Source: an uncultured bacterium (GTDB lineage: Bacteria > Verrucomicrobiota > Kiritimatiellia > PWTM01). Taken from it: a DNA stretch of 64,000 nt. The stretch covers positions 62,001-126,000 of the forward strand of contig CALLFZ010000017.1 of NCBI GenBank assembly GCA_938010045.1. The letters run 5' to 3'. The translations under genes were made by a program, and so were the position numbers. Every line of letters begins with the position of its first letter. The first letter of the stretch is position 1. The notes under the pieces are model-generated. The model had not been told where the DNA came from and ran no database searches. It was given only the letters and a program-made list of their open reading frames with translations. This document shows positions 1 to 64,000 of this stretch, in pieces.

Positions 1-240
1 GTTCCGTTGTTGGCCTACGTGGTGGGCCTGATGCATCCTTGGCCGGCGTCCGCAATGTTCGCGTGGTCGGTCGCCGCGACGGGGGCCACACTGTTCGGGC
101 TCGGGGCGGCCCGCACACTGGTGACGGGTGTGGGCTGGTTGCGCGGCGGCATCGAAATGCTGGTGGTGGGCGGCGCGGCGGCCGCCGTTGCCTACGGGGT
201 GGGTGCGCTGCTGCGCGCGCTGGGAATCGCGGCGGCGTAG
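1..240 (+). CDS. VIT1/CCC1-family transporter, C-terminal fragment
   Basis: This is the last 79 codons of a gene that begins before the window; the frame is open from base 1. It holds two hydrophobic helices separated by a short loop with the stretch GWLRGGIEMLVVGG, followed by a glycine- and alanine-rich final helix. That pattern is typical of the end of VIT1/CCC1 iron/manganese transporters, which move divalent metal across membranes. Only the C-terminal transmembrane pair is visible, so substrate cannot be judged. An upstream TTG at 7 is not the real start. Confidence 0.7.
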   Translation, partial: VPLLAYVVGLMHPWPASAMFAWSVAATGATLFGLGAARTLVTGVGWLRGGIEMLVVGGAAAAVAYGVGALLRALGIAAA

Positions 241-335
241 GCCTCGTCGAGCGGCTGGCCGGTGAGCCGGGCATCCCACAGCATCGTTGGTGGCACCGTG
301 CCGGTCTGATATAGTGTGGACACGAACGCACGATC

Positions 336-776
336 ATGTTGAAGGTGTTAGTCATTGATGACGACCGCAGCATTGTTCAGGTGCTCCGGGTCGCTTTTCA
401 GCAGAAGGGAGCGAAGGTATTGGCCGCCGCCGATCCGGTCCAAGGGGTGCGCTTGGCGATCGAGGAGCGGCCTGACGTGATTCTGCTCGATCTGCAAATG
501 CCGGCTGGCGGCGGTTCGGTGGCGATGCGGGCGCTCAGCCGGAACGTGCTGACCCACCTGATCCCGATCATCTGCATCTCGGCTTTGCAAGGCGACGAGG
601 TTCGAGAGGCATGTCTGGCTGCCGGAATCCAGGCGTTCTTTTCGAAGCCCTTCTCGCCCTCGGAGGTTGTCGCGAAGGCGTTTGAACTCGCCGGGCATCC
701 TCTGCCGGCAGAACCCGGTCGCCCCGCCGGCCCACCGGAGGGGGTGGGGGGCGCGTCGGGAGCGTCGCCCACGTGA
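336..776 (+). CDS. single-domain response regulator (CheY-like receiver)
   Basis: A 146-residue receiver domain with no output domain. The acidic pocket is D8-D10, the phosphoacceptor is D52 in LLDLQMP, the switch serine is S82 and the conserved lysine is K104 in FSKPF, so phosphorylation should work. The last 25 or so residues are a low-complexity proline/glycine tail. The next gene starts with a GTGA overlap, so the two are probably translated together. No histidine kinase is nearby; the partner kinase must lie elsewhere. Proteins like this act by protein-protein contact or as phosphorelay intermediates. Confidence 0.9.
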   Translation: MLKVLVIDDDRSIVQVLRVAFQQKGAKVLAAADPVQGVRLAIEERPDVILLDLQMPAGGGSVAMRALSRNVLTHLIPIICISALQGDEVREACLAAGIQAFFSKPFSPSEVVAKAFELAGHPLPAEPGRPAGPPEGVGGASGASPT

Positions 777-1837
777 GTCTCGCACTGTATCTGATCGGTG
801 CGCCACGGTCGGGCAAGTCGGCCGTGTTCGACGCGCTGACGAACACTCCTCAGGGGCCTCATTTCACGGTTCGTGGAGGTCATCGCTGGGGCGTGGTGAA
901 AGTGCCTGATGCGCGGCTCGAAGCATTGAGGGACCTCTTCCGCCCTCGCACGTTCACGCCCGCCGAAATTACGTTTGCCGACATCATGCCGCCGGGCGGA
1001 GACGGCGCGGCCTTCCGGGACGCGTTGCCTGTGCTGGGGCAAGCGGATGGTTTCGTATTGATCGTGCAGGCGTTCGGTGCGACGGATGGCGAGGGGCGGC
1101 CGCTGGACCCCGTGGCCCAGATGGAAACCGTGCTACTCGAAATGACCATGGCCGACTTCGAGCATCTCGGACGGCGACTTGAACGCATCCGCACGGATCG
1201 CCGTCATGGCGCGAAAGTGTCCGCGGCGGAATTGGCGCTGCTCGAGCGATGCCACGCTCACCTGGCGTCCGACCGGCCATTGCGGACGCTCGAGCTGCGT
1301 TCGGACGAGGAGAAGATGCTCCGGACCTACCAGTTTCTTTCGCGCAAACCGCTGCTCGTGGTCGCCAATGTCGCGGAGGACTCGCTGCGCACCGAGGGGC
1401 CAGATCTCTTGGCCGAGGCCGCGGCCGCGCGTGGCCTCGATGTTCTCCGGTTCTGCGCGCCGGTCGAGGCGGACATCGCGTTAATGGAACCCGACGCACA
1501 GCGCGAGTTCCTCGCCGAGTACGGCCTGGCGGAACCTGCTCGAGTTCGGTTGATTCGGACCGCCTATCACGCGCTGGATCTGATCAGTTTCTTCACTGTC
1601 GGTGACGACGAAGTGCGCGCATGGACGATATCGCGCGGCACGACGGCCCAGACGGCAGCCGGCAAGATCCACACGGATCTCGAGCGAGGGTTCATTCGCG
1701 CCGAGGTGGTGCCGGCCGAGACTCTGCTCGCGGCCGGAAGCCTAGCACGATGCCGCGAGGCGGGCACGTTGCGCATCGAGGGGAAGGACTATATCGTGCA
1801 GGACGGCGACGTGGTCCATGTGCGGTTCAGCGTTTGA
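773..1837 (+). CDS. divergent YchF/OLA1-like P-loop GTPase with TGS domain
   Basis: 354 residues, close to the 363 of E. coli YchF. The P-loop is GAPRSGKS (9-16), the G4 position carries the YchF-type NVAE (199-202) instead of NKxD, and the C-terminal part reads as the DUF933/TGS region (GTTAQTAAGKIHTDLERGF onward). YchF proteins bind ATP and associate with ribosomes. The G3 region is not normal: the expected DIAGL...GEGLGN is replaced by ADIMPPGGDGAAF, so nucleotide hydrolysis may be altered or lost. The GTG start overlaps the response regulator stop by four bases. I read it as a YchF paralogue, not the housekeeping copy. Confidence 0.8.
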   Translation: MSLALYLIGAPRSGKSAVFDALTNTPQGPHFTVRGGHRWGVVKVPDARLEALRDLFRPRTFTPAEITFADIMPPGGDGAAFRDALPVLGQADGFVLIVQAFGATDGEGRPLDPVAQMETVLLEMTMADFEHLGRRLERIRTDRRHGAKVSAAELALLERCHAHLASDRPLRTLELRSDEEKMLRTYQFLSRKPLLVVANVAEDSLRTEGPDLLAEAAAARGLDVLRFCAPVEADIALMEPDAQREFLAEYGLAEPARVRLIRTAYHALDLISFFTVGDDEVRAWTISRGTTAQTAAGKIHTDLERGFIRAEVVPAETLLAAGSLARCREAGTLRIEGKDYIVQDGDVVHVRFSV

Positions 1838-1877
1838 CGCATTCGCCGCACCGTCGCCAGGCCGGGGAGGTTGACCG

Positions 1878-3674
1878 ATGAAGCACTGCTGGGCTGTGGC
1901 TGTGGGGTGGCTCGCATGCGCGCACGGGGCACCGGCAGGTCCGCCGAACGTTCTGTTTGCGATCGCAGACGATTGGTCGTGGCCTCATGCGGGCGTCTAC
2001 GGATGCCGATGGGTGCGGACGCCCGCCTTTGATCGGGTCGCGGCGCAGGGTGTGCTGTTCGACCGGGCCTACACGCCGAACGCGAAATGCGCACCGTCCC
2101 GCGCCTGCATCCTCACCGGGCGAAACTCGTGGCAATTGGGGGCGGCCGCCAACCACTCGTGCGTGTTCCCAAAGGAATTCCCTTCTGTGCTCGAAGTGCT
2201 CGCGGCCCGTGGGTGGCATGTCGGCTATGTCGCGAAAGGATGGGCGCCGGGCGACGCGCAAGGGCGCAACCTCACAGGCCGGGCCTACAACCGACGCACC
2301 CTCTCGCCGCCCACCGCCGGTATCCATAGAAACGACTATGCCGCGAATTTCGAGGACTTTCTCGACGAGCGTCCGGCCGGCGCACCGTTTTTTTTCTGGT
2401 ACGGCGCGGTCGAGCCGCACCGGCCCTACCAGTACCGATCTGCGATCGAGGTGGGCGGGCGGCGGACGGATGAGATTGACCGTGTACCCGTGTTCTGGCC
2501 GGACCACGATGTTGTGCGAACGGACATGCTCGACTATGCATTCGAGGTTGAGCACTTCGACCGTCACCTCGCTCGGATGCTCGAGATTCTCGATCACCGT
2601 GGCGAGCTGTCCAATACGGTGGTGATCGTCACGTCGGACAACGGCATGCCCTTTCCACGCTGCAAGGGCAACTCCTACGAGATGGCGAATCACATGCCGT
2701 TGGCGATCATGTGGCTGGCCGGAATTCGGAATCCGGGTCGCCGCGTGGCAGACCTTGTGAGTTTTGTGGACTTCGCGCCGACCTGGCTGGAGCTGGCGGG
2801 GATGACACCCCAGTCGGCGGGAATGCCGCCGATGGCCGGCCGCAGCCTGTTGGACATTCTCGCCGACGTTCCCGGCCGGCCGCCGCGAGATCATGTGCTG
2901 ATCGGTACCGAGCGGCATGACGTCGGCCGTCCCCACGACTGGGGCTATCCGATGCGGGGGCTCGTGGAGCGAGACTGGCTGTACATCCGCAATTACGAAC
3001 CCATGCGCTGGCCCGCGGGCAATCCCGAAACAGGTTATTTGAACACCGACGGTGGGCCGACAAAAACGTTTCTGCTGGACTGGCGCCGTCGTGAGCCTGA
3101 TTCGCCCGAAGCGCACCGGTGGTGGGAGCTCTCGTTCGGACGCCGGCCCGCGGAAGAACTCTTCGACCTTCGGGCGGATCCCGACACAGCAACCAATCTG
3201 ATTGCACGCGCGGAGCTGTCCGAGCGGCTCGCCGCCATGCGCGCCAAGCTTGATGCGCGTCTCGCGGAGGAAGGCGATCTGCGCGCCGTTGGTCGGGGCC
3301 GAGAGTATGAGCAGCACCCGTACGCAGGGCGTGCTCACGCGCAGTTTTATTCGCGTTGGTTTGCCGGCGAACCTCTACGGGCGGCCTGGGCGTCTCCGTC
3401 CGATGCCGAAACCAACTTTTATTCGAGGGCCCCGGAAATTCGTTCGTTCAGCGCGACGCTGAACAACGGCACGGTCTGTTTGATCTGGGATGTGGGCGGA
3501 AATCCGCTCGACCGAACGCCGACCGAGCTGCTCATCGAGCCGGACGTGGGCTGGCTCGCCAGCGACACGGGCCGCCTCGTGGTGACCGCGCCATCGTCCA
3601 ATCATTGGACGCTGATCGCGCTGAATCCCGCGGGCACCAACCGCGCCACAGCCAGCACTCCAGAGCCGAGATGA
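1878..3674 (+). CDS. secreted sulfatase (type I, formylglycine-dependent)
   Basis: 598 residues. An N-terminal signal peptide (about 1-20) is followed by the metal site at D31-D32 and the maturation motif CAPSR with C71, the cysteine that a formylglycine-generating enzyme would oxidise. TSDNG (D254-N255) and the following lysine supply further metal and sulfate ligands. Overall it resembles the heparan-N-sulfatase-like branch. It should remove sulfate esters from polysaccharide or glycan in the periplasm. A ribosome site (GGGGAGG) precedes the ATG at 1878. The next reading frame, a decayed oxidoreductase, overlaps its stop by four bases, so the two once formed an operon. Confidence 0.93.
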
Positions 3675-5090
3675 GCACCACGGCCAGGCGCGGCGCGTGC
3701 ACGCGCCGCGAAGCCTTGGGCGGGCTCGGCTCGGCGGCGGTCACCGCGGTCATTTCGGGGTCGCGCGAAGCGCGGGCGCCAACGCCACCCTCCGCCCGAG
3801 CACGGCTCATCGCGATCGGGGGGCGCAACCGCGGCGCCGCGATCGCCGTCGGCGCGGCCGCTCCCGCACAGGTGGTGGCCGCTTGAGATGTGGACCGGGC
3901 GTCGCTCGAACGATGTCTCAGGCATCGGGCCCGTGTCCGGCCCGACCCGCCGCGCACCGACACGGTTGATCGCGAGGCGCTCGCAAGTGAAGCCGCGAAC
4001 GCGGTGACGATTCGAACGCCGGATCACTGGCACGCGCGAATGGTCGCGGATGCGGTGTGAGCGGGCCTCGAGGTGGACGTCGAAAAGCCGCTGACGCTCA
4101 CGGTGGCGGAGGGGAACGCCATTGTTCGACTTGTCGGGACAGCGGGCGCGTCGTCGCGGTCGGCCCACAGCAACGAACCGAATCCCGGGGCGTGGTTCTC
4201 AAGGCCGCCGCGGCGATGCGTGTGGGGTGGCGAGGCCAACCCATCCGCGCGACGATTCATCTCCCCTCCCACTACGGACGAACGCTCGGGCCGTTCCTAA
4301 CGGCCAAGCCTCCTCCGGAGCTGAACCGGGAACTGTGGCGTGGGCCGTCGTGAGATTCGCCGTACTGCCCAGAACGATGCCATGGCAGTTGGCGAACTTG
4401 GCTGGAGACGGGAAACGGCCCCCTGACCGACTGGGGTGTGCACCATATGGACATCGTGCTCTGAGCGTATCCTCGGGCGTCCGAGCGCGCATGGCAGAGT
4501 GAAAGCGATGCGGAGTTTCCGTTTGGGCGCGAGGGGACGCTGAACGTGAGGGCGGGACGGCGCCCATCCCCGAAACTATCGCGCCGTCGTGCGCGCGGGC
4601 GACGGGCTCACGATCATATTGAACGGCCGTGTTCCTGCCGCCGGCGAGCCCCTGCGCCATGGAGTCACAACAAGTTCGAGGGGCCCGAGGTGCGCATTGG
4701 GGTGTTCCGAGCGGGCCCGCGGCATGAATGCATGAGCGAACGGGTGGCGCAACTCGAGCGCTCCGCGGCCGCCCGACGCGCGATGGTGGACGAGATGCAC
4801 CGAATGTGCTGCGGCCGATTGCCCGAGGTCGCTGAGGCCGCCGAGCAGATCGGGGACATTGTGCCGACGAGCCACATGGCCGATTGGATCCGCTGCATGA
4901 ACGAACGGGCCACGCCGATTGCCGATGTCGAGTCGCATCATCTAGCCAACCCGGCTTGCCGACTGGCGATGATCGCGATGAGAGCTGGTCGCCCGCTGCG
5001 ATGGACGCCGGCCGCGCCGCGTCCATGGGGAGATGACGAAGAGGCGGCTCGTCTGCTCGTCCGACGCGGTCGCGCGCCCTATGCGCTGCC
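3671..5090 (+). pseudogene. decayed Tat-exported Gfo/Idh/MocA oxidoreductase
   Basis: Family landmarks run in order along about 1.4 kb but never in one open frame. They are a Tat-like leader with CTRREALG at 3671; a Rossmann remnant GGRNRGAA; a stop at 3884 in place of the usual VVAxCDVD cysteine; TPDHWHARMVADAV followed by a stop at 4058; VEKPLTLTVAEG; then a frameshift near 4130-4150 to GRVVAVGPQQRTE. Further on come CHGSW and LTDWGVHHMDIVL with a stop where Trp is expected, and finally the C-terminal HMADWIRC, PIADVE, IAMRAGRPLRW and GDDEEAARLL up to RAPYAL near 5088. All four in-frame stops that interrupt it are TGA. The family are NAD(P)-dependent sugar oxidoreductases. An intact relative begins at 63325. 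Confidence 0.85.
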
Positions 5091-5214
5091 GACGGACTCG
5101 AGTCGAGCCTGCGCTCCGTCGTTGAATGGAAAGTCTCGCCGGCCGCAACGCTCGATCCCGATGTGGTGCCGAGCGGTTGCAGTTCGGCGGGAAGTGGATG
5201 ATGGTGTTGCAGGA

Positions 5215-5730
5215 ATGGCATGGCGAGTCTGGATCGTTGGACGCCGGCCGGCCCGCACCCTGCTGCGCGCCGCGGTTCTCGGGGTGGCCACCGCGGTCAT
5301 CGTTCGGTGGGTCGTACGCCCGTTTCGTGTGACCGGCACGAGCATGGAGCCCACGGTCCCTGACGGCGCGTGGGGATTGGGCGTTGTGGCCGCCTATCGC
5401 GGCGGGGAACCCCGCGTGGGCGACATCGTCATGATCCGTTTGGCCGGCGATTCGGTGATGTATTTGAAGCGCGTCCTTGCGGTGCCGGGCGAAACCGTCG
5501 AGTTCCGAAACGGCCAGCTCTGGGTGAACGGTGAGCGCCGTCCTGAGCCATACCTGCGGGAGTCCGGCGATTGGACGAGCGCACCGGTCGTCCTGGGGCC
5601 GGGCGAATACATGGTGGCTGGCGACCGCCGAAATGTGCGACAATCCGCTCATTTGGCAGGCGTGGTGCGGCGCGAACGAATCGTCGGAAGGCTCTGGACA
5701 TGGACTGGTGGACAACGCGACGTGCGCTGA
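5215..5730 (+). CDS. lepB: signal peptidase I
   Basis: 171 residues from the ATG at 5215. One N-terminal membrane helix (about 14-34) precedes the catalytic serine S43 in GTSMEPT and the general base K85 in MYLKRVLAVPGE; GDRR near residue 140 is the later conserved box. It cleaves signal peptides at the outer face of the inner membrane. The reading frame stays open upstream to 4546, but that part is the tail of the decayed oxidoreductase, not lepB; the helix and catalytic spacing set the true start at or near 5215 (GTG 5194 is possible). The next gene begins inside its last 31 bases. Confidence 0.9.
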   Translation: MAWRVWIVGRRPARTLLRAAVLGVATAVIVRWVVRPFRVTGTSMEPTVPDGAWGLGVVAAYRGGEPRVGDIVMIRLAGDSVMYLKRVLAVPGETVEFRNGQLWVNGERRPEPYLRESGDWTSAPVVLGPGEYMVAGDRRNVRQSAHLAGVVRRERIVGRLWTWTGGQRDVR

Positions 5731-6233
5731 TCGCCGGCATCGTCCTTGCCGTCGTCGGCACGGTGGTGGGGTGGTGGATCGGGGCGTCCGACGTACAGAC
5801 AATCGAACGGCGACTGCTCGATCTGTGTCGGTTGGCCGAAAAGAGAGGCGATGAGTCCCTCGTGGAGGCGGCCCGGCGGGCGGATCGCATCGCGAATCTG
5901 ATGACCGGCGACATCGTGCTTATATCTGCCCAACCGTGGGCGGTCTCGCTCTCTTCGCGCGCCGAGGTTCGCCGCGCCGTGTTGGAAGCGCGTGCGATGC
6001 TTCAGCGATTGGACATGTCCGTGGACGACGTGCATACGGAGGTCACCCCCGACCGCCGGACCGCCGAACAACGCTGTACCGTTCGGGTTCGTGTGGACGG
6101 CGGTGGCTGGTCTGACGCACAGACCCGCGAGATCGCGCTTCGGTGGCGGCGCGATCCCGACGGGTGGCGCCTTGCCTCGGTTGAGATTGTCGAGGTGATC
6201 CGTCCACTTCCGGTGCCGAACCGCGCTGGGTGA
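5700..6233 (+). CDS. membrane-anchored SnoaL/NTF2-like protein of unknown function
   Basis: 177 residues with one N-terminal membrane helix (about 8-28, ending VVGWWIGASD) and a soluble part facing outward. The soluble part has a helical first half and a beta-rich second half (TVRVRVDGGGWSDAQTREIA, then WRLASVEIVEV), an order that suggests an NTF2/SnoaL-like fold; this is a structural guess, not a family match. The start at 5700 has GGAAGG eight bases upstream and lies inside the end of lepB, so the two are coupled. No catalytic residues can be named. Confidence 0.7.
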   Translation: MDWWTTRRALIAGIVLAVVGTVVGWWIGASDVQTIERRLLDLCRLAEKRGDESLVEAARRADRIANLMTGDIVLISAQPWAVSLSSRAEVRRAVLEARAMLQRLDMSVDDVHTEVTPDRRTAEQRCTVRVRVDGGGWSDAQTREIALRWRRDPDGWRLASVEIVEVIRPLPVPNRAG

Positions 6234-6242
6234 CTTGGGGCA

Positions 6243-7553
6243 ATGCATGGAAAGAAGGCGATGGGGTGGGTGGCGGTCGCCGTGGCCGTGTGGGCGACGG
6301 TCCGGGCGGACGAGTTGCCCCGCCACATTGTGCTGCTTATCGGCGATGGGATGGGGGAAGGGCACGTTTCAGCCGCCCGGGCGTGGCTCGGTCGGCGACT
6401 GAGGTTTGAGGACTTCCCCTTCTCGGTAGCGTTGTCCACGGAGTCGGCGGGCGGCGGGATCACCGACTCGGCGGCGGCATCCACGGCCATGGCCACGGGT
6501 CGGCGTGTTGCGAACGGCACGATCAGCCGCGCGATCCCCGGTGACGGATCTGATCTACTGACACTGGGCGAACGCTTTCATGCCGCAGGTCGTCGCGTCG
6601 GGCTGGTGACCACCTCGTACCTCTTGGACGCGACGCCGGCCGCCTTTGCCTCCCATGCCACCCACCGCTCGGACTACACCTCGATTATGAACGGGTATCT
6701 GGCGGCCAATGGCCCGCGGCTGCTTCTCGGCGGTGGTTACGGGAACTGGTCCACCTCGGCGCTGGAGCAGGCCGGCTTCACCCTCGCGACCACTCCCTCG
6801 AACATGTGGTGGGCGGCAACGTCGGGCGTGTCCAGGCTGGCCGGCCTCTTCGGTGGTGGTGCGATTCCGTATGAATACGATGGGCTGAACGGGTTTCCCG
6901 GGATCGAGGACATGACTCGAGCGGCCTTGGCATATTTTGGCCGAACGGACGAACCGACGTTCCTGCTCATTGAGGGCGGCCGGATTGACCATGCTGCGCA
7001 TGCGAACGACCTGCCGCGCTGTCTTGGCGAGGTGCTTGCCTTTGAGCGAGCCGTCGAGGCGGTGTTGGCATGGCGCGGGGATCGCGCGGATGTCTTGGTT
7101 GTGGTGGCGGCGGATCACGAGACGGGGGGCCTTCGCGTGATCGAGGATCGCGGGCCGGGCGTGCTGCCGGCCGTGAGTTGGAGTACGACCTGGCACACCG
7201 CCGCGCCGATCCGAGCCTACGCCGTGGGGGCAGGTGCCGATCGTCTCCTGGGGGCGCGTCATCTCACTGACGTGCACGGGTTGCTTGGCGATCCTGCCTT
7301 TCCGTGGCCGGAGATCCGCGGGGCCGTAGCCGAAGCATCGTCCCGGGTCCGCGTGCACTGGCTCGCGATCAGCGGGCGGGTGTATGGGGTCGAAGCGGCG
7401 ACGTCGGGCCTGGCGCGCTCGTGGATGTTGTGTGGGGTTGTCACAACGAGCCAGAGCGGGATTCAAGACCTCCTTGTGTCGTTCTCGGATCCTCCACCAT
7501 CGGCGTTTTTCTTCCGAGTTTGGCAGCGAACGGGTGACCCCGACCCACCCTGA
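6243..7553 (+). CDS. secreted alkaline phosphatase
   Basis: 436 residues. A signal peptide (about 1-22) is followed by the metal aspartate D35 in LLIGDGMG and the nucleophile S76 in TDSAAASTAM. Further metal ligands sit in EGGRIDHAAHAND and AADHETGG, so the full two-zinc/magnesium phosphomonoesterase core is present. It would release phosphate from organic esters in the periplasm. The last 70 or so residues form an extra beta-rich module ending SDPPPSAFFFRVWQ, a tail style common on secreted Verrucomicrobiota enzymes. It starts nine bases after the upstream membrane protein, so it may be the last gene of the lepB group. The gene converges on the PhoH-like gene 41 bases away. Confidence 0.92.
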   Translation: MHGKKAMGWVAVAVAVWATVRADELPRHIVLLIGDGMGEGHVSAARAWLGRRLRFEDFPFSVALSTESAGGGITDSAAASTAMATGRRVANGTISRAIPGDGSDLLTLGERFHAAGRRVGLVTTSYLLDATPAAFASHATHRSDYTSIMNGYLAANGPRLLLGGGYGNWSTSALEQAGFTLATTPSNMWWAATSGVSRLAGLFGGGAIPYEYDGLNGFPGIEDMTRAALAYFGRTDEPTFLLIEGGRIDHAAHANDLPRCLGEVLAFERAVEAVLAWRGDRADVLVVVAADHETGGLRVIEDRGPGVLPAVSWSTTWHTAAPIRAYAVGAGADRLLGARHLTDVHGLLGDPAFPWPEIRGAVAEASSRVRVHWLAISGRVYGVEAATSGLARSWMLCGVVTTSQSGIQDLLVSFSDPPPSAFFFRVWQRTGDPDPP

Positions 7554-7594
7554 CCGCGGCCTCGCCCGCGGAGTCGTCGGCCCAGCGACCGCCG

Positions 7595-8890
7595 TCAGAG
7601 GATGTTGGCGGCCAGTTCCGCCAGTTCAGATCGTACGCCCTTTCGCAGGCTGATGTGGGCGGCGATGCCGTGCCAACGGAACTGGTTCACCGCCCGCGAG
7701 AGACCGTTCGAGGTGCTGTCCACATACGGGTTATCAATCTGGTAGATGTCGCCGGTGAGGATGATTTTCGTGCCGTGACCCACGCGGGTCACAATGGTTT
7801 TGACCTCGAGCGGCGTTAGGTTCTGTGCCTCGTCCACGATCATGAACTGATGGTGAATGCTGCGGCCACGGATGAAGGTGAGCGGCTCAATTGCAATGCG
7901 CGGGTCGTGCCCGTCCAGCAGGTCGGCCGGGCGACGCCCATCCCGGCTGTCGCCGAGGAGCAGATCGAGCGCATCGAAGATCGGCTGCATCCACGGATTC
8001 AGCTTATCTTCGATGCTGCCCGGCAAGAACCCAATGTCCTTGCCCATGGGGAGGGTCGGGCGCGACACCAACAGTTTGCGATACTGTTTACGCTCGAGCG
8101 TCGCATAGAGGCCCGCGGCGACGGCCAGCAGCGTTTTTCCGGTGCCCGCCTTCCCGATGATCGTCACCAAGCGTATGCGTTCATCGAGCAGCGCATCCAG
8201 CGCGAAATGCTGCTCTTTGTTGCGGGGTTTCACGGCCGCCAGTTCACGCGGCGTCGGGATCAGCGGGATGATGTTCTGGGCCTCCGGATCGAGCCGGCCG
8301 AGCAGTGTATGCGCCGGATCGGTCAGATCACGAAGCAGCAGATATTCGTTCGGCGGCCGGCGATCGCCCCGATAGGGCACCATCGAGCCGGCCGCGATCA
8401 GCGCCATCTCCTCCGTCGGCAGCTCCAGCTCCGAGTGTCCCAGGTAGAGCTCATTGATGTCCACACGGTCGTTTTCGTAATCCTGAGCCGGGATGCCCAT
8501 GGCGTCGGCCAAGATTCGAAGGTTGATGTCCTTGCTCACGACGATGCACGGCCCGGGCACCGTGGAGCGCAAGCGCAACGCAACGTCGAGAATCTCTTGG
8601 TCGACCGACCGATCGCGTCCATTGGCGGGGCCATCCGGAGCCGTCACAACCTGGAGCATGCCGCCGCTGTCGAGTTGAATGCCGTCAGACAGCTTGCCGC
8701 GCCCGCGAAGCTCGTCGAGCGTGCGGCTGACGCGCCGCGCACTACGGCCCAACTCGGTGAGATCGCGTTTGAACCGGTCGATTTCTCGAATAACGCCGAT
8801 CGGCAGCAGGACGGAGTTGTCCTCGAACCGGAACAGTGCCTCGGGGTCGTGGAGCAGAACGTTCGTGTCGAGGATGTAGTTCTTTTTCAT
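7595..8890 (-). CDS. PIN domain-PhoH ATPase fusion (YlaK-like)
   Basis: 431 residues from the ATG at 8890. The N-terminal third is a PIN nuclease fold (YILDTNVLLHD with D8, further acidic residues around DVALRL and VVSKDINLR). The C-terminal part is a PhoH-type P-loop ATPase with GKAGTGKTLLA and the Walker B region MIVDEAQNLTP. PhoH2-like proteins of this order are ATP-driven RNA unwinding/cleaving proteins. An in-frame extension to 8941 would run towards the tRNA and is rejected, because MKKNYILDTN is the classic family start. The tRNA-Gly lies 55 bases upstream on the same strand and is probably on the same transcript. Confidence 0.92.
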   Translation of the reverse strand: MKKNYILDTNVLLHDPEALFRFEDNSVLLPIGVIREIDRFKRDLTELGRSARRVSRTLDELRGRGKLSDGIQLDSGGMLQVVTAPDGPANGRDRSVDQEILDVALRLRSTVPGPCIVVSKDINLRILADAMGIPAQDYENDRVDINELYLGHSELELPTEEMALIAAGSMVPYRGDRRPPNEYLLLRDLTDPAHTLLGRLDPEAQNIIPLIPTPRELAAVKPRNKEQHFALDALLDERIRLVTIIGKAGTGKTLLAVAAGLYATLERKQYRKLLVSRPTLPMGKDIGFLPGSIEDKLNPWMQPIFDALDLLLGDSRDGRRPADLLDGHDPRIAIEPLTFIRGRSIHHQFMIVDEAQNLTPLEVKTIVTRVGHGTKIILTGDIYQIDNPYVDSTSNGLSRAVNQFRWHGIAAHISLRKGVRSELAELAANIL

Positions 8891-8945
8891 TCGCTTGTGC
8901 CCGTCTTGAGGGCGGACGCTGGGGGGAGACCATCGTTGCAAAAAC

Positions 8946-9019
<74 letters not shown>

Positions 9020-9925
9020 CTGGTCGGCTGACCATCTCAGTGGGATGATAACGGATCCCAGTCGCATCGTCAAAACGGGGAAAGGGACTGGGAAACCCGC
9101 GATCGGGGGCGGCCGGTGGATTGAGCGATCTGCGGGTCTGGGACGGCACAATCGAATACGGGTGGGACCATCACATCGAGTATCGATGCATTGCCATGAC
9201 CTTATCCGATCGCACGCCTCTGCCCCGTTGTCCAAGGATGTGGATGAGAGTGGAGTCCGGCGATCCAACGAACTCATGAGCGGGCGTCTCCGTGGACCAA
9301 GTCCATCGCGCTCCTGGCATTCCTCGTAGGATGAAACCACCGCGGGTGCTTGAACAAGACCGAAATGCTCCATCTGCACGGGCGCAATCGATTGCCGGAG
9401 ACGCTAGCCTGACCCGCCCGTACGGATCCCGCAGCAGCGTTGAGCGACGAGCGCGATCTGCCGCGCGGATGGTCCTGGTGGCGCCACGCACGCCGTGAAC
9501 ATGTCGGATTCCGGCGAAAATGACCCAGCAAACCTTGAACATCGCGAGGTTCAACGCGACCTTTGGCACAGACGCTCCTACGGTGATGGCGCCGACGGTG
9601 GCACAGTTGCCACTGTTCGGCCAGGCCGTGGCCCCGCCAGAAAACCTGAAGGTACCGCGAGATGTCCAACAAAAGAGGAAGCCCAAAAGAATTTGACTGA
9701 CGCGCACTTCGAGGTTGTTGGACGACCAGAACCATCCTCGCCCGATCGAGTATCCTTTTGCCGCGCTGAACCGCAACGCTAGAAGTCGTATCTAATTAGA
9801 TGAGAATAGAATACATGTCGGACACAGAATTTGGTTTTCTTTTTTGCGTTTGCATTTTTGCAAAACCGTCATAATACTCAGATCACTTGCGAGATGATGG
9901 CCGAAAACAAGAAAACTTGAGTATG
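9020..9925. other. intergenic stretch without a convincing gene
   Basis: About 0.9 kb between the tRNA and the prepilin promoter. Open frames exist on both strands (for example 9171-9776 minus and 9495-9782 plus), but none has a recognisable domain, codon use like the neighbours, or a good ribosome site. The last 130 bases are clearly AT-rich compared with the rest of the window and hold two perfect palindromes, ATCTAATTAGAT at 9790-9801 and TTTTGCAAAA at 9856-9865. Confidence 0.6.
9843..9866 (+). promoter_or_regulatory. possible enhancer-binding site for the sigma-54 promoter
   Basis: An AT-rich segment with repeated T-rich TTTGC units ending in the perfect palindrome TTTTGCAAAA (9856-9865). 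It lies about 70-95 bases upstream of the -12 element of the sigma-54 promoter, which is where NtrC-family activators usually bind. The link is by position only. Confidence 0.35.
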
Positions 9926-9941
9926 TGGCACTGAAGTTGCT
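9926..9941 (+). promoter_or_regulatory. sigma-54 (RpoN) -24/-12 promoter of the prepilin gene
   Basis: TGGCAC, five bases, then TTGCT. The invariant GG (9927-9928) and GC (9939-9940) are exactly ten bases apart, as the RpoN consensus needs. Transcription would start near 9952, giving a leader of about 24 bases before the ATG at 9976. Many type IV pilin genes use RpoN with an NtrC-type activator. Confidence 0.8.
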
Positions 9942-9975
9942 CCTACCACCAACGACGAACGCGGGAGTGGAAACA

Positions 9976-10632
9976 ATGAAACGCGTTGAGAAGAGCTGTG
10001 CACAACGTGGTTTCACGTTGGTCGAGCTGGCGCTCGTCGCGCTGCTGGTGGCGGTTCTTGCGGCGGCGGCAGTTCCGCTGATGAGCGGCAACCAGACGCG
10101 GGCAATGATGACGGAGGCGGAGGCGGCACTGGGCACTGCCCGTTCGGCGTTGAGGGCGATGGCCGCCGAGACGCGTGCGTACAACCAGTTGCCGACCGGC
10201 GGCAGGCTGGAAGCGGGAATGGCGCTCAGCGAGATTCCGGGGATTCGCGAGACGGAACTCGCCGGGCGCTATTTTCAGGCCAGGGATTATTCGATCCGCG
10301 AAATCGGGGAGACGACGTACGTGATCCAAGCGTTAGGTAGCGAGGGGCCAGTTGAGGGAATACTGATCACGTTAGACCAGGACGGTATATTTACTCGGGG
10401 GCGCGTTCCTCGCAGCGGTGGCGGAACACCACCGCCGGCCGATGATGGAGGCGATGACGGTCCCCCTCCGGTCAACCCACCGGGTCCGCCGCCGAGACCG
10501 CGATTGCCACCCGAACCAGCGCCGGGACCACCGTTTACACCGCCATGGCCGCCAGTGAGACCACCCGGTACGCCGCCGTTCGTGCCCCAGCCGCCGATCG
10601 TTCCGCCGATCGAACCACCGCCGGTCATCTAG
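9976..10632 (+). CDS. type IV prepilin-like protein with proline-rich tail
   Basis: 218 residues from the ATG at 9976, which has GGGAGTGGA upstream. A short positive leader is followed by RGFTLVELALVALLVAVLAA, the prepilin peptidase site and the hydrophobic alpha-1 helix, including the +5 glutamate. Residues of about 35-150 form a small pilin headgroup; from about 152 the chain becomes almost pure Pro/Gly/Arg with PPP runs up to the stop. That long polyproline tail is not part of normal pilins and may span the envelope or bind partners. A sigma-54 promoter lies just upstream. The gene converges on the PL11 lyase 28 bases away. No other pilus genes are adjacent. Confidence 0.85.
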   Translation: MKRVEKSCAQRGFTLVELALVALLVAVLAAAAVPLMSGNQTRAMMTEAEAALGTARSALRAMAAETRAYNQLPTGGRLEAGMALSEIPGIRETELAGRYFQARDYSIREIGETTYVIQALGSEGPVEGILITLDQDGIFTRGRVPRSGGGTPPPADDGGDDGPPPVNPPGPPPRPRLPPEPAPGPPFTPPWPPVRPPGTPPFVPQPPIVPPIEPPPVI

Positions 10633-10660
10633 AGTCGAGTGCCGCCCTGCGGTGCGGCCA

Positions 10661-13195
10661 TCACCTTGCGGCGGCCGGCGTGATCGCCAGCGTGGTCAGC
10701 CGCCGCGCGGGTCCGATCACGTGAGCGCGAATCATTCGTTCCGGTGCGCGACCGGTCAGATCCGCCGAAACTGTCATGCGGCCGCCAGCGGGCAGGGCCA
10801 CAGGCCAAGAGGTCCGCGACGCGGTCAGCCCGGAGGGGAGCTCCAGCCGAAGCTCGCCGGACAGAGTTGAGTGGGTCGGGGCCGCGACGACGATACGTGC
10901 CGCCGATCCGTCCGGCGGGATGGTCAGATTGAGATTCGGAGAGGCGGATTCGAGGTCAAAGGGCAGCCCAGCGGCCAGCGTGTAGCCCATCGAGGCCATC
11001 GCCACATCGAGGCGATAGAGCGGATTCTGCATCAGCGCCGGCCGGCGATCGAACGCGGGCACATCGGTCGCATACACGCGGAGCCAGCCCGGTTCGCTCA
11101 CGATGATCTCCTCGCGCCAGTCGCCGACAACGTCGGCCACGAGCACGGCGGAACCGGCCCACCGAACGGTGTGCGCGGTTCCTTCGTGATCTTCGACCCT
11201 GTTGCGAACGATCAGTTCGCGCTGGAGGTCCGCGTCCCACCATATCGGGTGTTTGCCAAAACCCAGATTCAGGTTGGTCGAGAGCAGCGTGCCGTCCGCC
11301 GCGAAGAACCAGCGGTCACCGGTGGGCTTGTGGTCCACGGAATCGGCGCCGTAGCCCTCCGCCCCCGGCCAGCGCGCCTCTACGTCCGCGCCGAGGCCGA
11401 TCGAATGGACGTGCCGCGTGGGATGGTCGAGCCCCCAAAGGATACGGCCGGTGGCGGCATCGACCATGCAGAGGCCGTTGCGCGGCTGGCGTGTTTCGAT
11501 CACATAGAAGATCTCGAGGCCGGGTCGAGCGGGCCACAGATCGCCGAGGTAAAAGGCGTCGGGGTGACCAAGGCGCGTGCACCAGAGCGGTACGCCGGTG
11601 TCGTCGAGCACAACGCTGCCGAGGATCACCTCGTCGCGGCCGTCGCCGTCAACATCAAATGAGCGGGTGGAATGTGCGCCTTGGCCGCGATATCGCTGGC
11701 CGTGCTGGTCGCTGTTGTAGGTCCACAGCCGTCGCAGACGATGACCGTCAAAGTCGTAGGCCTCGGCTTTCATTACGGTGTAGGTGCCGCGCAACGCAAT
11801 CACGCAGGGTGTGCGGCCATCGAGATACGCGATCGCCAGCTGGTTGCGGCTGGCATGGTTGTACCCCCGGAGATCATCGCCGAAGCCGGATCGGTCCGGC
11901 CAGGGGGCTCGGGCGCGCTCGCGTCCAGTTCGACCGTCAAGGACAACGAGCCATTCGGGGCCCGTGCGGACGCGACCGTCAGGACCTCGCGGATCCCCTT
12001 CGCCGGCTTTCAGCGCCACTTCGGCCCTCCCGTCGCCGTCCAGATCGTAGGCGACGAAGGGCGAATACCAGATTCCCTGCTCGATGGACCAACCGAGATC
12101 ATGGCTCCAAAGATGCTGGCCGCTGGAGAGGTACGCCTCGAGCCGATAGGTGGCCGGTGAGGGTTTCCAGTACGCCTCGGCAGGATCAATGGAGGCCGCA
12201 GGGGTCTTGATCACGTAGTCGAATCGCCCGTCGCCGTCCAGATCCGCGACCGCGCAACGTCCAAACACCGTGTTGGAAGCGGCCAGCGGGATGGACAATG
12301 CCACGTTCCGCGCCGCGTTCGCAGCGAGCTGAGTTTCATCCAGCACTCGGTCGGAACCGGCCAGCCGAAGACGGTAGCGCACCGGCCCGGAATCGGGTGC
12401 CCCGACATCCATCCAGTCGGTGGTGTGACGCACGGGAGCCGGAGTGACGCATCGAAACTCGCCGGCTGAATCTGCGCGATCGACCTCGAACGCGGCATCG
12501 GCGGGATCAGTGGGCAGCAGTCGCCAGCTCACGTGGATCCCGGAGGCCGAACGCACGGCGATGAAGCCGCGGCCGAATGGCTCCCGTGGCCGTTCTTTGG
12601 CCCAACCTTCCACGCGCACCGGTGGCGGCGGGGTGGGAACACGGACCAGTGTGATGGTGTCGTAGTACGCCGGACCCGGATTGGAGGCATCGGCAAAACG
12701 ATCGTCGACCCAAAACTGCACGACGCCGTTGGTCGCCGGATACCGCTCGATGACGACGCCCCCGGTGGTTCTGAGCCAGTCCTGCCCGTTGACGGACACG
12801 GCCAGCGGCCGTGTCGGGCCAAGCACAATGTCGTAGTGGCCGGGCGGAATGCCCTCGATCCGCGTGTGAAGCGGCGGTGCGCCTTCGTCCGGCGTCGCAC
12901 GGTCGGCCTTCACGGGCGGGCTTCGCAGCACGACGCCGCCCGACCATTTGCGCGCGGCGTCGCGGTCGGTGGACCAAAGGCACCAGCGGTTGGGAAGTGA
13001 CTGGTTCGTCGTCCAAGCGGACACCGGGCCGGTTACCGTTTCAGCTTCGAAGACGAGCGTCGTTGCAGCGGGACCCGCCCCCGTGGCAACGCACGATGTG
13101 ATGACGACCGCGGCCGCGACCACGGGCGCGATCGTTCGACAGTGTCGAGGACACGGTTCCTTGCAGGGATCACGAGGAAAGGATCGGTCATTCAT
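10661..13195 (-). CDS. rhamnogalacturonan lyase (PL11)
   Basis: 844 residues. The leader ends in VVITSC, which could be a lipobox (C34). Residues of about 45-190 look like an added carbohydrate-binding region; the PL11 core begins near VEGWAKERPREPFGRGFIAV and continues ASGIHVSWRLL. Calcium-binding repeats DLDGDGRFDYVIK, DLDGDGRAEVALK and DVDGDGRDEVILG line the beta-propeller, as in YesW/YesX. The enzyme cleaves the rhamnogalacturonan I backbone by beta-elimination, yielding unsaturated oligosaccharides that the GH105 protein at 55451 could trim. GGAAGGAG lies six bases before the ATG. Divergent from the ExbB gene. Confidence 0.93.
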   Translation of the reverse strand: MNDRSFPRDPCKEPCPRHCRTIAPVVAAAVVITSCVATGAGPAATTLVFEAETVTGPVSAWTTNQSLPNRWCLWSTDRDAARKWSGGVVLRSPPVKADRATPDEGAPPLHTRIEGIPPGHYDIVLGPTRPLAVSVNGQDWLRTTGGVVIERYPATNGVVQFWVDDRFADASNPGPAYYDTITLVRVPTPPPPVRVEGWAKERPREPFGRGFIAVRSASGIHVSWRLLPTDPADAAFEVDRADSAGEFRCVTPAPVRHTTDWMDVGAPDSGPVRYRLRLAGSDRVLDETQLAANAARNVALSIPLAASNTVFGRCAVADLDGDGRFDYVIKTPAASIDPAEAYWKPSPATYRLEAYLSSGQHLWSHDLGWSIEQGIWYSPFVAYDLDGDGRAEVALKAGEGDPRGPDGRVRTGPEWLVVLDGRTGRERARAPWPDRSGFGDDLRGYNHASRNQLAIAYLDGRTPCVIALRGTYTVMKAEAYDFDGHRLRRLWTYNSDQHGQRYRGQGAHSTRSFDVDGDGRDEVILGSVVLDDTGVPLWCTRLGHPDAFYLGDLWPARPGLEIFYVIETRQPRNGLCMVDAATGRILWGLDHPTRHVHSIGLGADVEARWPGAEGYGADSVDHKPTGDRWFFAADGTLLSTNLNLGFGKHPIWWDADLQRELIVRNRVEDHEGTAHTVRWAGSAVLVADVVGDWREEIIVSEPGWLRVYATDVPAFDRRPALMQNPLYRLDVAMASMGYTLAAGLPFDLESASPNLNLTIPPDGSAARIVVAAPTHSTLSGELRLELPSGLTASRTSWPVALPAGGRMTVSADLTGRAPERMIRAHVIGPARRLTTLAITPAAAR

Positions 13196-13299
13196 CGACG
13201 ACTCCTTCCGTGGACCGACGCCACCGGCGGTGGCGGCCCGTCATCACCTACTGTATCATGCGCCGGCGGTCCGCACACAACGGACCGGTGGAGATGCCG

Positions 13300-14049
13300 A
13301 TGCTCTGGTGGAGCGAGTGGCTGGTCCGGCCGGTGGTGGCCGACATTCGGCAAGCGTTTCTCGACAGCAACTGGCTTTCGGGAAAACTGATTGTGCTGGT
13401 TCTGATCGTCGCGTCGGTCGGTGCATGGTCGGTGATGTATTCGAAATGGCGCGATTTGCGCCGCGCGAAGCGGGCCTCGGAGGCATTTTGGGCGGCGTTC
13501 CGGCGGGAGACCCATCCACTGGCGCTCTTTTTGAGGAACAAGAAATTCGTGGACAGCCCGCTGTACGCAGTCTACGAGGCGGGCTGCGTCGCGATTGGGG
13601 TCGAGATCGGAGAGGCGGAGCTGCGCGATCTCGGCTCCGACACCATGGGGACCGGGCGGCGGCGCCCCCTTCTGACGCCCTTGCAGATCGAAGTGATCCG
13701 GCGCGTGACGGAGCGGACGGTGGCCGATCAGGCGCTGCTGCTCGAAAGTGGCATGGGATGGCTCATGATCGCGGTCAGCGCCAGCCCCATGCTCGGGCTG
13801 CTCGGTACGGTGTGGGGCGTCCTCGACGCGTTTGGAGCGATGGCGCATCGCGGCGCGGCCAATCTATCGGCGGTGGCGCCGGGCATCTCGGGCGCTCTGC
13901 TCACCACGGTCGTGGGGTTGCTCGTCGCTCTGCCGTCGTCCGTGGGGTACAACGTGCTCGCGGGTCACATCCGAACGCTCGCGGTTCAGATGGACAACTT
14001 TTCGCAGGAATTCGTCGCGGAAGTTCAGCGCGCGTTCTGCCGAGAGTGA
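13300..14049 (+). CDS. exbB: MotA/TolQ/ExbB-type proton channel subunit
   Basis: About 249 residues from the ATG at 13300, chosen because GGTGGAG sits six bases upstream; ATG 13294 and 13258 are alternatives. There are three membrane helices: one near residues 28-47 (LIVLVLIVASVGAW), and two after residue 145 (MGWLMIAVSASPMLGLLGTV and ISGALLTTVVGLLVALPSSV) that form the ExbB/TolQ channel core. With ExbD it would carry protons to drive the TonB-like protein two genes on. Gap to exbD is three bases. Confidence 0.9.
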   Translation: MLWWSEWLVRPVVADIRQAFLDSNWLSGKLIVLVLIVASVGAWSVMYSKWRDLRRAKRASEAFWAAFRRETHPLALFLRNKKFVDSPLYAVYEAGCVAIGVEIGEAELRDLGSDTMGTGRRRPLLTPLQIEVIRRVTERTVADQALLLESGMGWLMIAVSASPMLGLLGTVWGVLDAFGAMAHRGAANLSAVAPGISGALLTTVVGLLVALPSSVGYNVLAGHIRTLAVQMDNFSQEFVAEVQRAFCRE

Positions 14050-14052
14050 GCG

Positions 14053-14466
14053 ATGCCTCGCCGAACGACCATCGTCGCCCTCAGCGAAATCAAGGAAATC
14101 AACCTCACCCCGCTGATTGATCTTACGTTTCTGCTGCTGATCACCTTCATCATCACGTTTCCGCTGATTGAACAGGGCGTGCCGGTGAACCTGCCGCAGG
14201 GCAAAGCGGAGGATCTGCCGCAGCGCGACACGCGTTCGATCACGATCCGGCAGGACGGCTCGATTCACCTGGACCAACGGCCGACCGACATCGCCGCGCT
14301 CGCCGAGGACATGCGCCGGCTCGGCGAGGCCGATCCGGAGATGGTCGTCATGGTTCGGGCCGACGAACGGGTGCCGTATGGCCGTGTGGCCGAGGTGCTG
14401 CGCGTGCTGCACCAGGCGAAGATCCGGCGGCTGGCGCTCGTGCATCGCGCGGAGGAGTCGCGATGA
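14053..14466 (+). CDS. exbD: ExbD/TolR-type energy transduction protein
   Basis: 137 residues. A short cytoplasmic start with IKEINLTPLIDLTFLLLITF carries the channel aspartate (about D23) inside the single membrane helix, followed by a periplasmic domain with the usual RTITI-like beta strand (RSITIRQDGSIHLDQ) and VMVRADERVPYGRV. It partners with the ExbB-type protein upstream. Its stop overlaps the start of the TonB-like gene by four bases. Confidence 0.95.
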   Translation: MPRRTTIVALSEIKEINLTPLIDLTFLLLITFIITFPLIEQGVPVNLPQGKAEDLPQRDTRSITIRQDGSIHLDQRPTDIAALAEDMRRLGEADPEMVVMVRADERVPYGRVAEVLRVLHQAKIRRLALVHRAEESR

Positions 14467-15143
14467 CCGGAGCGCTCGACCGGCGCGTGGTCGCGCGCAG
14501 CGCGGCCGTGCATGCGGCGCTGATCGCGGCCGTTGCCATTTCGGGCATGGTGCGCAGTTGTGTCTACCGCCCCCGACGCTTTGAACCGCTGATCGTGTAC
14601 AACGTGCCCGACGTCGGGATCGTCGCGCCGGCCCCTGCGCCGGCGGCTCCGACTCCGCCCGCGCCGACGCCGCCGAATGTTCGCGACGACATTCCCGAAT
14701 CGCCGCCGAAACCTAAGGTGCAAGTCAGCCGAGTCAAAGTCACGCGACCCGCGCCGACGCCGCCGAAGCCGCCGCCGACGGCGGAGGAATTGAAGCGGCT
14801 GCTCGCGGCGGGGCGGCCGCTGGCGCCCGCAGCGCCGGGCGATGTGCGCGGAGCGGCACCGCCCGATTGGTACCTCGCGCTGGTTCGGAAGGCGTTGTAC
14901 GACGCGTGGGACCAGCCGGGGGGGCTGCGGCCGGACGCTGGACTCCGCGTGATTGCTCAGATTCGGATCGCGCGCGACGGCACCGTGCTGCGGGCCGAGA
15001 CGATCCGCCTGTCGGGTCACTCGGTCCTCGATGCGTCGGTCGAGCGCGCCCTACGGGCGGTCACAAAACTGCCGCCGCTGCCGGATTCTTTTCCGGGTCC
15101 CCACCGCGATTTGCAAATTGCGTTTGAGCTCAGCCAGGAGTAG
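14463..15143 (+). CDS. tonB: TonB-family energy transducer
   Basis: 226 residues. An N-terminal membrane helix (about 10-30, VVARSAAVHAALIAAVAI) is followed by a proline-rich spacer with repeated PAPTPP and PKPP units (about 54-110) and a C-terminal TonB/TolA domain (about 135-226) with DWYLALVRKALYDAW, IARDGTVLRAETI and SVERALRAV. It would couple the inner-membrane proton motive force to outer-membrane receptors. No TonB-dependent receptor lies in the window, so whether it serves Ton or Tol function is open. Confidence 0.88.
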   Translation: MTGALDRRVVARSAAVHAALIAAVAISGMVRSCVYRPRRFEPLIVYNVPDVGIVAPAPAPAAPTPPAPTPPNVRDDIPESPPKPKVQVSRVKVTRPAPTPPKPPPTAEELKRLLAAGRPLAPAAPGDVRGAAPPDWYLALVRKALYDAWDQPGGLRPDAGLRVIAQIRIARDGTVLRAETIRLSGHSVLDASVERALRAVTKLPPLPDSFPGPHRDLQIAFELSQE

Positions 15144-15172
15144 TGCGTGAGTTCGTTTGGAGGGCATCGGTC

Positions 15173-15730
15173 GTGAACCACCGCAAACATGAACGCATGC
15201 GTGCCGAGGATACCGCGCTCGTCGTGGTGGACATGCAGGAGCGGCTGATGGCTGTGATGCCGAATCCCGCAGCGCTGGCCGATCGCGCGCGGCGACTGAT
15301 CGAAGGCGCCCGGCAGCTCGGGGTGCCCGTGGTGTTCACTGAGCAGGCGCCGGCCAAACTCGGACCCACCATCGCTTCGCTGCAGGCCCTGATGGTGGAG
15401 CCCGCAATCGAGAAAACCTCATTCAGTTGCTGGGATTCTCCGACATTTCGGGATCGGCTCGCCGCGATCGGTGCCCACCACATCGTTCTCGCGGGAATCG
15501 AAACGCACGTGTGCGTATGGCAGACGGCGCGCGATCTGCTGGAGACGGGTAGTCGAGTGGAAATCGTGGCCGACGCCGTCGCTTCGCGGGACCCGGCGAC
15601 TCGTGAATGGGCGATGGCTCGCATGCGCGATGCCGGCGCGGGAATCACGTGCGTGGAAATGGTGCTGTTCGACCTTGTGCGCACCGCGGAGCACGACGCC
15701 TTTCGCGCGATCTCGCACATCGTGAAGTGA
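15173..15730 (+). CDS. isochorismatase-family cysteine hydrolase
   Basis: 185 residues from the GTG at 15173, which has GGAGGG eight bases upstream; GTG 15143 and ATG 15197 are alternatives. The family triad is visible: D20 in VVVDMQ, K81 in EKTSFSC and C114 in ETHVCVWQTA. Members hydrolyse isochorismate, nicotinamide or related amides; this one is closest in style to the YcaC-like group of unknown substrate. It lies 29 bases after the TonB gene and may be transcribed with it, but nothing links the functions. Confidence 0.9.
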   Translation: MNHRKHERMRAEDTALVVVDMQERLMAVMPNPAALADRARRLIEGARQLGVPVVFTEQAPAKLGPTIASLQALMVEPAIEKTSFSCWDSPTFRDRLAAIGAHHIVLAGIETHVCVWQTARDLLETGSRVEIVADAVASRDPATREWAMARMRDAGAGITCVEMVLFDLVRTAEHDAFRAISHIVK

Positions 15731-15754
15731 GCGAGGCGCACGGACCGGAGCATC

Positions 15755-15830
<76 letters not shown>

Positions 15831-15937
15831 GGCGTCATTGTGCCGAACGATTGCCGAGGAGGCAAGCCGGAACCTGTCGGCGGGAGTGCCGACGTGCGCC
15901 GCGTGGTGGCCCACGATCCGCATCGCGTTCGCGCCGA

Positions 15938-16717
15938 TTACTTCCGAGTTGCGAACCAGCGATCCGATCGAGGCTCGTCGAGGTAGCCGGCCAACCCATC
16001 GCAGCGTGGATCGAGTGCGTGAGGTTCGAACGTCCGCAGGCTGCCATCCACCAACGTGAGGTTGGCGCGTCGGCCGTGCCGAAAGTGGGTATGCGGCGGC
16101 GGCAAACTATCGAGCACGTACCACTCTTCGAGCATGGGGTGGTCCGGCGACGCCGGCGCCTGCCACGTGTTGATTTGAATGCAGTCGCCCCACGCGACGG
16201 TGTCGCCGGGCCGCTGCACGTCCTCGAGCGTGAACACCCCCATGCGCTGCGTGCCGGGCAGATCGGCGAGCAGATATCCATTGATGCCATAGCCGTAGCT
16301 CGCGATGGTGAATTTTCGCTTGAAGTATGGCGCACGGACCGGCAACGCGGGGCAGATTTCGACGCCGCCATGGGGCAGATACGGCGCCAGGCGCGCGCGG
16401 CTCTTGTCCAGCGGTCGTTGTCCTTCCGGGCCGCCGGCCCCCTCTTCGAATCCCCAGTACCACAGCACGCCGTCCGGCAGGTGTTCGCGAAACGGAAAGA
16501 ATCGGCCGCCGTGATCCAGCAGGTACCGAGTCCACGCCGTATGGAGCTGGCGGAGATTCCCCGCGCATGCCGCGCGCACTGCCGCCTGGCGGGCGCGCGC
16601 GAGCGCTGGCCCCAGCGCCAATCCAAGCAGGGCGCTGAGCACCGCGATCACCACGAGCGTTTCGAGCAGGGTCGCGCCGGCGCCGTCGCGTCGGTCACTG
16701 GGAAGACCGATGCTCAT
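15938..16717 (-). CDS. prepilin-like protein with DUF1559-style body
   Basis: 259 residues. GATLLETLVVIAVLSALLG (about 14-32) is a prepilin N-terminus with the +5 glutamate and a hydrophobic helix, but the usual GFTLVE is changed to GATLLE. The rest follows the pattern of the very large prepilin-like families of Verrucomicrobiota/Lentisphaerota: CAGNLRQLHTAWTRYLLDHGG, an ICPALP segment, and near the end H-rich HTHFRHGRRANLTLVDGSL. Such proteins are presumed to enter a type II secretion or pseudopilus system and are usually of unknown function. Its start overlaps the end of the PEP-CTERM gene upstream. Confidence 0.85.
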   Translation of the reverse strand: MSIGLPSDRRDGAGATLLETLVVIAVLSALLGLALGPALARARQAAVRAACAGNLRQLHTAWTRYLLDHGGRFFPFREHLPDGVLWYWGFEEGAGGPEGQRPLDKSRARLAPYLPHGGVEICPALPVRAPYFKRKFTIASYGYGINGYLLADLPGTQRMGVFTLEDVQRPGDTVAWGDCIQINTWQAPASPDHPMLEEWYVLDSLPPPHTHFRHGRRANLTLVDGSLRTFEPHALDPRCDGLAGYLDEPRSDRWFATRK

Positions 16718-17537
16718 CGTCCCCCGTCGGTTCGCGGCGCCGACGACCGAGGGCCGCCGCGGCGATGCCCGTCACGAGCAGGATGACCGTGGCGGGCTCC
16801 GGAATCACCTCATACTTGAGCTGGTCCATCGCCACGTAGGTCGGCGTGTTGATGCCCCACAGACCCACATCGCTCGAATCCAGCGTGAACTCGAGCCGCC
16901 GCACGGTCGGGCCGAAGCTCGTGAGATCCATCCACGTCCACGCCGAGATCACATAGTCGTGAGCGGAATCCGCGAACCGGTAGTCGGCCAGATAGAACGT
17001 GTTCGTTCCGATCAGGCTGGACGCCGCGTCGTACGCCGCGACATAGACGACGAACCAATCGGGGTCGGTGCCCGTCGGCCCGCCGAACTTTTTCACCAGT
17101 CCCATGCCGCCGTCATCCCCGTCGCGGACGGCCAGACCCGCATAGGTCGTATTGTTCAGGTACAGGCCGTGGACCTGCACGTCGGTGGGGAACAGCATCA
17201 CGAGATCGGGACCGAGGGAGAACCCGTCGTCAAAACCCACCAGATAGTGCGTGGTACCCTCGGCGCCATTGCCCGAGAACGACGAAAACTGGTTGAGGTA
17301 GCCCGGCGTCGTCGGATCGGTCCAGGTCGAGACCGCGAACCCATTCCAGCTTGTGAACGTGCCCCACGACGTCCAACTGTTCTGGAACACGATTCCGCCG
17401 GCCGTGAACCCACCGGTGTAGGGGAGGGCGGAGTCGATCGGCAGACCGAAGCTTTCGAAGTCCACCGTGATCACCGCGGCGCCGCAGGGCACGGCGCCCA
17501 CCACCGCCGCCAACGCGGCCGCACACATGAGCTTCAT
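16695..17537 (-). CDS. PEP-CTERM sorted surface protein
   Basis: 280 residues from the ATG at 17537 (AGGAG eight bases upstream). A signal peptide (MKLMCAAALAAVVGAVPCGA) precedes a beta-rich extracellular domain of about 220 residues with DFESFGLP and a DUF4465-like texture (WNGFAVS, NTFYLADYRF, WMDLTSFG). The C-terminus is a clear exosortase signal: VIPEPATVILLVTGIAAAA followed by GRRRRE. Such proteins are cut and sorted by exosortase/EpsH, usually in EPS-producing bacteria. No exosortase is in this window. A long in-frame extension to 17618 lacks a leader and is rejected. Confidence 0.9.
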   Translation of the reverse strand: MKLMCAAALAAVVGAVPCGAAVITVDFESFGLPIDSALPYTGGFTAGGIVFQNSWTSWGTFTSWNGFAVSTWTDPTTPGYLNQFSSFSGNGAEGTTHYLVGFDDGFSLGPDLVMLFPTDVQVHGLYLNNTTYAGLAVRDGDDGGMGLVKKFGGPTGTDPDWFVVYVAAYDAASSLIGTNTFYLADYRFADSAHDYVISAWTWMDLTSFGPTVRRLEFTLDSSDVGLWGINTPTYVAMDQLKYEVIPEPATVILLVTGIAAAALGRRRREPTGDDEHRSSQ

Positions 17538-17917
17538 CGCGTCGTCTCCTGTTCGCGAGGGAGGCGGTCTGCCTCGTGTCCGGAGACGACGCGCCGCTCC
17601 GCGGCGCGGCCATGCCACCCGACATGGCGATCCCGGTTCCGAACGCGGGCCGAAACCGCCGCACCCGGGCTCGTCTTCTGGCTTCCGGCTTCCTACTCTT
17701 CCGCCTTCCCGCCCGACCGCCCGCGAAGTCTCGCGAACCGCGTCTGGCAGTGGCCGTTGGAATTTCGCATCCGGTTACAGCGGCGCGACCGCGTCCGATT
17801 TTCACGGACTTCCGTTCGCCCGGGCGCCACAGTACCCTCAAAACACGGTCATGTTGGCACGTGCGGACCCCGCGTGTCAATGCGCATCGGCGATGCGGCG
17901 ACCCGATTGTGCGATGA
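17538..17917. other. intergenic region upstream of the PEP-CTERM gene
   Basis: About 380 bases between the PEP-CTERM start and the purU stop. Only shadow frames are present, none with a recognisable product. It must contain the promoter of the PEP-CTERM gene and the end of the purU transcript; no clear hairpin-plus-T-run terminator is visible. Confidence 0.55.
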
Positions 17918-18808
17918 TCAGCCGAACACGACGGTGCGGTTGCGGTAGACAAGAATGCGGTGCTCGAGGTGGGCGCGAATGGCGCGCGCGAGCACGATCT
18001 TTTCGTTGTCGCGGCCCTTCCGGATCATGTCGGCCACAGAGTCTTTGTGCGAGATTCGGATCACGTCTTGCTCGATGATCGGGCCACGGTCGAGCTCGTC
18101 CGTGACATAGTGGCTCGTCGCGCCGACGATCTTCACTCCCCGTTCGTAGGCGGCGTGGTAGGGACGGGCCCCCGCAAAGGCGGGCAGGAACGAGTGATGA
18201 ATATTCAGGATGCGGTTCGGGTACCGAGCAATGAACGCGGGGCTCAGGATCTGCATATAACGGGCGAGCACGATGAAGTCAATGCGGTGAGTGTCCAACA
18301 GCTCAAGTTCCCGCTGCTCCTGTTCGAGCCGATTCTCGGGTGTTTTCGGAAACACGAACATGGGAATGCCGAACTGCGCGGCCACCGGCCGCAGGTCATC
18401 GCGGTTCGCGAACACCAGTGGAATCTCGACGGCCCATTCGCCCGACTGCCACCGCGCGAGGATGTCGTACAGACAGTGGGGTTCACGCGTGACCGCGATC
18501 GCCATGCGCTGACGCGTGCTCGCGTCTCGGATGTCCCAGGCCATCGAAAACCGAGCGGCCACCGGTGCAAACGCTGGAACGAATCCGGCCGCACCGAGCG
18601 AGAATCCTGACCGCGCGATTTCAACGCGCATAAAAAACATCTGGTCTTCGACCGCGACGTGCTGCTCGAGATCCAGGATGTTGCCCCCGTGCTCGGCGAT
18701 GAACGTGGTCACCGCGGCGACGATGCCGGGCCGGTCGGGACAGGATGCGAGCAGGACGAACGAGTCGGCGCATCCGGCGCGGCGCGCGGAACAGGTCGAC
18801 ACACTCAT
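17918..18808 (-). CDS. purU: formyltetrahydrofolate deformylase
   Basis: 296 residues from the ATG at 18808. An N-terminal ACT domain (SFVLLASCPDRPGIVAAV, about 15-95) is followed by the formyltransferase-like catalytic domain with the family stretch RYPNRILNIHHSFLPAF and GATSHYVTDELDRGPIIEQ. It hydrolyses 10-formyl-THF to formate and THF, balancing one-carbon units for purine synthesis. The reading frame stays open to 19699 upstream, antisense-like across bioD, but the ACT start and the ATGA overlap with bioD fix the true start. Confidence 0.95.
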   Translation of the reverse strand: MSVSTCSARRAGCADSFVLLASCPDRPGIVAAVTTFIAEHGGNILDLEQHVAVEDQMFFMRVEIARSGFSLGAAGFVPAFAPVAARFSMAWDIRDASTRQRMAIAVTREPHCLYDILARWQSGEWAVEIPLVFANRDDLRPVAAQFGIPMFVFPKTPENRLEQEQRELELLDTHRIDFIVLARYMQILSPAFIARYPNRILNIHHSFLPAFAGARPYHAAYERGVKIVGATSHYVTDELDRGPIIEQDVIRISHKDSVADMIRKGRDNEKIVLARAIRAHLEHRILVYRNRTVVFG

Positions 18809-19581
18809 GATCGCATTCTGGCGCCACCGGGCACGCGGTTCAATCGTTCGCGAACGGCGCAGGTCAGCAGCGGATACACCCAGCGCAGCATGGGAAGGCG
18901 AAGTGCTCGCAGAACGGTCGCCCGCGGCGCGCGGGCGAATCGGCACATGTACGGCAGGCGGCCGAGAACGGGCACGCCCCGTTGCCGAAGCGTGTCCAGA
19001 TTGTGGAGCATCAGCGGTGTCCATGCGCCGGGTGTGCTCTGAACCGCCACACAGCCGAGCAGGCGGAGGTGGCGCCGCGCGAGCGCCTCGACGCTCAGCA
19101 GCGTGTGGTTCAGCGTGCCCAACCCCGGTCGGATCGCGAGCAGGACCGGCAGGCCCGACTCGGCAATCAGGTCGAGCATGGTTCGGGATCCGTCGAGGGG
19201 CACGAGCAATCCGCCCGCCCCTTCGACGATGAGTCCGTCGGCGAATCGGGACATGAGGCAGAGCCCACGCACGATGCGAGACAGTCGAATTCGCACGCCG
19301 GCCAGTTCCGCAGCTCGGTGGGGTGAACTTCGAGACGGCAGAACGTACGGCTGCAGGTGGGGCAGCCATTCGGCGGCGGGGTGCCAGCCGGCGGCGCGCG
19401 CGACGAACGCGAGATCGCCGACCGGGCGCGACGGCCGGCCGCGGACGGGCCGCACTCCCGTTTGAACCGGTTTGGCGGCCATCCAATTGACACCAGCGAG
19501 GCGGCCCGCGGTCAACAGGACGGCCATGAGAGCGGTTTTCCCCACCCCCGTATCCGTGCCGCTGATGAAGAGGCCGCGCAT
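18805..19581 (-). CDS. bioD: dethiobiotin synthetase
   Basis: 258 residues from the ATG at 19581 (a GTG at 19587 is possible). The P-loop is SGTDTGVGKT (7-16), AAKPVQTGV carries the diaminopelargonate-binding lysine, and VEGAGGLLVPL is the third family motif. It closes the ureido ring of biotin using ATP and CO2. It overlaps purU by four bases and no other bio gene is in the window. The C-terminal 40 residues are longer and more basic than usual. Confidence 0.9.
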   Translation of the reverse strand: MRGLFISGTDTGVGKTALMAVLLTAGRLAGVNWMAAKPVQTGVRPVRGRPSRPVGDLAFVARAAGWHPAAEWLPHLQPYVLPSRSSPHRAAELAGVRIRLSRIVRGLCLMSRFADGLIVEGAGGLLVPLDGSRTMLDLIAESGLPVLLAIRPGLGTLNHTLLSVEALARRHLRLLGCVAVQSTPGAWTPLMLHNLDTLRQRGVPVLGRLPYMCRFARAPRATVLRALRLPMLRWVYPLLTCAVRERLNRVPGGARMRS

Positions 19582-19617
19582 ATGCACAATGGCGATACTT
19601 TATGTATTGTGATCGCG

Positions 19618-20082
19618 ATGAGCGACACCGCCCAGCATGCGTCCAGTGTCCACGTGTTGGGGCGGGCGTTGGCGCTGGTTCAGATGGCCCTGCTCGCAAG
19701 CCTCGTGGTTACGGCACCGTGGCGGCGGCCCGGGTGGCCGTCGCTCGTGCTGATTGGTTTGGGCATCGCGCTCGGCGGGTGGGCAATCGCGACGATGGGG
19801 TGGACGAAGGTGTCGGTGTGGCCCGAGCCGCCGAGAGAGGCGACGACCGTGCAGCGCGGTCCCTATGCGTTGATTCGGCACCCGATGTACTCGGCCGCAC
19901 TGCTCGCCGCGGCGGGCCTGGCCTGGCACGGCGGAGGGGGGATCCGTTGGGTCGCATGGGCGGCGTTGGCGACCGTGCTCGGGGCCAAGGCTCGAATCGA
20001 GGAACGGCTCCTGAAGCGGCGGTTTCCCGAGTATGACGCCTACGCCGCCCGAACGTGGCGCTGGATTCCGTACGTGTGGTAA
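19618..20082 (+). CDS. isoprenylcysteine carboxyl methyltransferase-like membrane protein
   Basis: 154 residues with about four membrane helices. The family signature is RGPYALIRHPMYSA in the middle and EERLLKRRFPEYDAYAARTW at the end, the NnrU/ICMT-like SAM-binding pattern. Bacterial members methylate lipids or small substrates at the membrane; the true substrate is unknown. The gene is divergent from bioD with only 36 bases between starts, and the AT-rich TATGTATTGT there probably carries part of both promoters, so the leader must be very short. Confidence 0.85.
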   Translation: MSDTAQHASSVHVLGRALALVQMALLASLVVTAPWRRPGWPSLVLIGLGIALGGWAIATMGWTKVSVWPEPPREATTVQRGPYALIRHPMYSAALLAAAGLAWHGGGGIRWVAWAALATVLGAKARIEERLLKRRFPEYDAYAARTWRWIPYVW

Positions 20083-20089
20083 GCCCCGT

Positions 20090-20920
20090 ATGCGGACCCC
20101 TTCCAGGCACGCGCGTCGGCGGGGCTCTCGATGGATCACTCTGCTCACCGATTTTGGCGCGGCCGACGCCTACGTCGCCGCCATGAAAGGGGTGATCGCG
20201 ACCGTCGCGCCGCGTGCACAGGTTGCGGATGCGGCCCATGCCATCCCGCGCGGAGACATCGCCGCGGGCGCGTGGGTGTTGTCCCAGTACTGGAACTGGT
20301 GGCCGCCCGGCACGATTCATGTCGCCGTGGTGGACCCCGGCGTCGGAACCGCTCGCATGCCGCTCCTCGCGCAGGCAGATGGCCGTTGGCTCATCGCCCC
20401 GGACAATGGCTTGCTGAGCGGCGTCGCCTCGGAGGCCCGTGCCTTCCGTGCATGGCGTCTGAACGTCCCCGGCGAGGAACGCGCGATCTCCAACACATTT
20501 CATGGACGCGACGTCTTTGCCGTCGCCGCGGCGCGCCTCGCATCGGGAGCGTCATGGCGGCGTCTGGCGCGGGAACGCATCGAGATCTGTCATTTGCCGG
20601 ACTGGCGGGCTCCGGAACGATGCCCCGACGGCGTCATTTCGGGGACTATCCTGCACGTCGACCGATTCGGAAATGCCATCACGAACCTCCGCGCGAACGA
20701 TTTGCCGCCAGCTGCATGGCTGTTGAGCGCAGGTCGGTTCCGCGCGCGGCGCCTTCACCGCACCTACGGCGACGTCGCGCCCGCACGGCCGCTGGTGTAT
20801 ATTGGATCGTCCGGCCGTTTGGAGCTCGCCGTCCGGGATGGCTCCGCCGCAGCCCGGTACGGCCTCCGTCGCGGAGGACGGGTGAGCGTACGACCCCTAC
20901 GCACACGGCCAACGGCGTGA
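20090..20920 (+). CDS. SAM hydroxide adenosyltransferase (DUF62)
   Basis: 276 residues. Family motifs appear in order: TLLTDFG near the start, [30 protein letters not shown] and [11 protein letters not shown]. The family (related to fluorinase and chlorinase) hydrolyses S-adenosylmethionine to adenosine and methionine; the halogenase-specific insert is absent. The start at 20090 follows the methyltransferase-like gene by seven bases. The pairing of two SAM-using proteins may be chance. Confidence 0.9.
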
Positions 20921-20936
20921 ATCGGGAGCATCGCTG

Positions 20937-22601
20937 GTGAAAATCCGTCGTTCATTGGCCCGCGAGATCCGGGCACTGGTGGCCCATAGACGTGAGATGC
21001 GAAACGTTCATCTGCGGGAGCTCTTCGCCTCCGATCCGGAGCGGGCGCGTCGTTTTTCGCTCGAGGTCGGTGATCTGTGGATCGATTATTCGAAGAATCT
21101 CGTGACCGACCAGACAATGGCGCTGCTGTTCGAGCTTGCGGAGCGGGCGGACGTGCGAGGCGCGGCACGGGAGATGTTCGCGGGCCGGCCGATTAACCTG
21201 ACCGAGAAGCGCGCGGTCCTGCACATTGCTCTGCGCGCGCCCGCGGACGCCGTCATCCGCGTGCAAGGTCACAATGTCGTTCCGGAGGTCCACGCGGTCC
21301 TCGCACGCATGGCGGCGTTCGCAGAGGCCGTGCGCAGCGGCGCGTGGCGGGGCTGTACGGGCCGCCCGATCCGGCACGTGATTAACATCGGCATCGGCGG
21401 CTCAGATCTCGGTCCCGCCATGGCCACGGCGGCACTGCGACCGTTCGCGGCGCGGCATCTCAACGTCGCGTTCGTCTCCAACGTCGACGGCACGCATCTG
21501 GCGGAGACCGTGCGAGATCTCGATCCGGAAGAGACGCTGTTCATCATCGCATCGAAGACCTTCACCACCGAAGAGACGATGACGAACGCGCGCAGTGCCC
21601 GCTCCTGGCTGCTCAGCCGGCTCGGGCAGGCGGATGGCGCGGTGGCCCGGCATTTCGTGGCGGTGTCCACGCAGCGCGACCGCGTGGCCGAGTTCGGCAT
21701 CGACCCCGCGAACATGTTTCCGTTCTGGGACTGGGTGGGCGGTCGCTACTCGCTATGCAGCGCCATCGGACTCCCCCTCATGATTGCGATCGGCCCGGAC
21801 CGCTTCCGCGAAATGCTCGACGGATTCCGCCGCATCGATCTGCACTTCCTCGAAACACCGTTCGAGCGCAATGGACCAGTGATCCTGGCGCTGCTCGGAA
21901 TCTGGTACAACAACGTCTGGGGTGCCGAAACCCACGCGATCCTGCCCTACGACCAATATCTGGCGCGTTTTCCGGCGTACTTGCAGCAGGCGGACATGGA
22001 GAGCAACGGCAAGCGCGTGGACCGGCTTGGCCGCCCGGTCCGGTGGCAGACAGGACCGATCGTATGGGGCGAACCCGGCACGAACGGCCAACATGCCTTC
22101 TATCAGTTGATTCATCAGGGCACGAAGCTCGTGCCGTGCGACTTCATCGGCTTTTGCCGCACCCAGAACCCGATCGGCGACCACCACGACCGGCTCATGG
22201 CGAACTTCTTCGCACAAACCGAGGCGCTCGCATTCGGCAAAACGGCGGAGGAGGTCGCCGCCGAGGGCGTACCCCCGGAGCTCGTGCCACACCGCGTCTT
22301 TCCCGGGAATCGCCCCACGACGTCCATCCTCGCCGATGAGCTGACCCCCTCGACGCTCGGCGAATTAATCGCGCTCTACGAGCACAAGATTTTCACACAG
22401 GGCGTGATCTGGAACATTTGTTCGTTCGACCAGTGGGGAGTCGAGCTCGGCAAACAACTGGCGCGCCGGATCCTGCCCGAGCTGCAAAGCGAGACGGAGC
22501 CGTCGTTACAACATGACAGTTCGACCAATTTGTTGATTCGCCGCTATCGTGAACGCCGGCTTCGAAGTGGGCGGCCGGCAGCGGGGCCGTCCGCGGAGTG
22601 A
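20937..22601 (+). CDS. pgi: glucose-6-phosphate isomerase
   Basis: 554 residues, a standard length for the long form. Signature one is [17 protein letters not shown], signature two is [13 protein letters not shown], and the catalytic glutamate/histidine regions are [16 protein letters not shown]. It interconverts glucose-6-P and fructose-6-P and so links glycogen synthesis (glgA at 43663) and glycolysis. The start is GTG at 20937 with GGGAG upstream. The lipoprotein gene follows after five bases. Confidence 0.97.
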
Positions 22602-22606
22602 GCAAC

Positions 22607-22885
22607 ATGAACCAGCGAACAGTTCGGCGGATGCTAAGCGCACTGATGGTGGCGGCCGCGCTGGCCGGCGCGGGTTGCGGCGCATCGACACCGCAGGGCT
22701 TGCCCAAAGGCCAGCGCTATGTGATGCAGTGCCGTAAGGACGGCCACGAATTTGAAATGACGCCCGACGAGATGAACGCGGCATTTGCGCGAGGGGAGGT
22801 TCGCGGGTCGGGCGATGGCGTGGACCTGTTTCGCTGTCCGAAGTGCGGAGCCTACGCGGCCCAGCAGATCATCAAGGAGAATTGA
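22607..22885 (+). CDS. small zinc-ribbon lipoprotein
   Basis: 92 residues. The signal sequence ends in LAGAGC with C24 as the lipid-modified cysteine. The mature part has QCRKDGHEFEM and later FRCPKCGAY, giving three cysteines and a histidine that could bind one zinc. GGAG lies eight bases upstream of the ATG. It is three bases before a prepilin gene; in Verrucomicrobiota such small zinc-ribbon proteins sit beside prepilin-like genes, but no function is known. Confidence 0.75.
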   Translation: MNQRTVRRMLSALMVAAALAGAGCGASTPQGLPKGQRYVMQCRKDGHEFEMTPDEMNAAFARGEVRGSGDGVDLFRCPKCGAYAAQQIIKEN

Positions 22886-22888
22886 ACG

Positions 22889-23692
22889 ATGCGGTGCCGG
22901 ACTGGGTTCACGCTCGTCGAGCTGCTGGCGGTCATCGGCATCATCGGCATTCTCATGATGCTCATTTCGCCGCAGATTGGGCAGGCGATTGCACGCGCGC
23001 GGGAGACGGCCTGTCGGAACAACATGTCCATGTTCCTGAAGGCCGCCATGGCGTTCGCCTCGGACAATAACGGACTCATGGCGTCGGCGTGGAGCCGCGG
23101 TCCGCAGGCGACCAACGACTGGCAGATGTGTTTCATCGGGCAGGAACTGTTTCCGACCGGCGTGACCGTCAGTTCCGAGTGGCCCCAGGGCAAACTGGGG
23201 TCTTTGTTGAACTATCTTGGCGGTGGCGACACGGTCCGGCGGCTCAGCCGCTGCCCTGGCTTGCGCCCCGGTCCTCTGCGGAGCGGAACCGGTAGCAACG
23301 GTTATTTTGACTACGCGATGTTCGAGATCTTTGCTGGCGCAAAGCAGTCGCGGATGCCGACGCGCGCGCGGGTGGATCTCGGGCGCGGGCTGGAAGATGT
23401 GCCGTGTCCATGGTTCGTCGAGGAGGACCCGGCGGAGTTTCTGAACGCAGGCTATATTCAGCCGTTCCACAAATCCACCGACCGCCTTGGCGCGTGGCAT
23501 CGAGGACGGGGAAACATCGGCACGCCAGAGGGTGCCGTGGTGGCGATCGGTCCCGGACGGAAAACGGGCGGTGTGTTCAAAAATCCGCGGTCCCAGGACT
23601 GGCGAGCACGGGCGCCGTCCGGCACTGAGGTGCAGCTGTACAATTCTGCCGTGGCTGGCCCAACCGGTTGGGGCTGGTGGAATCGGCAGTAA
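22889..23692 (+). CDS. prepilin-like protein (DUF1559 style)
   Basis: 267 residues with the textbook N-terminus RTGFTLVELLAVIGIIGI (prepilin peptidase site after G6, glutamate at +5, hydrophobic helix). The body carries CRNNMSMFLKAAMAFASDN, the RCPGLRP segment and a C-terminal WHRGRGNIGTPEGAVVAIG region comparable to the H-x-DG block of this family. It should be cleaved and built into, or exported by, a pseudopilus system. Transcribed with the zinc-ribbon lipoprotein. Confidence 0.88.
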   Translation: MRCRTGFTLVELLAVIGIIGILMMLISPQIGQAIARARETACRNNMSMFLKAAMAFASDNNGLMASAWSRGPQATNDWQMCFIGQELFPTGVTVSSEWPQGKLGSLLNYLGGGDTVRRLSRCPGLRPGPLRSGTGSNGYFDYAMFEIFAGAKQSRMPTRARVDLGRGLEDVPCPWFVEEDPAEFLNAGYIQPFHKSTDRLGAWHRGRGNIGTPEGAVVAIGPGRKTGGVFKNPRSQDWRARAPSGTEVQLYNSAVAGPTGWGWWNRQ

Positions 23693-23842
23693 TCGTTCAT
23701 GTCCGCGATGCCCACGTCGCGGTGACCGTCCATCGGACTGGGGTCGAGTTGGCGGTCCATGAACGGGGTGAAGCTGTACCGCCGGCGGTGCGCACCGTCA
23801 CCATAACGCGGTGGCCGTGTCCGCTCGAACGAACGCCCTTCG

Positions 23843-23872
23843 CCTCGCATTCGGCGAACAACGAATGCGGGG
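23843..23872. terminator. hairpin between convergent genes
   Basis: CCTCGCATTCG pairs with CGAATGCGGGG (11 pairs, one of them G-T) around an eight-base loop. It lies 23 bases beyond the ppiD-like stop and about 150 bases beyond the prepilin stop. There is no T-run, so it is a weak candidate for a bidirectional terminator or RNA-stabilising structure. Confidence 0.35.
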
Positions 23873-23895
23873 TGGAAAGGTCGCGCGCCGGACAG

Positions 23896-25689
23896 TTAGG
23901 AGTCGGGAGGACCGTCGTCGTCGCTTCGCTGCGATTCCACGTTGGCGGCGCGTGCGCCGCCGATTCGATCTTGCAGATTTCCGCGCTTCAAGAGCTCGGC
24001 TTCGAATGCGCGATGATAGGACGCCTCGCGTTCGCGCAGGATGAGGTCCGCGATGCTACGGCTCATGTCCATCAGACGCCCCGGAGGTGCAGGCGTGCGG
24101 GCGATCACTCTCGCGATCAGACGCGTCGCACCATCGTTCTCGCCGCGAATCACAGGGGTGTACTCTCCGGCGTTGCAGGTGGCCAGCTCGCCCATCAGAC
24201 GTTCGACGGCAGGGTAGTTCGTCGGGGTGTGGGTGGCCGTGAATTCGGGTGGGCGGTGAACCGGCAGGTTCCAGCGGGCGGCGGCCGCCTCGAGCGTGAG
24301 CGTGCCGGCGCGAAGATCGGTGAGTAACGACTCTGCGAGAGCATCCAGAGCTGCGGTGATCGCCTCTTCTCGTGCATCGCGCTCCACCTCGGCCCGTACT
24401 TCGTCCAGCTCGGGAATTCTCGGTGGGAAGCGTTCCTTCAGCCACAGCACATAGTAGCCATCGCGACCGCGCACTGGCGAGCTGAACCGTTGGTCGGGGT
24501 CCATCCGAAGTTCAAACGCAGCGCGGTTGAACCGCTCGCCGGCGTCGACCGTGGCCAGCGGCACGTTCCGCAGAAGCGGCGGCGTTTCACGAACCTCGAC
24601 TCCAAACTGGCGCGCGGCCTCCTCGAACGATAGCGGAGGCGTGGGGCGATCCGGTGAAATGCGTCCGATGAATTCAAGTGCGAGCTGTTCAGCGCGGTCC
24701 AGCGCCATGCGCCGCCGCAGCGCCTCGACAATCTGGGGCTGAACCTCCGCCAACGGCCGAACCGTTCGGACCTGCTGCGTCGTGATCTGGACCGTGGTCG
24801 TGGCACTGGTCGCGGGGTCGCCGGGCGCGGCCAAACCCACCAGCGTGTTGGTCACGATCTCCGGCAACTCGACGGTGAACTCCGCCCGGTGCTCGTCGTA
24901 GTAGTCCTCAATGTCAGTCGTTGCGGGCGGCGGAATCTCCTTCAACTGATCCTCCGCGCGAAAGTGCACGTACTGCACGATCACCCGCGGCGGTACCTCG
25001 TAGTTGGACTTGTGACGTGCAAAGTACTCTTCGATCTGCGCATCGGTGACCTTTACCTCATTCTCGACGACGGCGCGCGGGATCTCGAGGTACTCAATTT
25101 GGAACTTGTCCTCGATCACCGAGAAAACTCGCGCGACGTCAGCGGGCGGGGCCAACACCGCTTGGGCGGTGACCATCCGCAGCCGCTGGAGGGTGAGCTC
25201 CTGCGCGACGTGGTCTTCAAAAAACGCCTGGTCGGTTTGGGTCTCGCCCAAGAGGCGACGAACAAAATCCCTGTACAACTCAAGGCGAAACCGGCCCTCG
25301 TGCTGGAACATCGGTTGGGCGCGGATGGTTTCTTGAACCTCGTCCGATGGGATCGTGATGCCGAGTCGAGCGGCTTCTCGGAGCGCCGCGATCCGCTGCC
25401 ATGCTAACTGGCGCAGCGTGGGCTCGGTTCGCTCGTCCATCGGGGGCAGCTGGCCCGTGGCCGTGAGTGCCACCGCCAGCCGGACGTGCTGTAGGGCGTC
25501 CCAGTATTCGGACCGCGAGACCGGACGGCCATCGAGTATGCCGGCGGCGCCACGTTCGCGTTCCTCTCGTCCCGAGAAGAGGAACGGTGTTCCCCAGATC
25601 ACGAACGAGAATACGATGACCACGAGGAAAATGATCCAGGTCAGCCGTGACTGAATCATCGTGTGAAACTTACCAATCCACATCGGCAT
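23896..25689 (-). CDS. PpiD/SurA-like membrane-anchored periplasmic chaperone
   Basis: 597 residues from the ATG at 25689 (GGAAGG upstream). A single membrane helix (LTWIIFLVVIVFSFVIWG, about 14-31) anchors a large periplasmic part: a SurA_N-like helical region (about 45-190), a middle region starting VPPRVIVQYVHFRAEDQL, a rotamase-like stretch with LLRNVPLATVDAG and FSSPVRGRDGYYVLWLKER, and a helical C-terminus. PpiD proteins help folding of exported and outer-membrane proteins. The prolyl isomerase active site is not clearly kept. Confidence 0.85.
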   Translation of the reverse strand: MPMWIGKFHTMIQSRLTWIIFLVVIVFSFVIWGTPFLFSGREERERGAAGILDGRPVSRSEYWDALQHVRLAVALTATGQLPPMDERTEPTLRQLAWQRIAALREAARLGITIPSDEVQETIRAQPMFQHEGRFRLELYRDFVRRLLGETQTDQAFFEDHVAQELTLQRLRMVTAQAVLAPPADVARVFSVIEDKFQIEYLEIPRAVVENEVKVTDAQIEEYFARHKSNYEVPPRVIVQYVHFRAEDQLKEIPPPATTDIEDYYDEHRAEFTVELPEIVTNTLVGLAAPGDPATSATTTVQITTQQVRTVRPLAEVQPQIVEALRRRMALDRAEQLALEFIGRISPDRPTPPLSFEEAARQFGVEVRETPPLLRNVPLATVDAGERFNRAAFELRMDPDQRFSSPVRGRDGYYVLWLKERFPPRIPELDEVRAEVERDAREEAITAALDALAESLLTDLRAGTLTLEAAAARWNLPVHRPPEFTATHTPTNYPAVERLMGELATCNAGEYTPVIRGENDGATRLIARVIARTPAPPGRLMDMSRSIADLILREREASYHRAFEAELLKRGNLQDRIGGARAANVESQRSDDDGPPDS

Positions 25690-25781
25690 GGCGTCGTACC
25701 TTCCATCCGCCCCGACGGCGGAAGCCATGGATGATGTCCGGATCGAAGGGGCCGGTCAAACCCGTTGGGCGCCGATTCGCC

Positions 25782-27329
25782 TCAGGGCGCCACTGGCTTC
25801 GGGGCGATCTCTGGACCGCTCCCTCGCCCGCGGCGACCTCGGCGCCCGTCAAGGACAGTGAGATGATGGGGCCGCATGGGGCGGCCGCGATAGACGGGTT
25901 GTACCCATCCGAGAGGGCGGCTCTCGAGGAAATCGGACCGCAGTTCGTCCGGGACTTGCTCAGATTTCGCCACGAAGAGTACCCGGTTCACGTCGTGCCG
26001 ATCGCGGTAGCCGGGCCAAAACGCAAATTGATGTTTAGGTGGATCCGAGGGCGGGGTGTACACGGGGGGATGATGGGGGGTGTAGTAGGTGAGCAGCGCG
26101 GCCAGCTGGTATCCGCCCGCCACGACCGCGTCGCATTGCTCGCGCCGACGCACCTCGTCGACGCGCGCGGCCAGATCGCGCGCCCCGCCGATGCGGCGGA
26201 AGCGATCATTCCCGAACACCCACGGCCCCAGCAAGACGACGTGGGCGCCGAGGGCGAGGACCGCATGTGCGGCGACCATGCGGCGGGCAGTGTGTCTCAG
26301 TCCCGCTGCACGTTGTACGGCGGAGCACCACAGCACCGCCAGCAGCACGGGCGTCATCGCGAGGGCGGGGGCGGTCCAGTTGGGTTCCCATTCCCCATTC
26401 AGGCTGACCACCGCATAGCCCAGCGGCAACGGCACGATGAAGGCCGCCAGAAAACGGAGGGTGGCCGCCTCGACCCATCGCCGGTGGCGACGAATTCCCT
26501 CGATCAGCGCCCACGCATAAACGGGAGAGATCACGGCGGCCTGTGTGGCGAGGAATGCAAGCATCGCGGGGACGTCGCCACGAAACGGTTGGTCGAGGGC
26601 GCCGCGGGTGCCGAGGTGATGAAGCGTGACCCAGCCGTGTCGCAAGTTCCACAGCAGCGGGGGAACGAGACCGAGCAGTCCGATCGCGGCCGCCGCCCAC
26701 AGGCCGGGCCGCCGAAGGCGGCGACGATCGGGCCAGACGGCGGCGGCGATCGCAAAACTGAGCAGCTCGGCGAGATTCGTGAATTTCGCGAGGGTGCCGG
26801 CCGCGACAGCCAATCCCGCAACGATCCAGTGGCGAAGGCGACCGGTCCGCAATGCCTCGAGGGCCGCCACCGCGCCGACGAGCCACGCGGCGACGCTAAG
26901 CGGATCGATCGTCATGAGCACGCTGCCGGCCAGCAGAATGGGCATCGTCGCAGCAATCAGTAGCGTCCACAGGGCAGCCTGCGGAGAATGCAGGCGGCGC
27001 GAGAGTCCATAGAGCGCCCAGCTCGAGACCGCCGAGGCGACGACGGCTGGCAGCCGAACCGCCCATTCCGCATCGCCGAACATCCGAGTGGCCGCCGCAA
27101 TGGCCCAGGCGACGCCGGGCCCCTTGCTGTAGTATCCAATGTCGAGGCGTCGCGACCAGAGCCAGTAGTAGGCTTCGTCACCCGCCAGCTCCAACGAAGC
27201 CGCGAAAACCGCACGTGCGACGGTGAGCGCCGCGACGAACAACGCGGCGCGCCATGCGATCGCCTTGGATTCCGATTCCGGCGAGTGGTCGGCGAACGAC
27301 TGGACCGTGACCCCCATATCGGCGAACAT
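25782..27329 (-). CDS. GT39/ArnT-like membrane glycosyltransferase
   Basis: About 515 residues with ten or more membrane helices. The first periplasmic loop carries ELAGDEAYYWLWSRRLDIGYY, the DE motif of dolichyl/undecaprenyl-phosphate mannosyltransferase-like (PMT_2) enzymes, followed by KGPGVAWA. Members transfer a sugar from a polyprenyl phosphate to lipid A, a protein or another lipid; the acceptor cannot be told. The start may be ATG 27329 or 27317. An open extension to 27548 runs antisense into moxR and is rejected. Divergent from moxR. Confidence 0.88.
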   Translation of the reverse strand: MFADMGVTVQSFADHSPESESKAIAWRAALFVAALTVARAVFAASLELAGDEAYYWLWSRRLDIGYYSKGPGVAWAIAAATRMFGDAEWAVRLPAVVASAVSSWALYGLSRRLHSPQAALWTLLIAATMPILLAGSVLMTIDPLSVAAWLVGAVAALEALRTGRLRHWIVAGLAVAAGTLAKFTNLAELLSFAIAAAVWPDRRRLRRPGLWAAAAIGLLGLVPPLLWNLRHGWVTLHHLGTRGALDQPFRGDVPAMLAFLATQAAVISPVYAWALIEGIRRHRRWVEAATLRFLAAFIVPLPLGYAVVSLNGEWEPNWTAPALAMTPVLLAVLWCSAVQRAAGLRHTARRMVAAHAVLALGAHVVLLGPWVFGNDRFRRIGGARDLAARVDEVRRREQCDAVVAGGYQLAALLTYYTPHHPPVYTPPSDPPKHQFAFWPGYRDRHDVNRVLFVAKSEQVPDELRSDFLESRPLGWVQPVYRGRPMRPHHLTVLDGRRGRRGRGSGPEIAPKPVAP

Positions 27330-27414
27330 GTTAGGGTTCGCGCAACGAACGGCCAAGTCGCGCCCCTCCGGCCGTGGGCGGCGACTCGAGGCGCGAACCT
27401 GAAGGAACCGGCGC

Positions 27415-28437
27415 ATGAGCAAGTTCTCCGAGTCGGCCAACGTAATGGATGATCCGGACGTTGAAGCGATCGCTCGTCTGCGCGCCACCTGCGACCAGCT
27501 ACGGCAGGAAATTGCGCGCGTGATCATCGGCCAGGACGACGTGGTCACGAAGTTACTGATCTGCCTGTTTTGCCGAGGTCATGCGCTGCTGATGGGAGTG
27601 CCGGGCCTGGCGAAAACGCTGCTCGTGCACACGATCAGCGACCTGATGCAGTTGCGGTTCAGTCGTATTCAGTTCACACCCGACCTCATGCCGTCGGACA
27701 TCACGGGCACGGAGATTCTGCAGGAGAGCGAGACACCCGGCCGCCGCGTCTTCGAGTTCGTCAAGGGCCCCATCTTCGCCAACGTGGTGCTGGCCGACGA
27801 AATCAACCGCACGCCGCCCAAGACCCAGGCGGCCTTGTTGCAGGCGATGCAGGAACAGGCCGTGAATTACGGGTCCAAGCGCTATCCCCTCGACCCACCG
27901 TTTTTTGTGCTGGCGACGCAGAATCCGATCGAGCAGGAAGGTACCTATCCTTTGCCGGAAGCGCAGCTCGACCGGTTCATGTTCTTGATCCGGGTCGACT
28001 ACCCCACCGAGGAGCAGGAGCGGCGAATCGCGCGGGAGACCACCGGCGGGGATCGCCCCCAGCTCGCGCCCGCGCTCTCGGGGCCAGAGATCCTGGCGGG
28101 CCAACAATTGATCCGGCGCGTTCCGATTCCCGACCATGTGGTGGAGTACATCGTGCGGCTGGTGCGCCGATCGCGGCCGGGGCTGCCCGAAGCGCCTGAT
28201 TGGGTGCGGCGCTGGGTGCAGTGGGGGGCGGGCCCGCGCGCCGTGCAGTACCTCGTGCTCGGCGCCCGCGCTCACGCCGTGTTGCGCGGCAGTTACCTGG
28301 TTCAGGTCGATGACGTCCATGCCGTTGCCGCGTCGGTTCTCGAGCATCGAATCCTGACGAACTTTCATGCGGAATCGGAAGGGATTGACAGCCGTGAAAT
28401 CATTCGGCGGTTGATCGCCGAGGTGGCCACCGACTGA
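27415..28437 (+). CDS. moxR: MoxR-family AAA+ ATPase
   Basis: 340 residues. Walker A is GVPGLAKT, Walker B is VLADEINR, sensor 1 is ATQNPIEQEG and the second region of homology ends EAQLDRFMF, all standard for MoxR/RavA-like chaperone ATPases. Such proteins act on VWA-domain partners. It is the first of ten plus-strand genes with gaps of a few bases or overlaps, up to 41709; DUF58 follows after three bases. The promoter must lie in the 85 bases before it, shared with the divergent glycosyltransferase. Confidence 0.95.
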   Translation: MSKFSESANVMDDPDVEAIARLRATCDQLRQEIARVIIGQDDVVTKLLICLFCRGHALLMGVPGLAKTLLVHTISDLMQLRFSRIQFTPDLMPSDITGTEILQESETPGRRVFEFVKGPIFANVVLADEINRTPPKTQAALLQAMQEQAVNYGSKRYPLDPPFFVLATQNPIEQEGTYPLPEAQLDRFMFLIRVDYPTEEQERRIARETTGGDRPQLAPALSGPEILAGQQLIRRVPIPDHVVEYIVRLVRRSRPGLPEAPDWVRRWVQWGAGPRAVQYLVLGARAHAVLRGSYLVQVDDVHAVAASVLEHRILTNFHAESEGIDSREIIRRLIAEVATD

Positions 28438-28440
28438 CCG

Positions 28441-29349
28441 ATGACGTCCGCTTCCCACCGGGCGCTGCTCGATCCGCCGATGCTGGCCCGGCTGTCGCGG
28501 CTGACCCTCCAGGCGCGCGCGCCGATGCTGGGCACGATGTCGGGACTCCACCGCAGCGCATCCCGCGGATCGAGCGTGGAGTTTGCGGAGTACCGCAAAT
28601 ACGTGCCGGGCGATGACATCCGCCACCTCGACTGGCGCGTAGTCGCCCGGACCGACCGCTACTACATGAAGGAATTTGAGGCGGACACGAATCTGCGCGC
28701 CTGGCTACTGGTGGATGCGAGCGGATCCATGGCGTTTCGCGGCGCGCATGGCGAACGGTTTGAGTACGCGCGGCGGCTCGCGGCGTCCTTGGCCTGGTTG
28801 CTGGTGCAACAGGGGGATGCGGTCGGACTGGCCGTGGCGGGGCGGCAAGGCGTGGAGTTTCCGCCGCGGCGTTCCCCCGCGCAGTTGAAGCTCATCCTCG
28901 ATGCGCTGGTCGCCACACGACCGGGGGGCGAGACGACGCTGGTCGAGACCCTTCACCGTCTCGCCGAACGCGCGCGACGCCGGGCGATGGTGGTGTTGAT
29001 CTCCGATTGTTTCGCCGACGTTTCCGCCCTACTGGACGGTTTTCAACACATGCGGTTCCTTCGGCACGACGTGGCGGTGTTTCACCTGCTGGATCCACTC
29101 GAGCTCAGTTTTTCGTTTGATCGCCCGATGCGATTCGACGATCTCGAAGGTGAAGGGGCGATCATCACCGACCCGGCCGTGATTGGGGCCAACTATCGCG
29201 CCGCGTTCGATGCGTATTTGGCGGCGCTCGAACACGGCAGCCGGGAATTTCATATTGACTACCAGCGGGTCACGTTGGACCGCGACCTCGAGACCGTGCT
29301 GGCCGCCTTTCTGCTGAGCCGCAGCCGCGCGAGCGGGGGGATGCGGTGA
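28441..29349 (+). CDS. DUF58 domain protein with VWA fold
   Basis: 302 residues. The DUF58 core is EYRKYVPGDDIRHLDWRV, with the VWA metal-binding stretch LLVDASGSM (DxSxS) following it. No membrane helix is seen. These proteins are the usual direct partner of MoxR. Its stop overlaps the next gene's GTG start (GTGA). Confidence 0.93.
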   Translation: MTSASHRALLDPPMLARLSRLTLQARAPMLGTMSGLHRSASRGSSVEFAEYRKYVPGDDIRHLDWRVVARTDRYYMKEFEADTNLRAWLLVDASGSMAFRGAHGERFEYARRLAASLAWLLVQQGDAVGLAVAGRQGVEFPPRRSPAQLKLILDALVATRPGGETTLVETLHRLAERARRRAMVVLISDCFADVSALLDGFQHMRFLRHDVAVFHLLDPLELSFSFDRPMRFDDLEGEGAIITDPAVIGANYRAAFDAYLAALEHGSREFHIDYQRVTLDRDLETVLAAFLLSRSRASGGMR

Positions 29350-31310
29350 TCTTTCTGCAGCCCGAGCTCCTCTGGGGACTGCTCGCCGCGCCGCTACCGG
29401 TGTTGATCCATTGGCTTAACCGGCTGCGCTATCGCCGGATTTCTTGGGCCGCGAGTCTGTTTTTGCGGGCGGCGACCCGCACGTCCACGCGGCGCTCGAA
29501 GATCCGGCACTGGTTGATTCTTGCGTGTCGCGTGCTCGCGCTAAGCTCATTGCTGCTGCTTCTGACGCGGCCGCTGGTGGGCGGCTGGTTTGGCGTCATG
29601 CTCGCGGCTCCGCCTGATCTCATTGTGGTGGCCCTCGACCGCTCCGCGAGCATGGAGACGCCCGGTGACGACGATGGGCGGTCGCGCCGGCAGCTCGCGC
29701 TGGACGCACTCGCCCAGACACCCCCCGACATCTGGAAGGGGGCACGCCTTCGCCTCGTGGACAGTGCCACACTCCGCCCTGTGATGGTCGCCAGTCCCGC
29801 TGCGCTGCCGCATCTGGAGGCGGCGTCCGGCACCGATGCGGGCGCAGAGATTGCGGCGCTCGTGCGCGCGGCCGCGGAGTCGCTGGCGGCGGAGCGACCC
29901 GGCCGGGCGGAGATTTGGCTGATCAGCGACCTGCAAGCTTCATCCTGGAAGCCCGACGATCCCCAGTGGCGAGGTGCGGCCGCCGCGCTGGCCTCTCTGC
30001 CCCAGGATGTAATGGTGCGTTTGTTCGCCAGCCGCGGACGGCCGTCGTCGAATCGGACGCTGCAATGGGTGGGCAGCCGAAGAGTTTCGATGGGGGAGCA
30101 CCTGCGGGTGGAGATCGCGGTTGCGGTGCGCGCCGAGGGCGATCTCGCGAACGAGCCGGTCATGATGTCGTGGAACGCCCTGGGCGTGCGCTCGCCGACC
30201 GAGGTGCGCCCGGCGCCCCAGTTCGGTGTGATCCAGCGATCGTTCGAATGGCCCGCCAACGAACCCGTGTTTTGGGGCAGTGTCGAGCTTCCCCCCGACG
30301 CGAATCCTTCGGACAACTGTGTCTTTTTCGCCGTTGCTCGGCCGGCCGCGGTACGGGCGGTGATGGTCGCGGAGCACGAGGACTGCGCCCGCCGGCTTCG
30401 TCTTGCCGTATCGCCCTTTGGCACGGGACGCGTCGAGGTCGTGCGCGCCCAGCCGGGGTTGATTGGCGAGGCGTTGACGGGTCCCGTGGCGCTGATCGCG
30501 ATTCAAGGCGTGCCGCTGACGGAAGCGGAAGCCGCCGTCATCGGGACATGGGTCGGGGAGGGGACAACAGCGCTCTGGATGCCACCCACACAACGCGACG
30601 CCGGCTCGGGCGACTGGAAATGGCGTGATCTCGAATCGGCCACCGACACCCCGTGGCGGGTTACGGCCTGGAACCGGCGCGACGGGCCTCTGCAGGACGG
30701 TGCCGACGGCGTGCCGCTGCCGATGGACCGCCTCGCAGTGCACCGGCGGAGATCCGCCGATGGGGCGGCGGCGGACCACGTTGTCCACGCGCTGCTGGGC
30801 GACGGCATGCCGCTGGTGCTGTCCAAAACGGTAGGGCTGGGGCGGTCCTATGCGCTGGCGACGTTGCCGCTCGACGATTGGTCAACGCTGGGCGATGGGT
30901 GGATATGGGTCCCGATGCTCCATCGCATGATTGACGAGGGCGCCCGACGCTGGGAGGCCGCCCATACGGCGGTGTGTGGTCGGTGGCGGCCGGCGGCGGA
31001 GGAGGTGTGGCGTCCGGTGGAGTCCGTCCGACCGGATGCTCACTCGTTGCGAGCGGGCCTATTCCGCTGGGGCGATCGTTTTATCGCACTGAACCGACCG
31101 CCGGAGGAGGACGATTCGGACACGATCACTCCGGAAGTGGTGAACCAACGTTTGGCGCCGGTTCGCGTGGTCCTGGCGGGGGATCCGGCCGATGCGGCGG
31201 GCGAACCGACGCGCGCTGAAGTCTCGCTGTGGCTAGCGGTCGTTGCGATCGTCGCATTGATTGCCGAGAGCTGGTTGCTCGGCGGCGAGTATCGGCCGCA
31301 GGCACCATGA
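29346..31310 (+). CDS. BatA-like membrane protein with VWA domain
   Basis: 654 residues. It opens with FLQPELLWGLLAAPLPVLIHWLN (cut here; the classic N-terminal BatA helix), then RRISWAASLFL and a second membrane helix near 60-75. The VWA site is VALDRSASM. A long periplasmic region follows and a final membrane helix lies near 630-648 (LWLAVVAIVALIAESWLL). Starts at GTG 29346. Bat proteins are implicated in envelope stress and aerotolerance, but the mechanism is unclear. Confidence 0.88.
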   Translation: MIFLQPELLWGLLAAPLPVLIHWLNRLRYRRISWAASLFLRAATRTSTRRSKIRHWLILACRVLALSSLLLLLTRPLVGGWFGVMLAAPPDLIVVALDRSASMETPGDDDGRSRRQLALDALAQTPPDIWKGARLRLVDSATLRPVMVASPAALPHLEAASGTDAGAEIAALVRAAAESLAAERPGRAEIWLISDLQASSWKPDDPQWRGAAAALASLPQDVMVRLFASRGRPSSNRTLQWVGSRRVSMGEHLRVEIAVAVRAEGDLANEPVMMSWNALGVRSPTEVRPAPQFGVIQRSFEWPANEPVFWGSVELPPDANPSDNCVFFAVARPAAVRAVMVAEHEDCARRLRLAVSPFGTGRVEVVRAQPGLIGEALTGPVALIAIQGVPLTEAEAAVIGTWVGEGTTALWMPPTQRDAGSGDWKWRDLESATDTPWRVTAWNRRDGPLQDGADGVPLPMDRLAVHRRRSADGAAADHVVHALLGDGMPLVLSKTVGLGRSYALATLPLDDWSTLGDGWIWVPMLHRMIDEGARRWEAAHTAVCGRWRPAAEEVWRPVESVRPDAHSLRAGLFRWGDRFIALNRPPEEDDSDTITPEVVNQRLAPVRVVLAGDPADAAGEPTRAEVSLWLAVVAIVALIAESWLLGGEYRPQAP

Positions 31311-33490
31311 CCCATACGCTCCAGTGGTCGTTGCACATCTCGCCCGCCCGGGTCACGGTGCTGGTCGGGCTGTTGGTGATTGCGGTCTGGATGATGATCC
31401 GGCACGTGCGGCGTGCCGGCGATCGCGCCACGCGGCGTCTTGAGCTGCTTCGCGCTCTCATCCTTGCCCTTCTCGCTGTGACGTGGCTGCAGCCGGAGGT
31501 GGTGCGAAGGGTGCAGGCACCCGAGCGCCTGCGGATCGCGGTGCTGTGCGATGTGTCGCCGAGCATGGACACGCCAGACGTGGAACAAGGGGGTGCGGGC
31601 CGAATGCGCCGATCCGACTGGGCGCGCGCCGCAGCCACCGGCGAAGTGTACGCGGCCCTCGCGGATCGCTACGACGTGGACGTCCGCGAGGTGTGCGCAC
31701 CACCGGCCGCGTCTGGTGGAACGGCAGCAACCGACCTCCATGCGGCGCTGGAATCGGCGCTGGCTTCGGCTGATTCGCTGCGTGCGGTCGTGTTGCTCTC
31801 CGATGGCGATTGGAACGCCGGGCCCCCGCCATCGCTGGCGGCTGGTCGGCTCCGGGCTCTCGGCGTCCCGATCTACACGATCACGGTCGGTCGCCCGTCT
31901 CCATGGCCGGATGTGTCGCTCGAAACGGTGGCGGCACCGGCCTACGCGCTGGCGGAGGAACGAGTTGGCATTCCTGTGGAGGTGCGCAACCGGATGGATC
32001 GTGAAGTGCGCACCGAAGTGCGGCTCATCGAGGATGGGCGCATCGTGGACCGGCAGCCGATCCGACTCGCGGCACAGTCGCGCGGTCGGGTCAGGTTGCA
32101 CGTGCGCCCCGCGACCCCCGGCGAGGCGGAGTGGACGATCGACGTGCCGCCAGAGCCGGAAGAGACCGATCTCGAGAACAATCGTCGCCGCGTGCGTGTC
32201 CCGGTCCGGCGCGAGGTGCTGCGCGTGTTGCTCGCCGATACTCTGCCGCGTTGGGAATATCGTTACCTCCGGAATGCATTGGTCCGGGACCCCGGAACGG
32301 AGGTCAAATGCTGGCTGGCGCATCCTCAGCTGGGGCCCGGCGGGGGGCGTGACTATCTGCCCGCCTTCCCCTCGTCCCGCGCGGAGCTTTCGACGTTCGA
32401 TGTCGTCGTGCTGGGCGATCTCGGCGTGGGCGAAGGCGGACTGACGGCCAGCCAGGCCGGGGACATCCGAGGACTGGTCGAACACCAGGGCGGGGGACTC
32501 ATTCTGATCGCCGGGCGGCATGGTCATCAGAGTACACTCGCCCGCACAGATCTCGGCGATCTACTGCCGGTGGAGTTCGATCCGGCTCACCCACGGGGGC
32601 AGTTCTCGTCCATCGAGGGCAGATTTGAACTGACGCCGGATCACCGTGAGCACCCCCTCGTGCAGTTGGCGGACGAACCCGCTGCCAACGAGCTGCTCTG
32701 GCGCGCGTTGCCCGGTTTTTTCTGGCACGCGAGCGTTCGATCTCGGCCGGGTACGGACGTGCTCGCAGTGCACGCCATGGCCCGAAACGAGCAGGGGAGG
32801 GTCCCCCTCATCGTGGCTCGCCCGGCGGGTCTCGGCCGCGTGTTGTTCATGGGGACCGACGCCGTGTGGCGGTGGCGCCAAGGCGTCGAAGACACATACC
32901 ACTATCGGTTCTGGGGCCAGGTCATCCGCTGGATGGCGCATCGTCGCCACCTCGCACATGCGGCGGGGCTCCGGTGGTTCACGGTCCCGGAACGTCCGCG
33001 CGTGGGCGACCGAACGCGGCTGCAGGCGATCGTTCCGGTCGAGGGCAGTCGCGGGCCGGGTGGCGTGGAGGCCATCATCGTTGCCGGCGATGGGCAGCCC
33101 ATCCGTCTCATGCTAGCGCCCACGGAACCCGCATGGGGCTTACACGAATGCGTGTGGACGCCGATGCACGCCGGCCCTCATCAGGTCACGGTGCGCGACG
33201 GAACCTCTGGCCGCGAAATCTCCGGCACGGTCGAGGTGGCCGATACGATCATCGAACGCGTCGGCGAAGCGGCCCGACCCGAGGTGATGCGCGAGATCGC
33301 CGCCGTCAGCGGCGGACACAGCGCCTCACCTGACGAGGTGGCCGCCCTGCTCGCGCGCATTCGATCGCTGCCCGCGCGGGAGCCGGCGGAAGAACGTGTA
33401 CGCATCTGGTGCCATCCCCTCTGGGGGGGCGCCATCGGGTTGGCGATGGTGGTCTACTGGATCGCCCGCAAGCTCGCGGGTAAGCTCTGA
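31307..33490 (+). CDS. VWA/glutamine amidotransferase-like membrane protein
   Basis: 727 residues from the ATG at 31307 (ATGA overlap with the gene before). Two N-terminal membrane helices (about 15-32 and 46-62) lead into a VWA-like domain with AVLCDVSPSM (DxSxS). Later a class I amidotransferase-like region with VVVLGDLGVGEGGLT and GGGLILIAGRHG is present, but without a catalytic cysteine that I can identify. One C-terminal helix (GAIGLAMVVYWIA). The same architecture sits after BatA-like genes in planctomycetes and Verrucomicrobiota. Confidence 0.85.
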   Translation: MTHTLQWSLHISPARVTVLVGLLVIAVWMMIRHVRRAGDRATRRLELLRALILALLAVTWLQPEVVRRVQAPERLRIAVLCDVSPSMDTPDVEQGGAGRMRRSDWARAAATGEVYAALADRYDVDVREVCAPPAASGGTAATDLHAALESALASADSLRAVVLLSDGDWNAGPPPSLAAGRLRALGVPIYTITVGRPSPWPDVSLETVAAPAYALAEERVGIPVEVRNRMDREVRTEVRLIEDGRIVDRQPIRLAAQSRGRVRLHVRPATPGEAEWTIDVPPEPEETDLENNRRRVRVPVRREVLRVLLADTLPRWEYRYLRNALVRDPGTEVKCWLAHPQLGPGGGRDYLPAFPSSRAELSTFDVVVLGDLGVGEGGLTASQAGDIRGLVEHQGGGLILIAGRHGHQSTLARTDLGDLLPVEFDPAHPRGQFSSIEGRFELTPDHREHPLVQLADEPAANELLWRALPGFFWHASVRSRPGTDVLAVHAMARNEQGRVPLIVARPAGLGRVLFMGTDAVWRWRQGVEDTYHYRFWGQVIRWMAHRRHLAHAAGLRWFTVPERPRVGDRTRLQAIVPVEGSRGPGGVEAIIVAGDGQPIRLMLAPTEPAWGLHECVWTPMHAGPHQVTVRDGTSGREISGTVEVADTIIERVGEAARPEVMREIAAVSGGHSASPDEVAALLARIRSLPAREPAEERVRIWCHPLWGGAIGLAMVVYWIARKLAGKL

Positions 33491-33492
33491 GC

Positions 33493-36400
33493 ATGGAACG
33501 ACCGCCCATAAGCGCAGTCGGCGCGATCGAACTTCCGAGCGCGCTGAAGGTGCGGATCGAAGCCGTGCGGCGACGTCGGCGGCGACTGCAGGCCGTGATG
33601 GCGTTGGGAACGCTGGCCGCCGGCGCGGCTGCCTCGTTTCTGGCCTTCTATGCGTGGGAACGATTCGACGAAACTCCACCGGCCGCTCGTTGGCTGCTGT
33701 GGTCGTTCGCCGCGGCGTGCGGGACGCTTCCGTGGGTCGCATGGGCTTGGCGCTGGGCATGGCGCCCACCCGATCCGCGCGAGTTGGCACGATACATTCA
33801 GCGTCAACTTCCCCGCCTGGGCGATCGGTTGCTCGGCGCGGTGGAATTGGCAGCTCCGATGGATCCCGAGCACGCTCGCTGGTCTGAGCCGCTTCGCCGC
33901 GCCGCGATCGACCAGGTCGCACGCGAGGCCGATCGAATTGATGTGCGCCACGCCGCTCCCGCGCAGCTGGCTCGACGAATCGCACTTGTGGCGGCCGCCC
34001 TGTTCGGCAGCGCGGCCCTGCTGATCGCGCGACAGCCCGAAGCGGGCTGGAATTCGTTTCGGCGTTGGTTCAACCCGGCCGCTCCAATCCCGCGGTTTAC
34101 CTTCGTGCGGATAGAGGATCTGCCGATGGAGATGATCGTGCCCCACGGTGAGCCCTTCGAGCTGGAGTGCACGGTTCGGGGCCGGCTGGCGCGCCGCGCC
34201 GCCGTTGCGTCCTGCCGCCTCGGACGCGCCGTGTGGACGCACGCCGTCGGCGCCGATGGCCGGGTGCGGTTTCGTATCCCGGGTCCAACGCGCCCCGCAC
34301 GGCTATCGTTGCGGATTGGCGACGCTGTCCGCCATGTGCAGCTTCGACCCGAACCCCGACCGGCGCTCGTGGAGCTGTTCGCGACGGTCCGTCCTCCGCC
34401 CTGGCATGGGCGGTCCGAGGACCGACGAGCACTGGAATCGGGCTGGCTCGCCGTGCCCGAGGGTGGCGAGGTGGTGCTGAGCGGTCGCGCCTCACGAGAA
34501 TTGGCAGAAGTGACGGTGAACGGCCCTCGGGGGCCGTCCGTCATCATCTCGGGCGCGCGGTTTGAAACCGCTCGGCTCGCGGCGGTGACCGGTGCGCCTC
34601 CGGCCGGCGTTTGGCGGTTGCCCGACGAAATCGTGTTGCAGTGGCGGGATCAACTGGGGCTGACTCCGTCGGCGCCCACCCGCATCCGCGTCCAACGAAC
34701 CCCCGACGCCCCGCCGACGGTGCGCTGTGAGGGCCTCGATGGCGCCGTGGCGATCTTGGAGGATGAGGCGCTCCAGTTCGACGTGGTGGCGGCGGATGAT
34801 CATGGAGTTCAGCGGGTCTGGATCGAATGGCGGCGGGCACAGGAGCGCCGTGATGCACCGGCACCTGTGCGGGTCCGCCCGTTGGCGGAGGGCGCCGCGG
34901 ATGCGGCGACGCTGCACGCGACTGTGACGCTCTCCCCCGAGGCGATGCGCTGGTCGCCGGACATGACGCTCGAACTCTGGGGCGCCGCGGTGGATTACGC
35001 GCCGGGCCGCGATCCCTCGTATACGCCGACGTACCGCATCTTCGTGCTCAGCCGTGCGCGTCACGCGCAATTGCTGGAGCAGCAGGCGCGAGCCGCCCAG
35101 GCGGTCATCGAAGAGCTTCGCCGGCGCGAGGAGAGCCGGTGGCAGACGAGTGAGGACGTCGCCGCGCTAGATGACGAACACATTGCGCAGTCCATGCCGG
35201 AAGATCGCCTACGAACAGGCGAAGCCGGAGAACGCCGTGACGCCGAGCGTGCGGCCCGGCTCGCCGAGGAGATGACGCGGCTGGCGCTCGAAGCGCTTCG
35301 GAATCCGGCCATCGCAGAGGCGACTGTCCTGGATTGGGCCATGATGGCGGAGAAGCTTCAATCGCTGGCCGGCGGAGAGATGGCGTCGGCGGCCGAGGCG
35401 CTTCGCAAGGCGACGGATCGCGCCGGTGCGTCCGCCCGTCGTCAGATGGCGCGTGCGGCGGCGGAGCACCAGCGGGCCGCGGTCGAGCAACTCACTTCGA
35501 TCCTGAACGAGGCATGCCGCACGGGCGACGAGTGGGCGGCGCGGTCGTTCGTCGAACGGCTGCGCGAGCTGTCGAACCGCCACGCGGAACTGCAGAACAT
35601 GTTGGCGCGCCATGCGCCCGGGCTTCTGGGGCTTGACCCAGACCGACTTGCACCCGAGCTGCGCTCAGAGCTCATACGGCTGGCCGACCTCCAGAATCGT
35701 CACCGGCAGGAAGCGCGCGACCTGCGCGATGATCTGACGGGTTTCTTCGAGCGTTCGCGGCGGTCAGTGTACGATGAGATTCGGCGCGCGATGAGCGAGC
35801 CCGACGTGCTGGACCGGCAGAACGAAAGCCGGCGGGCGATCCTCGACAACCGAGTCGCCGCCGCGATGCAGATGAGTGGGGCGCTGGCGGATGACTTCTC
35901 GCGCTGGGCCGAGATGCTGTCGCCGCCCGGCGGAGCTTCAGGGGGAGCGGGGGGCGGCGGTTCGTCGGCCTCGTTGCCGCCGGAGGTCCTCATGGGGCTC
36001 CTTCGGGCACGAGCGCGCCAGGAGAGTTTACGGGAAGCCACGCGGGAGCTTGATCGGCAACGGCTGCATCGCGAGGAGTATTCGACCGCGGCGGAGCGCC
36101 TCGCCGACCGGCAGCTTCAGATTGAGACCGACTTGCGGAAGCTAAACGACCTTGTCGGCGGTCGAATCCGGAACTGGATGGAGGCGATCGAGCAGGACAT
36201 GATCGTATCGGCCGCCACGCTGCGGGAACCGCAGACCGACGCCGAGGCCATCGCGATCCAAACGGGCATCATCGAGGCGATCGCCGAAGCCATGAACAGT
36301 GGGTCTTCCGCGTCGTCGGACTCGTCGTCGGCGCCGTCCGCCGAAGCCATGGCCGCGGTGACGCGCATGCTCAGAACCATGGCACAACGCGGCGGCGGCA

Positions 36401-36576
36401 GCCTCGCGGGCGGTACGACCTCGCGCGAGAATGCCGAGCCGGAGGGGGCCGGCGAGGGCGCAACGCCCATCTCCCGCCCACAACGACGAGGCGCGAGCGC
36501 CGTCGACGAGATTGCGCCCGCGGAATTCCGGCCGCTGCTAGAAGGGTATTTCCGTGCGGTGGACCCCACGCGATAA
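33493..36576 (+). CDS. large DUF4175-like membrane and coiled-coil protein
   Basis: 1027 residues. Two or three membrane helices lie in the first 190 residues (ALGTLAAGAAASFLAFYAW, WLLWSFAAACGTLPWVAWAW, then LVAAALFGSAALLIA). Beta-rich periplasmic domains follow to about 510. From about 520 to 900 the chain is helical, charged and rich in Glu/Arg/Ala, as in a coiled coil; a Ser/Gly-rich linker lies near 940. The layout matches the DUF4175 proteins found in moxR operons. The following gene starts 23 bases inside its end. Confidence 0.8.
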   Translation: MERPPISAVGAIELPSALKVRIEAVRRRRRRLQAVMALGTLAAGAAASFLAFYAWERFDETPPAARWLLWSFAAACGTLPWVAWAWRWAWRPPDPRELARYIQRQLPRLGDRLLGAVELAAPMDPEHARWSEPLRRAAIDQVAREADRIDVRHAAPAQLARRIALVAAALFGSAALLIARQPEAGWNSFRRWFNPAAPIPRFTFVRIEDLPMEMIVPHGEPFELECTVRGRLARRAAVASCRLGRAVWTHAVGADGRVRFRIPGPTRPARLSLRIGDAVRHVQLRPEPRPALVELFATVRPPPWHGRSEDRRALESGWLAVPEGGEVVLSGRASRELAEVTVNGPRGPSVIISGARFETARLAAVTGAPPAGVWRLPDEIVLQWRDQLGLTPSAPTRIRVQRTPDAPPTVRCEGLDGAVAILEDEALQFDVVAADDHGVQRVWIEWRRAQERRDAPAPVRVRPLAEGAADAATLHATVTLSPEAMRWSPDMTLELWGAAVDYAPGRDPSYTPTYRIFVLSRARHAQLLEQQARAAQAVIEELRRREESRWQTSEDVAALDDEHIAQSMPEDRLRTGEAGERRDAERAARLAEEMTRLALEALRNPAIAEATVLDWAMMAEKLQSLAGGEMASAAEALRKATDRAGASARRQMARAAAEHQRAAVEQLTSILNEACRTGDEWAARSFVERLRELSNRHAELQNMLARHAPGLLGLDPDRLAPELRSELIRLADLQNRHRQEARDLRDDLTGFFERSRRSVYDEIRRAMSEPDVLDRQNESRRAILDNRVAAAMQMSGALADDFSRWAEMLSPPGGASGGAGGGGSSASLPPEVLMGLLRARARQESLREATRELDRQRLHREEYSTAAERLADRQLQIETDLRKLNDLVGGRIRNWMEAIEQDMIVSAATLREPQTDAEAIAIQTGIIEAIAEAMNSGSSASSDSSSAPSAEAMAAVTRMLRTMAQRGGGSLAGGTTSRENAEPEGAGEGATPISRPQRRGASAVDEIAPAEFRPLLEGYFRAVDPTR

Positions 36577-37585
36577 GATCGCACCGTCCGGCGGGATCGC
36601 CGCCATCGCGGCCGCCGCGATCCTTTGGGCGCCCAACCTGTCCCCGGCGCAGGGGTGGGGGGCCATCCATGGTGACCCCGTGCCGGCCGAGCTGGACGCG
36701 GCCTACGTGCGCGGTTTGCAGTTTCTCGCGCGCACCCAGTCACCGGAAGGTACCTGGCCAGGCCAAGGGGAAACCGGCCCGGGGGTCGTCGGCCTGGCAG
36801 TGCTGGCTATGCTGGCACGCGGCGACGACCCCGACGCCGGCCCCTGGGCCGTTCCGATTCGCCGGGGACTGAATTACATCCTGACTCAACAGCGCACGGA
36901 CAATGGCTACATCGGCCCCTCGATGTACCACCACGGCTTTGCCACACTGGCGTTGGCAGAAGCATATGGCGCCGTGGATGACCGCCGCCTCGGGCCCGCC
37001 CTCAAGCGCGCTGCGGATCTGATCCTGGCTTCGCAGGCCCTGAATCCGACCGGCGGATGGCGCTACTCACCCGACGCGCGTGACGCCGACACGACCGTGA
37101 GCGGGGCGCAGATCGTCGCGCTGTTGGCGGTCCGCAACGCTGGCATCGCCGTGCCGGACGTCGCGATCTGGCGCGCGCTAGAATTCTACGAACAGTGCCA
37201 GACCGCCGACGGCCAGATCGGATACACGTCCGGCGCGGACGGCGGCGGCAGCGGGGCTCGCAACGCGATTGCGGTGACCGTCGCAGCGTTGGCGCGTGAA
37301 CGGAGCTCGAAGCTGTTCCGGCGCACCTTCGAAGTTCTGCGCGAGCGCGGCGACCAAGATGGTGGCGGCTATTTCTTTTACTATCTCTACTACGCCGCCC
37401 AGGCCTTCTTTCACGCCGACACGGCAGCATGGCGGGAATGGAATGCGCGGAACGTGGCGCGCTTGCTGGAGGTGCAGAGCGCCGACGGCAGTTGGAGCGG
37501 ACCGCACGGCCGGGCGTTTTGTACGAGCGCAGCCTTGCTGTCGCTGGCCTTGAACTACCGCTACCTTCCCATCTATGAGCGCTGA
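36554..37585 (+). CDS. secreted alpha/alpha-toroid protein (prenyltransferase/squalene cyclase-like repeats)
   Basis: 343 residues from a GTG. A leader rich in Ala/Ile (about 12-33) suggests export. Repeats typical of the terpenoid-cyclase toroid are spaced along the chain: RTQSPEGTWPGQGETG, ALNPTGGWRYSPDARDAD, QTADGQIGYTSGADG and VQSADGSWSGPHGR, each followed by two helices. The catalytic DxDD of squalene cyclases is absent, so a binding or structural role is more likely. It overlaps the DUF4175-like gene and is part of the moxR operon. Confidence 0.85.
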   Translation: MRWTPRDKIAPSGGIAAIAAAAILWAPNLSPAQGWGAIHGDPVPAELDAAYVRGLQFLARTQSPEGTWPGQGETGPGVVGLAVLAMLARGDDPDAGPWAVPIRRGLNYILTQQRTDNGYIGPSMYHHGFATLALAEAYGAVDDRRLGPALKRAADLILASQALNPTGGWRYSPDARDADTTVSGAQIVALLAVRNAGIAVPDVAIWRALEFYEQCQTADGQIGYTSGADGGGSGARNAIAVTVAALARERSSKLFRRTFEVLRERGDQDGGGYFFYYLYYAAQAFFHADTAAWREWNARNVARLLEVQSADGSWSGPHGRAFCTSAALLSLALNYRYLPIYER

Positions 37586-37601
37586 ACGAAGGAGCCCAGT
37601 C

Positions 37602-39044
37602 ATGGATCGAAACTCGCGACGTGGGAGATGGTTGGCGATGGCGGTGTTGTCGCTGAGCCCGGTGCACGGCAAGTCCGAGATCGTCGTGGGACCACCGATC
37701 TTGGCGCCACCGCCCTCCGCAGGCGCGGCTGAGACCTCCGCCGAGACGGGCGGGGTGACGCGAGCGGAGATCCGCCCGCCGAACGATCGTCTGGTACTGC
37801 GGGGAGGCGAGTGGCTCGGCGGAAGTTTGATCGGTGCCAACGCGCAGAACGGAGAACTCGTATGGCGCCATCCTGCGATGCGCGATCCGCTGGTGGTGCG
37901 GCTGTCTGCTGTTTCCGAGGTGCAGCTCGGCCGATCGACCTCGCCGGCACGCTCCGCCGGAGACGGTGTGGTGCGCCTGACCAACGGCGACGAGCTGCGC
38001 GGGCGCGTCCAGCACATGGATGCCGACCTTCTGCACCTCGAGGACACCCCCGCGGGGACCCTGCGCCTTCGGCGGGCCATGATCGGAGAAGTTGCCCCAT
38101 CCGGTGGGGCAGGGGAGGTGTTCTATGAGGGGCCGGTTTCGCTCGATGAATGGTCGTTGCGCGGAGATCGGAACCGTCAGTGGGCATTCGTCGACGGGGG
38201 GCTGGTGCCGTTGAATCCCTCCCCCCTCGGGCGCGTGATTGAGACGATGGGCGACCGGGTTCGCATCGAGTTCACGATCGAGTGGAGGTTCGGACCCGGC
38301 TATATGAGTTTCTGGTTCTTTCACGAAAAGCCCGAAGAGCCACAAGGCGACGCGTACATGCTCAATATCGTGGCCTCGCAGCGTCTGGACCTGAATCGAA
38401 TGCGCGCCGGCGGTGGAAGTCAGAGTCTGGGCGGCGTCGAGATCGGCGAAGTAAGCGGCGCAGGGGGCCCGATGCGAGTGGCGATTTATGCCGATCGGCG
38501 CCAGGGCGACATCGCCGTGTCCATTAACGGCCGGCTCGTGAGGCAGTGGAAAGACACCCGAGACTTTAAGGGGACAGGACGGGCGATCACCTTCATGCCG
38601 CAAGGGGGGCGCGACGTCCGTCTGACCGACATCCGGGTGTCGCGTTGGACCGGCCGCCTGTGGCAGGGAGGGGACACGGCCCAGAAAACAGACAGCGATA
38701 CGGTGATCCTCGCCAATGGCGATATGATGTCCGGCCGCGTGCTCGATTTGCAGGAGGGGCGCCTACGCGTGGAGACGCCGTTCTCGTCGTTCGAGGTTCC
38801 CGCGGATCGCGTGATGCTGATCTCGCTCGCGGGCGACACTCGCCTTCGAGCGCGCCGCCGTTCAAATGACGTCCGTCTTCGGCTGGCGGGCGGCGGTCAA
38901 GTTACGCTGACATTGCTCGATTTGGACGGAGCGGCCATCCGTGGCGAGAGCGAGAACTTCGGGCGCGTGGAGTGGCCACTCGCGGCTGTGCAACGAATCG
39001 AGTTCAATCTGTATGGCGACCATGCGCAACGTTCTAGCCCATAG
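37602..39044 (+). CDS. secreted protein with repeated beta-motifs around a LamG/DUF1080-like domain
   Basis: 480 residues from the ATG at 37602 (GGAG seven bases upstream). After a signal peptide (about 1-23), a beta-motif of the style L-x-N/G-G-D-x-L-x-G-x-V appears four times: LVLRGGEWLGGSL, RLTNGDELRGRV, ILANGDMMSGRV and RLAGGGQVTLTL, each ending in a V/I-x-x-I/V-x-L/F strand. Between the second and third lies a jelly-roll-like domain (about 170-345, WSLRGDRNRQWAFVDGG to RLTDIRVSRW). It may bind glycan. Known only by pattern. Confidence 0.75.
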   Translation: MDRNSRRGRWLAMAVLSLSPVHGKSEIVVGPPILAPPPSAGAAETSAETGGVTRAEIRPPNDRLVLRGGEWLGGSLIGANAQNGELVWRHPAMRDPLVVRLSAVSEVQLGRSTSPARSAGDGVVRLTNGDELRGRVQHMDADLLHLEDTPAGTLRLRRAMIGEVAPSGGAGEVFYEGPVSLDEWSLRGDRNRQWAFVDGGLVPLNPSPLGRVIETMGDRVRIEFTIEWRFGPGYMSFWFFHEKPEEPQGDAYMLNIVASQRLDLNRMRAGGGSQSLGGVEIGEVSGAGGPMRVAIYADRRQGDIAVSINGRLVRQWKDTRDFKGTGRAITFMPQGGRDVRLTDIRVSRWTGRLWQGGDTAQKTDSDTVILANGDMMSGRVLDLQEGRLRVETPFSSFEVPADRVMLISLAGDTRLRARRRSNDVRLRLAGGGQVTLTLLDLDGAAIRGESENFGRVEWPLAAVQRIEFNLYGDHAQRSSP

Positions 39045-39804
39045 CATCCGGCTGGTGAGCATGCTGCTCGCGGTCGGAGCATCTGCGGCGAAGGACGGCG
39101 AAGAACGGCCCCGGGTTCGCGAGTTTCAGGAACCGCCGACCATTCGCGTGCTGGGTACCTCGGCGCGGTTTCGGCTGGAGGGCGGTGAGGGCGTCGAGAT
39201 GTGGTTGGACGCGGAGACCCTCGGCGCTCTGGCTCTGGCGGATGCGATCGCCTGCCTTCCGAGCTCGGTTGTCGCCACACGGTTGCCCTGGCCGGACATT
39301 GGGAGCGAGGGAGGCCCCGGCGCGATCGGTGCCGAGTGGTCTCCCGCGGAACGGCGGTTGCACGTTCGTATGGGTTCGCTGCCCCTCATCACGGTTCAGT
39401 TGCCCGACGGCGGCACTCCGAGTCGCATCTTGCTCCGACATCTCGATCGTCTTGCCCTTCTGGTTTTGCGGCCGACCGGCGGCCCCGCCATCTGGGTTTG
39501 GGTGGGCACTCTTCGTTTTGTCTTGCTCGTCCCCGACGCCGAGCAATACCTTCTGTGCGAAGTGGAGGAGGCGCGGGTGGGCAGCCAGGTGGTGGAGAAA
39601 TCGGCACTGTTACAAGGCCTCTCTGTATCGCGACTGGACGAGGCGGGGGATGTGATCGTGATCGGGCGCTCGCCGGCCGGCGAGCCCTTCCATCATCGGC
39701 ATCGGGTTTGCGCTGCTGATCTGGAGGAACGCCTGAACCGGGCGCTCGGTACGCTGAGCCGGACGTTGAAGATCGAGGCGGCAGCCGGACGGTTCGACCG
39801 ATGA
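39013..39804 (+). CDS. secreted protein of unknown function
   Basis: 263 residues, start at ATG 39013 or 39022, beginning 32 bases inside the gene before. A signal peptide (MRNVLAHSIRLVSMLLAVGA) is followed by a mostly beta domain with no family I recognise. Segments such as LVLRPTGGPAIWVWVGTLRF and YLLCEVEEARV look like core strands. A short helix ends the chain. Its stop overlaps the next start by four bases (ATGA), so it belongs to the moxR operon. Confidence 0.7.
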   Translation: MATMRNVLAHSIRLVSMLLAVGASAAKDGEERPRVREFQEPPTIRVLGTSARFRLEGGEGVEMWLDAETLGALALADAIACLPSSVVATRLPWPDIGSEGGPGAIGAEWSPAERRLHVRMGSLPLITVQLPDGGTPSRILLRHLDRLALLVLRPTGGPAIWVWVGTLRFVLLVPDAEQYLLCEVEEARVGSQVVEKSALLQGLSVSRLDEAGDVIVIGRSPAGEPFHHRHRVCAADLEERLNRALGTLSRTLKIEAAAGRFDR

Positions 39805-41201
39805 ACTCACGGTATCCGGCGTTGATTCGTTGCGCTGTGCCGGGCGGCCTCGCGGTGGCCGTCGCGATGGTCGTGCGCTGCGTCACGGCCGCCCCGCCGC
39901 CGGATGTACAGGCGATTCTGACGCAACACGGGGCCGATCCCACTGCGAGTGCGCAAGCGGTGGTTGCTCGCGGTCCCTCCGCGGTCGCGGAGTTGCGCCG
40001 CCTCGCCGTCTCCGGACCGGCGGAGATGGTTCCGCTCGCCATGCGGGCCTGGGCCGCCGCCCGTTGGACCCGGCTGGGTATCGCATCCACCGGCGCGCTT
40101 TTCACCGCCGAAGAACCGGCGGCACTCGCCGCGTGGGAGACGCTGGTGGCCGAACGGGGAGCTGCGGCGCTCGCTGTCGCACTCGAACTGAGCGAAACGC
40201 CCGGTTTGGGCGCCCGCGCGATGCGGTTTGTGCCTGTGCTTTTATCCGCGGCGGCCGCGGTCGACGTCGCTGCGTGGATCGCGCATCAGACCCTGACCGG
40301 CTCCGATGATGCGGAGCGGTTGGTCCGGCTGCTGATGGAAGGAGCCGAGCGCACGAGAGATCCGGTCCCGCAGGCTCGCGTCGTTGAAATTCTGTTGCTG
40401 TTGTGGCGCTACCGCGAGGCGTTGGAGGTCGCCGAACGATCATTCGCCACCTCGAGTGCCGATGTGTTCGTGAGCCTTGCGGCAACCGCGATCCGACGCG
40501 GTGGCAGCGACGAAGCGCTCGTGTCCGCGTTCGATCGTCTCTACCGTGGGCGCGCCGATCGCGCGGGGCGGGAACTCGAACTGGTCTTTTGGATCCGGGT
40601 CGCAGCCCAACTGGGGCGGGCGGAGCCCATTCGAGGCAAGCTGCGCCCCCCGGACCTTCTGCGGCTGCCGCCGGCGGACGCCGCACAGGTGGTTCAAAAC
40701 CTCGTGCGCCTCGGACTGGCATCCGAAGCCAGCGGGTTGCTTTTCGCCGGGCAGGCGCCGTTTCAGATTTACTTGCGGGCATGGGCGCGACGCGCGGCCG
40801 GCGAGACGGCAGCGGAAGCGAGCGACCTCTCCACATTGGAGACGTCGCTGGGGAACGACGGTGAACTGTTGAAAGGGGAGGCCCTCGCGGCCGCCGATGT
40901 GATGGACCGTCTGGGCGACGTGTCGGCCGCAATCCGGCTCTGGAAGCGAATCATCGACGCTCAGCCTCCCGGTACGTTGCACGACGTGAACGCCCATTTG
41001 CGCCTCGCCAGGGTGGCGGAGTCGGCCGGGGATCTCACCAACGCGTTGGCGCACTGCGAAGAGGCACTGCGGATCAGTCGGGAACTCGACACGAGCACAC
41101 TGACCGGCCCCGGTGGGCAGCGAGGAACCGAATGGCTCATGAGAGCCATTCTCGAGTTGCGCCGGCGTCTGGGAGCGCGCGAACTCAGAAACCCGCCGTA
41201 A
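39801..41201 (+). CDS. secreted helical-repeat (TPR-like) protein
   Basis: 466 residues. A leader (about 8-30) is followed by an all-helical chain of short Ala/Leu/Arg-rich helix pairs; the last 120 residues (GDVSAAIRLWKRIIDAQPPG, LARVAESAGDLTNALAHCEEAL) read as real tetratricopeptide repeats. It is probably a periplasmic scaffold for other products of the operon. No catalytic motif is seen. Confidence 0.78.
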   Translation: MNSRYPALIRCAVPGGLAVAVAMVVRCVTAAPPPDVQAILTQHGADPTASAQAVVARGPSAVAELRRLAVSGPAEMVPLAMRAWAAARWTRLGIASTGALFTAEEPAALAAWETLVAERGAAALAVALELSETPGLGARAMRFVPVLLSAAAAVDVAAWIAHQTLTGSDDAERLVRLLMEGAERTRDPVPQARVVEILLLLWRYREALEVAERSFATSSADVFVSLAATAIRRGGSDEALVSAFDRLYRGRADRAGRELELVFWIRVAAQLGRAEPIRGKLRPPDLLRLPPADAAQVVQNLVRLGLASEASGLLFAGQAPFQIYLRAWARRAAGETAAEASDLSTLETSLGNDGELLKGEALAAADVMDRLGDVSAAIRLWKRIIDAQPPGTLHDVNAHLRLARVAESAGDLTNALAHCEEALRISRELDTSTLTGPGGQRGTEWLMRAILELRRRLGARELRNPP

Positions 41202-41253
41202 AGGAATGCGGGATCCGGCTCGGTCCCGCCATCGCCTATGGTAGAATGAAACT

Positions 41254-41709
41254 ATGGCACGTCGTCACTACGATCTGGCGGGCAGCAACGATTTTTTGAT
41301 TGCCGCGGTCGTGCTGCTGGGGCTCGGCCTCTGGGCGATCAAGGACGGATGGTTTCCGTCGGAGCGCGTACTTGAACGACATCCCCGCGAACTGCACGTG
41401 CGCGCGCCGGCCACGGGCGTGGTGGCCGAAGTGCGTGTCATCGCGGGCCAGACGGTCCTGTCCAATCAGCCGGTGGCCGTGTTTCAGGTGGGTCCGGCGG
41501 CGACGGTGCAGGAGCGCGTGGATCTGCGGTCTCCGGCCGCGGGCACGGTGTTGAGGGTGGAATCGAGCCGACGCGAGGAGGTGCTGCCGGGCGAGGTGAT
41601 TCTCACCGTTGGTCCCGATGATGTTTTTTATCCCTTCAACAAGAGTCTCGCGGTCATTTCACTGGTTCTATCGGTGGTCTGTCTGTTCGTGCACCGGGCG
41701 GTGAAATAG
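41254..41709 (+). CDS. small membrane protein with lipoyl-like (HlyD-type) domain
   Basis: 151 residues. A first helix (FLIAAVVLLGLGLWAI, about 14-29) is followed by two half-motifs of a biotinyl/lipoyl-like barrel: VRAPATGVVAEVRVIAGQTV and LRSPAAGTVLRVESSRREEV, then a second helix near the end (AVISLVLSVVCLFVH). The lysine that carries biotin or lipoate is absent, as in HlyD-type adaptors. It is 52 bases after the TPR-like gene and is the last member of the operon. Confidence 0.75.
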   Translation: MARRHYDLAGSNDFLIAAVVLLGLGLWAIKDGWFPSERVLERHPRELHVRAPATGVVAEVRVIAGQTVLSNQPVAVFQVGPAATVQERVDLRSPAAGTVLRVESSRREEVLPGEVILTVGPDDVFYPFNKSLAVISLVLSVVCLFVHRAVK

Positions 41710-41766
41710 GGCGGGGGCGAGGGGGCGGTCCCGCCGCAGCCTTCTCGTACGGTCGCCAGTGACCTC

Positions 41767-41794
41767 GGTGGCCATCTGTGGATTGCGGGCCACC
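41767..41794. terminator. hairpin between convergent genes
   Basis: GGTGGCC pairs perfectly with GGCCACC around a 14-base loop, in the 106-base gap where the moxR operon and the URO-D gene converge. No T-run follows; a weak candidate for the operon end. Confidence 0.3.
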
Positions 41795-41815
41795 CACCGG
41801 CCGGCGGCCATTGCC

Positions 41816-42814
41816 TCATCGCCAGGGAATGGGCTCGCAGAGGGCCTTCAGATTGTCCGGTGGGGTGCGGGGCGGGATTTCACATCCCGCGCACACCATG
41901 AACGGAAGTCCGGCCTCATCGCGGCATCGCCGAATGCCTTCGCGGATCGCCTGCGGGGTACCGCGCAAGATTGCTTCGGCCGGATCGAGATTACCCGCGA
42001 TCACCACGCGGGGGCCGACCTCGTGGCGCACTCGGGAGAGGTTGACCATGTGATCCACATCGAGAATGTCCACGCCAAGATCCGCGATGCCCGGCAGCAA
42101 ATGGGTGATGTCGCCGCAGATGTGAAGTCGTACGCGGCCGCCGGCGGCGTGGATGGCGGCGACCAGTGCCTTTTCTCGAGGTTGAACGAGGGATTCATAC
42201 AAATCCGGTGACAATTGGCTCGCGATCGCATCGCCGATGCCGATCGTATCGGCGCCCGCGTCGAGCTGAGCTTGCGCAAACTCAATCCCGACCTCGACAC
42301 AGCGATCCATCAGTTCGGCGGCGTAGGCCGGGTCATCCATGAGATCGTATAGAAAGTTGATCGTGTCGCGCAGGTCCGCCGCCTCGGCGGCGGGTCCCTC
42401 GATCCAGCCCAGGATCGAGTACCGGTCGCCGGCCAGCTCGCGGTAGAGCCGACAGGCGTTCACGCGATCGCGCATGCGCTCGGACACAAGAGGATTGGGA
42501 CGCCGGAGACGATTCAGCGCACGGTCGTCGGCCAACGGATGCGTGCAACGAGGCACGCCATCGGTGACATATTCGACCTGGCCACCGAATCCCTGGGTCT
42601 CGCGGTACGGATCGGAAATGCAACTGACCTGATCGAAGTCGAAGGCCTCCGCGCATGCGAGATTTGAACGAACGAGCACTCGGTGGTCAGAGGCAAACTC
42701 ACCGTAGTTCGAGCCGATAAACTCGGCAGCGAACTGCATCAGGATCGGTATCCGGGGCACGAAATCCGGCTCTTGTCCATCGAACACCGCGAAATAGCGC
42801 TGACGACTGTTCAT
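41816..42814 (-). CDS. uroporphyrinogen decarboxylase (URO-D)-fold protein
   Basis: 332 residues from the ATG at 42814 (GGAG eight bases upstream). The TIM-barrel pattern of the URO-D/MtaA family is clear: an NSRQRYFAVFDGQEPDFVPR opening, the AGADTIGIGDAIAS block, GGRVRLHICGDITHLLP with the HxC metal pair, and ILDVDHMVNL then VVIAGNLDP. The true HemE active-site sequence (the N-terminal RQAGRY) is missing, so this is a methyltransferase-like or unknown-substrate relative, a group much expanded in this phylum. The frame is open to 43351, but only the region below 42814 matches. Confidence 0.88.
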   Translation of the reverse strand: MNSRQRYFAVFDGQEPDFVPRIPILMQFAAEFIGSNYGEFASDHRVLVRSNLACAEAFDFDQVSCISDPYRETQGFGGQVEYVTDGVPRCTHPLADDRALNRLRRPNPLVSERMRDRVNACRLYRELAGDRYSILGWIEGPAAEAADLRDTINFLYDLMDDPAYAAELMDRCVEVGIEFAQAQLDAGADTIGIGDAIASQLSPDLYESLVQPREKALVAAIHAAGGRVRLHICGDITHLLPGIADLGVDILDVDHMVNLSRVRHEVGPRVVIAGNLDPAEAILRGTPQAIREGIRRCRDEAGLPFMVCAGCEIPPRTPPDNLKALCEPIPWR

Positions 42815-43662
42815 GACCGGGACTCCGAACCGACGGCTGCTCCGGACATGTATACCAAGAGGTGAATGGCAAGGCGAGCGTTCGCGGCGCGGACAACGCC
42901 GATGCCGCGGCGGGGACTCGGTGGTTCTTGCTGGCGCCGTAACCTCACGAATGTTTCGACCATGGAGGCGGCCTGAACGCGGGCAGATCGTTCGGGACGG
43001 ATTCGATCCCGAGCCCGCGATTTGGAGACTGAAGCGACGGGTGGGAACGCCGGCGGGGCCGGCGGCCATCGCGGCTCGCAGGCCGTCGGGTCGGCAGGGT
43101 TGTTCGGGGCCGCCCGGCCCGAAAACCCGGTTTCGAAGAGAAAGCACGAGCGATGGTCTCGGGCTGGAGGCTATGGTTATGCCATTGATCCGGCGGAATC
43201 CTCGGCGACGTTTGGCGGACAACAAGAGACCAATCGCCTTGCGCTGGAGTGTCGAGATCGGCAGGCCATTTTTGCTGCGTCGTGAGTGGCTTGGGCACTT
43301 CGAACATGAGATGTGGCGCCCGCTCGGCCCGAATTCGTTCAGCGCCCTCAAGGCAACGTCGCATAATATATGTTATGTCTTCTATTGGGTGACTCGCGCC
43401 ACAACATCTGGTTGTGACCGGTTATTCACAGCCCCACGAAACCCGTATGGCGAATGGTCTGCACGCTGGCAGCGCCCTCGGGGATGTGGATTGCCTGGGT
43501 ATGTACGACACTGTCCGGCCTCAAACGGCCGTCAGTCCGAAACGCGCTGATACATCCTCGACGATCAGCTCGTCGTGATTCACACGCCGCACGGGTTCGG
43601 TCGTGGAAACGTTCCACGAACGCCCCGGCCGGATCCCTGACCGGTTCCGCTTTCGGTTCGGC
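42815..43662. other. intergenic stretch without a convincing gene
   Basis: About 850 bases. Frames on both strands are long but none has a domain or a ribosome site. Three inverted repeats stand out. The first is CATAA/TTATG around six bases at 43367-43382. The second is two that share bases, ACAAC/GTTGT at 43401-43415 and TGTGA/TCACA with an eight-base spacer at 43413-43430. The third is CGTGGAA/TTCCACG at 43601-43617. The part around 43360-43430 is AT-rich. These may be operator or promoter elements, but no downstream gene on the plus strand explains them. Confidence 0.5.
43601..43617. repeat. perfect 7-bp inverted repeat with 3-base spacer
   Basis: CGTGGAA-ACG-TTCCACG, 45 bases beyond the glgA stop. 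The form resembles LacI-family operators as well as a short stem-loop. No T-run follows on either strand. Confidence 0.4.
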
Positions 43663-45129
43663 CTAGTTGTGCGTAGCGTATTCAGCGCGGCGCATCACAG
43701 CACGCTCGTAGGTTTCAATATATCGGCGGGCTGGCTCTTCCCACCCATGATCCTCTCTCATGACGCGTCGGACGATTTTCTCCCATAGCGATGATTTTCG
43801 CCACATCGTCACCGCCCGCCTCAACGCGGACAGCAGAGCCGGTCCGCAATACTCATCGAACGAAAACCCATTGCCAGCGGAACCGTCATCCGAAAGATTT
43901 TGGATCGTGTCCCGTAGGCCGCCCACCTGGTGGACCACGGGAATCGTTCCGTACCGCAGCGCGTACAATTGACTCAGACCGCACGGCTCGCTCTTCGACG
44001 GCATCAGAAACAAATCCGACCCCGCCTGAATACGGTGGGCCAGCCCCTCGTCGTAACCGATCCGCACCGCCACGCGCTCGGGCCACTTCGCCGCCCACTG
44101 CGCGGCCGCCTGCTGATGAATCGCGGCCCCCTTCCCCAACAGGACCAGCATCACGGGCAGCTCGACGAGTTGCCCCACCACTTCGCCCAGAATGTCGAAG
44201 CCCTTCTCGTCCACCATGCGCGAGACCATCCCGACCACCGGCACGTCAGGATTCTCCGGCAATCGCATCTCCTGCAACAGCGCTGAGCGACACATCCGCT
44301 TGCCGGCCGGATCCTCGGCCGTGAACGTGCGTGCAATGTTGGAGTCTTCCGCCGGATTCCAAATCTCCGTGTCAACGCCGTTCAGGATCCCCACGAAACG
44401 GTCACCTAAGGACCGGATCACGCCGTCCAGCCCCAACCCGTGCTCCGGAGTTCGAATTTCATTGGCATAGCTAGGGCTAACCGTCGTCGAGATGTCGCTC
44501 GAGACCAGGCCGGCCTTCATACAATTGATTTGCCCGAAGAATTCGACGCCCTCGATCGAGAAGCAACTGAAGGGAAGATTGGTCAGCCCAAACTCGGAAC
44601 CCGGATAGATTCCTTGATACTGAAGGTTGTGGACGGTGAACACGGTCCCCTCACGCTTCGGGCGCCCCAAGCCGTAGATGCCGTGGCGCAGGTAGAACGG
44701 AATCAAACCGCACGTCCAGTCATGGCCATGGACCACCTCGACGGCATGCTCGGGCGTATCCAGCAGCGCGGCCACCGCCTTTTGGAAAAACACAAATCGC
44801 TCAAAATTGTCAGTGTATTCGCGGTCGGGTAACGCGTAGATCTCGCGGCGGTCGAAATACTCGTCCCGCCGCACGAACAGGGTCAGGATGTCCCCGTCGT
44901 GACGCCAGATTTCGGCCGTATGAACGCGGTAGCCCACGGGGACCTTCAGCCGGAGGCCCGTGTCTGCCAGGTTGTGCCCCCCCTCCCACACGCAGCGATG
45001 CATGGGCATAATGCGGATCACGTCAACGCCATGGCGCCGCAAGGCGCGCGGCAACGACCGCATCACCTCGCCTAGCCCGCCGGTGGAGGCAAAGGGCGCA
45101 ATCTCACTACTGGCCATCAGGATCTTCAC
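43663..45129 (-). CDS. glgA: glycogen synthase (ADP-glucose type, GT5)
   Basis: 488 residues from a GTG at 45129 with GGAAGGA eight bases upstream. The GT5 start is KILMASSEIAPFASTGGLGE, followed by HGHDWTCGLIPFYLRH, FTVHNLQYQGIYP and the C-terminal EPCGLSQLYALRYGTIPVVH. It extends alpha-1,4-glucan from ADP-glucose. The nucleotide-binding KxGGL motif reads STGGL here, so the usual lysine is replaced by serine; whether ADP-glucose is still the donor is open. Divergent from RNase R. Confidence 0.92.
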   Translation of the reverse strand: MKILMASSEIAPFASTGGLGEVMRSLPRALRRHGVDVIRIMPMHRCVWEGGHNLADTGLRLKVPVGYRVHTAEIWRHDGDILTLFVRRDEYFDRREIYALPDREYTDNFERFVFFQKAVAALLDTPEHAVEVVHGHDWTCGLIPFYLRHGIYGLGRPKREGTVFTVHNLQYQGIYPGSEFGLTNLPFSCFSIEGVEFFGQINCMKAGLVSSDISTTVSPSYANEIRTPEHGLGLDGVIRSLGDRFVGILNGVDTEIWNPAEDSNIARTFTAEDPAGKRMCRSALLQEMRLPENPDVPVVGMVSRMVDEKGFDILGEVVGQLVELPVMLVLLGKGAAIHQQAAAQWAAKWPERVAVRIGYDEGLAHRIQAGSDLFLMPSKSEPCGLSQLYALRYGTIPVVHQVGGLRDTIQNLSDDGSAGNGFSFDEYCGPALLSALRRAVTMWRKSSLWEKIVRRVMREDHGWEEPARRYIETYERAVMRRAEYATHN

Positions 45130-45192
45130 GTGCGGCGTCCTTCCGGCGGACCGTGGCGCACAACGGCCCGACGTGCTACCCTGCGTCGCCGG

Positions 45193-47331
45193 ATGCAAGA
45201 GTGGATACCATCCCTTGAACAGGCGTTCAAACGATTCCTGAATTCCGTGGGATATCATCCGATGACCGCGCGGGAGATCGGTACGCGCCTCGGCCTCGCG
45301 CCGGAGGCACGTCCGGCGCTTCGCGCGTGGTTGCGCTCGCAGGAGCGCGAGGGGCGGCTTGTGCGTCTACGGGGACAGCGATGGGCCAAACCCGCCGACA
45401 CGGATCGACTCCACGGTGTTCTACGGTTCACCCGCCGTGGCGAGGCGCTGGTCGCTGATGAGCAGAGCCCGGATCGCTTCATCCGAATCTTGCCCGATTC
45501 GCTGGGGGGGGCGGTCCACGGTGACCGCGTACTCGTCGAACTCGTGTCGCGGTCGCCGTCGTGGCGTGGTCGGCCGCCGGCCTCGTCGTTGGATCGTGCG
45601 TTCGCCGTGGGCCGTGTGGTCCGCGTGCTCGAGCGCCGCCACGCTCTCACCGCCGGTGTGCTGCGCAAGGGAGCGCGCTACTGGTATGTGGTTCCGCTCG
45701 ATCCGCGCGATCCTACGAATGTCGTGGTGACGGGGTTTGCCACCGCACTCGATCCCCCTCCGCCGGAAGGCGCAGTGGTGGCGGTGCGATTGGATCCATG
45801 GCGCGCGGGCGAACATCGGTGCAGCGGCACCGTCACCGAAGTGCTCGGCCCCAGCGCGGATCTGCGCGTGCGGCTGAGGGCGCTCGTGCGTGAGGCGGGG
45901 TTCCCCGAATACCACTCGCTCGATGCGGTCCGCGAAGGACGCCGGCATCACCGAACCGCCACGATTTCGCCCGATGGACGCCGCGATCATCGCGACTGGC
46001 CGGCCGTGACGATTGATCCGCCCGACGCCCGGGACTTCGACGACGCAATATCGGTGCGTCGCCTCGACGACCACCGCTGGGAGATCGGCGTTCATATTGC
46101 CGATGTCTCCATCTATGTTGCGCCCGGATCCGCGATGGATCGCGAGGCGCTCGAGCGGGGCACCAGTGTGTACATGCCGGGACGCGCACTCACCATGCTC
46201 CCGCCGGACCTCACGACCGATGTGTGCAGTCTGAAACCCGATGCGGATCGGCCGTGTCTTACTGTTCGGGCGGTGCTCGATCGCGCGGGCCGGCTCCATG
46301 AAGCGGAGATCTATCCGTCGGTCATTCGTTCCCGCGCGCGGCTCGAGTACGAGTCCGTGCAGGACTGGCTGGTCGGAGAGCGCGCCGATGCGGTGCCCGA
46401 TCACGTCCGAGATCTCCTCCGTGAGTTGGGTCGGGTGGCGGAGATTCTGCGCCAACGGCGGGCGGAGACTGGTGCACTTCTGTTCACGCTGCCCGAAGTC
46501 TGGTGCGAGACCGACGACACTGGCCGAGCCGTCGCCTTCCACCGGCGGGAGGCGCGCCTCGCCTATGCGCTGATCGAAGAACTGATGCTGCTCGCGAACA
46601 TGATTGTGGCTCGTCGTCTCGCCGCGGCGCGTGTTCCGGCGATCTATCGCATTCACAGCCCACCCGACGCCGAGCAGTGGGAGCGGATGGAAATGGCGCT
46701 GCTCGAGCTCGGCGTTCGCATGCCCTCGGCGGATCGGCAAGGCGCAATGACGGCGCTACGGGAGGTCGAGGGAACGGCGCGCGAATACCCCGTCGCAATG
46801 GCGGTGTTGCGCCATCTGAAACGCGCCGAGTATTCGACACGTTGCGGCGCGCATTTCGGACTCGCCGCCCGTCCCTACACCCACTTCACGTCGCCCATCC
46901 GCCGCTATCCCGATTTGGTCGTGCATCGGATCGTGCGGGCGCTGATGGCGGGCGAACCGCCGCCCCACTCCCATGAGGCCGCGGCCCGGATCGCTCGGCA
47001 TGCCACGGAGCAGGAACAGCTCGCGGAGGAGGTCGAGCGGGACAGTTTGGCAATCCTGCGTCTCGACTATTACCAGCGCAGTCTCCGCAGCGGCCACACG
47101 GGCCCTTGGCCGGCGGTCCTCGTCCAGCGCGTGTCCAGTGGCTGGATCGCCGAACTCACGGATACGTTGCAGGGCGCGTTCATTCGGGACGAAGCCCGAA
47201 ACCGCCGGCTCCAACCTGGGATGGTGCTGGATGTGGAGCTGCTCCGCGTCGATGAACGCCGACGAATGCTCGAGGTTCGTCCCGCGGTTCCGGCGGCGGA
47301 ATCCCACAAGTATCGTCAACGGATCAGATAG
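45193..47331 (+). CDS. rnr: ribonuclease R (RNB family)
   Basis: 712 residues from the ATG at 45193. In order: a winged-helix-like N-terminus (about 1-70), cold-shock-like OB domains with HGVLRFTRRGEALVADE, the RNB catalytic domain with IDPPDARDFDDAIS (the magnesium aspartates) and FTSPIRRYPDLVVHR, and a C-terminal S1-like domain with WIAELTDTLQGAF. It degrades structured RNA 3' to 5'. It has no basic C-terminal tail. Its end overlaps the end of gspC by 16 bases on the opposite strand. Confidence 0.93.
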   Translation: MQEWIPSLEQAFKRFLNSVGYHPMTAREIGTRLGLAPEARPALRAWLRSQEREGRLVRLRGQRWAKPADTDRLHGVLRFTRRGEALVADEQSPDRFIRILPDSLGGAVHGDRVLVELVSRSPSWRGRPPASSLDRAFAVGRVVRVLERRHALTAGVLRKGARYWYVVPLDPRDPTNVVVTGFATALDPPPPEGAVVAVRLDPWRAGEHRCSGTVTEVLGPSADLRVRLRALVREAGFPEYHSLDAVREGRRHHRTATISPDGRRDHRDWPAVTIDPPDARDFDDAISVRRLDDHRWEIGVHIADVSIYVAPGSAMDREALERGTSVYMPGRALTMLPPDLTTDVCSLKPDADRPCLTVRAVLDRAGRLHEAEIYPSVIRSRARLEYESVQDWLVGERADAVPDHVRDLLRELGRVAEILRQRRAETGALLFTLPEVWCETDDTGRAVAFHRREARLAYALIEELMLLANMIVARRLAAARVPAIYRIHSPPDAEQWERMEMALLELGVRMPSADRQGAMTALREVEGTAREYPVAMAVLRHLKRAEYSTRCGAHFGLAARPYTHFTSPIRRYPDLVVHRIVRALMAGEPPPHSHEAAARIARHATEQEQLAEEVERDSLAILRLDYYQRSLRSGHTGPWPAVLVQRVSSGWIAELTDTLQGAFIRDEARNRRLQPGMVLDVELLRVDERRRMLEVRPAVPAAESHKYRQRIR

Positions 47332-48272
47332 ACGAGTTTCTGTGCCTGCCCGCTCCGTTCAATGTCCAGCACGATGGCGTTGAGGTTCTCTTTCAGAAAC
47401 TCCCCGATGAAGAATTCGGCACGGGATTGGCTGATCATCGGCATCGAGTTGACCGCGCGAACGACATCCCCTTCTTGCAGGCCGACCGATCGCAGAAACT
47501 CCTCCTCACCGAGGATGTTCAGCTCATAGCCGGTGATGCGGCCGCTCTGCCGCTCCCGTACCGGCCGGAACGATTCGTACAGCCGCGCGATTCGCACGGG
47601 GTCGTTCCGCAGGTCGCGATAATAGTCGAGCACGGCCTCTCGCTCGATCAGCCAGCGATCGGGTTGTACGCGGCGGCCAAAACGGTTCACCTCGAGCGGA
47701 GGAGCTGCCGCCGCCGCGGCCACGACGCTCCCCGGTTCGGAGGGGTGCGGACCACCGCCGCCGGCATATCGCATCGTCAGGACGCTGACCTGTCCGCCTA
47801 CGTCAACGGTCACACGGTTCCATTCAATCCGCAGCACCCGCAGATCGCCCACCGACTCCTGTTCCGCGAGGACCAACTGCCGCCGCTCCTGGGTATCGTC
47901 GATGATCGCCCGCCCGTGCCGCACGGTGCCGTCGTCGGAGCGCATCAAGAGGGTTCCCGCTAGCCGATATCGTTCCGATCCGGGAGCGGCGGCATCGGTG
48001 GCCGGTGCGGCGGAGTCCCGAGGGGCCGCCCGGAATGAGAGCCAGTCGGTTGGCGCGATCACAGGCGCCTCCGGCCATGCCGAGGCCTCTGCGCCCCCCC
48101 CGCCCGGCTCTGATGCAGCACCGGCCGAGGGAGGATCGGTTGTTTTCGACGGCGGTTCGAGTGGCCACGTCGCCAGCCCGGCGGCGAGCGCCGCAACGAC
48201 CAGAGCGCCCCACCCCGCCGCGCGAACACCTTGTCCATCTGGCAACATCCGCTCGAGTGTTCCGATCCGCAT
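47316..48272 (-). CDS. GspC-like type II secretion protein
   Basis: 318 residues from the ATG at 48272. One membrane helix (about 18-40) is followed by a proline/serine linker, the GspC homology region (YRLAGTLLMRSDDG, QLVLAEQESVGDLRVLRIEW, VTVDVGG), and a C-terminal PDZ-like domain with LNILGEEEFLRSVGLQEGD and VNSMPMISQSRAEFF. GspC links the inner-membrane platform to the secretin. No gspD-G genes are in the window; the prepilin-like proteins could use such a system. It begins 20 bases after the 3' end of rnpB on the same strand. Confidence 0.82.
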   Translation of the reverse strand: MRIGTLERMLPDGQGVRAAGWGALVVAALAAGLATWPLEPPSKTTDPPSAGAASEPGGGGAEASAWPEAPVIAPTDWLSFRAAPRDSAAPATDAAAPGSERYRLAGTLLMRSDDGTVRHGRAIIDDTQERRQLVLAEQESVGDLRVLRIEWNRVTVDVGGQVSVLTMRYAGGGGPHPSEPGSVVAAAAAAPPLEVNRFGRRVQPDRWLIEREAVLDYYRDLRNDPVRIARLYESFRPVRERQSGRITGYELNILGEEEFLRSVGLQEGDVVRAVNSMPMISQSRAEFFIGEFLKENLNAIVLDIERSGQAQKLVYLIR

Positions 48273-48292
48273 CACGGGTAACCTAACAGAAA

Positions 48293-48647
48293 GGTCGGCT
48301 GAAGCCGTAAGCCGGATTCTGTTTCGACGGCCATTTATCTGCGCGGCCAACCCGGAACCGCGCCCTTGCGGGCTTGAGGCGGGCCACCTCCGGTTCCCTA
48401 TTTGGCCTTGCTCCGGACGGGGTTTGCCCTGCGCCCGGCCTTGGACCGGGCCGGTGGTCTCTTACACCACCTTTTCACCCTTACCCCGCACGCGCGGGGC
48501 GGTTTGTTTTCTGTGGCACTATCCGTACCTTCCGATCTTGCAGAAGGCCTCCCGCCTTACGACGGGACGTCCTGCCCTGCGGAGTCCGGACTTTCCTCCC
48601 GCGGTCGCGCATGCGCGGCTGCGAGCGGCCGTCCGCCTCAGCCGACC
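48293..48647 (-). ncRNA. rnpB: RNase P RNA (bacterial type A)
   Basis: On the minus strand the 5' end GGTCGGCTGA pairs with the 3' TCAGCCGACC (helix P1). The universal 5' core GGAGGAAAGTCCGGACTCC and the 3' core AACAGAATCCGGCTTACGG are both present, together with the GATAGTGCCACAGAAAACA block, GGTGTAAGAGACCACC and the GGTAAGGGTGAAAAGG region. The length of about 355 bases suits a type A RNA. It lies three bases after the zinc-ribbon gene and 20 before gspC, so it is packed between two coding genes. Confidence 0.97.
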
Positions 48648-48650
48648 CAT

Positions 48651-49388
48651 TCACATCTCTAACGTCGAATATAGCATGCGTCCGCAGAATGCGCACGTCA
48701 CGATCTGGTCGCTCCGACGGACATCATGAATGGTCTGTGGTGGGAGCCGCATATGGCAGCCGGCACACGTTCCGTGCTCCACCGGCACAATGGCGAGATC
48801 TCCCACATGCCGGCGGATGCGATCGTATCGGGCGAGCCAGTCGGCCTCGATGCCAGCGGCCGCTTCGGCGCGCGCGCGTTCAATCCGCTCGGCCTCCGCG
48901 GCGAGGGCCGTTCCTCTCGCCTCCAATTCCTCGCACTCGCGCGCGACTCGCCGCGCCTCCTCGTCGAGGTCCCGCCGGGTGGCCGCCAGGGCGTGCTGAA
49001 ACTGTTCCGCGCGCTCCATCCGTTCGAGCGCTTCGTCTTCAAGCCGTCGGATCGTCGCACGCAGCGATTCCATTTCATGCAGGAGCGCGCGATAGGCCTC
49101 GTTGGTCTTGACCTCGAACTGCTGCTGTTGCTGCCGGAGAAGGGTGGCGCGGGCTGACTCGACGTCGCCCTCGATCTTTTTCACCGCCAGCGCCTCGTCC
49201 TTCCAAGCGGCCTCTGCCCGTCGGAACGCCTCCTCGCGGTCGCGCAAGCGCGCCCGAATCCGCTCCTGACGCGCAGGAAGATCGGACAGATCGCGGCGGA
49301 TTTGCGAGAGACGGCGATCGTACTCCTGAAGGCGCAGCAGCCGTTCCATCAGGCCACGTGTGGCCGCCGCTGGCATCTGGTCGGACAT
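48651..49388 (-). CDS. coiled-coil protein with C4 zinc ribbon
   Basis: 245 residues from the ATG at 49388. Residues of about 15-175 form a long antiparallel coiled coil rich in Arg/Glu/Ala (for example RLEDEALERMERAEQFQHA), and the C-terminus is a four-cysteine zinc ribbon: HGTCAGCHMRLPP and QIVTCAFCGRMLY. This is the family of CT398-like proteins with a suspected DNA/RNA-linked or secretion role. It ends three bases before the rnpB 5' end, so the rnpB promoter probably lies inside this gene. Confidence 0.88.
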   Translation of the reverse strand: MSDQMPAAATRGLMERLLRLQEYDRRLSQIRRDLSDLPARQERIRARLRDREEAFRRAEAAWKDEALAVKKIEGDVESARATLLRQQQQQFEVKTNEAYRALLHEMESLRATIRRLEDEALERMERAEQFQHALAATRRDLDEEARRVARECEELEARGTALAAEAERIERARAEAAAGIEADWLARYDRIRRHVGDLAIVPVEHGTCAGCHMRLPPQTIHDVRRSDQIVTCAFCGRMLYSTLEM

Positions 49389-49480
49389 CTGTTCCAGAGT
49401 AGCGGTGCGCCCAATCTCTGTCAAACCTGACCCGCCCCCCATGGCACGCACCCCGCGCAGCGTGGGCCAACTCCTGCCGA

Positions 49481-50131
49481 TCACTCCGGCGGGATCAGCC
49501 CCTGCCGACGCAACTCTTCCCATGTGAGCTCGGGATAGGCAACACCGCGTTCGACAAACCGGCGCACAAACTTCCCGAGCAGATCCACCTCGATATTGAC
49601 TGGGTCCCCCAGGCGATACAGACCAAAACACGTCACTTCGTAGGTGTGCGGAATGATGTGAACGGCGATGTGGCGCTCATGGAGCTCCGCGATCGTCAGG
49701 CTCACTCCGTCCACCGCGACCGACCCCTTGTACACCATGCCGTCCATTAGGTCGGTCGGACACTCGATCGCAAATCGCCAATCGCGACCGACCCGGTCCA
49801 TGGATGCGATCCGGCCGACGCCGTCCACGTGACCCGTGACAAGATGACCGCCGAGAGGATCACCCCAACGCAGCGCCCGTTCGAGATTCACCCATCCCTC
49901 TGCCGTCTCTGCACCCAGGTTGGTGCGACGGCACGTTTCCGCGAGCACATCGAACCCCAGACGCGTTCCCTCGACCGTCGTGACGGTCAGGCACACCCCC
50001 GAGACCGCGATGCTTTCTCCGATGTCGACCGGGCGATCCCAGAGGCCGGCCTCAACGACGATTCGCCCCCATTCCCTCGCCAAGGATCGTTCCACAATCC
50101 GACCGCGTCGCTGCACAATTCCGGTAAACAT
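49481..50131 (-). CDS. ribE: riboflavin synthase, alpha chain
   Basis: 216 residues with the two lumazine-binding halves: MFTGIVQRRGRI at the start, GVCLTVTTVEG and later GSVAVDGVSLTIAEL. It joins two lumazine molecules to give riboflavin. It sits 12 bases after ribD in a minus-strand operon under an FMN riboswitch. Gene naming differs between species (ribE or ribC). Confidence 0.95.
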   Translation of the reverse strand: MFTGIVQRRGRIVERSLAREWGRIVVEAGLWDRPVDIGESIAVSGVCLTVTTVEGTRLGFDVLAETCRRTNLGAETAEGWVNLERALRWGDPLGGHLVTGHVDGVGRIASMDRVGRDWRFAIECPTDLMDGMVYKGSVAVDGVSLTIAELHERHIAVHIIPHTYEVTCFGLYRLGDPVNIEVDLLGKFVRRFVERGVAYPELTWEELRRQGLIPPE

Positions 50132-50143
50132 GACCGACTCCGT

Positions 50144-51253
50144 TCAGGTCCTTCGAACCAGCCGCACCCACCAGTCATCGCCATACCGGCCGTGTTCGGC
50201 GAGCCGAAACTGCGGCGAGGCGGCCAGTGTCCAGCCCGACGCGCCCACGGCGGGCTTCGCATCCGCCCCGAGCACGCGCGGCGCATACATCAGCAACAAC
50301 TCGTCGGTCAGGCCGCACGCGACCAGTGCACCCGCGAGCCTCGAGCCGCCCTCGCAGAGCACGCGCAGGATCCCCCGAGGGGCGAGGGCCCGAACCGCAG
50401 CGGCGAGATCCACCCTGCCGGTCGTTCGGTCGATGGGCACCCGCTCCACGGTGGCGCCTCCTCGCGCCAGCCGGCGGCACCGCGCAGGCTCGCAGGTCTC
50501 TCCGACGAGTACCAAGGTGTGTGCGGCGTGCGCATCGGTGAGCACGCGCGCGCCGGGGGGCGTCCGACCGGCGGTGTCGAGCACGACGCGCCACGGCGCG
50601 CGTCCCATGGACGGTCGAGGCAACAGCCGGGGATCGTCCGCCTGGACCGTGCCCACGCCGACCATGATGGCATCCGCGCGGCGCCGTTCGGCATGCGCCC
50701 GGCGACGACTCGCCGCCGAGGTGATCCACCGCGACCGCCCGCTCGCATCCGCGATCCGCCCATCCAGCGACATGGCCAGCTTGAGCGTGATCCAGGGTCG
50801 TTGGGCGGTCACCCACATCGCAAAGCCCTCGATCAGTCTCACCGCAGGTGCTCGTTCAAGCCCGACGTTCACCGCAATGCCTCGGCGGCGCAGGATCGCA
50901 AATCCACGACCGCGATGCCGGGGATTCGGATCCGAGCAGGCGGCGACAACCCGGCGGATGCCGGCTTCGATGATCGCATCGGTGCACGGCGGCGTCCGTC
51001 CCCATGTGCTGCAAGGCTCCAGCGTAACGTACAACGTGGCCTCCCGCGCGTGCGTGCCCGCCTGGGCCAGCGCAAGCCGTTCCGCGTGCGGGCCGCCGGC
51101 CGCGCGGTGCCACCCCTCGCCCACCACACGGCCGTCGCGAACGACCACGGCCCCCACGGGCGGATTCGGCCGCGTCAGACCCTCGCCGCGTGCAGCGAGT
51201 TCCAGCGCGCGACGCATCCAGCGCCGGTCGAGTTCCGTCACCTCAACGGCCAT
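50144..51253 (-). CDS. ribD: bifunctional riboflavin deaminase/reductase
   Basis: 369 residues. The N-terminal deaminase domain has the zinc site HAERLAL and TLEPCSTWGRTPPC; the C-terminal reductase starts near RPWITLKLAMSLDGRIAD, with CEGGSRLAGALV near the end. It performs the second and third steps of riboflavin synthesis. The start lies 11 bases inside ftsY. Confidence 0.95.
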   Translation of the reverse strand: MAVEVTELDRRWMRRALELAARGEGLTRPNPPVGAVVVRDGRVVGEGWHRAAGGPHAERLALAQAGTHAREATLYVTLEPCSTWGRTPPCTDAIIEAGIRRVVAACSDPNPRHRGRGFAILRRRGIAVNVGLERAPAVRLIEGFAMWVTAQRPWITLKLAMSLDGRIADASGRSRWITSAASRRRAHAERRRADAIMVGVGTVQADDPRLLPRPSMGRAPWRVVLDTAGRTPPGARVLTDAHAAHTLVLVGETCEPARCRRLARGGATVERVPIDRTTGRVDLAAAVRALAPRGILRVLCEGGSRLAGALVACGLTDELLLMYAPRVLGADAKPAVGASGWTLAASPQFRLAEHGRYGDDWWVRLVRRT

Positions 51254-52142
51254 CGCCGAGCCCCAACAAGCTCCGCACGAACCGGCGCCGATCGAACTCG
51301 ACGAGATCCTCTGGGGATTCGCCGAGACCCGCGTAGAGCACCGGGATCCGCAGTTCCCGGCCGAGTGAAAACACGAATCCAGCCTTCGCCGAGCCGTCGA
51401 GCTTCGTGATGATCGCGCCGTTCAGCGGGACGGCTCCCGCAAAGGCCGACGCCTGCGATAACGCATTTCGCCCCAGTGCCGCGTCGAGCACCAGCCAGCA
51501 GTCGTCCGGCGCACCTTCACGCGCCTTGCGCACACTGCGGATCAGCTTCTGCAACTCCTGCAGCAAGGGCTCGCGCGTATGCATCCGCCCGGCCGTGTCC
51601 ACGTACAGCTCGTCGGCGTTGCGACGAACGGCCGCCGTCACGGCATCGAATGCCACCGCGGCGGCGTCCGCTCCCGTCGCACCGGTCACCACGTCGCACC
51701 CGATGCGGTCTGCCCAGAGACGGAGCTGGTCGCTGCCCGCCGCACGGAACGTGTCGGCCGCACACAACAGCGGGCGGCGCCCCGTCTGCCGACTTCGCCA
51801 GGCGAGTTTCGCGCACGTCGTCGTTTTCCCGGATCCGTTCGTGCCGACCAGCACAACCACACGAGGCCGCCGAACGGAGCCCGGTGCCGGCGGCTCCACC
51901 AGAAGCCCCGCCAGGTGCTCGGCCAGCCTCTGCGGCACAACGCCGCCCTCACGACGCGCCCCAAGCCGTTCGATGGCCTCCATCACGAGGGAAGGGGCCA
52001 CATCCGCCGCATAGAGCGCCTCCTCGACACGCTCCACGGGCCATCGTTCCTCCGGGGCGGCGCCTCGCTGCGCGCCCAGCCCAACCGCGCGCAGAATGGC
52101 ATCGCGCGTGCGGGTGAGTGCGGACCACCAGGTCGCGGCCAT
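51243..52142 (-). CDS. ftsY: signal recognition particle receptor FtsY
   Basis: 299 residues, the short form without the acidic A domain. The N domain (about 1-85) is followed by the G domain with LVGTNGSGKTTTCAKLA, DTFRAAGSDQL, VDTAGRMHT and TKLDGSAKAG. It docks ribosome-SRP complexes at the membrane. It is embedded in the riboflavin operon, three bases after nusB and overlapping ribD by 11 bases, so its messenger is likely shared with rib genes. Confidence 0.95.
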   Translation of the reverse strand: MAATWWSALTRTRDAILRAVGLGAQRGAAPEERWPVERVEEALYAADVAPSLVMEAIERLGARREGGVVPQRLAEHLAGLLVEPPAPGSVRRPRVVVLVGTNGSGKTTTCAKLAWRSRQTGRRPLLCAADTFRAAGSDQLRLWADRIGCDVVTGATGADAAAVAFDAVTAAVRRNADELYVDTAGRMHTREPLLQELQKLIRSVRKAREGAPDDCWLVLDAALGRNALSQASAFAGAVPLNGAIITKLDGSAKAGFVFSLGRELRIPVLYAGLGESPEDLVEFDRRRFVRSLLGLGDGR

Positions 52143-52145
52143 CCC

Positions 52146-52613
52146 CTACTCCTTTCCCCGCTTCGATGTGCCGCGGCAGCCTTGCCGGGTCGAAGGCTCC
52201 CGCACAGGCCGTCCCAACGACTTCACGGCCCGGTCAAGGACTCCATTCACAAACCGCGGAGATTCTGGATCGCCGAATTCTTTCGCCAAATCAATTGCCT
52301 CGTTCAACGATACCACCGGCGGAATGTCGGGCCGATGCTGCATCTCATAGAGCGCCAGCCGCAGAATGTTCCGGTCCACCGCGGCCAGACGCGACAGCTC
52401 CCAGTTCACAAGGAACCCGCGAAGGCGCTCATCGAGCGAGGGACGCATCTGCTCCACCCCGCGGATCAACGACTCCGCAAAGCCCCGCAACGCGGGACGC
52501 ACCGGATGCAGGGTCCAGAACTCACGAAGCGCCTCCTCGAGTTCCCCGGCATTGAAATCGCGCTGAAACAGAAACTGCAGCGCGAGAATACGTCCCTCGT
52601 GCCGGCGACTCAT
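52146..52613 (-). CDS. nusB: transcription antitermination factor NusB
   Basis: 155 residues, all helical, with the family opening RRHEGRILALQFLFQRDF and the later blocks NILRLALYEM, PVVSLNEAIDLAKEFGDP and RFVNGVLDRAV. It binds boxA RNA with NusE in ribosomal antitermination. It overlaps ribH by four bases; the ribH-nusB pair is common in bacteria. Confidence 0.95.
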   Translation of the reverse strand: MSRRHEGRILALQFLFQRDFNAGELEEALREFWTLHPVRPALRGFAESLIRGVEQMRPSLDERLRGFLVNWELSRLAAVDRNILRLALYEMQHRPDIPPVVSLNEAIDLAKEFGDPESPRFVNGVLDRAVKSLGRPVREPSTRQGCRGTSKRGKE

Positions 52614-53146
52614 CGCTCCCCCACGCGAAGTCGTTCAAACAGTCGGGCCATTTCAACGGCCACCTGGGCGGCGTAGATGCCGCGATTGTTCGGTCCCGGA
52701 CCGCAGCGCGCGCGCGCCTGCTCCTCGTTCAGCGCGGGCACCACGGCGTCGACCACCGGGAGCCCGCGGCGCTCCGACAGCTCCCCGAGGCGCGCGGCCA
52801 CCGTCGAGTTGATCAGCGCCGCGTGGGGTGTTTCGCCCTGGATCACGCATCCGAGCGCGATCACTGCCTCCACGGGATGGTGCCGCACCATTTCCGAGAT
52901 CGCCGCGGGAATCTCGAACGCGCCCGGCACCTCAGCCACGGTGATCGCCTCCGGCCGCACGCCGAGCCGCGTCAGCTCGCGCACCGCCTCACACAGCAGT
53001 GAGGCGGTGTGCCGCGCGTTGTACCGGCTGACCACGATACCGATTCGCAGTCCCGCTCCCCGGGCGCTCCCGCGAAACCGCCGCACGCCGGCCGGCAACC
53101 GCGGTCCGCCGCCCCGGCATGTCCATGAACGATCGGCTCGCTGCAT
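52610..53146 (-). CDS. ribH: 6,7-dimethyl-8-ribityllumazine synthase
   Basis: 178 residues. After a basic 30-residue extension the fold begins LRIGIVVSRYN, then VAEVPGAFEIPAAI, VIALGCVIQGETPHAALI with the catalytic histidine, and a C-terminal NNRGIYAAQVAVEMARL. It condenses the uracil product with the four-carbon unit from RibB. The start at 53146 includes the extension; a later start near residue 30 is possible. Confidence 0.95.
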   Translation of the reverse strand: MQRADRSWTCRGGGPRLPAGVRRFRGSARGAGLRIGIVVSRYNARHTASLLCEAVRELTRLGVRPEAITVAEVPGAFEIPAAISEMVRHHPVEAVIALGCVIQGETPHAALINSTVAARLGELSERRGLPVVDAVVPALNEEQARARCGPGPNNRGIYAAQVAVEMARLFERLRVGER

Positions 53147-53155
53147 CGTTCCACC

Positions 53156-54379
53156 TCAGAGCCAGTGGCCCAGTTTCTGTTTCTTCGCTTCGAGGTAGCG
53201 CGCGTTGTGCTCGATCGGCGGAATGACCAGCGGCACGCGCTCCGCAACGACAATCCCGTACTTCCGCAGGCCGGACACCTTGAGGGGGTTGTTGGTCAAT
53301 AAACGCACACTCGTCACTCCGAGGTCTCGCAACATCTGCGCCGCCGGAGCATAGTCGCGCACATCGGCCTCAAAGCCCAAACACTGGTTCGCTTCGACGG
53401 TGTCCAGCCCCGCCTCCTGTAACGCATAGGCGTGAATTTTGTGTTCGAGGCCGATCCCTCGCCCTTCCTGCCGCAAGTACACGATCACGCCGCGCCCCTC
53501 CCCCGCAATCATCTGCATCGCGCGATCCAACTGACTCCCACAATCGCAGCGTTGCGAGCCGAAGACGTCGCCCGTCAAACACTCACTGTGTACCCGGACC
53601 AGCGGCGGCGGCTCTCCCGCGGGCTCGCCCATGCACAGGGCGAGATGAAGCTCCTGATCCGGCAGCGAACGATACATGTTCAGTTGAAACTCGCCGAGGG
53701 CCGTTGGAAGCGCAACCGTTTGCTCCAGGCGCACCAGACGCTCGGTTCGGCGGCGATAGGCCGCGAGATCGCCGATCGTGATCAGGCGCAGGCCATGTCG
53801 TTTCGCAAATTGGTCCAGCTCCGGGCGACGAGCCATTTCGCCCGTCGGTCCGACGATTTCGCAAATCACGCCAGCCGGAGTCAGCCCTGCGAGTCGCGCA
53901 AGATCCACGGCCGCCTCGGTGTGGCCCGGGCGTTCGAGCACCCCTCCGTCCGCCGCTTCCAACGGGAACATGTGCCCTGGCCGGATCAGGTCGTCCGCCC
54001 GTGAGCCGGGGGCGATCAACACCTCGATCGTCCTTGCCCGGTCGTAAGCGCTGATGCCCGTCGTCACTCCTTCCCGAGCGTCCACGCTCTCCATGAACGC
54101 CGTCCGATAGCGGTCGGCGAAACCGCTCGGCGACATTCGCGAGAGCCCCAGCCGCCGTAGCCGCTCGCGCGTCATCGCCACGCACACCAGCCCCCCACCC
54201 TCGCGAATCATGAACTGGATGGCGGCCGGCGTCGCATGTTCCGCGGCGACCACCAGATCCCCCTCGTTCTCGCGGCGCTCATCGTCCACCACCACGAGCA
54301 TCTCACCCCGCGCGTACGCAGCGATCGCTTCGCGGATCGCCTCCATCACGGGGTCGTCGGACATCGTCTCGTCCCGCAT
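53156..54379 (-). CDS. ribBA: bifunctional DHBP synthase/GTP cyclohydrolase II
   Basis: 407 residues from the ATG at 54379 (ATG 54364 is in frame). The RibB half has VVVDDERRENEGDLVVAAEH and PGHTEAAVDLARLAGL; the RibA half carries the zinc cysteines in SECLTGDVFGSQRCDCGSQ and YLRQEGRGIGLEHKIHAY. It supplies both precursors of riboflavin. The start is preceded by GGGGG and a hairpin that can hide it, behind an FMN riboswitch, so translation is likely shut by FMN. It leads ribH, nusB, ftsY, ribD and ribE. Confidence 0.96.
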   Translation of the reverse strand: MRDETMSDDPVMEAIREAIAAYARGEMLVVVDDERRENEGDLVVAAEHATPAAIQFMIREGGGLVCVAMTRERLRRLGLSRMSPSGFADRYRTAFMESVDAREGVTTGISAYDRARTIEVLIAPGSRADDLIRPGHMFPLEAADGGVLERPGHTEAAVDLARLAGLTPAGVICEIVGPTGEMARRPELDQFAKRHGLRLITIGDLAAYRRRTERLVRLEQTVALPTALGEFQLNMYRSLPDQELHLALCMGEPAGEPPPLVRVHSECLTGDVFGSQRCDCGSQLDRAMQMIAGEGRGVIVYLRQEGRGIGLEHKIHAYALQEAGLDTVEANQCLGFEADVRDYAPAAQMLRDLGVTSVRLLTNNPLKVSGLRKYGIVVAERVPLVIPPIEHNARYLEAKKQKLGHWL

Positions 54380-54381
54380 TG

Positions 54382-54415
54382 CGGCCCCCAGTGCTGCAAC
54401 CGAACTTCAGGGCCG
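54382..54415 (-). promoter_or_regulatory. possible translation-blocking hairpin of the FMN switch
   Basis: CGGCCC (5' arm) can pair with GGGCCG (3' arm). The 3' arm includes the G-run that would serve as ribosome site for the ATG at 54379. No T-run follows, so control of translation is more likely than termination. Confidence 0.5.
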
Positions 54416-54432
54416 AACGCGGCGGCGCCGTC

Positions 54433-54594
54433 GCGATCTTCTTCCATCCAGACTGTACTGTCGGCTGCGGATCTCCGGCTTCGCGGGCCGGACGACCGCA
54501 TCAATCCCCCGCCGGAGGGACTCGCGGGCTTACACCGCCGGTCAGGAATTGCTCCGCGACACCGCCGCAGAGCTCACCTTGCCCTGAAGATCGC
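54433..54594 (-). promoter_or_regulatory. FMN riboswitch (RFN element)
   Basis: On the minus strand, P1 is GCGATCTTC with GAAGATCGC, and the conserved core follows: TTCAGGGCAAGGTGA, GCAATTCCTGACCGGCGGT, AAGCCCGCGAG, then CCGACAGTACAGTCTGGATG. All are in the usual order. It lies 53 bases upstream of ribBA. Confidence 0.97.
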
Positions 54595-55450
54595 TTTCAA
54601 TGATATATGCGACGGAACCGCCCCTCAAGCCGCCCCACGACAGGAGATCCCCTCGGGAACTGTCGCCATGACCCACCACCTCGAGTTCACAACACATGTG
54701 CTCCTCCGGCCGATCGGGGACGTCGCGCACTCCGTTCGACCGCCCACATCGGGCACCCCAACGTCGTCCCTGTTGTGTCAGTTCGAGATCTCCACACCTC
54801 GCCACGTGCGCGAGATGGGCCGCGTGTGACCGATCGGCCACGGTCCTCGCGCACCGTGATGGGTCCGTGTTCATCGCCACCCGCCGCCGTGCCGAACGAC
54901 CTCGACATCCCGTCCGGCCGCGTCGCGACGACGCTTTTCATTCCCGTGGTTCGATCACCGCGGACAGCGAAAGGCCCACGCATGCTGATCGCGTCGAAGT
55001 CCAGCCGAACAACCAGAGAGATCCACCGCCCCGCCCCCCTCGCGGCGGCTCATCCGGTGCGGTGCGGTGAGAACGCCGGACCGGTTGACCGCATGAGACG
55101 TACATGGGGAGCCTCTCTTGCCCGTATTCGCCGCGGCGTTGCGCCGGCGCCCCACGGTCCATGTTGGGTTGCGAACGACGGCTCGGGCGAGTGAAAAGTC
55201 ACGACCAGATCACCGGGATGACCTGCGGCGATTTCCGCCAGCCCGCGGCGGGGACGATGCGGCCCATGTGATCACTCGATTGACCGATGCCGACCACATT
55301 TGCTCCCACTCGCCCACAACAGGACGAGGCCGGGTACCATGATGAGCGGAGGAGCCGAACTGTTCATGGTCCCGCGAAACACGGAATCGTCGTGACTTGT
55401 CGGGCGTTCCGCCGACGGCTACGCTCGCCGTCGATCCGGAGGATTGAACA
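54595..55450. other. intergenic stretch without a convincing gene
   Basis: About 850 bases between the riboswitch and the GH105 gene, which diverge. Several long frames exist (54607-55194 plus; 54542-54880 minus) but all are Arg/Pro-rich with no domain. It must hold the rib operon promoter near 54600-54660 and the GH105 promoter near its other end. A good ribosome site, GGAGG at 55438-55442, serves the GH105 gene. Confidence 0.55.
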
Positions 55451-57469
55451 GTGATTGCGAAGATCATGGTCGTCGCCGTGGTGGGCGCGGCGGTCTCAGC
55501 CGGGATGGCGGCTTCCGCACCAGGTGGGCGACCGTCCGCCGACGAGATCCGCGCCCTCGCGATCCGAGTTGCGGATTGGCAGCTTCAAACGCCGTCGCGG
55601 CACGCTCCGACCGACTGGACCAAGGCCGCCCTCTACGCCGGCCTTATGGAAGTCAGCCGGATCACCCTGGATGCTCGCTATCACGACGCCCTTCTGGCCA
55701 TGGGGCGTTTCAATCGGTGGCAGCTCGGTCCGCGTCCCTATCACGCCGATGATCACGCCGTCGGCCAGACCTACGCCGAACTTTTTCGCATCCATCGCGA
55801 TCCCGCCATGATCGCGCCCATGCGGGAACGGTTCGACTGGATCATGGCGAATCCCAAAGACGACAACCTAAGCTTTCAGCTCAAGGACAAGACCGACCGG
55901 TGGTCGTGGTGTGATGCCCTCTTCATGGCTCCTCCGGCCTGGGCGCGTCTAGCCCTCGTGACCGGCGAGCGCAAATACCTCAAGTTTGCCAATCGACTTT
56001 GGTGGCTCACTTCGGATTACCTCTACGATCGCGACGAGCACCTCTACTATCGTGACGACCGATATTTCTCCCAGCGCGAGGCGAACGGACGGAAGGTGTT
56101 TTGGAGCCGGGGCAACGGTTGGGTGCTGGCGGGTCTGGCCCGGATGCTCCAGGTCGTGCCCCCCGACTTCCCGGACCGCGAGCGGTACGTGCACCAGTAC
56201 CTCGAAATGGCCGCCGCCGTGTGCGCAGCTCAACCCGCCGACGGCATGTGGCGGGCGAGTCTGCTCGACCCCGATTCCTATCCCCTGCCCGAGGCAAGCG
56301 GCACGGGATTCTTCACCTTCGCGCTCACGTGGGGCTTGAACGAGGGGCTGCTCAAGGGCCAGGAGTACGAAAACGCCGTGTGGCGGGCGTGGGCGGGCCT
56401 CCGAACATGCGTTCGCGATGATGGCCGACTCACGCACGTCCAGCCCATTGGCGCCGATCCGAAGCGCTTCGACCCCGAGCACTCAGATGTCTACGGCGTC
56501 GGAGCGTTTCTGTTGGCGGCGACTGAACTCTACCGGCGCGCCGGCGGTCGCATCCGTGCGCCGGGCGAGCCCCCGCCGGGCGCTGCGTCACCCGACCGCG
56601 AACTGCCCGTGCCGGTGGTTGTGCCGGCGGCCGTAACGAACGCTCCGACAGCCGCCCCAGCCTTGCCGCCCTCCGCGCAGCCCCGCGCCTGGGGGCGGCA
56701 TGTGCCGGAACGGAAGGACGATATTGCCTGGGAGAACGACCGCATCGCGTTCCGAATTTATGGCCCCGCACTTGAGGCCACCGGAGAAATCAGCAGCGGA
56801 ATCGACGTCTGGGTGAAGAATACACGCCGCCCCGTCATTGATGATTGGTACAAGTCTGGCGACTACCATCGCGACCATGGCGAAGGTGGTGACTTCTACA
56901 AGGTCGGACGCACCTGCGGCTGCGGAGGCACCGCTGTTTGGGCCGACGGCCGTCTGCATTTCGGGAACAATTGGGTTCGGCATCGGTTCCTTCGCAATGG
57001 GCCCGACCTTGTCGAATTCGAAGCCGAATATGCGCCGTGGCGAGTGGGCCCGAGGACGATCACCGAGACGCGGCGGATCTCGCTCCGGCTTGGTTCGAAC
57101 TTCAACCGAATCGAATGCCGCTATCAGGTTGAGCCGCCGGGCGATCTCTTGGTCGCCATCGGAATTGTCGAACGACCGGGCGAAGGACGTGCGCGTTGGA
57201 ATCGTGAGGAAGGCTGGCTCTCGTATTGGGAACCCGAGTCGCCTCCCAACGGCGCGATTGCGTGTGCGGTCTGGGCGCCACCCGCCCAGATCGTGGACAT
57301 CGTGCGCGCCGAAGGCCACCATCTCGTGCTCGTGAAGGTCCCCGCGAACCGCCCGCTCGTCTATGCCGCCGGCGCGGGCTGGTCGAAGGGAGATTTTCCC
57401 AGCCCGGAGCAATGGGAGGCTCATGTGCGCGAGTTCAGCCAACGCGCGCGGGAGGATCTGACGCCGTGA
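55451..57469 (+). CDS. GH105 unsaturated rhamnogalacturonyl hydrolase fused to DUF4861
   Basis: 672 residues from a GTG (GGAGG eight bases upstream). After a signal peptide, an alpha/alpha-barrel GH105/GH88 domain spans about 30-375: DWTKAALYAGLM, RPYHADDHAVGQTYAELF with the catalytic aspartate, RWSWCDALFMAPPAWARL with the second, and FWSRGNGWVLAGLARML. A proline/alanine linker (about 380-415) leads to a DUF4861 domain (about 420-660) with WENDRIAFRIYGPALEATG and GRTCGCGGTAVW. The GH105 part cleaves the unsaturated uronic acid from pectin fragments made by PL11. DUF4861 function is unknown. Overlaps kduI by four bases. Confidence 0.9.
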   Translation: MIAKIMVVAVVGAAVSAGMAASAPGGRPSADEIRALAIRVADWQLQTPSRHAPTDWTKAALYAGLMEVSRITLDARYHDALLAMGRFNRWQLGPRPYHADDHAVGQTYAELFRIHRDPAMIAPMRERFDWIMANPKDDNLSFQLKDKTDRWSWCDALFMAPPAWARLALVTGERKYLKFANRLWWLTSDYLYDRDEHLYYRDDRYFSQREANGRKVFWSRGNGWVLAGLARMLQVVPPDFPDRERYVHQYLEMAAAVCAAQPADGMWRASLLDPDSYPLPEASGTGFFTFALTWGLNEGLLKGQEYENAVWRAWAGLRTCVRDDGRLTHVQPIGADPKRFDPEHSDVYGVGAFLLAATELYRRAGGRIRAPGEPPPGAASPDRELPVPVVVPAAVTNAPTAAPALPPSAQPRAWGRHVPERKDDIAWENDRIAFRIYGPALEATGEISSGIDVWVKNTRRPVIDDWYKSGDYHRDHGEGGDFYKVGRTCGCGGTAVWADGRLHFGNNWVRHRFLRNGPDLVEFEAEYAPWRVGPRTITETRRISLRLGSNFNRIECRYQVEPPGDLLVAIGIVERPGEGRARWNREEGWLSYWEPESPPNGAIACAVWAPPAQIVDIVRAEGHHLVLVKVPANRPLVYAAGAGWSKGDFPSPEQWEAHVREFSQRAREDLTP

Positions 57470-58296
57470 AAACCCTCCGCATGGCCGATGCTCTGCACTA
57501 CCGCCGGATGACCGCCGACGAATTGAGATCGCATTTCCTGATCACGGGACTCTTCCGTCGCGACCGGGCGGAACTGGTGTACACCGACGCCGATCGAGCG
57601 CTCGTGGGCGGCGTCATGCCGGTCGCCCAACGGGTCCGACTCGAGGTGGGACGTGAGCTCGCGGCGGACTACGTTTGTCAGCGGCGCGAAATGGGCGCCA
57701 TCAACATCGGAGGCACCGGCCGCGTGCTCGTCGACGGTCGCGAGTTTTCGCTCGCGACGCGCGAATGCCTCTACATTGGGCGCGGTAGCCGCGAGATTGA
57801 GTTTGCCAGCGAGTCGGCGGAGCATCCCGCGCGATTCTTCCTTCTTTCCTACCCTGCCCATGCCACGTTCCCGACCACCAAGGCCACGCTCGCCGACGCG
57901 CGTCGCGTTGAACTGGGCGCCCCGGCCACCGCGAATCGCCGAACTATCCATCAGTACATCCATGAGGGGGGGATCCGTAGTTGCCAGCTGGTGATGGGCT
58001 TCACCGAGCTTCAGGAGGGCAGCGTCTGGAATACCTTTCCGCCCCACCGGCACGATCGCCGCACCGAAGTCTACTGTTACTTTGACCTGCCTTCGGATGG
58101 TGTCGTCGTTCATCTCTTCGGTGAGCCCGAGGACACGCGACATCTCGTCGTGCGCGAAGGCGAAGCGATCGTCTCGCCCGCCTGGTCCATTCACAGCGGC
58201 GTCGGGACGGGGGCCTACCGCTTTGTCTGGGGGATGGGCGGCGAAAACCAGACGTTCAACGACATGGATCCCGTCCCTGTGGGCTCCCTCGCCTGA
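57466..58296 (+). CDS. kduI: 5-dehydro-4-deoxy-D-glucuronate isomerase
   Basis: 276 residues from the GTG at 57466 (GGAGG ten bases upstream; ATG 57481 is possible). Cupin metal ligands appear in FPPHRHDRRTEVYCYF and IVSPAWSIHSGVGT, and ELRSHFLITGLFRRD is the family start. It isomerises the released unsaturated uronate (DKI) toward 2-keto-3-deoxygluconate. The GTGA overlap with the GH105 gene places both in one pectin-use operon. Confidence 0.95.
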   Translation: MKTLRMADALHYRRMTADELRSHFLITGLFRRDRAELVYTDADRALVGGVMPVAQRVRLEVGRELAADYVCQRREMGAINIGGTGRVLVDGREFSLATRECLYIGRGSREIEFASESAEHPARFFLLSYPAHATFPTTKATLADARRVELGAPATANRRTIHQYIHEGGIRSCQLVMGFTELQEGSVWNTFPPHRHDRRTEVYCYFDLPSDGVVVHLFGEPEDTRHLVVREGEAIVSPAWSIHSGVGTGAYRFVWGMGGENQTFNDMDPVPVGSLA

Positions 58297-59341
58297 CACT
58301 TCGCCGCGACGGTTCCACCCCGAGTCACGGCCACCGTGCAAGTGGCCCGCCGAAGATGAAGCTGGTGCGTTCGCTGCGAGAACACCGCATCGGGTCATAT
58401 CGGATGCCCGATCTCCTGCCATTGCTGAAGTGCCACGGGGAGGCAATCAGTCGCCCCGCGGATCGTCGGCGGGCGAGCGGCGCAAACCGCGGATTCGCAT
58501 GTATGGATGGCGAAATGAGACGGAGTGCGAACCAGCGAAAAGGGCGAGAATGGATCAGGGCCGGCGCGCGCCGACCGAGGTGGAGCGCTCCGCCGGCGGT
58601 CGTATCGCCGCCCGCGCCGCCCTCGTGGCGGTATCGGCCATGCTGAGCGCGGTCGCCCGCGCAACGAAACGACTCGTGGTGCCGCTTCAGTTCGACAACG
58701 AACCGGCAGCTGTGGGCGGAGCACATCCGACTGGCGAAGTGACTGGCGCAGGGAGATGTGGGCAAAGGCCGAAGAAACAGCGGGGACCAACGCGATGATC
58801 GCAGGTCCCGCGCGGTGTAGACCCGGTTGCTCACAGCAGCGCTCGCTTCGACGTAATTCCGGCGGATGAGATGACGGATTCCGTTCGTTGTCCTCTTGGG
58901 AACAGACACGTGGAACGGCCGTTGGTGCCTTCCTGGGGCCGTCGGGGCCCGTTGGGGACAGGCCCGTTGGGGACAGGCACCTCGCTGGACGCACTGGGCG
59001 TACAACCGAAGGGGGTGCCAGGTGCCTGTCCCTGGTCGTCGTTGGGGATCGGCACACGTGCATTCGGACCCCTCGTCTCACACGCAAAACAATCCACAGC
59101 GCAATCGGTTCGGTTCGATCCATGGCAAATAGCGTTCACCGAGGGAGAGACGATCGGCAGCGACTGCCGCGGAATCTGAGCCCGCTGGACCTGCCGAGCA
59201 GAGGTGCCCGCGACTGGGAGCTCTGCGATCGCGTCCCATCCAACACCCAGGACGCGCATGGACAATCCGTTCGCTCGACTTCCGTTCCACTCGCGGGCAG
59301 ACTTTCGGGGACAACCAGCCGGTGAACAAAACGCACGGCGA
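58297..59341. other. intergenic stretch with a small repeat element
   Basis: About 1.05 kb. No frame here has a recognisable product. A direct and inverted repeat cluster lies at 58949-59032 (own entry). The rest shows nothing that I can name; it ends in the leader region of the SIS gene, where no strong ribosome site is seen. Confidence 0.55.
58949..59032. repeat. REP-like direct and inverted repeat cluster
   Basis: CCCGTTGGGGACAGG occurs twice in tandem (58948-58962 and 58963-58977). GGGACAGGCACCT (58970-58982) is then found inverted as AGGTGCCTGTCCC (59020-59032), a perfect 13-bp inverted repeat with a 37-base loop. The layout looks like a REP-type palindromic element. Such elements are often copied by REP-associated tyrosine transposases, but none is in the window. 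Confidence 0.6.
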
Positions 59342-61234
59342 ATGTTCATGATTTCTCGGCGAACGAGTTGGGTTTTCCTTGTGGCCGCGGTCGTGCCCAT
59401 CGTGGTGCGCGCAGAGACGCTGACCCCGCGGGAGCAAGCGCTTGATTTTGTCCGCAATCAGACGCAGTTCCAGCTTGGCTTTCTCATCACCGAACAACCG
59501 CACCCGAACACCCGAAGCCTCGCGGAAGTTCTGCGTACGAACACGGCGGCCGGCGTTCGCATGCTGCTCAGTGTGGATGACGATCTGCCACCCGTCGCTC
59601 GCCGTGTCATCGCCTCGCCTGGTTTCGCCGCGATGCGCGAGGCCATGCGGCGCGCGCTCGACGAACGACGGCGGATCGTGTTCAGCGGCTGTGGCGCGAC
59701 CGGTCGGCTTGCCATTCTTCTCGACGCCGCGTGGCGCCGGTTCTGGCGCGAAGCCGTCGAGCGAGAGCCCGGCCTACGGGACCGGTGGGCGGCCCTGGCC
59801 GACCTCACACGCTCGGTCATGACCGGCGGCGATTTTGCGTTGATCCGTTCGGTCGAATCATTCGAAGATTATGTCAGTTTTGGAGAACGCCAGATCGAGG
59901 AGCTCGGGCTTGGGCCCGGCGATGTGCTCGTGGCGATCTCGGAGGGGGGCGAGACGTCCTCGGTCATCGGCACCGCACTCCGCGCGCTGAACGACGGAAC
60001 GCGGGTGTTTTTCGTGTTCAACAATCCGGCGGACCTGCTCGCCGAGCGGCTCGAACGGTCGCGACGACTGATCCGAAACCCAGCCGTCACCTGCATCGAG
60101 CTCTGCACCGGACCGATGGCCGTCGCCGGATCCACGCGCATGCAGGCGACGACGATCGAGATGCTGGTCGTGGGCCTTGCACTCGAGGCGGCGCTCGCCG
60201 ACCACCTCGCCGCCCGTGGGGATGAGTTCGCCACATCGCGGCGGGGTGCCGTCCCCGCCCTGGCCTTTGCGGCCGATCCGGACGCGGCCATCAACCGGTT
60301 CGAACACCTCCTCACAGATCTCCGGTCCGAGTCGAATGTCTCAAGCCTCGCTCGATGGGTGGAGCTCGAGGCCGCGATCTACTCGCGGAGTGGCCGCGTC
60401 ACGTACTTCGCGCGCGACTACCTGCTCGACATCTTCACGGATACAACTGAACGCTCGCCCACGTTCAAAGTGCCGCCGTTTCGTCCAAGCGATGACCTTC
60501 TCTCGCCGCCGTCCTGGGCTTTCGTGAAGGACCCACTACGCCCAACGCCAGCCGCGTGGCGGAGGCTGCTTGAGCGCGAACCCCGCTGTCTGGATTGGAC
60601 CTCGAAACTCTACGCCCAGATGGGCGCGCCGGAACGACTGCGCGCCGCGCCGCCGGCCATCGGCACGGATGCTCTCCTGAAGTATCGCATCGGTAACGAG
60701 GCCGATCCCTCACGCACGGAGGTAACACCAAACGCCGCCATCGGGCTGCTGGTCGGCCGAGAAGTGTCGGTGCTCGATCCAAAGTGCAGTGACGAGTGGG
60801 GACCTGCCTTCCGGGCGGCCGCGGCGCCTTTCGAAGAATGGTGTGTCGTGGCGGTCGGACCCAAGCCGCCCCGCGATGTACCGCCAGAGCGCCTCATCCA
60901 CATCGCGGTCGAACTGCCGGAGTCGCCGCTTGCGCTCTTCTCGCATCTCGTCGTCAAAATGGCGCTCAACACGGTGTCCTCCGCGACCATGGGACAACTG
61001 GGCCGCCTCGTGAGCAATTGGATGTCGCATGTGGACGCAACAAACAAGAAGCTGCTCGATCGAAGCACCCGATTGATCGCAGAACTCACGGGCGTGGACT
61101 ACGAAACGGCCTGTATCGCGTTGTTCGAGACCCTCGAGGAAATCAAAAACTGGGACGAAGCGCGTCGTAAAACCGTTTCCCCCGCCGCCCACACCATCGA
61201 ACGGCTCACGAACCGACGCGGGCCCGTGCCCTGA
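59342..61234 (+). CDS. secreted two-SIS protein related to MurQ and glucokinase regulatory protein
   Basis: About 630 residues from ATG 59342 (59348 also possible); the track upstream to 59204 is not needed. A signal peptide (about 5-26, WVFLVAAVVPIVVRA) is visible. The first SIS domain carries MurQ-type motifs: IVFSGCGATGRLAILLDAA, ISEGGETSSVIGTAL and GPMAVAGSTRMQATTIEML. A second SIS-like region follows, ending in the MurQ-style lid SNWMSHVDATNKKLLDRS and LTGVDYETACIALFE. Two SIS domains plus lid and the total length fit glucokinase regulatory protein rather than single-SIS MurQ. Role unknown; a sugar-phosphate sensor or etherase outside the cytoplasm would be unusual. Confidence 0.82.
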   Translation: MFMISRRTSWVFLVAAVVPIVVRAETLTPREQALDFVRNQTQFQLGFLITEQPHPNTRSLAEVLRTNTAAGVRMLLSVDDDLPPVARRVIASPGFAAMREAMRRALDERRRIVFSGCGATGRLAILLDAAWRRFWREAVEREPGLRDRWAALADLTRSVMTGGDFALIRSVESFEDYVSFGERQIEELGLGPGDVLVAISEGGETSSVIGTALRALNDGTRVFFVFNNPADLLAERLERSRRLIRNPAVTCIELCTGPMAVAGSTRMQATTIEMLVVGLALEAALADHLAARGDEFATSRRGAVPALAFAADPDAAINRFEHLLTDLRSESNVSSLARWVELEAAIYSRSGRVTYFARDYLLDIFTDTTERSPTFKVPPFRPSDDLLSPPSWAFVKDPLRPTPAAWRRLLEREPRCLDWTSKLYAQMGAPERLRAAPPAIGTDALLKYRIGNEADPSRTEVTPNAAIGLLVGREVSVLDPKCSDEWGPAFRAAAAPFEEWCVVAVGPKPPRDVPPERLIHIAVELPESPLALFSHLVVKMALNTVSSATMGQLGRLVSNWMSHVDATNKKLLDRSTRLIAELTGVDYETACIALFETLEEIKNWDEARRKTVSPAAHTIERLTNRRGPVP

Positions 61235-62247
61235 CGGTGCCACGAACCCGTCGGCCCGTCCGGTCTGTGTGAGCGAACGCTCCGACGCCCTCCCTAGATG
61301 TGCCGCCCATGGCCGCCACCACCGCCGACGCCACATTGACCACGCGGTCGCTGAGTGGAGAAATCACGATGGCATCTCCGCCTGGCGCGCGAAGCGAGTC
61401 ATCCAAACCGCGACCGGTCTCGTCGCGGCGAGCGTCGTCGCCGCCCCAACTCGATTCGCCATCCTGACGGCCATCGTCGGTCGAACCTTCGCGACGGCGG
61501 TAACTCGGTTCCGTGGCTCGGCGCCGCGACCAACCCGCCGAGGGTCAGAACGCCGACCACCGCCGTCGCCCGCCTATGCCCCCCCGAGTCTCTGAATCAC
61601 TTGCGGAAGCCCATCGGCCGCCCAGCAGGCCTACGCGGAGCGCCTACCGGCCATGTGAGCCCAGTGACACGGAACGCACACTCGCGGGCGGTCCGGCACG
61701 CGCCAAGCGGATCGCGATCCGCCAAAGGGCGCATGCAACGGCGGCGCATCCGCCTGCCAGAACCACAGAGGCCGGGACTCGGCCGATCAACGACGCGGCC
61801 ACAACACCAGCCGGACCCTGGAACAGGGGGAGATCTATGAGTGAAATCGCCCCGGGCGCTGATCGGTCTCGGCACCGGCCGGGGAAAGGCCCGGCAGTCA
61901 CCTCGAATCCGCAGAGGTTTTGTCCTCGATCCACTTCCTCCGCTCACATCCTCGCGACACTATCCCGCCGCGCCGTGCATGGTGCGCACCACCGCTAACC
62001 TCACGATAACGGGCGGCACCGCGTGCAGGCCTCGCGGCCGGTTTCTTGCTGCCGCCTGCATCGCATCTTCGGATTCCAGCCGTCGCTCCGAGACCTGCCG
62101 CCACCACGCACGACGTCACGATTGTGCGCTTGGCCACCACAACGGAACCAGCGAAGGGAACCGCTGGTCGACCGCGCGGCGGATGAGTTGAATCGAAAAC
62201 AAATGTAGGTACGTTCTCTGCAGGGTTGATGCGAGAGGATTACGACG
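61235..62247. other. intergenic stretch without a convincing gene
   Basis: About 1 kb. Short frames only (for example 61269-61595 plus), Arg/Pro-rich and without domains. A ribosome site GAGAGGA eight bases before 62248 belongs to the oxidoreductase; TTGAAT at 62188-62193 may be part of its promoter, but no good -10 pairs with it. Confidence 0.55.
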
Positions 62248-63222
62248 ATGAAACGAACAGCGACAATGAAAGCGATCTATCATGAGGATTTCGGCCCGGT
62301 GGACGTGCTGAAATACGGTGACGTGCCACGTCCATCGCCTGGCAAGGGCGAGGTTTTGATCCGGGTGCGCGCCGCCGGTGTGAACCCGGTGGACTGGAAA
62401 ATCCGTGAGGGGCTGTTGAAGACCAGGATGCCGCATCAGTTTCCGATCATTCCGGGATGGGACGTCGCCGGCGTGATCGCGGAAGTGGGTGCCGGCGTGT
62501 CGGGCGTCCGCAAGGGGGATGCGGTGTATGCGTATGCCCGTAAACCCGTCATCAAAGACGGATGCTACGCGGAATTTGTGTCACTGCCGGCTCGGCAGAT
62601 CGCGCCGAAACCGCCTTCGCTGTCGTTCGAGGAGGCCGCGGCGATCCCGCTGGCGGCGCTGACCGCGTGGCAGGCGTTGTTCGATGCTGCGGGCCTTGGC
62701 CCCGGCCAAGTGGTTGTAGTGCACGCCGCCGCCGGTGGCGTCGGCGGGTTCGCGGTGCAACTGGCCAAATGGCGCGGAGCCGAGGTGATCGGCACGGCGC
62801 GTCCGGAGAACCATGAGTACGTACGAGACCTGGGCGCGGACCACGTCGTCGACTATACTGCGGGCGATTGGAGGGACCAGATTCTGTCGCGATTTCCGCG
62901 CGGAGTGGATGTTGTGCTCGATGCGGTCGGTGGTGAGACCCAGGTCTGCAGCGCCGAGGTATTGCGTCGAGGCGGCACGCTCGTGACGATTCTCGCCCCG
63001 CAGGCGGAGACGGACGCTGCGCTGCGTCGTCGCCGCGCGAAACTTGCCTACGTATTCGTTGCGCCGAACGCCACGCAACTGCGGAAGCTGACCGCGCTAG
63101 TGGAGCGTGGGCGCCTGCGCGTGCACCTTGCGGCGACGCTGCCGCTGACCGATGCGGCGGAGGCACACCGCCGCAGCCAAGGTGGACACATGCGCGGGAA
63201 GATTGTGCTGCAGGTGCGCTGA
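62248..63222 (+). CDS. NADP-dependent quinone oxidoreductase-like (MDR) enzyme
   Basis: 324 residues. Zinc-free medium-chain reductase pattern: YHEDFGPVDVLKYGDVPRP, VRAAGVNPVDWKIREG, PGWDVAGVIAEVG, and the nucleotide loop VHAAAGGVGGFAVQLAKWRG followed by DLGADHVVDY. No structural or catalytic zinc cysteines are present. It reduces quinones or enones with NADPH. Start ATG 62248 has GAGAGGA upstream. Confidence 0.92.
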   Translation: MKRTATMKAIYHEDFGPVDVLKYGDVPRPSPGKGEVLIRVRAAGVNPVDWKIREGLLKTRMPHQFPIIPGWDVAGVIAEVGAGVSGVRKGDAVYAYARKPVIKDGCYAEFVSLPARQIAPKPPSLSFEEAAAIPLAALTAWQALFDAAGLGPGQVVVVHAAAGGVGGFAVQLAKWRGAEVIGTARPENHEYVRDLGADHVVDYTAGDWRDQILSRFPRGVDVVLDAVGGETQVCSAEVLRRGGTLVTILAPQAETDAALRRRRAKLAYVFVAPNATQLRKLTALVERGRLRVHLAATLPLTDAAEAHRRSQGGHMRGKIVLQVR

Positions 63223-63324
63223 GTCGGGCGCGGCATCGGTGTCCCTACCCGCCGCGCCATGTGACGTCGGGGCGTGCGCCGCCGGCTTGGAAGCGTGGTC
63301 GGACCGCGGTAGCATCGCTGCACC

Positions 63325-64000
63325 ATGAGCTCTATCGATGGTCTTGGGCGCTGGACGCGGCGCAGCTTTCTGCGCCGTAGTTTGGCGGCGGTGGCCCCGA
63401 TGATCGTGCCGGCCGGAGTCCTCGGGCGTGGGCGACCGGCGCCGTCCGAGCGGGTGACGCTCGCGTGCATCGGATTCGGCACGATCGCCCACTCGACGGG
63501 GCGGCAGTTCCTGCACAACGAAAACGTGCAAGTCGTCGCCGTCTGCGACGTAAATCACCTGTCCGGCCACTACGGTTATCAGGGCGAGCTTGACGGCGGC
63601 CGCGAATACGGCCGCCGGCTTGTCAACGAACACTATGCCAAACTCGCGGGTCGGGATCCCGCCACCACGAACTACTGCCGCACTACGGCCGACTTTCGCG
63701 AAATCCTCGCCGACCCCGCCGTGGACGCGGTCAATATTTCGACTCCCGATCACTGGCACGCGATCATGGCAATCGAAGCGGCTCGCGCCAAGAAGCACAT
63801 TTATTGCCAGAAGCCGCTGGCGCTGACCGTCGCGCAGGGGCGCGCGATCGCCAACGCCGTCGCCGCCGCCGGCGTCACGTTCCAGACCGGTTCTCAGCAG
63901 CGCTCGAGTGTCCACTTTCGGAAGGCCTGCGAACTCGTTCGAAATGGCGCGATCGGCAAGGTCAAAGTGGCGCGCGTCTGGCTGCCGGGCGGCCACAAGG
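63325..64000 (+). CDS. Tat-exported Gfo/Idh/MocA oxidoreductase, start only
   Basis: 225 codons to the window edge, frame open. The Tat signal is WTRRSFLRRSLAAVAP. The Rossmann part has TLACIGFGTIAH and VVAVCDVNHLSG, then VNISTPDHWHAIMAIEA, KHIYCQKPLALTVAQGRAI and FQTGSQQRSSVHF. All landmarks that are broken in the decayed copy at 3671 are intact here. It should be an NAD(P)-dependent sugar or inositol-type oxidoreductase in the periplasm; its cofactor is unusual for that location but normal for this phylum's Tat-linked group. Confidence 0.92.
   Translation, partial: MSSIDGLGRWTRRSFLRRSLAAVAPMIVPAGVLGRGRPAPSERVTLACIGFGTIAHSTGRQFLHNENVQVVAVCDVNHLSGHYGYQGELDGGREYGRRLVNEHYAKLAGRDPATTNYCRTTADFREILADPAVDAVNISTPDHWHAIMAIEAARAKKHIYCQKPLALTVAQGRAIANAVAAAGVTFQTGSQQRSSVHFRKACELVRNGAIGKVKVARVWLPGGHK

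Follow-up and report, generated by a model that had tools for sequence, protein, structure and literature searches.

A stretch of 64,000 nucleotides from one contig of an uncultured bacterium of the class Kiritimatiellia, referred to here as the window, carries a gene in which a type IV prepilin signal, a long proline-rich C-terminal tail and an upstream site of the sigma-54 type come together. The question raised by this locus is what such a tailed pilin could do, and by which signals its gene would be switched on. The reading preferred here, which is considered rather probable, is that the gene encodes an accessory pilin that is turned on with the main pilus through RpoN and an enhancer-binding protein and adds a stiff polyproline spike. 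The features on which the argument is built are collected in Table 1.

Table 1. Features of the tailed pilin locus; positions refer to the window unless a contig or locus is named.
Feature	Position	Strand	Basis
Adjacent genes for a secretin, a T2SSE ATPase and a T2SSF platform (GspD-E-F-like)	L188:7986-13200, contig C17 ~52.0-57.2 kb		Pfam
tRNA-Gly, far side of the accessory interval	8946..9019	-	ARAGORN, synteny
Activator-like element CGTTTGCATTTTTGCAAAAC, imperfect inverted repeat	9847..9866	+	pattern search, spacing, shuffles
Predicted sigma-54 (-24/-12) promoter TGGCACTGAAGTTGCT	9926..9941	+	direct reading; like sites at the C20 operon and in four relatives
Prepilin core, residues 1-142	9976..10401	+	PF07963, alignment with 18 family members, structure model
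Proline-rich tail, residues 143-218 (76 aa)	10402..10629	+	composition, model, tail of like type in G003

The gene runs from an ATG at 9976 to a stop codon ending at 10632 and encodes a protein of 218 amino acids. Its N-terminus begins with the leader MKRVEKSCAQRG, followed by a cleavage site between G12 and F13 and by E17, which is position 5 of the mature protein. A short basic leader, a G/F site, E5 and a hydrophobic helix are all present, as in a type IV prepilin. The Pfam model PF07963 scores 23.3 bits (cut-off 21.2) and TIGR02532 scores 22.4 bits (cut-off 16.3), in agreement with an earlier note on this DNA, which had called the product a prepilin. In both this protein and its tailed counterpart in the related genome G003, the N-methylation motif alone exceeds a Pfam cut-off. 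The earlier note had also stated that the protein lacks a normal pilin headgroup, a description that the family alignment contradicts: the core is an ordinary pilin of its own lineage with a normal headgroup, and the tail is added after it. An AlphaFold2 model built from six sequences (mean pLDDT 72, pTM 0.47) predicts a helix at residues 15-66 and strands at residues 105-132 of this core. Foldseek with this model found no match under E 0.001, the first being a Thermus competence pilin at E 0.17, and the family profile matched 21 PDB sequences, including "Geopilin domain 1", PilA and GspG chains, mostly through the N-terminal helix. For the pilin fold, sequence gives better support than the model does.

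The tailed pilin is a paralogue of three tandem pilins on contig C20 of the same genome (51, 56 and 45% identity), and its core aligns along the whole length with these pilus-operon proteins. The C20 operon continues after the pilins with a PilM-like gene (TIGR01175, 60.1 bits against a cut-off of 133; PF11104, 26.2 bits against 27) and two genes that are pilN/pilO-like by order and size and match no pil family, followed by genes for smaller prepilin-like proteins and for larger membrane-anchored ones, named by eye. In genomes of three other families of the class (G017, G044 and G021), the same pilin follows pilT, a secretin gene, pilB and pilC; in G044 and G021 it stands between pilC and a gene resembling pilM by eye, and the G017 contig ends after the pilin. 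The tailed pilin is close in sequence to pilins that lie beside such machinery, and its membership is given by sequence and not by location. The best matches of these pilT, secretin, pilB and pilC genes in the genome under study form one cluster on contig C3 (L190), with 43-61% identity for G017 and G044 and, for the G021 secretin, two pieces of 33 and 47%. Over the Pfam cut-offs, the C3 cluster contains T2SSE twice, a secretin and T2SSF, as a PilB/PilC/PilT/secretin set does. The pilus system of this genome is therefore split over three contigs: C3 has the motor and secretin, C20 the pilins and the PilM-like gene, and C17, the contig of the window, the tailed pilin. In a relative, G002, the third pilin of the operon (L052:9626-10163) appears to be split over two frames and may be broken or misassembled.

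The earlier note had described the gene as standing alone. No pilus gene adjoins it, and to this extent the description is correct; however, sister pilins exist in the C20 operon, and the GspD-E-F-like trio of Table 1 is found about 15 kb upstream, a short way beyond the edge of the window. The presence of a secretin, an ATPase and a GspF-like platform on the same contig suggests another assignment, namely that the tailed protein is a pseudopilin of this trio and works outside the pilus. It shares with GspG/PulG proteins the N-terminal helix and the general pilin plan, and the GspG chain 5wda is among the sequences matched by the family profile. Nevertheless, the GspG model TIGR01710 gives 28.1 bits, far below its equivalog cut-off of 88.85, over residues 11-70 only. 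The closest relatives of the protein are the pilus-operon pilins, whose equivalents in other families follow pilT, secretin, pilB and pilC, and a pseudopilin role is considered very unlikely. In Akkermansia muciniphila, which probably belongs to the same phylum, Amuc_1098-1102 is described as a pili-like cluster in the available part of PMC5332112. The PilM-like protein of C20 resembles the family model of Amuc_1101 weakly (32.6 bits, cut-off 650); the Akkermansia cluster differs in that the same part of that paper describes neither a tailed pilin nor a sigma-54 promoter.

The predicted promoter begins 50 nt before the ATG, which would place the start of transcription near 9952. It matches the consensus TGGCACN5TTGCW exactly and has the exact GG-N10-GC spacing, so the blocks, spacing and coordinates given in the earlier note were read correctly; it is also the only site in the window that scores at least 14 of 15. 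The exact consensus is not enriched genome-wide, with four sites in 3,215,806 bases against five for the reversed control. The evidence that the site exceeds chance comes from its position and from a second exact site before a paralogous prepilin, not from the count: at genome density, P is ~2e-4 for an exact match on the correct strand in the 300 nt ahead of a gene, and another of the four exact sites starts 35 nt ahead of the first C20 pilin. The exact sites at C34:135106, where the sequence looks coding by eye, and at C17:6129, where a simple gene caller gives no same-strand gene just downstream, were taken as chance occurrences. When the region between -300 and +30 nt relative to the chosen start was scanned for all 23 prepilin matches of the genome, two reached at least 13 of 15 (the tailed gene and the first C20 pilin, both with 15), and the remaining 21 scored 12 or less.

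This arrangement is also found in relatives. The first operon pilin is preceded by a site scoring 14-15 in all five genomes of the family whose operon was inspected (the genome under study, G001, G002, G003 and G006). By chance, a score of at least 14 is expected in 85 nt with a probability of ~7e-4 and a score of at least 12 with ~0.05, on a background of 601,550 positions of DNA from the genome under study on both strands, small overlaps included. Outside the family, the pilins of G017, G044, G021 and G049 have no site above 12 of 15, and the sigma-54 wiring is therefore taken as a trait of the genome family and not of the pilin. In the 300 nt before the pilT cluster on C3, no sigma-54 site was found (best score 10 of 15). 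The lack of genome-wide over-representation of the exact consensus could be explained if the likeness to a sigma-54 site went unused and a sigma-70-type polymerase transcribed the tailed gene. This is highly improbable when set against the position of the site, the second copy before the paralogous operon, the conservation in relatives and the common upstream element.

The upstream element contains the AT-rich palindrome TTTTGCAAAA (9856-9865), which the earlier note had proposed as the binding site of an activator, and is located 59 bp before the -24 box. The pattern GTTTNNCATTTTTGNNAAAC, at two mismatches or fewer, is found twice in the 3.2-Mb genome, each time before a pilin promoter: C20:15329-15348 with one mismatch, and C17:71847-71866, the element of the window, with two. 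At three mismatches, two further places are added, along with the C20 place again on the other strand, and the reversed control gives three matches. These promoters are the very ones in which the element was first noticed by eye, and the G001 row is nearly a self-match, the reference 20-mer having been read there. The genome-wide specificity is the stronger argument, because the compared promoters themselves revealed the element.

Among the relatives, the matches with the fewest mismatches lie before the pilus operon in G001 (one mismatch) and G006 (two) and before the tailed gene in G003 (one), where the pilus operon is also preceded by a match with three. At three mismatches or fewer, the matches and those of the reversed control number 6 and 5 in G001, 1 and 1 in G002, 3 and 10 in G003, and 1 and 0 in G006. 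Four further family members, in which the query with both tailed proteins found nothing, have scattered matches of two to three mismatches (G004, 6 against 3 in the control; G005, 15 against 17; G007, 1 against 1; G008, 9 against 3). In several relatives, such as G003 and G005, the matches do not outnumber those of the control, so that the information lies in where the best matches fall and not in how many there are. In dinucleotide shuffles, the best score was reached 4 times per 1000 for the tailed gene and 0 times for the G003 tailed gene; for the operons, the numbers were 0 in the genome under study, 0 in G001, 6 in G002, 5 in G003 and 0 in G006. The gap between element and -24 box is 71 bp for the G003 tailed gene, and for the operons 71 bp in the genome under study, 72 in G001, 74 in G002, 59 in G003 and 72 in G006, with the element in reverse orientation in G002 and G003. 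In four relatives, the pilus operon is likewise preceded by the promoter and, with less regularity, by the element. The reading of the palindrome as an activator site is strengthened by an element that is common to the pilus operon of the same genome and, less regularly, to those of relatives. The sole match of the genome-wide pattern in G002 (G002:C36:13058-13077, L256; three mismatches) lies about 100 bp from the ortholog of the lyase gene that neighbours the tailed pilin in the window; there is no pilin at this place, which is not that of the G002 operon, and the match may be due to chance.

One RpoN is encoded in the genome (PF04552, one match), and enhancer-binding proteins are represented by three strong matches to PF00158 and three weak ones. 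The strong matches are a NifA-like protein (C34), a response regulator with an adjoining kinase (C3) and a response regulator (C8). These genes, together with the promoter common to the pilus operon, reinforce the earlier sigma-54 reading. A blast comparison of the three activators with eight family members, which took in 23 of 25 loci and left out one each of G001 and G006 for want of a readable frame, showed that the distribution of none of them follows the pilus operon; their relatives occur in family genomes both with and without the pilin operon. Apart from the tailed gene, both signals were found in the genome at the pilus operon alone under the thresholds applied. Co-production with the pilus is probable because the promoter and the control site are common only to the main pilus genes, and the proposed regulation of the tailed pilin is supported by sequence to this degree. 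An NtrC-type activator would bind to the AT-rich inverted repeat, which lies some 60-70 bp ahead of the -24/-12 box, and the activated RpoN polymerase would transcribe the tailed pilin gene together with the pilus operon.

A similar design is known from the PilS-PilR system of Pseudomonas aeruginosa and others. In the available part of PMC6058289, PilR is said to work together with sigma-54 at the promoter of pilA, and further PilR-dependent genes are reported. PilA under PilS-PilR resembles the present case in that a pilin gene has a -24/-12 promoter with an activator site upstream of it. In contrast, the gene at the present locus is an additional, tailed pilin located apart from the operon, and there are three candidate activators. 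The 20-bp element was derived in this analysis.

The tail contains 35 P, 9 G, 6 V and 5 R among its 76 residues. The earlier note had described the last 65 or so residues as almost all Pro, Gly and Arg; the enrichment is real, and "almost all" is too strong for a content of 63% (32 P, 6 G and 3 R). In the AlphaFold2 model, the tail is nearly without secondary structure, with a single three-residue strand at its start. The G+C content at codon positions 1, 2 and 3 is 0.82, 0.74 and 0.59 in the tail and 0.64, 0.50 and 0.73 in the core, so that the third position is the lowest of the three in the tail and the highest in the core. Heavy use of Pro and Gly codons accounts for positions 1 and 2 of the tail and does not explain the lower position 3. 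A frameshift or misread frame was rejected as the source of the tail, as the G003 counterpart has a like tail in the same frame; the contrast in codon-position G+C stands as a sign to the contrary. No LPXTG motif is present in the whole protein. Another prepilin of the genome (C38:60456-60533, L065) is also Pro-rich at its end, with 16 Pro in the last 60 residues, and is the only other one among the 23 with more than 9 Pro there.

A polyproline rod rises by 3.1 Å per residue. For the tailed pilin, the proposed steps after transcription are as follows. Prepilin peptidase would cut the prepilin after G12, PilB and PilC would incorporate the core as a minority subunit of the pilus, and the tail, as a polyproline rod of up to ~20 nm, would protrude from the fibre or its tip and could serve as a spacer or a ligand-binding spike. 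In the available part of PMC12288463, minor pilins are said to be able to enter the filament and define its properties. This filament-joining role is the one proposed for the tailed pilin, and no polyproline tail is mentioned in that part of the paper. Among the titles and opening lines of abstracts found in the open-access literature, with subscription journals mostly outside it, none describes a type IV pilin with such a Pro-rich tail.

A rod of ~20 nm would also be of the order of a periplasm, and the tail could instead be a periplasmic or wall tether, with the pilin retained at the base of the fibre or in the membrane while the rod binds peptidoglycan or the secretin. The G003 tail keeps the same plan of a Gly-rich linker followed by a Pro-rich end, and Pro-rich segments are known as wall spacers, for example in staphylococcal SdrG (available part of PMC7616799). 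The wall-spanning region of SdrG resembles the tail as a low-complexity Pro-rich rod ending a surface protein; it differs in carrying an LPXTG anchor according to the same part of PMC7616799, while here the rod ends a pilin that has no such motif. Against the tether, Pfam shows no wall-binding domain in either tailed protein, and the core aligns over its full length with the pilins of the C20 pilus operon. A wall or periplasmic tether is judged unlikely, and it is to a similar degree doubtful that the tailed pilin regulates or anchors the pilus rather than decorating it. We infer that display on the fibre is to be preferred over the stiff, possibly wall-spanning tail suggested in the earlier note.

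The distribution of the tailed gene is narrow. A search of 58 genomes (the one under study included) with the single protein gave matches in 51 at E 0.001, mostly to the prepilin N-terminus; in G003 only did the match extend without a break across core and tail (residues 9-215), and the rows of G055 (residues 7-198) and G037 (139-211) both cross a stop. With both tailed proteins as the query, 43 of 345 genomes of the class (again including the one under study) matched at 1e-12. Alignment through the tail was restricted to the genome under study and G003 among the 345, the best eight candidates being scored in nearly all genomes, and on the same basis all other rows past profile position 153 cross a stop codon. 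A tailed counterpart was found in one of three genomes of the same genus. The G003 gene (L053:4299-4979, 226 aa) has a Ser/Gly linker and then a Pro-rich end, and it lies 3.2 kb before the G003 pilus operon, with neighbours that differ from those in the window. Its element has one mismatch, and its -24/-12 box, TGGCGTAGTATCTGCT, is weak (12 of 15, P ~0.05 in 85 nt).

The earlier note had named a tail that is absent or frame-shifted in close relatives as the finding that would speak against its proposal, and conservation of the tail as the point to check. The outcome is mixed, since the tail is in frame in a second species, G003, and the gene is missing at the G001 site and was not found in G002 or G006 with the two-protein query. 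By its neighbour proteins, G001 is the closest relative, with 91% identity for PhoH and 73% for the lyase, compared with 58-60% for the lyase in G002, G003 and G006. In G001, PhoH, tRNA-Gly and the lyase stand in the same order without a pilin, and the distance between the PhoH and lyase frames is 287 bp against 1719 bp in the genome under study. The tailed gene was therefore either gained in this genome or lost in G001. The 956 bases before the tailed gene have no match in G001, G002, G003 or G006, and none of the four frames between tRNA-Gly and the promoter matches a Pfam family at E 0.01. Window positions 9344-9557 are 77% like C47:1865-2082 of the same genome, a partial repeat of 214 bases that is perhaps a repeat remnant.

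In a tree of 20 rows, the tailed gene has the longest end branch (0.85 changes per column). The G003 gene groups with the first operon pilins (94/96), the tailed gene of the window with the second ones (81/93). Forcing the two tailed genes together lowers the log-likelihood by 5.55 units, a loss too small for rejection (p-AU 0.259), and the tail may have arisen once or twice. The long end branch fits relaxed constraint and counts against the accessory-pilin reading. It agrees with a decaying duplicate, that is, a copy that moved beside a tRNA gene, kept its promoter, acquired its tail by low-complexity read-through and has no function. The patchy occurrence among G001, G002 and G006, the reversed order of third-position G+C between tail and core, and the lack of Pfam families in the preceding frames point in the same direction. 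Opposed to this are the open frame, the intact prepilin signal, the exact promoter, the activator-like element and the in-frame tailed counterpart in G003 with an element of its own. On balance, functionless decay is an improbable account of the gene.

The tailed pilin is genuine and well wired, an ordinary pilin with an unusual extension, and the system is not of a new kind. The sequences show the prepilin, its paralogy, the promoter, the common element and the in-frame tail of a second species, whereas RpoN dependence in the cell, binding by one of the activators, incorporation into the fibre and the task of the tail are inferences from them. A wider form of the accessory-pilin reading can be offered tentatively, in which the sigma-54-controlled pilus has a tunable coat: an interchangeable accessory pilin would carry a spike that alters the fibre surface and with it adhesion or spacing. 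It is likewise conceivable, though doubtful, that the spike gene comes and goes without regard to the machinery, into which it is wired by its own copy of the enhancer and promoter. For a little-studied lineage, the locus provides a clear and testable two-promoter regulon made up of one RpoN, three candidate activators and two sites. It is also a natural example of a type IV pilin with a polyproline rod as its C-terminal extension. If the subunit enters the fibre, it would show how pili could be decorated with the core pilin unchanged and would offer a route to displaying peptides on a pilus.

Other genes of the window were recognized by eye. On the plus strand at 13210-15143, ExbB-, ExbD- and Pro-rich TonB-like genes stand in a row. 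A gene at 16695-17618 on the minus strand encodes a protein with a PEP-CTERM-like end (VIPEPATVILLVTGIAAAALGRRRR); it adjoins a prepilin-like gene at 15938-16717.
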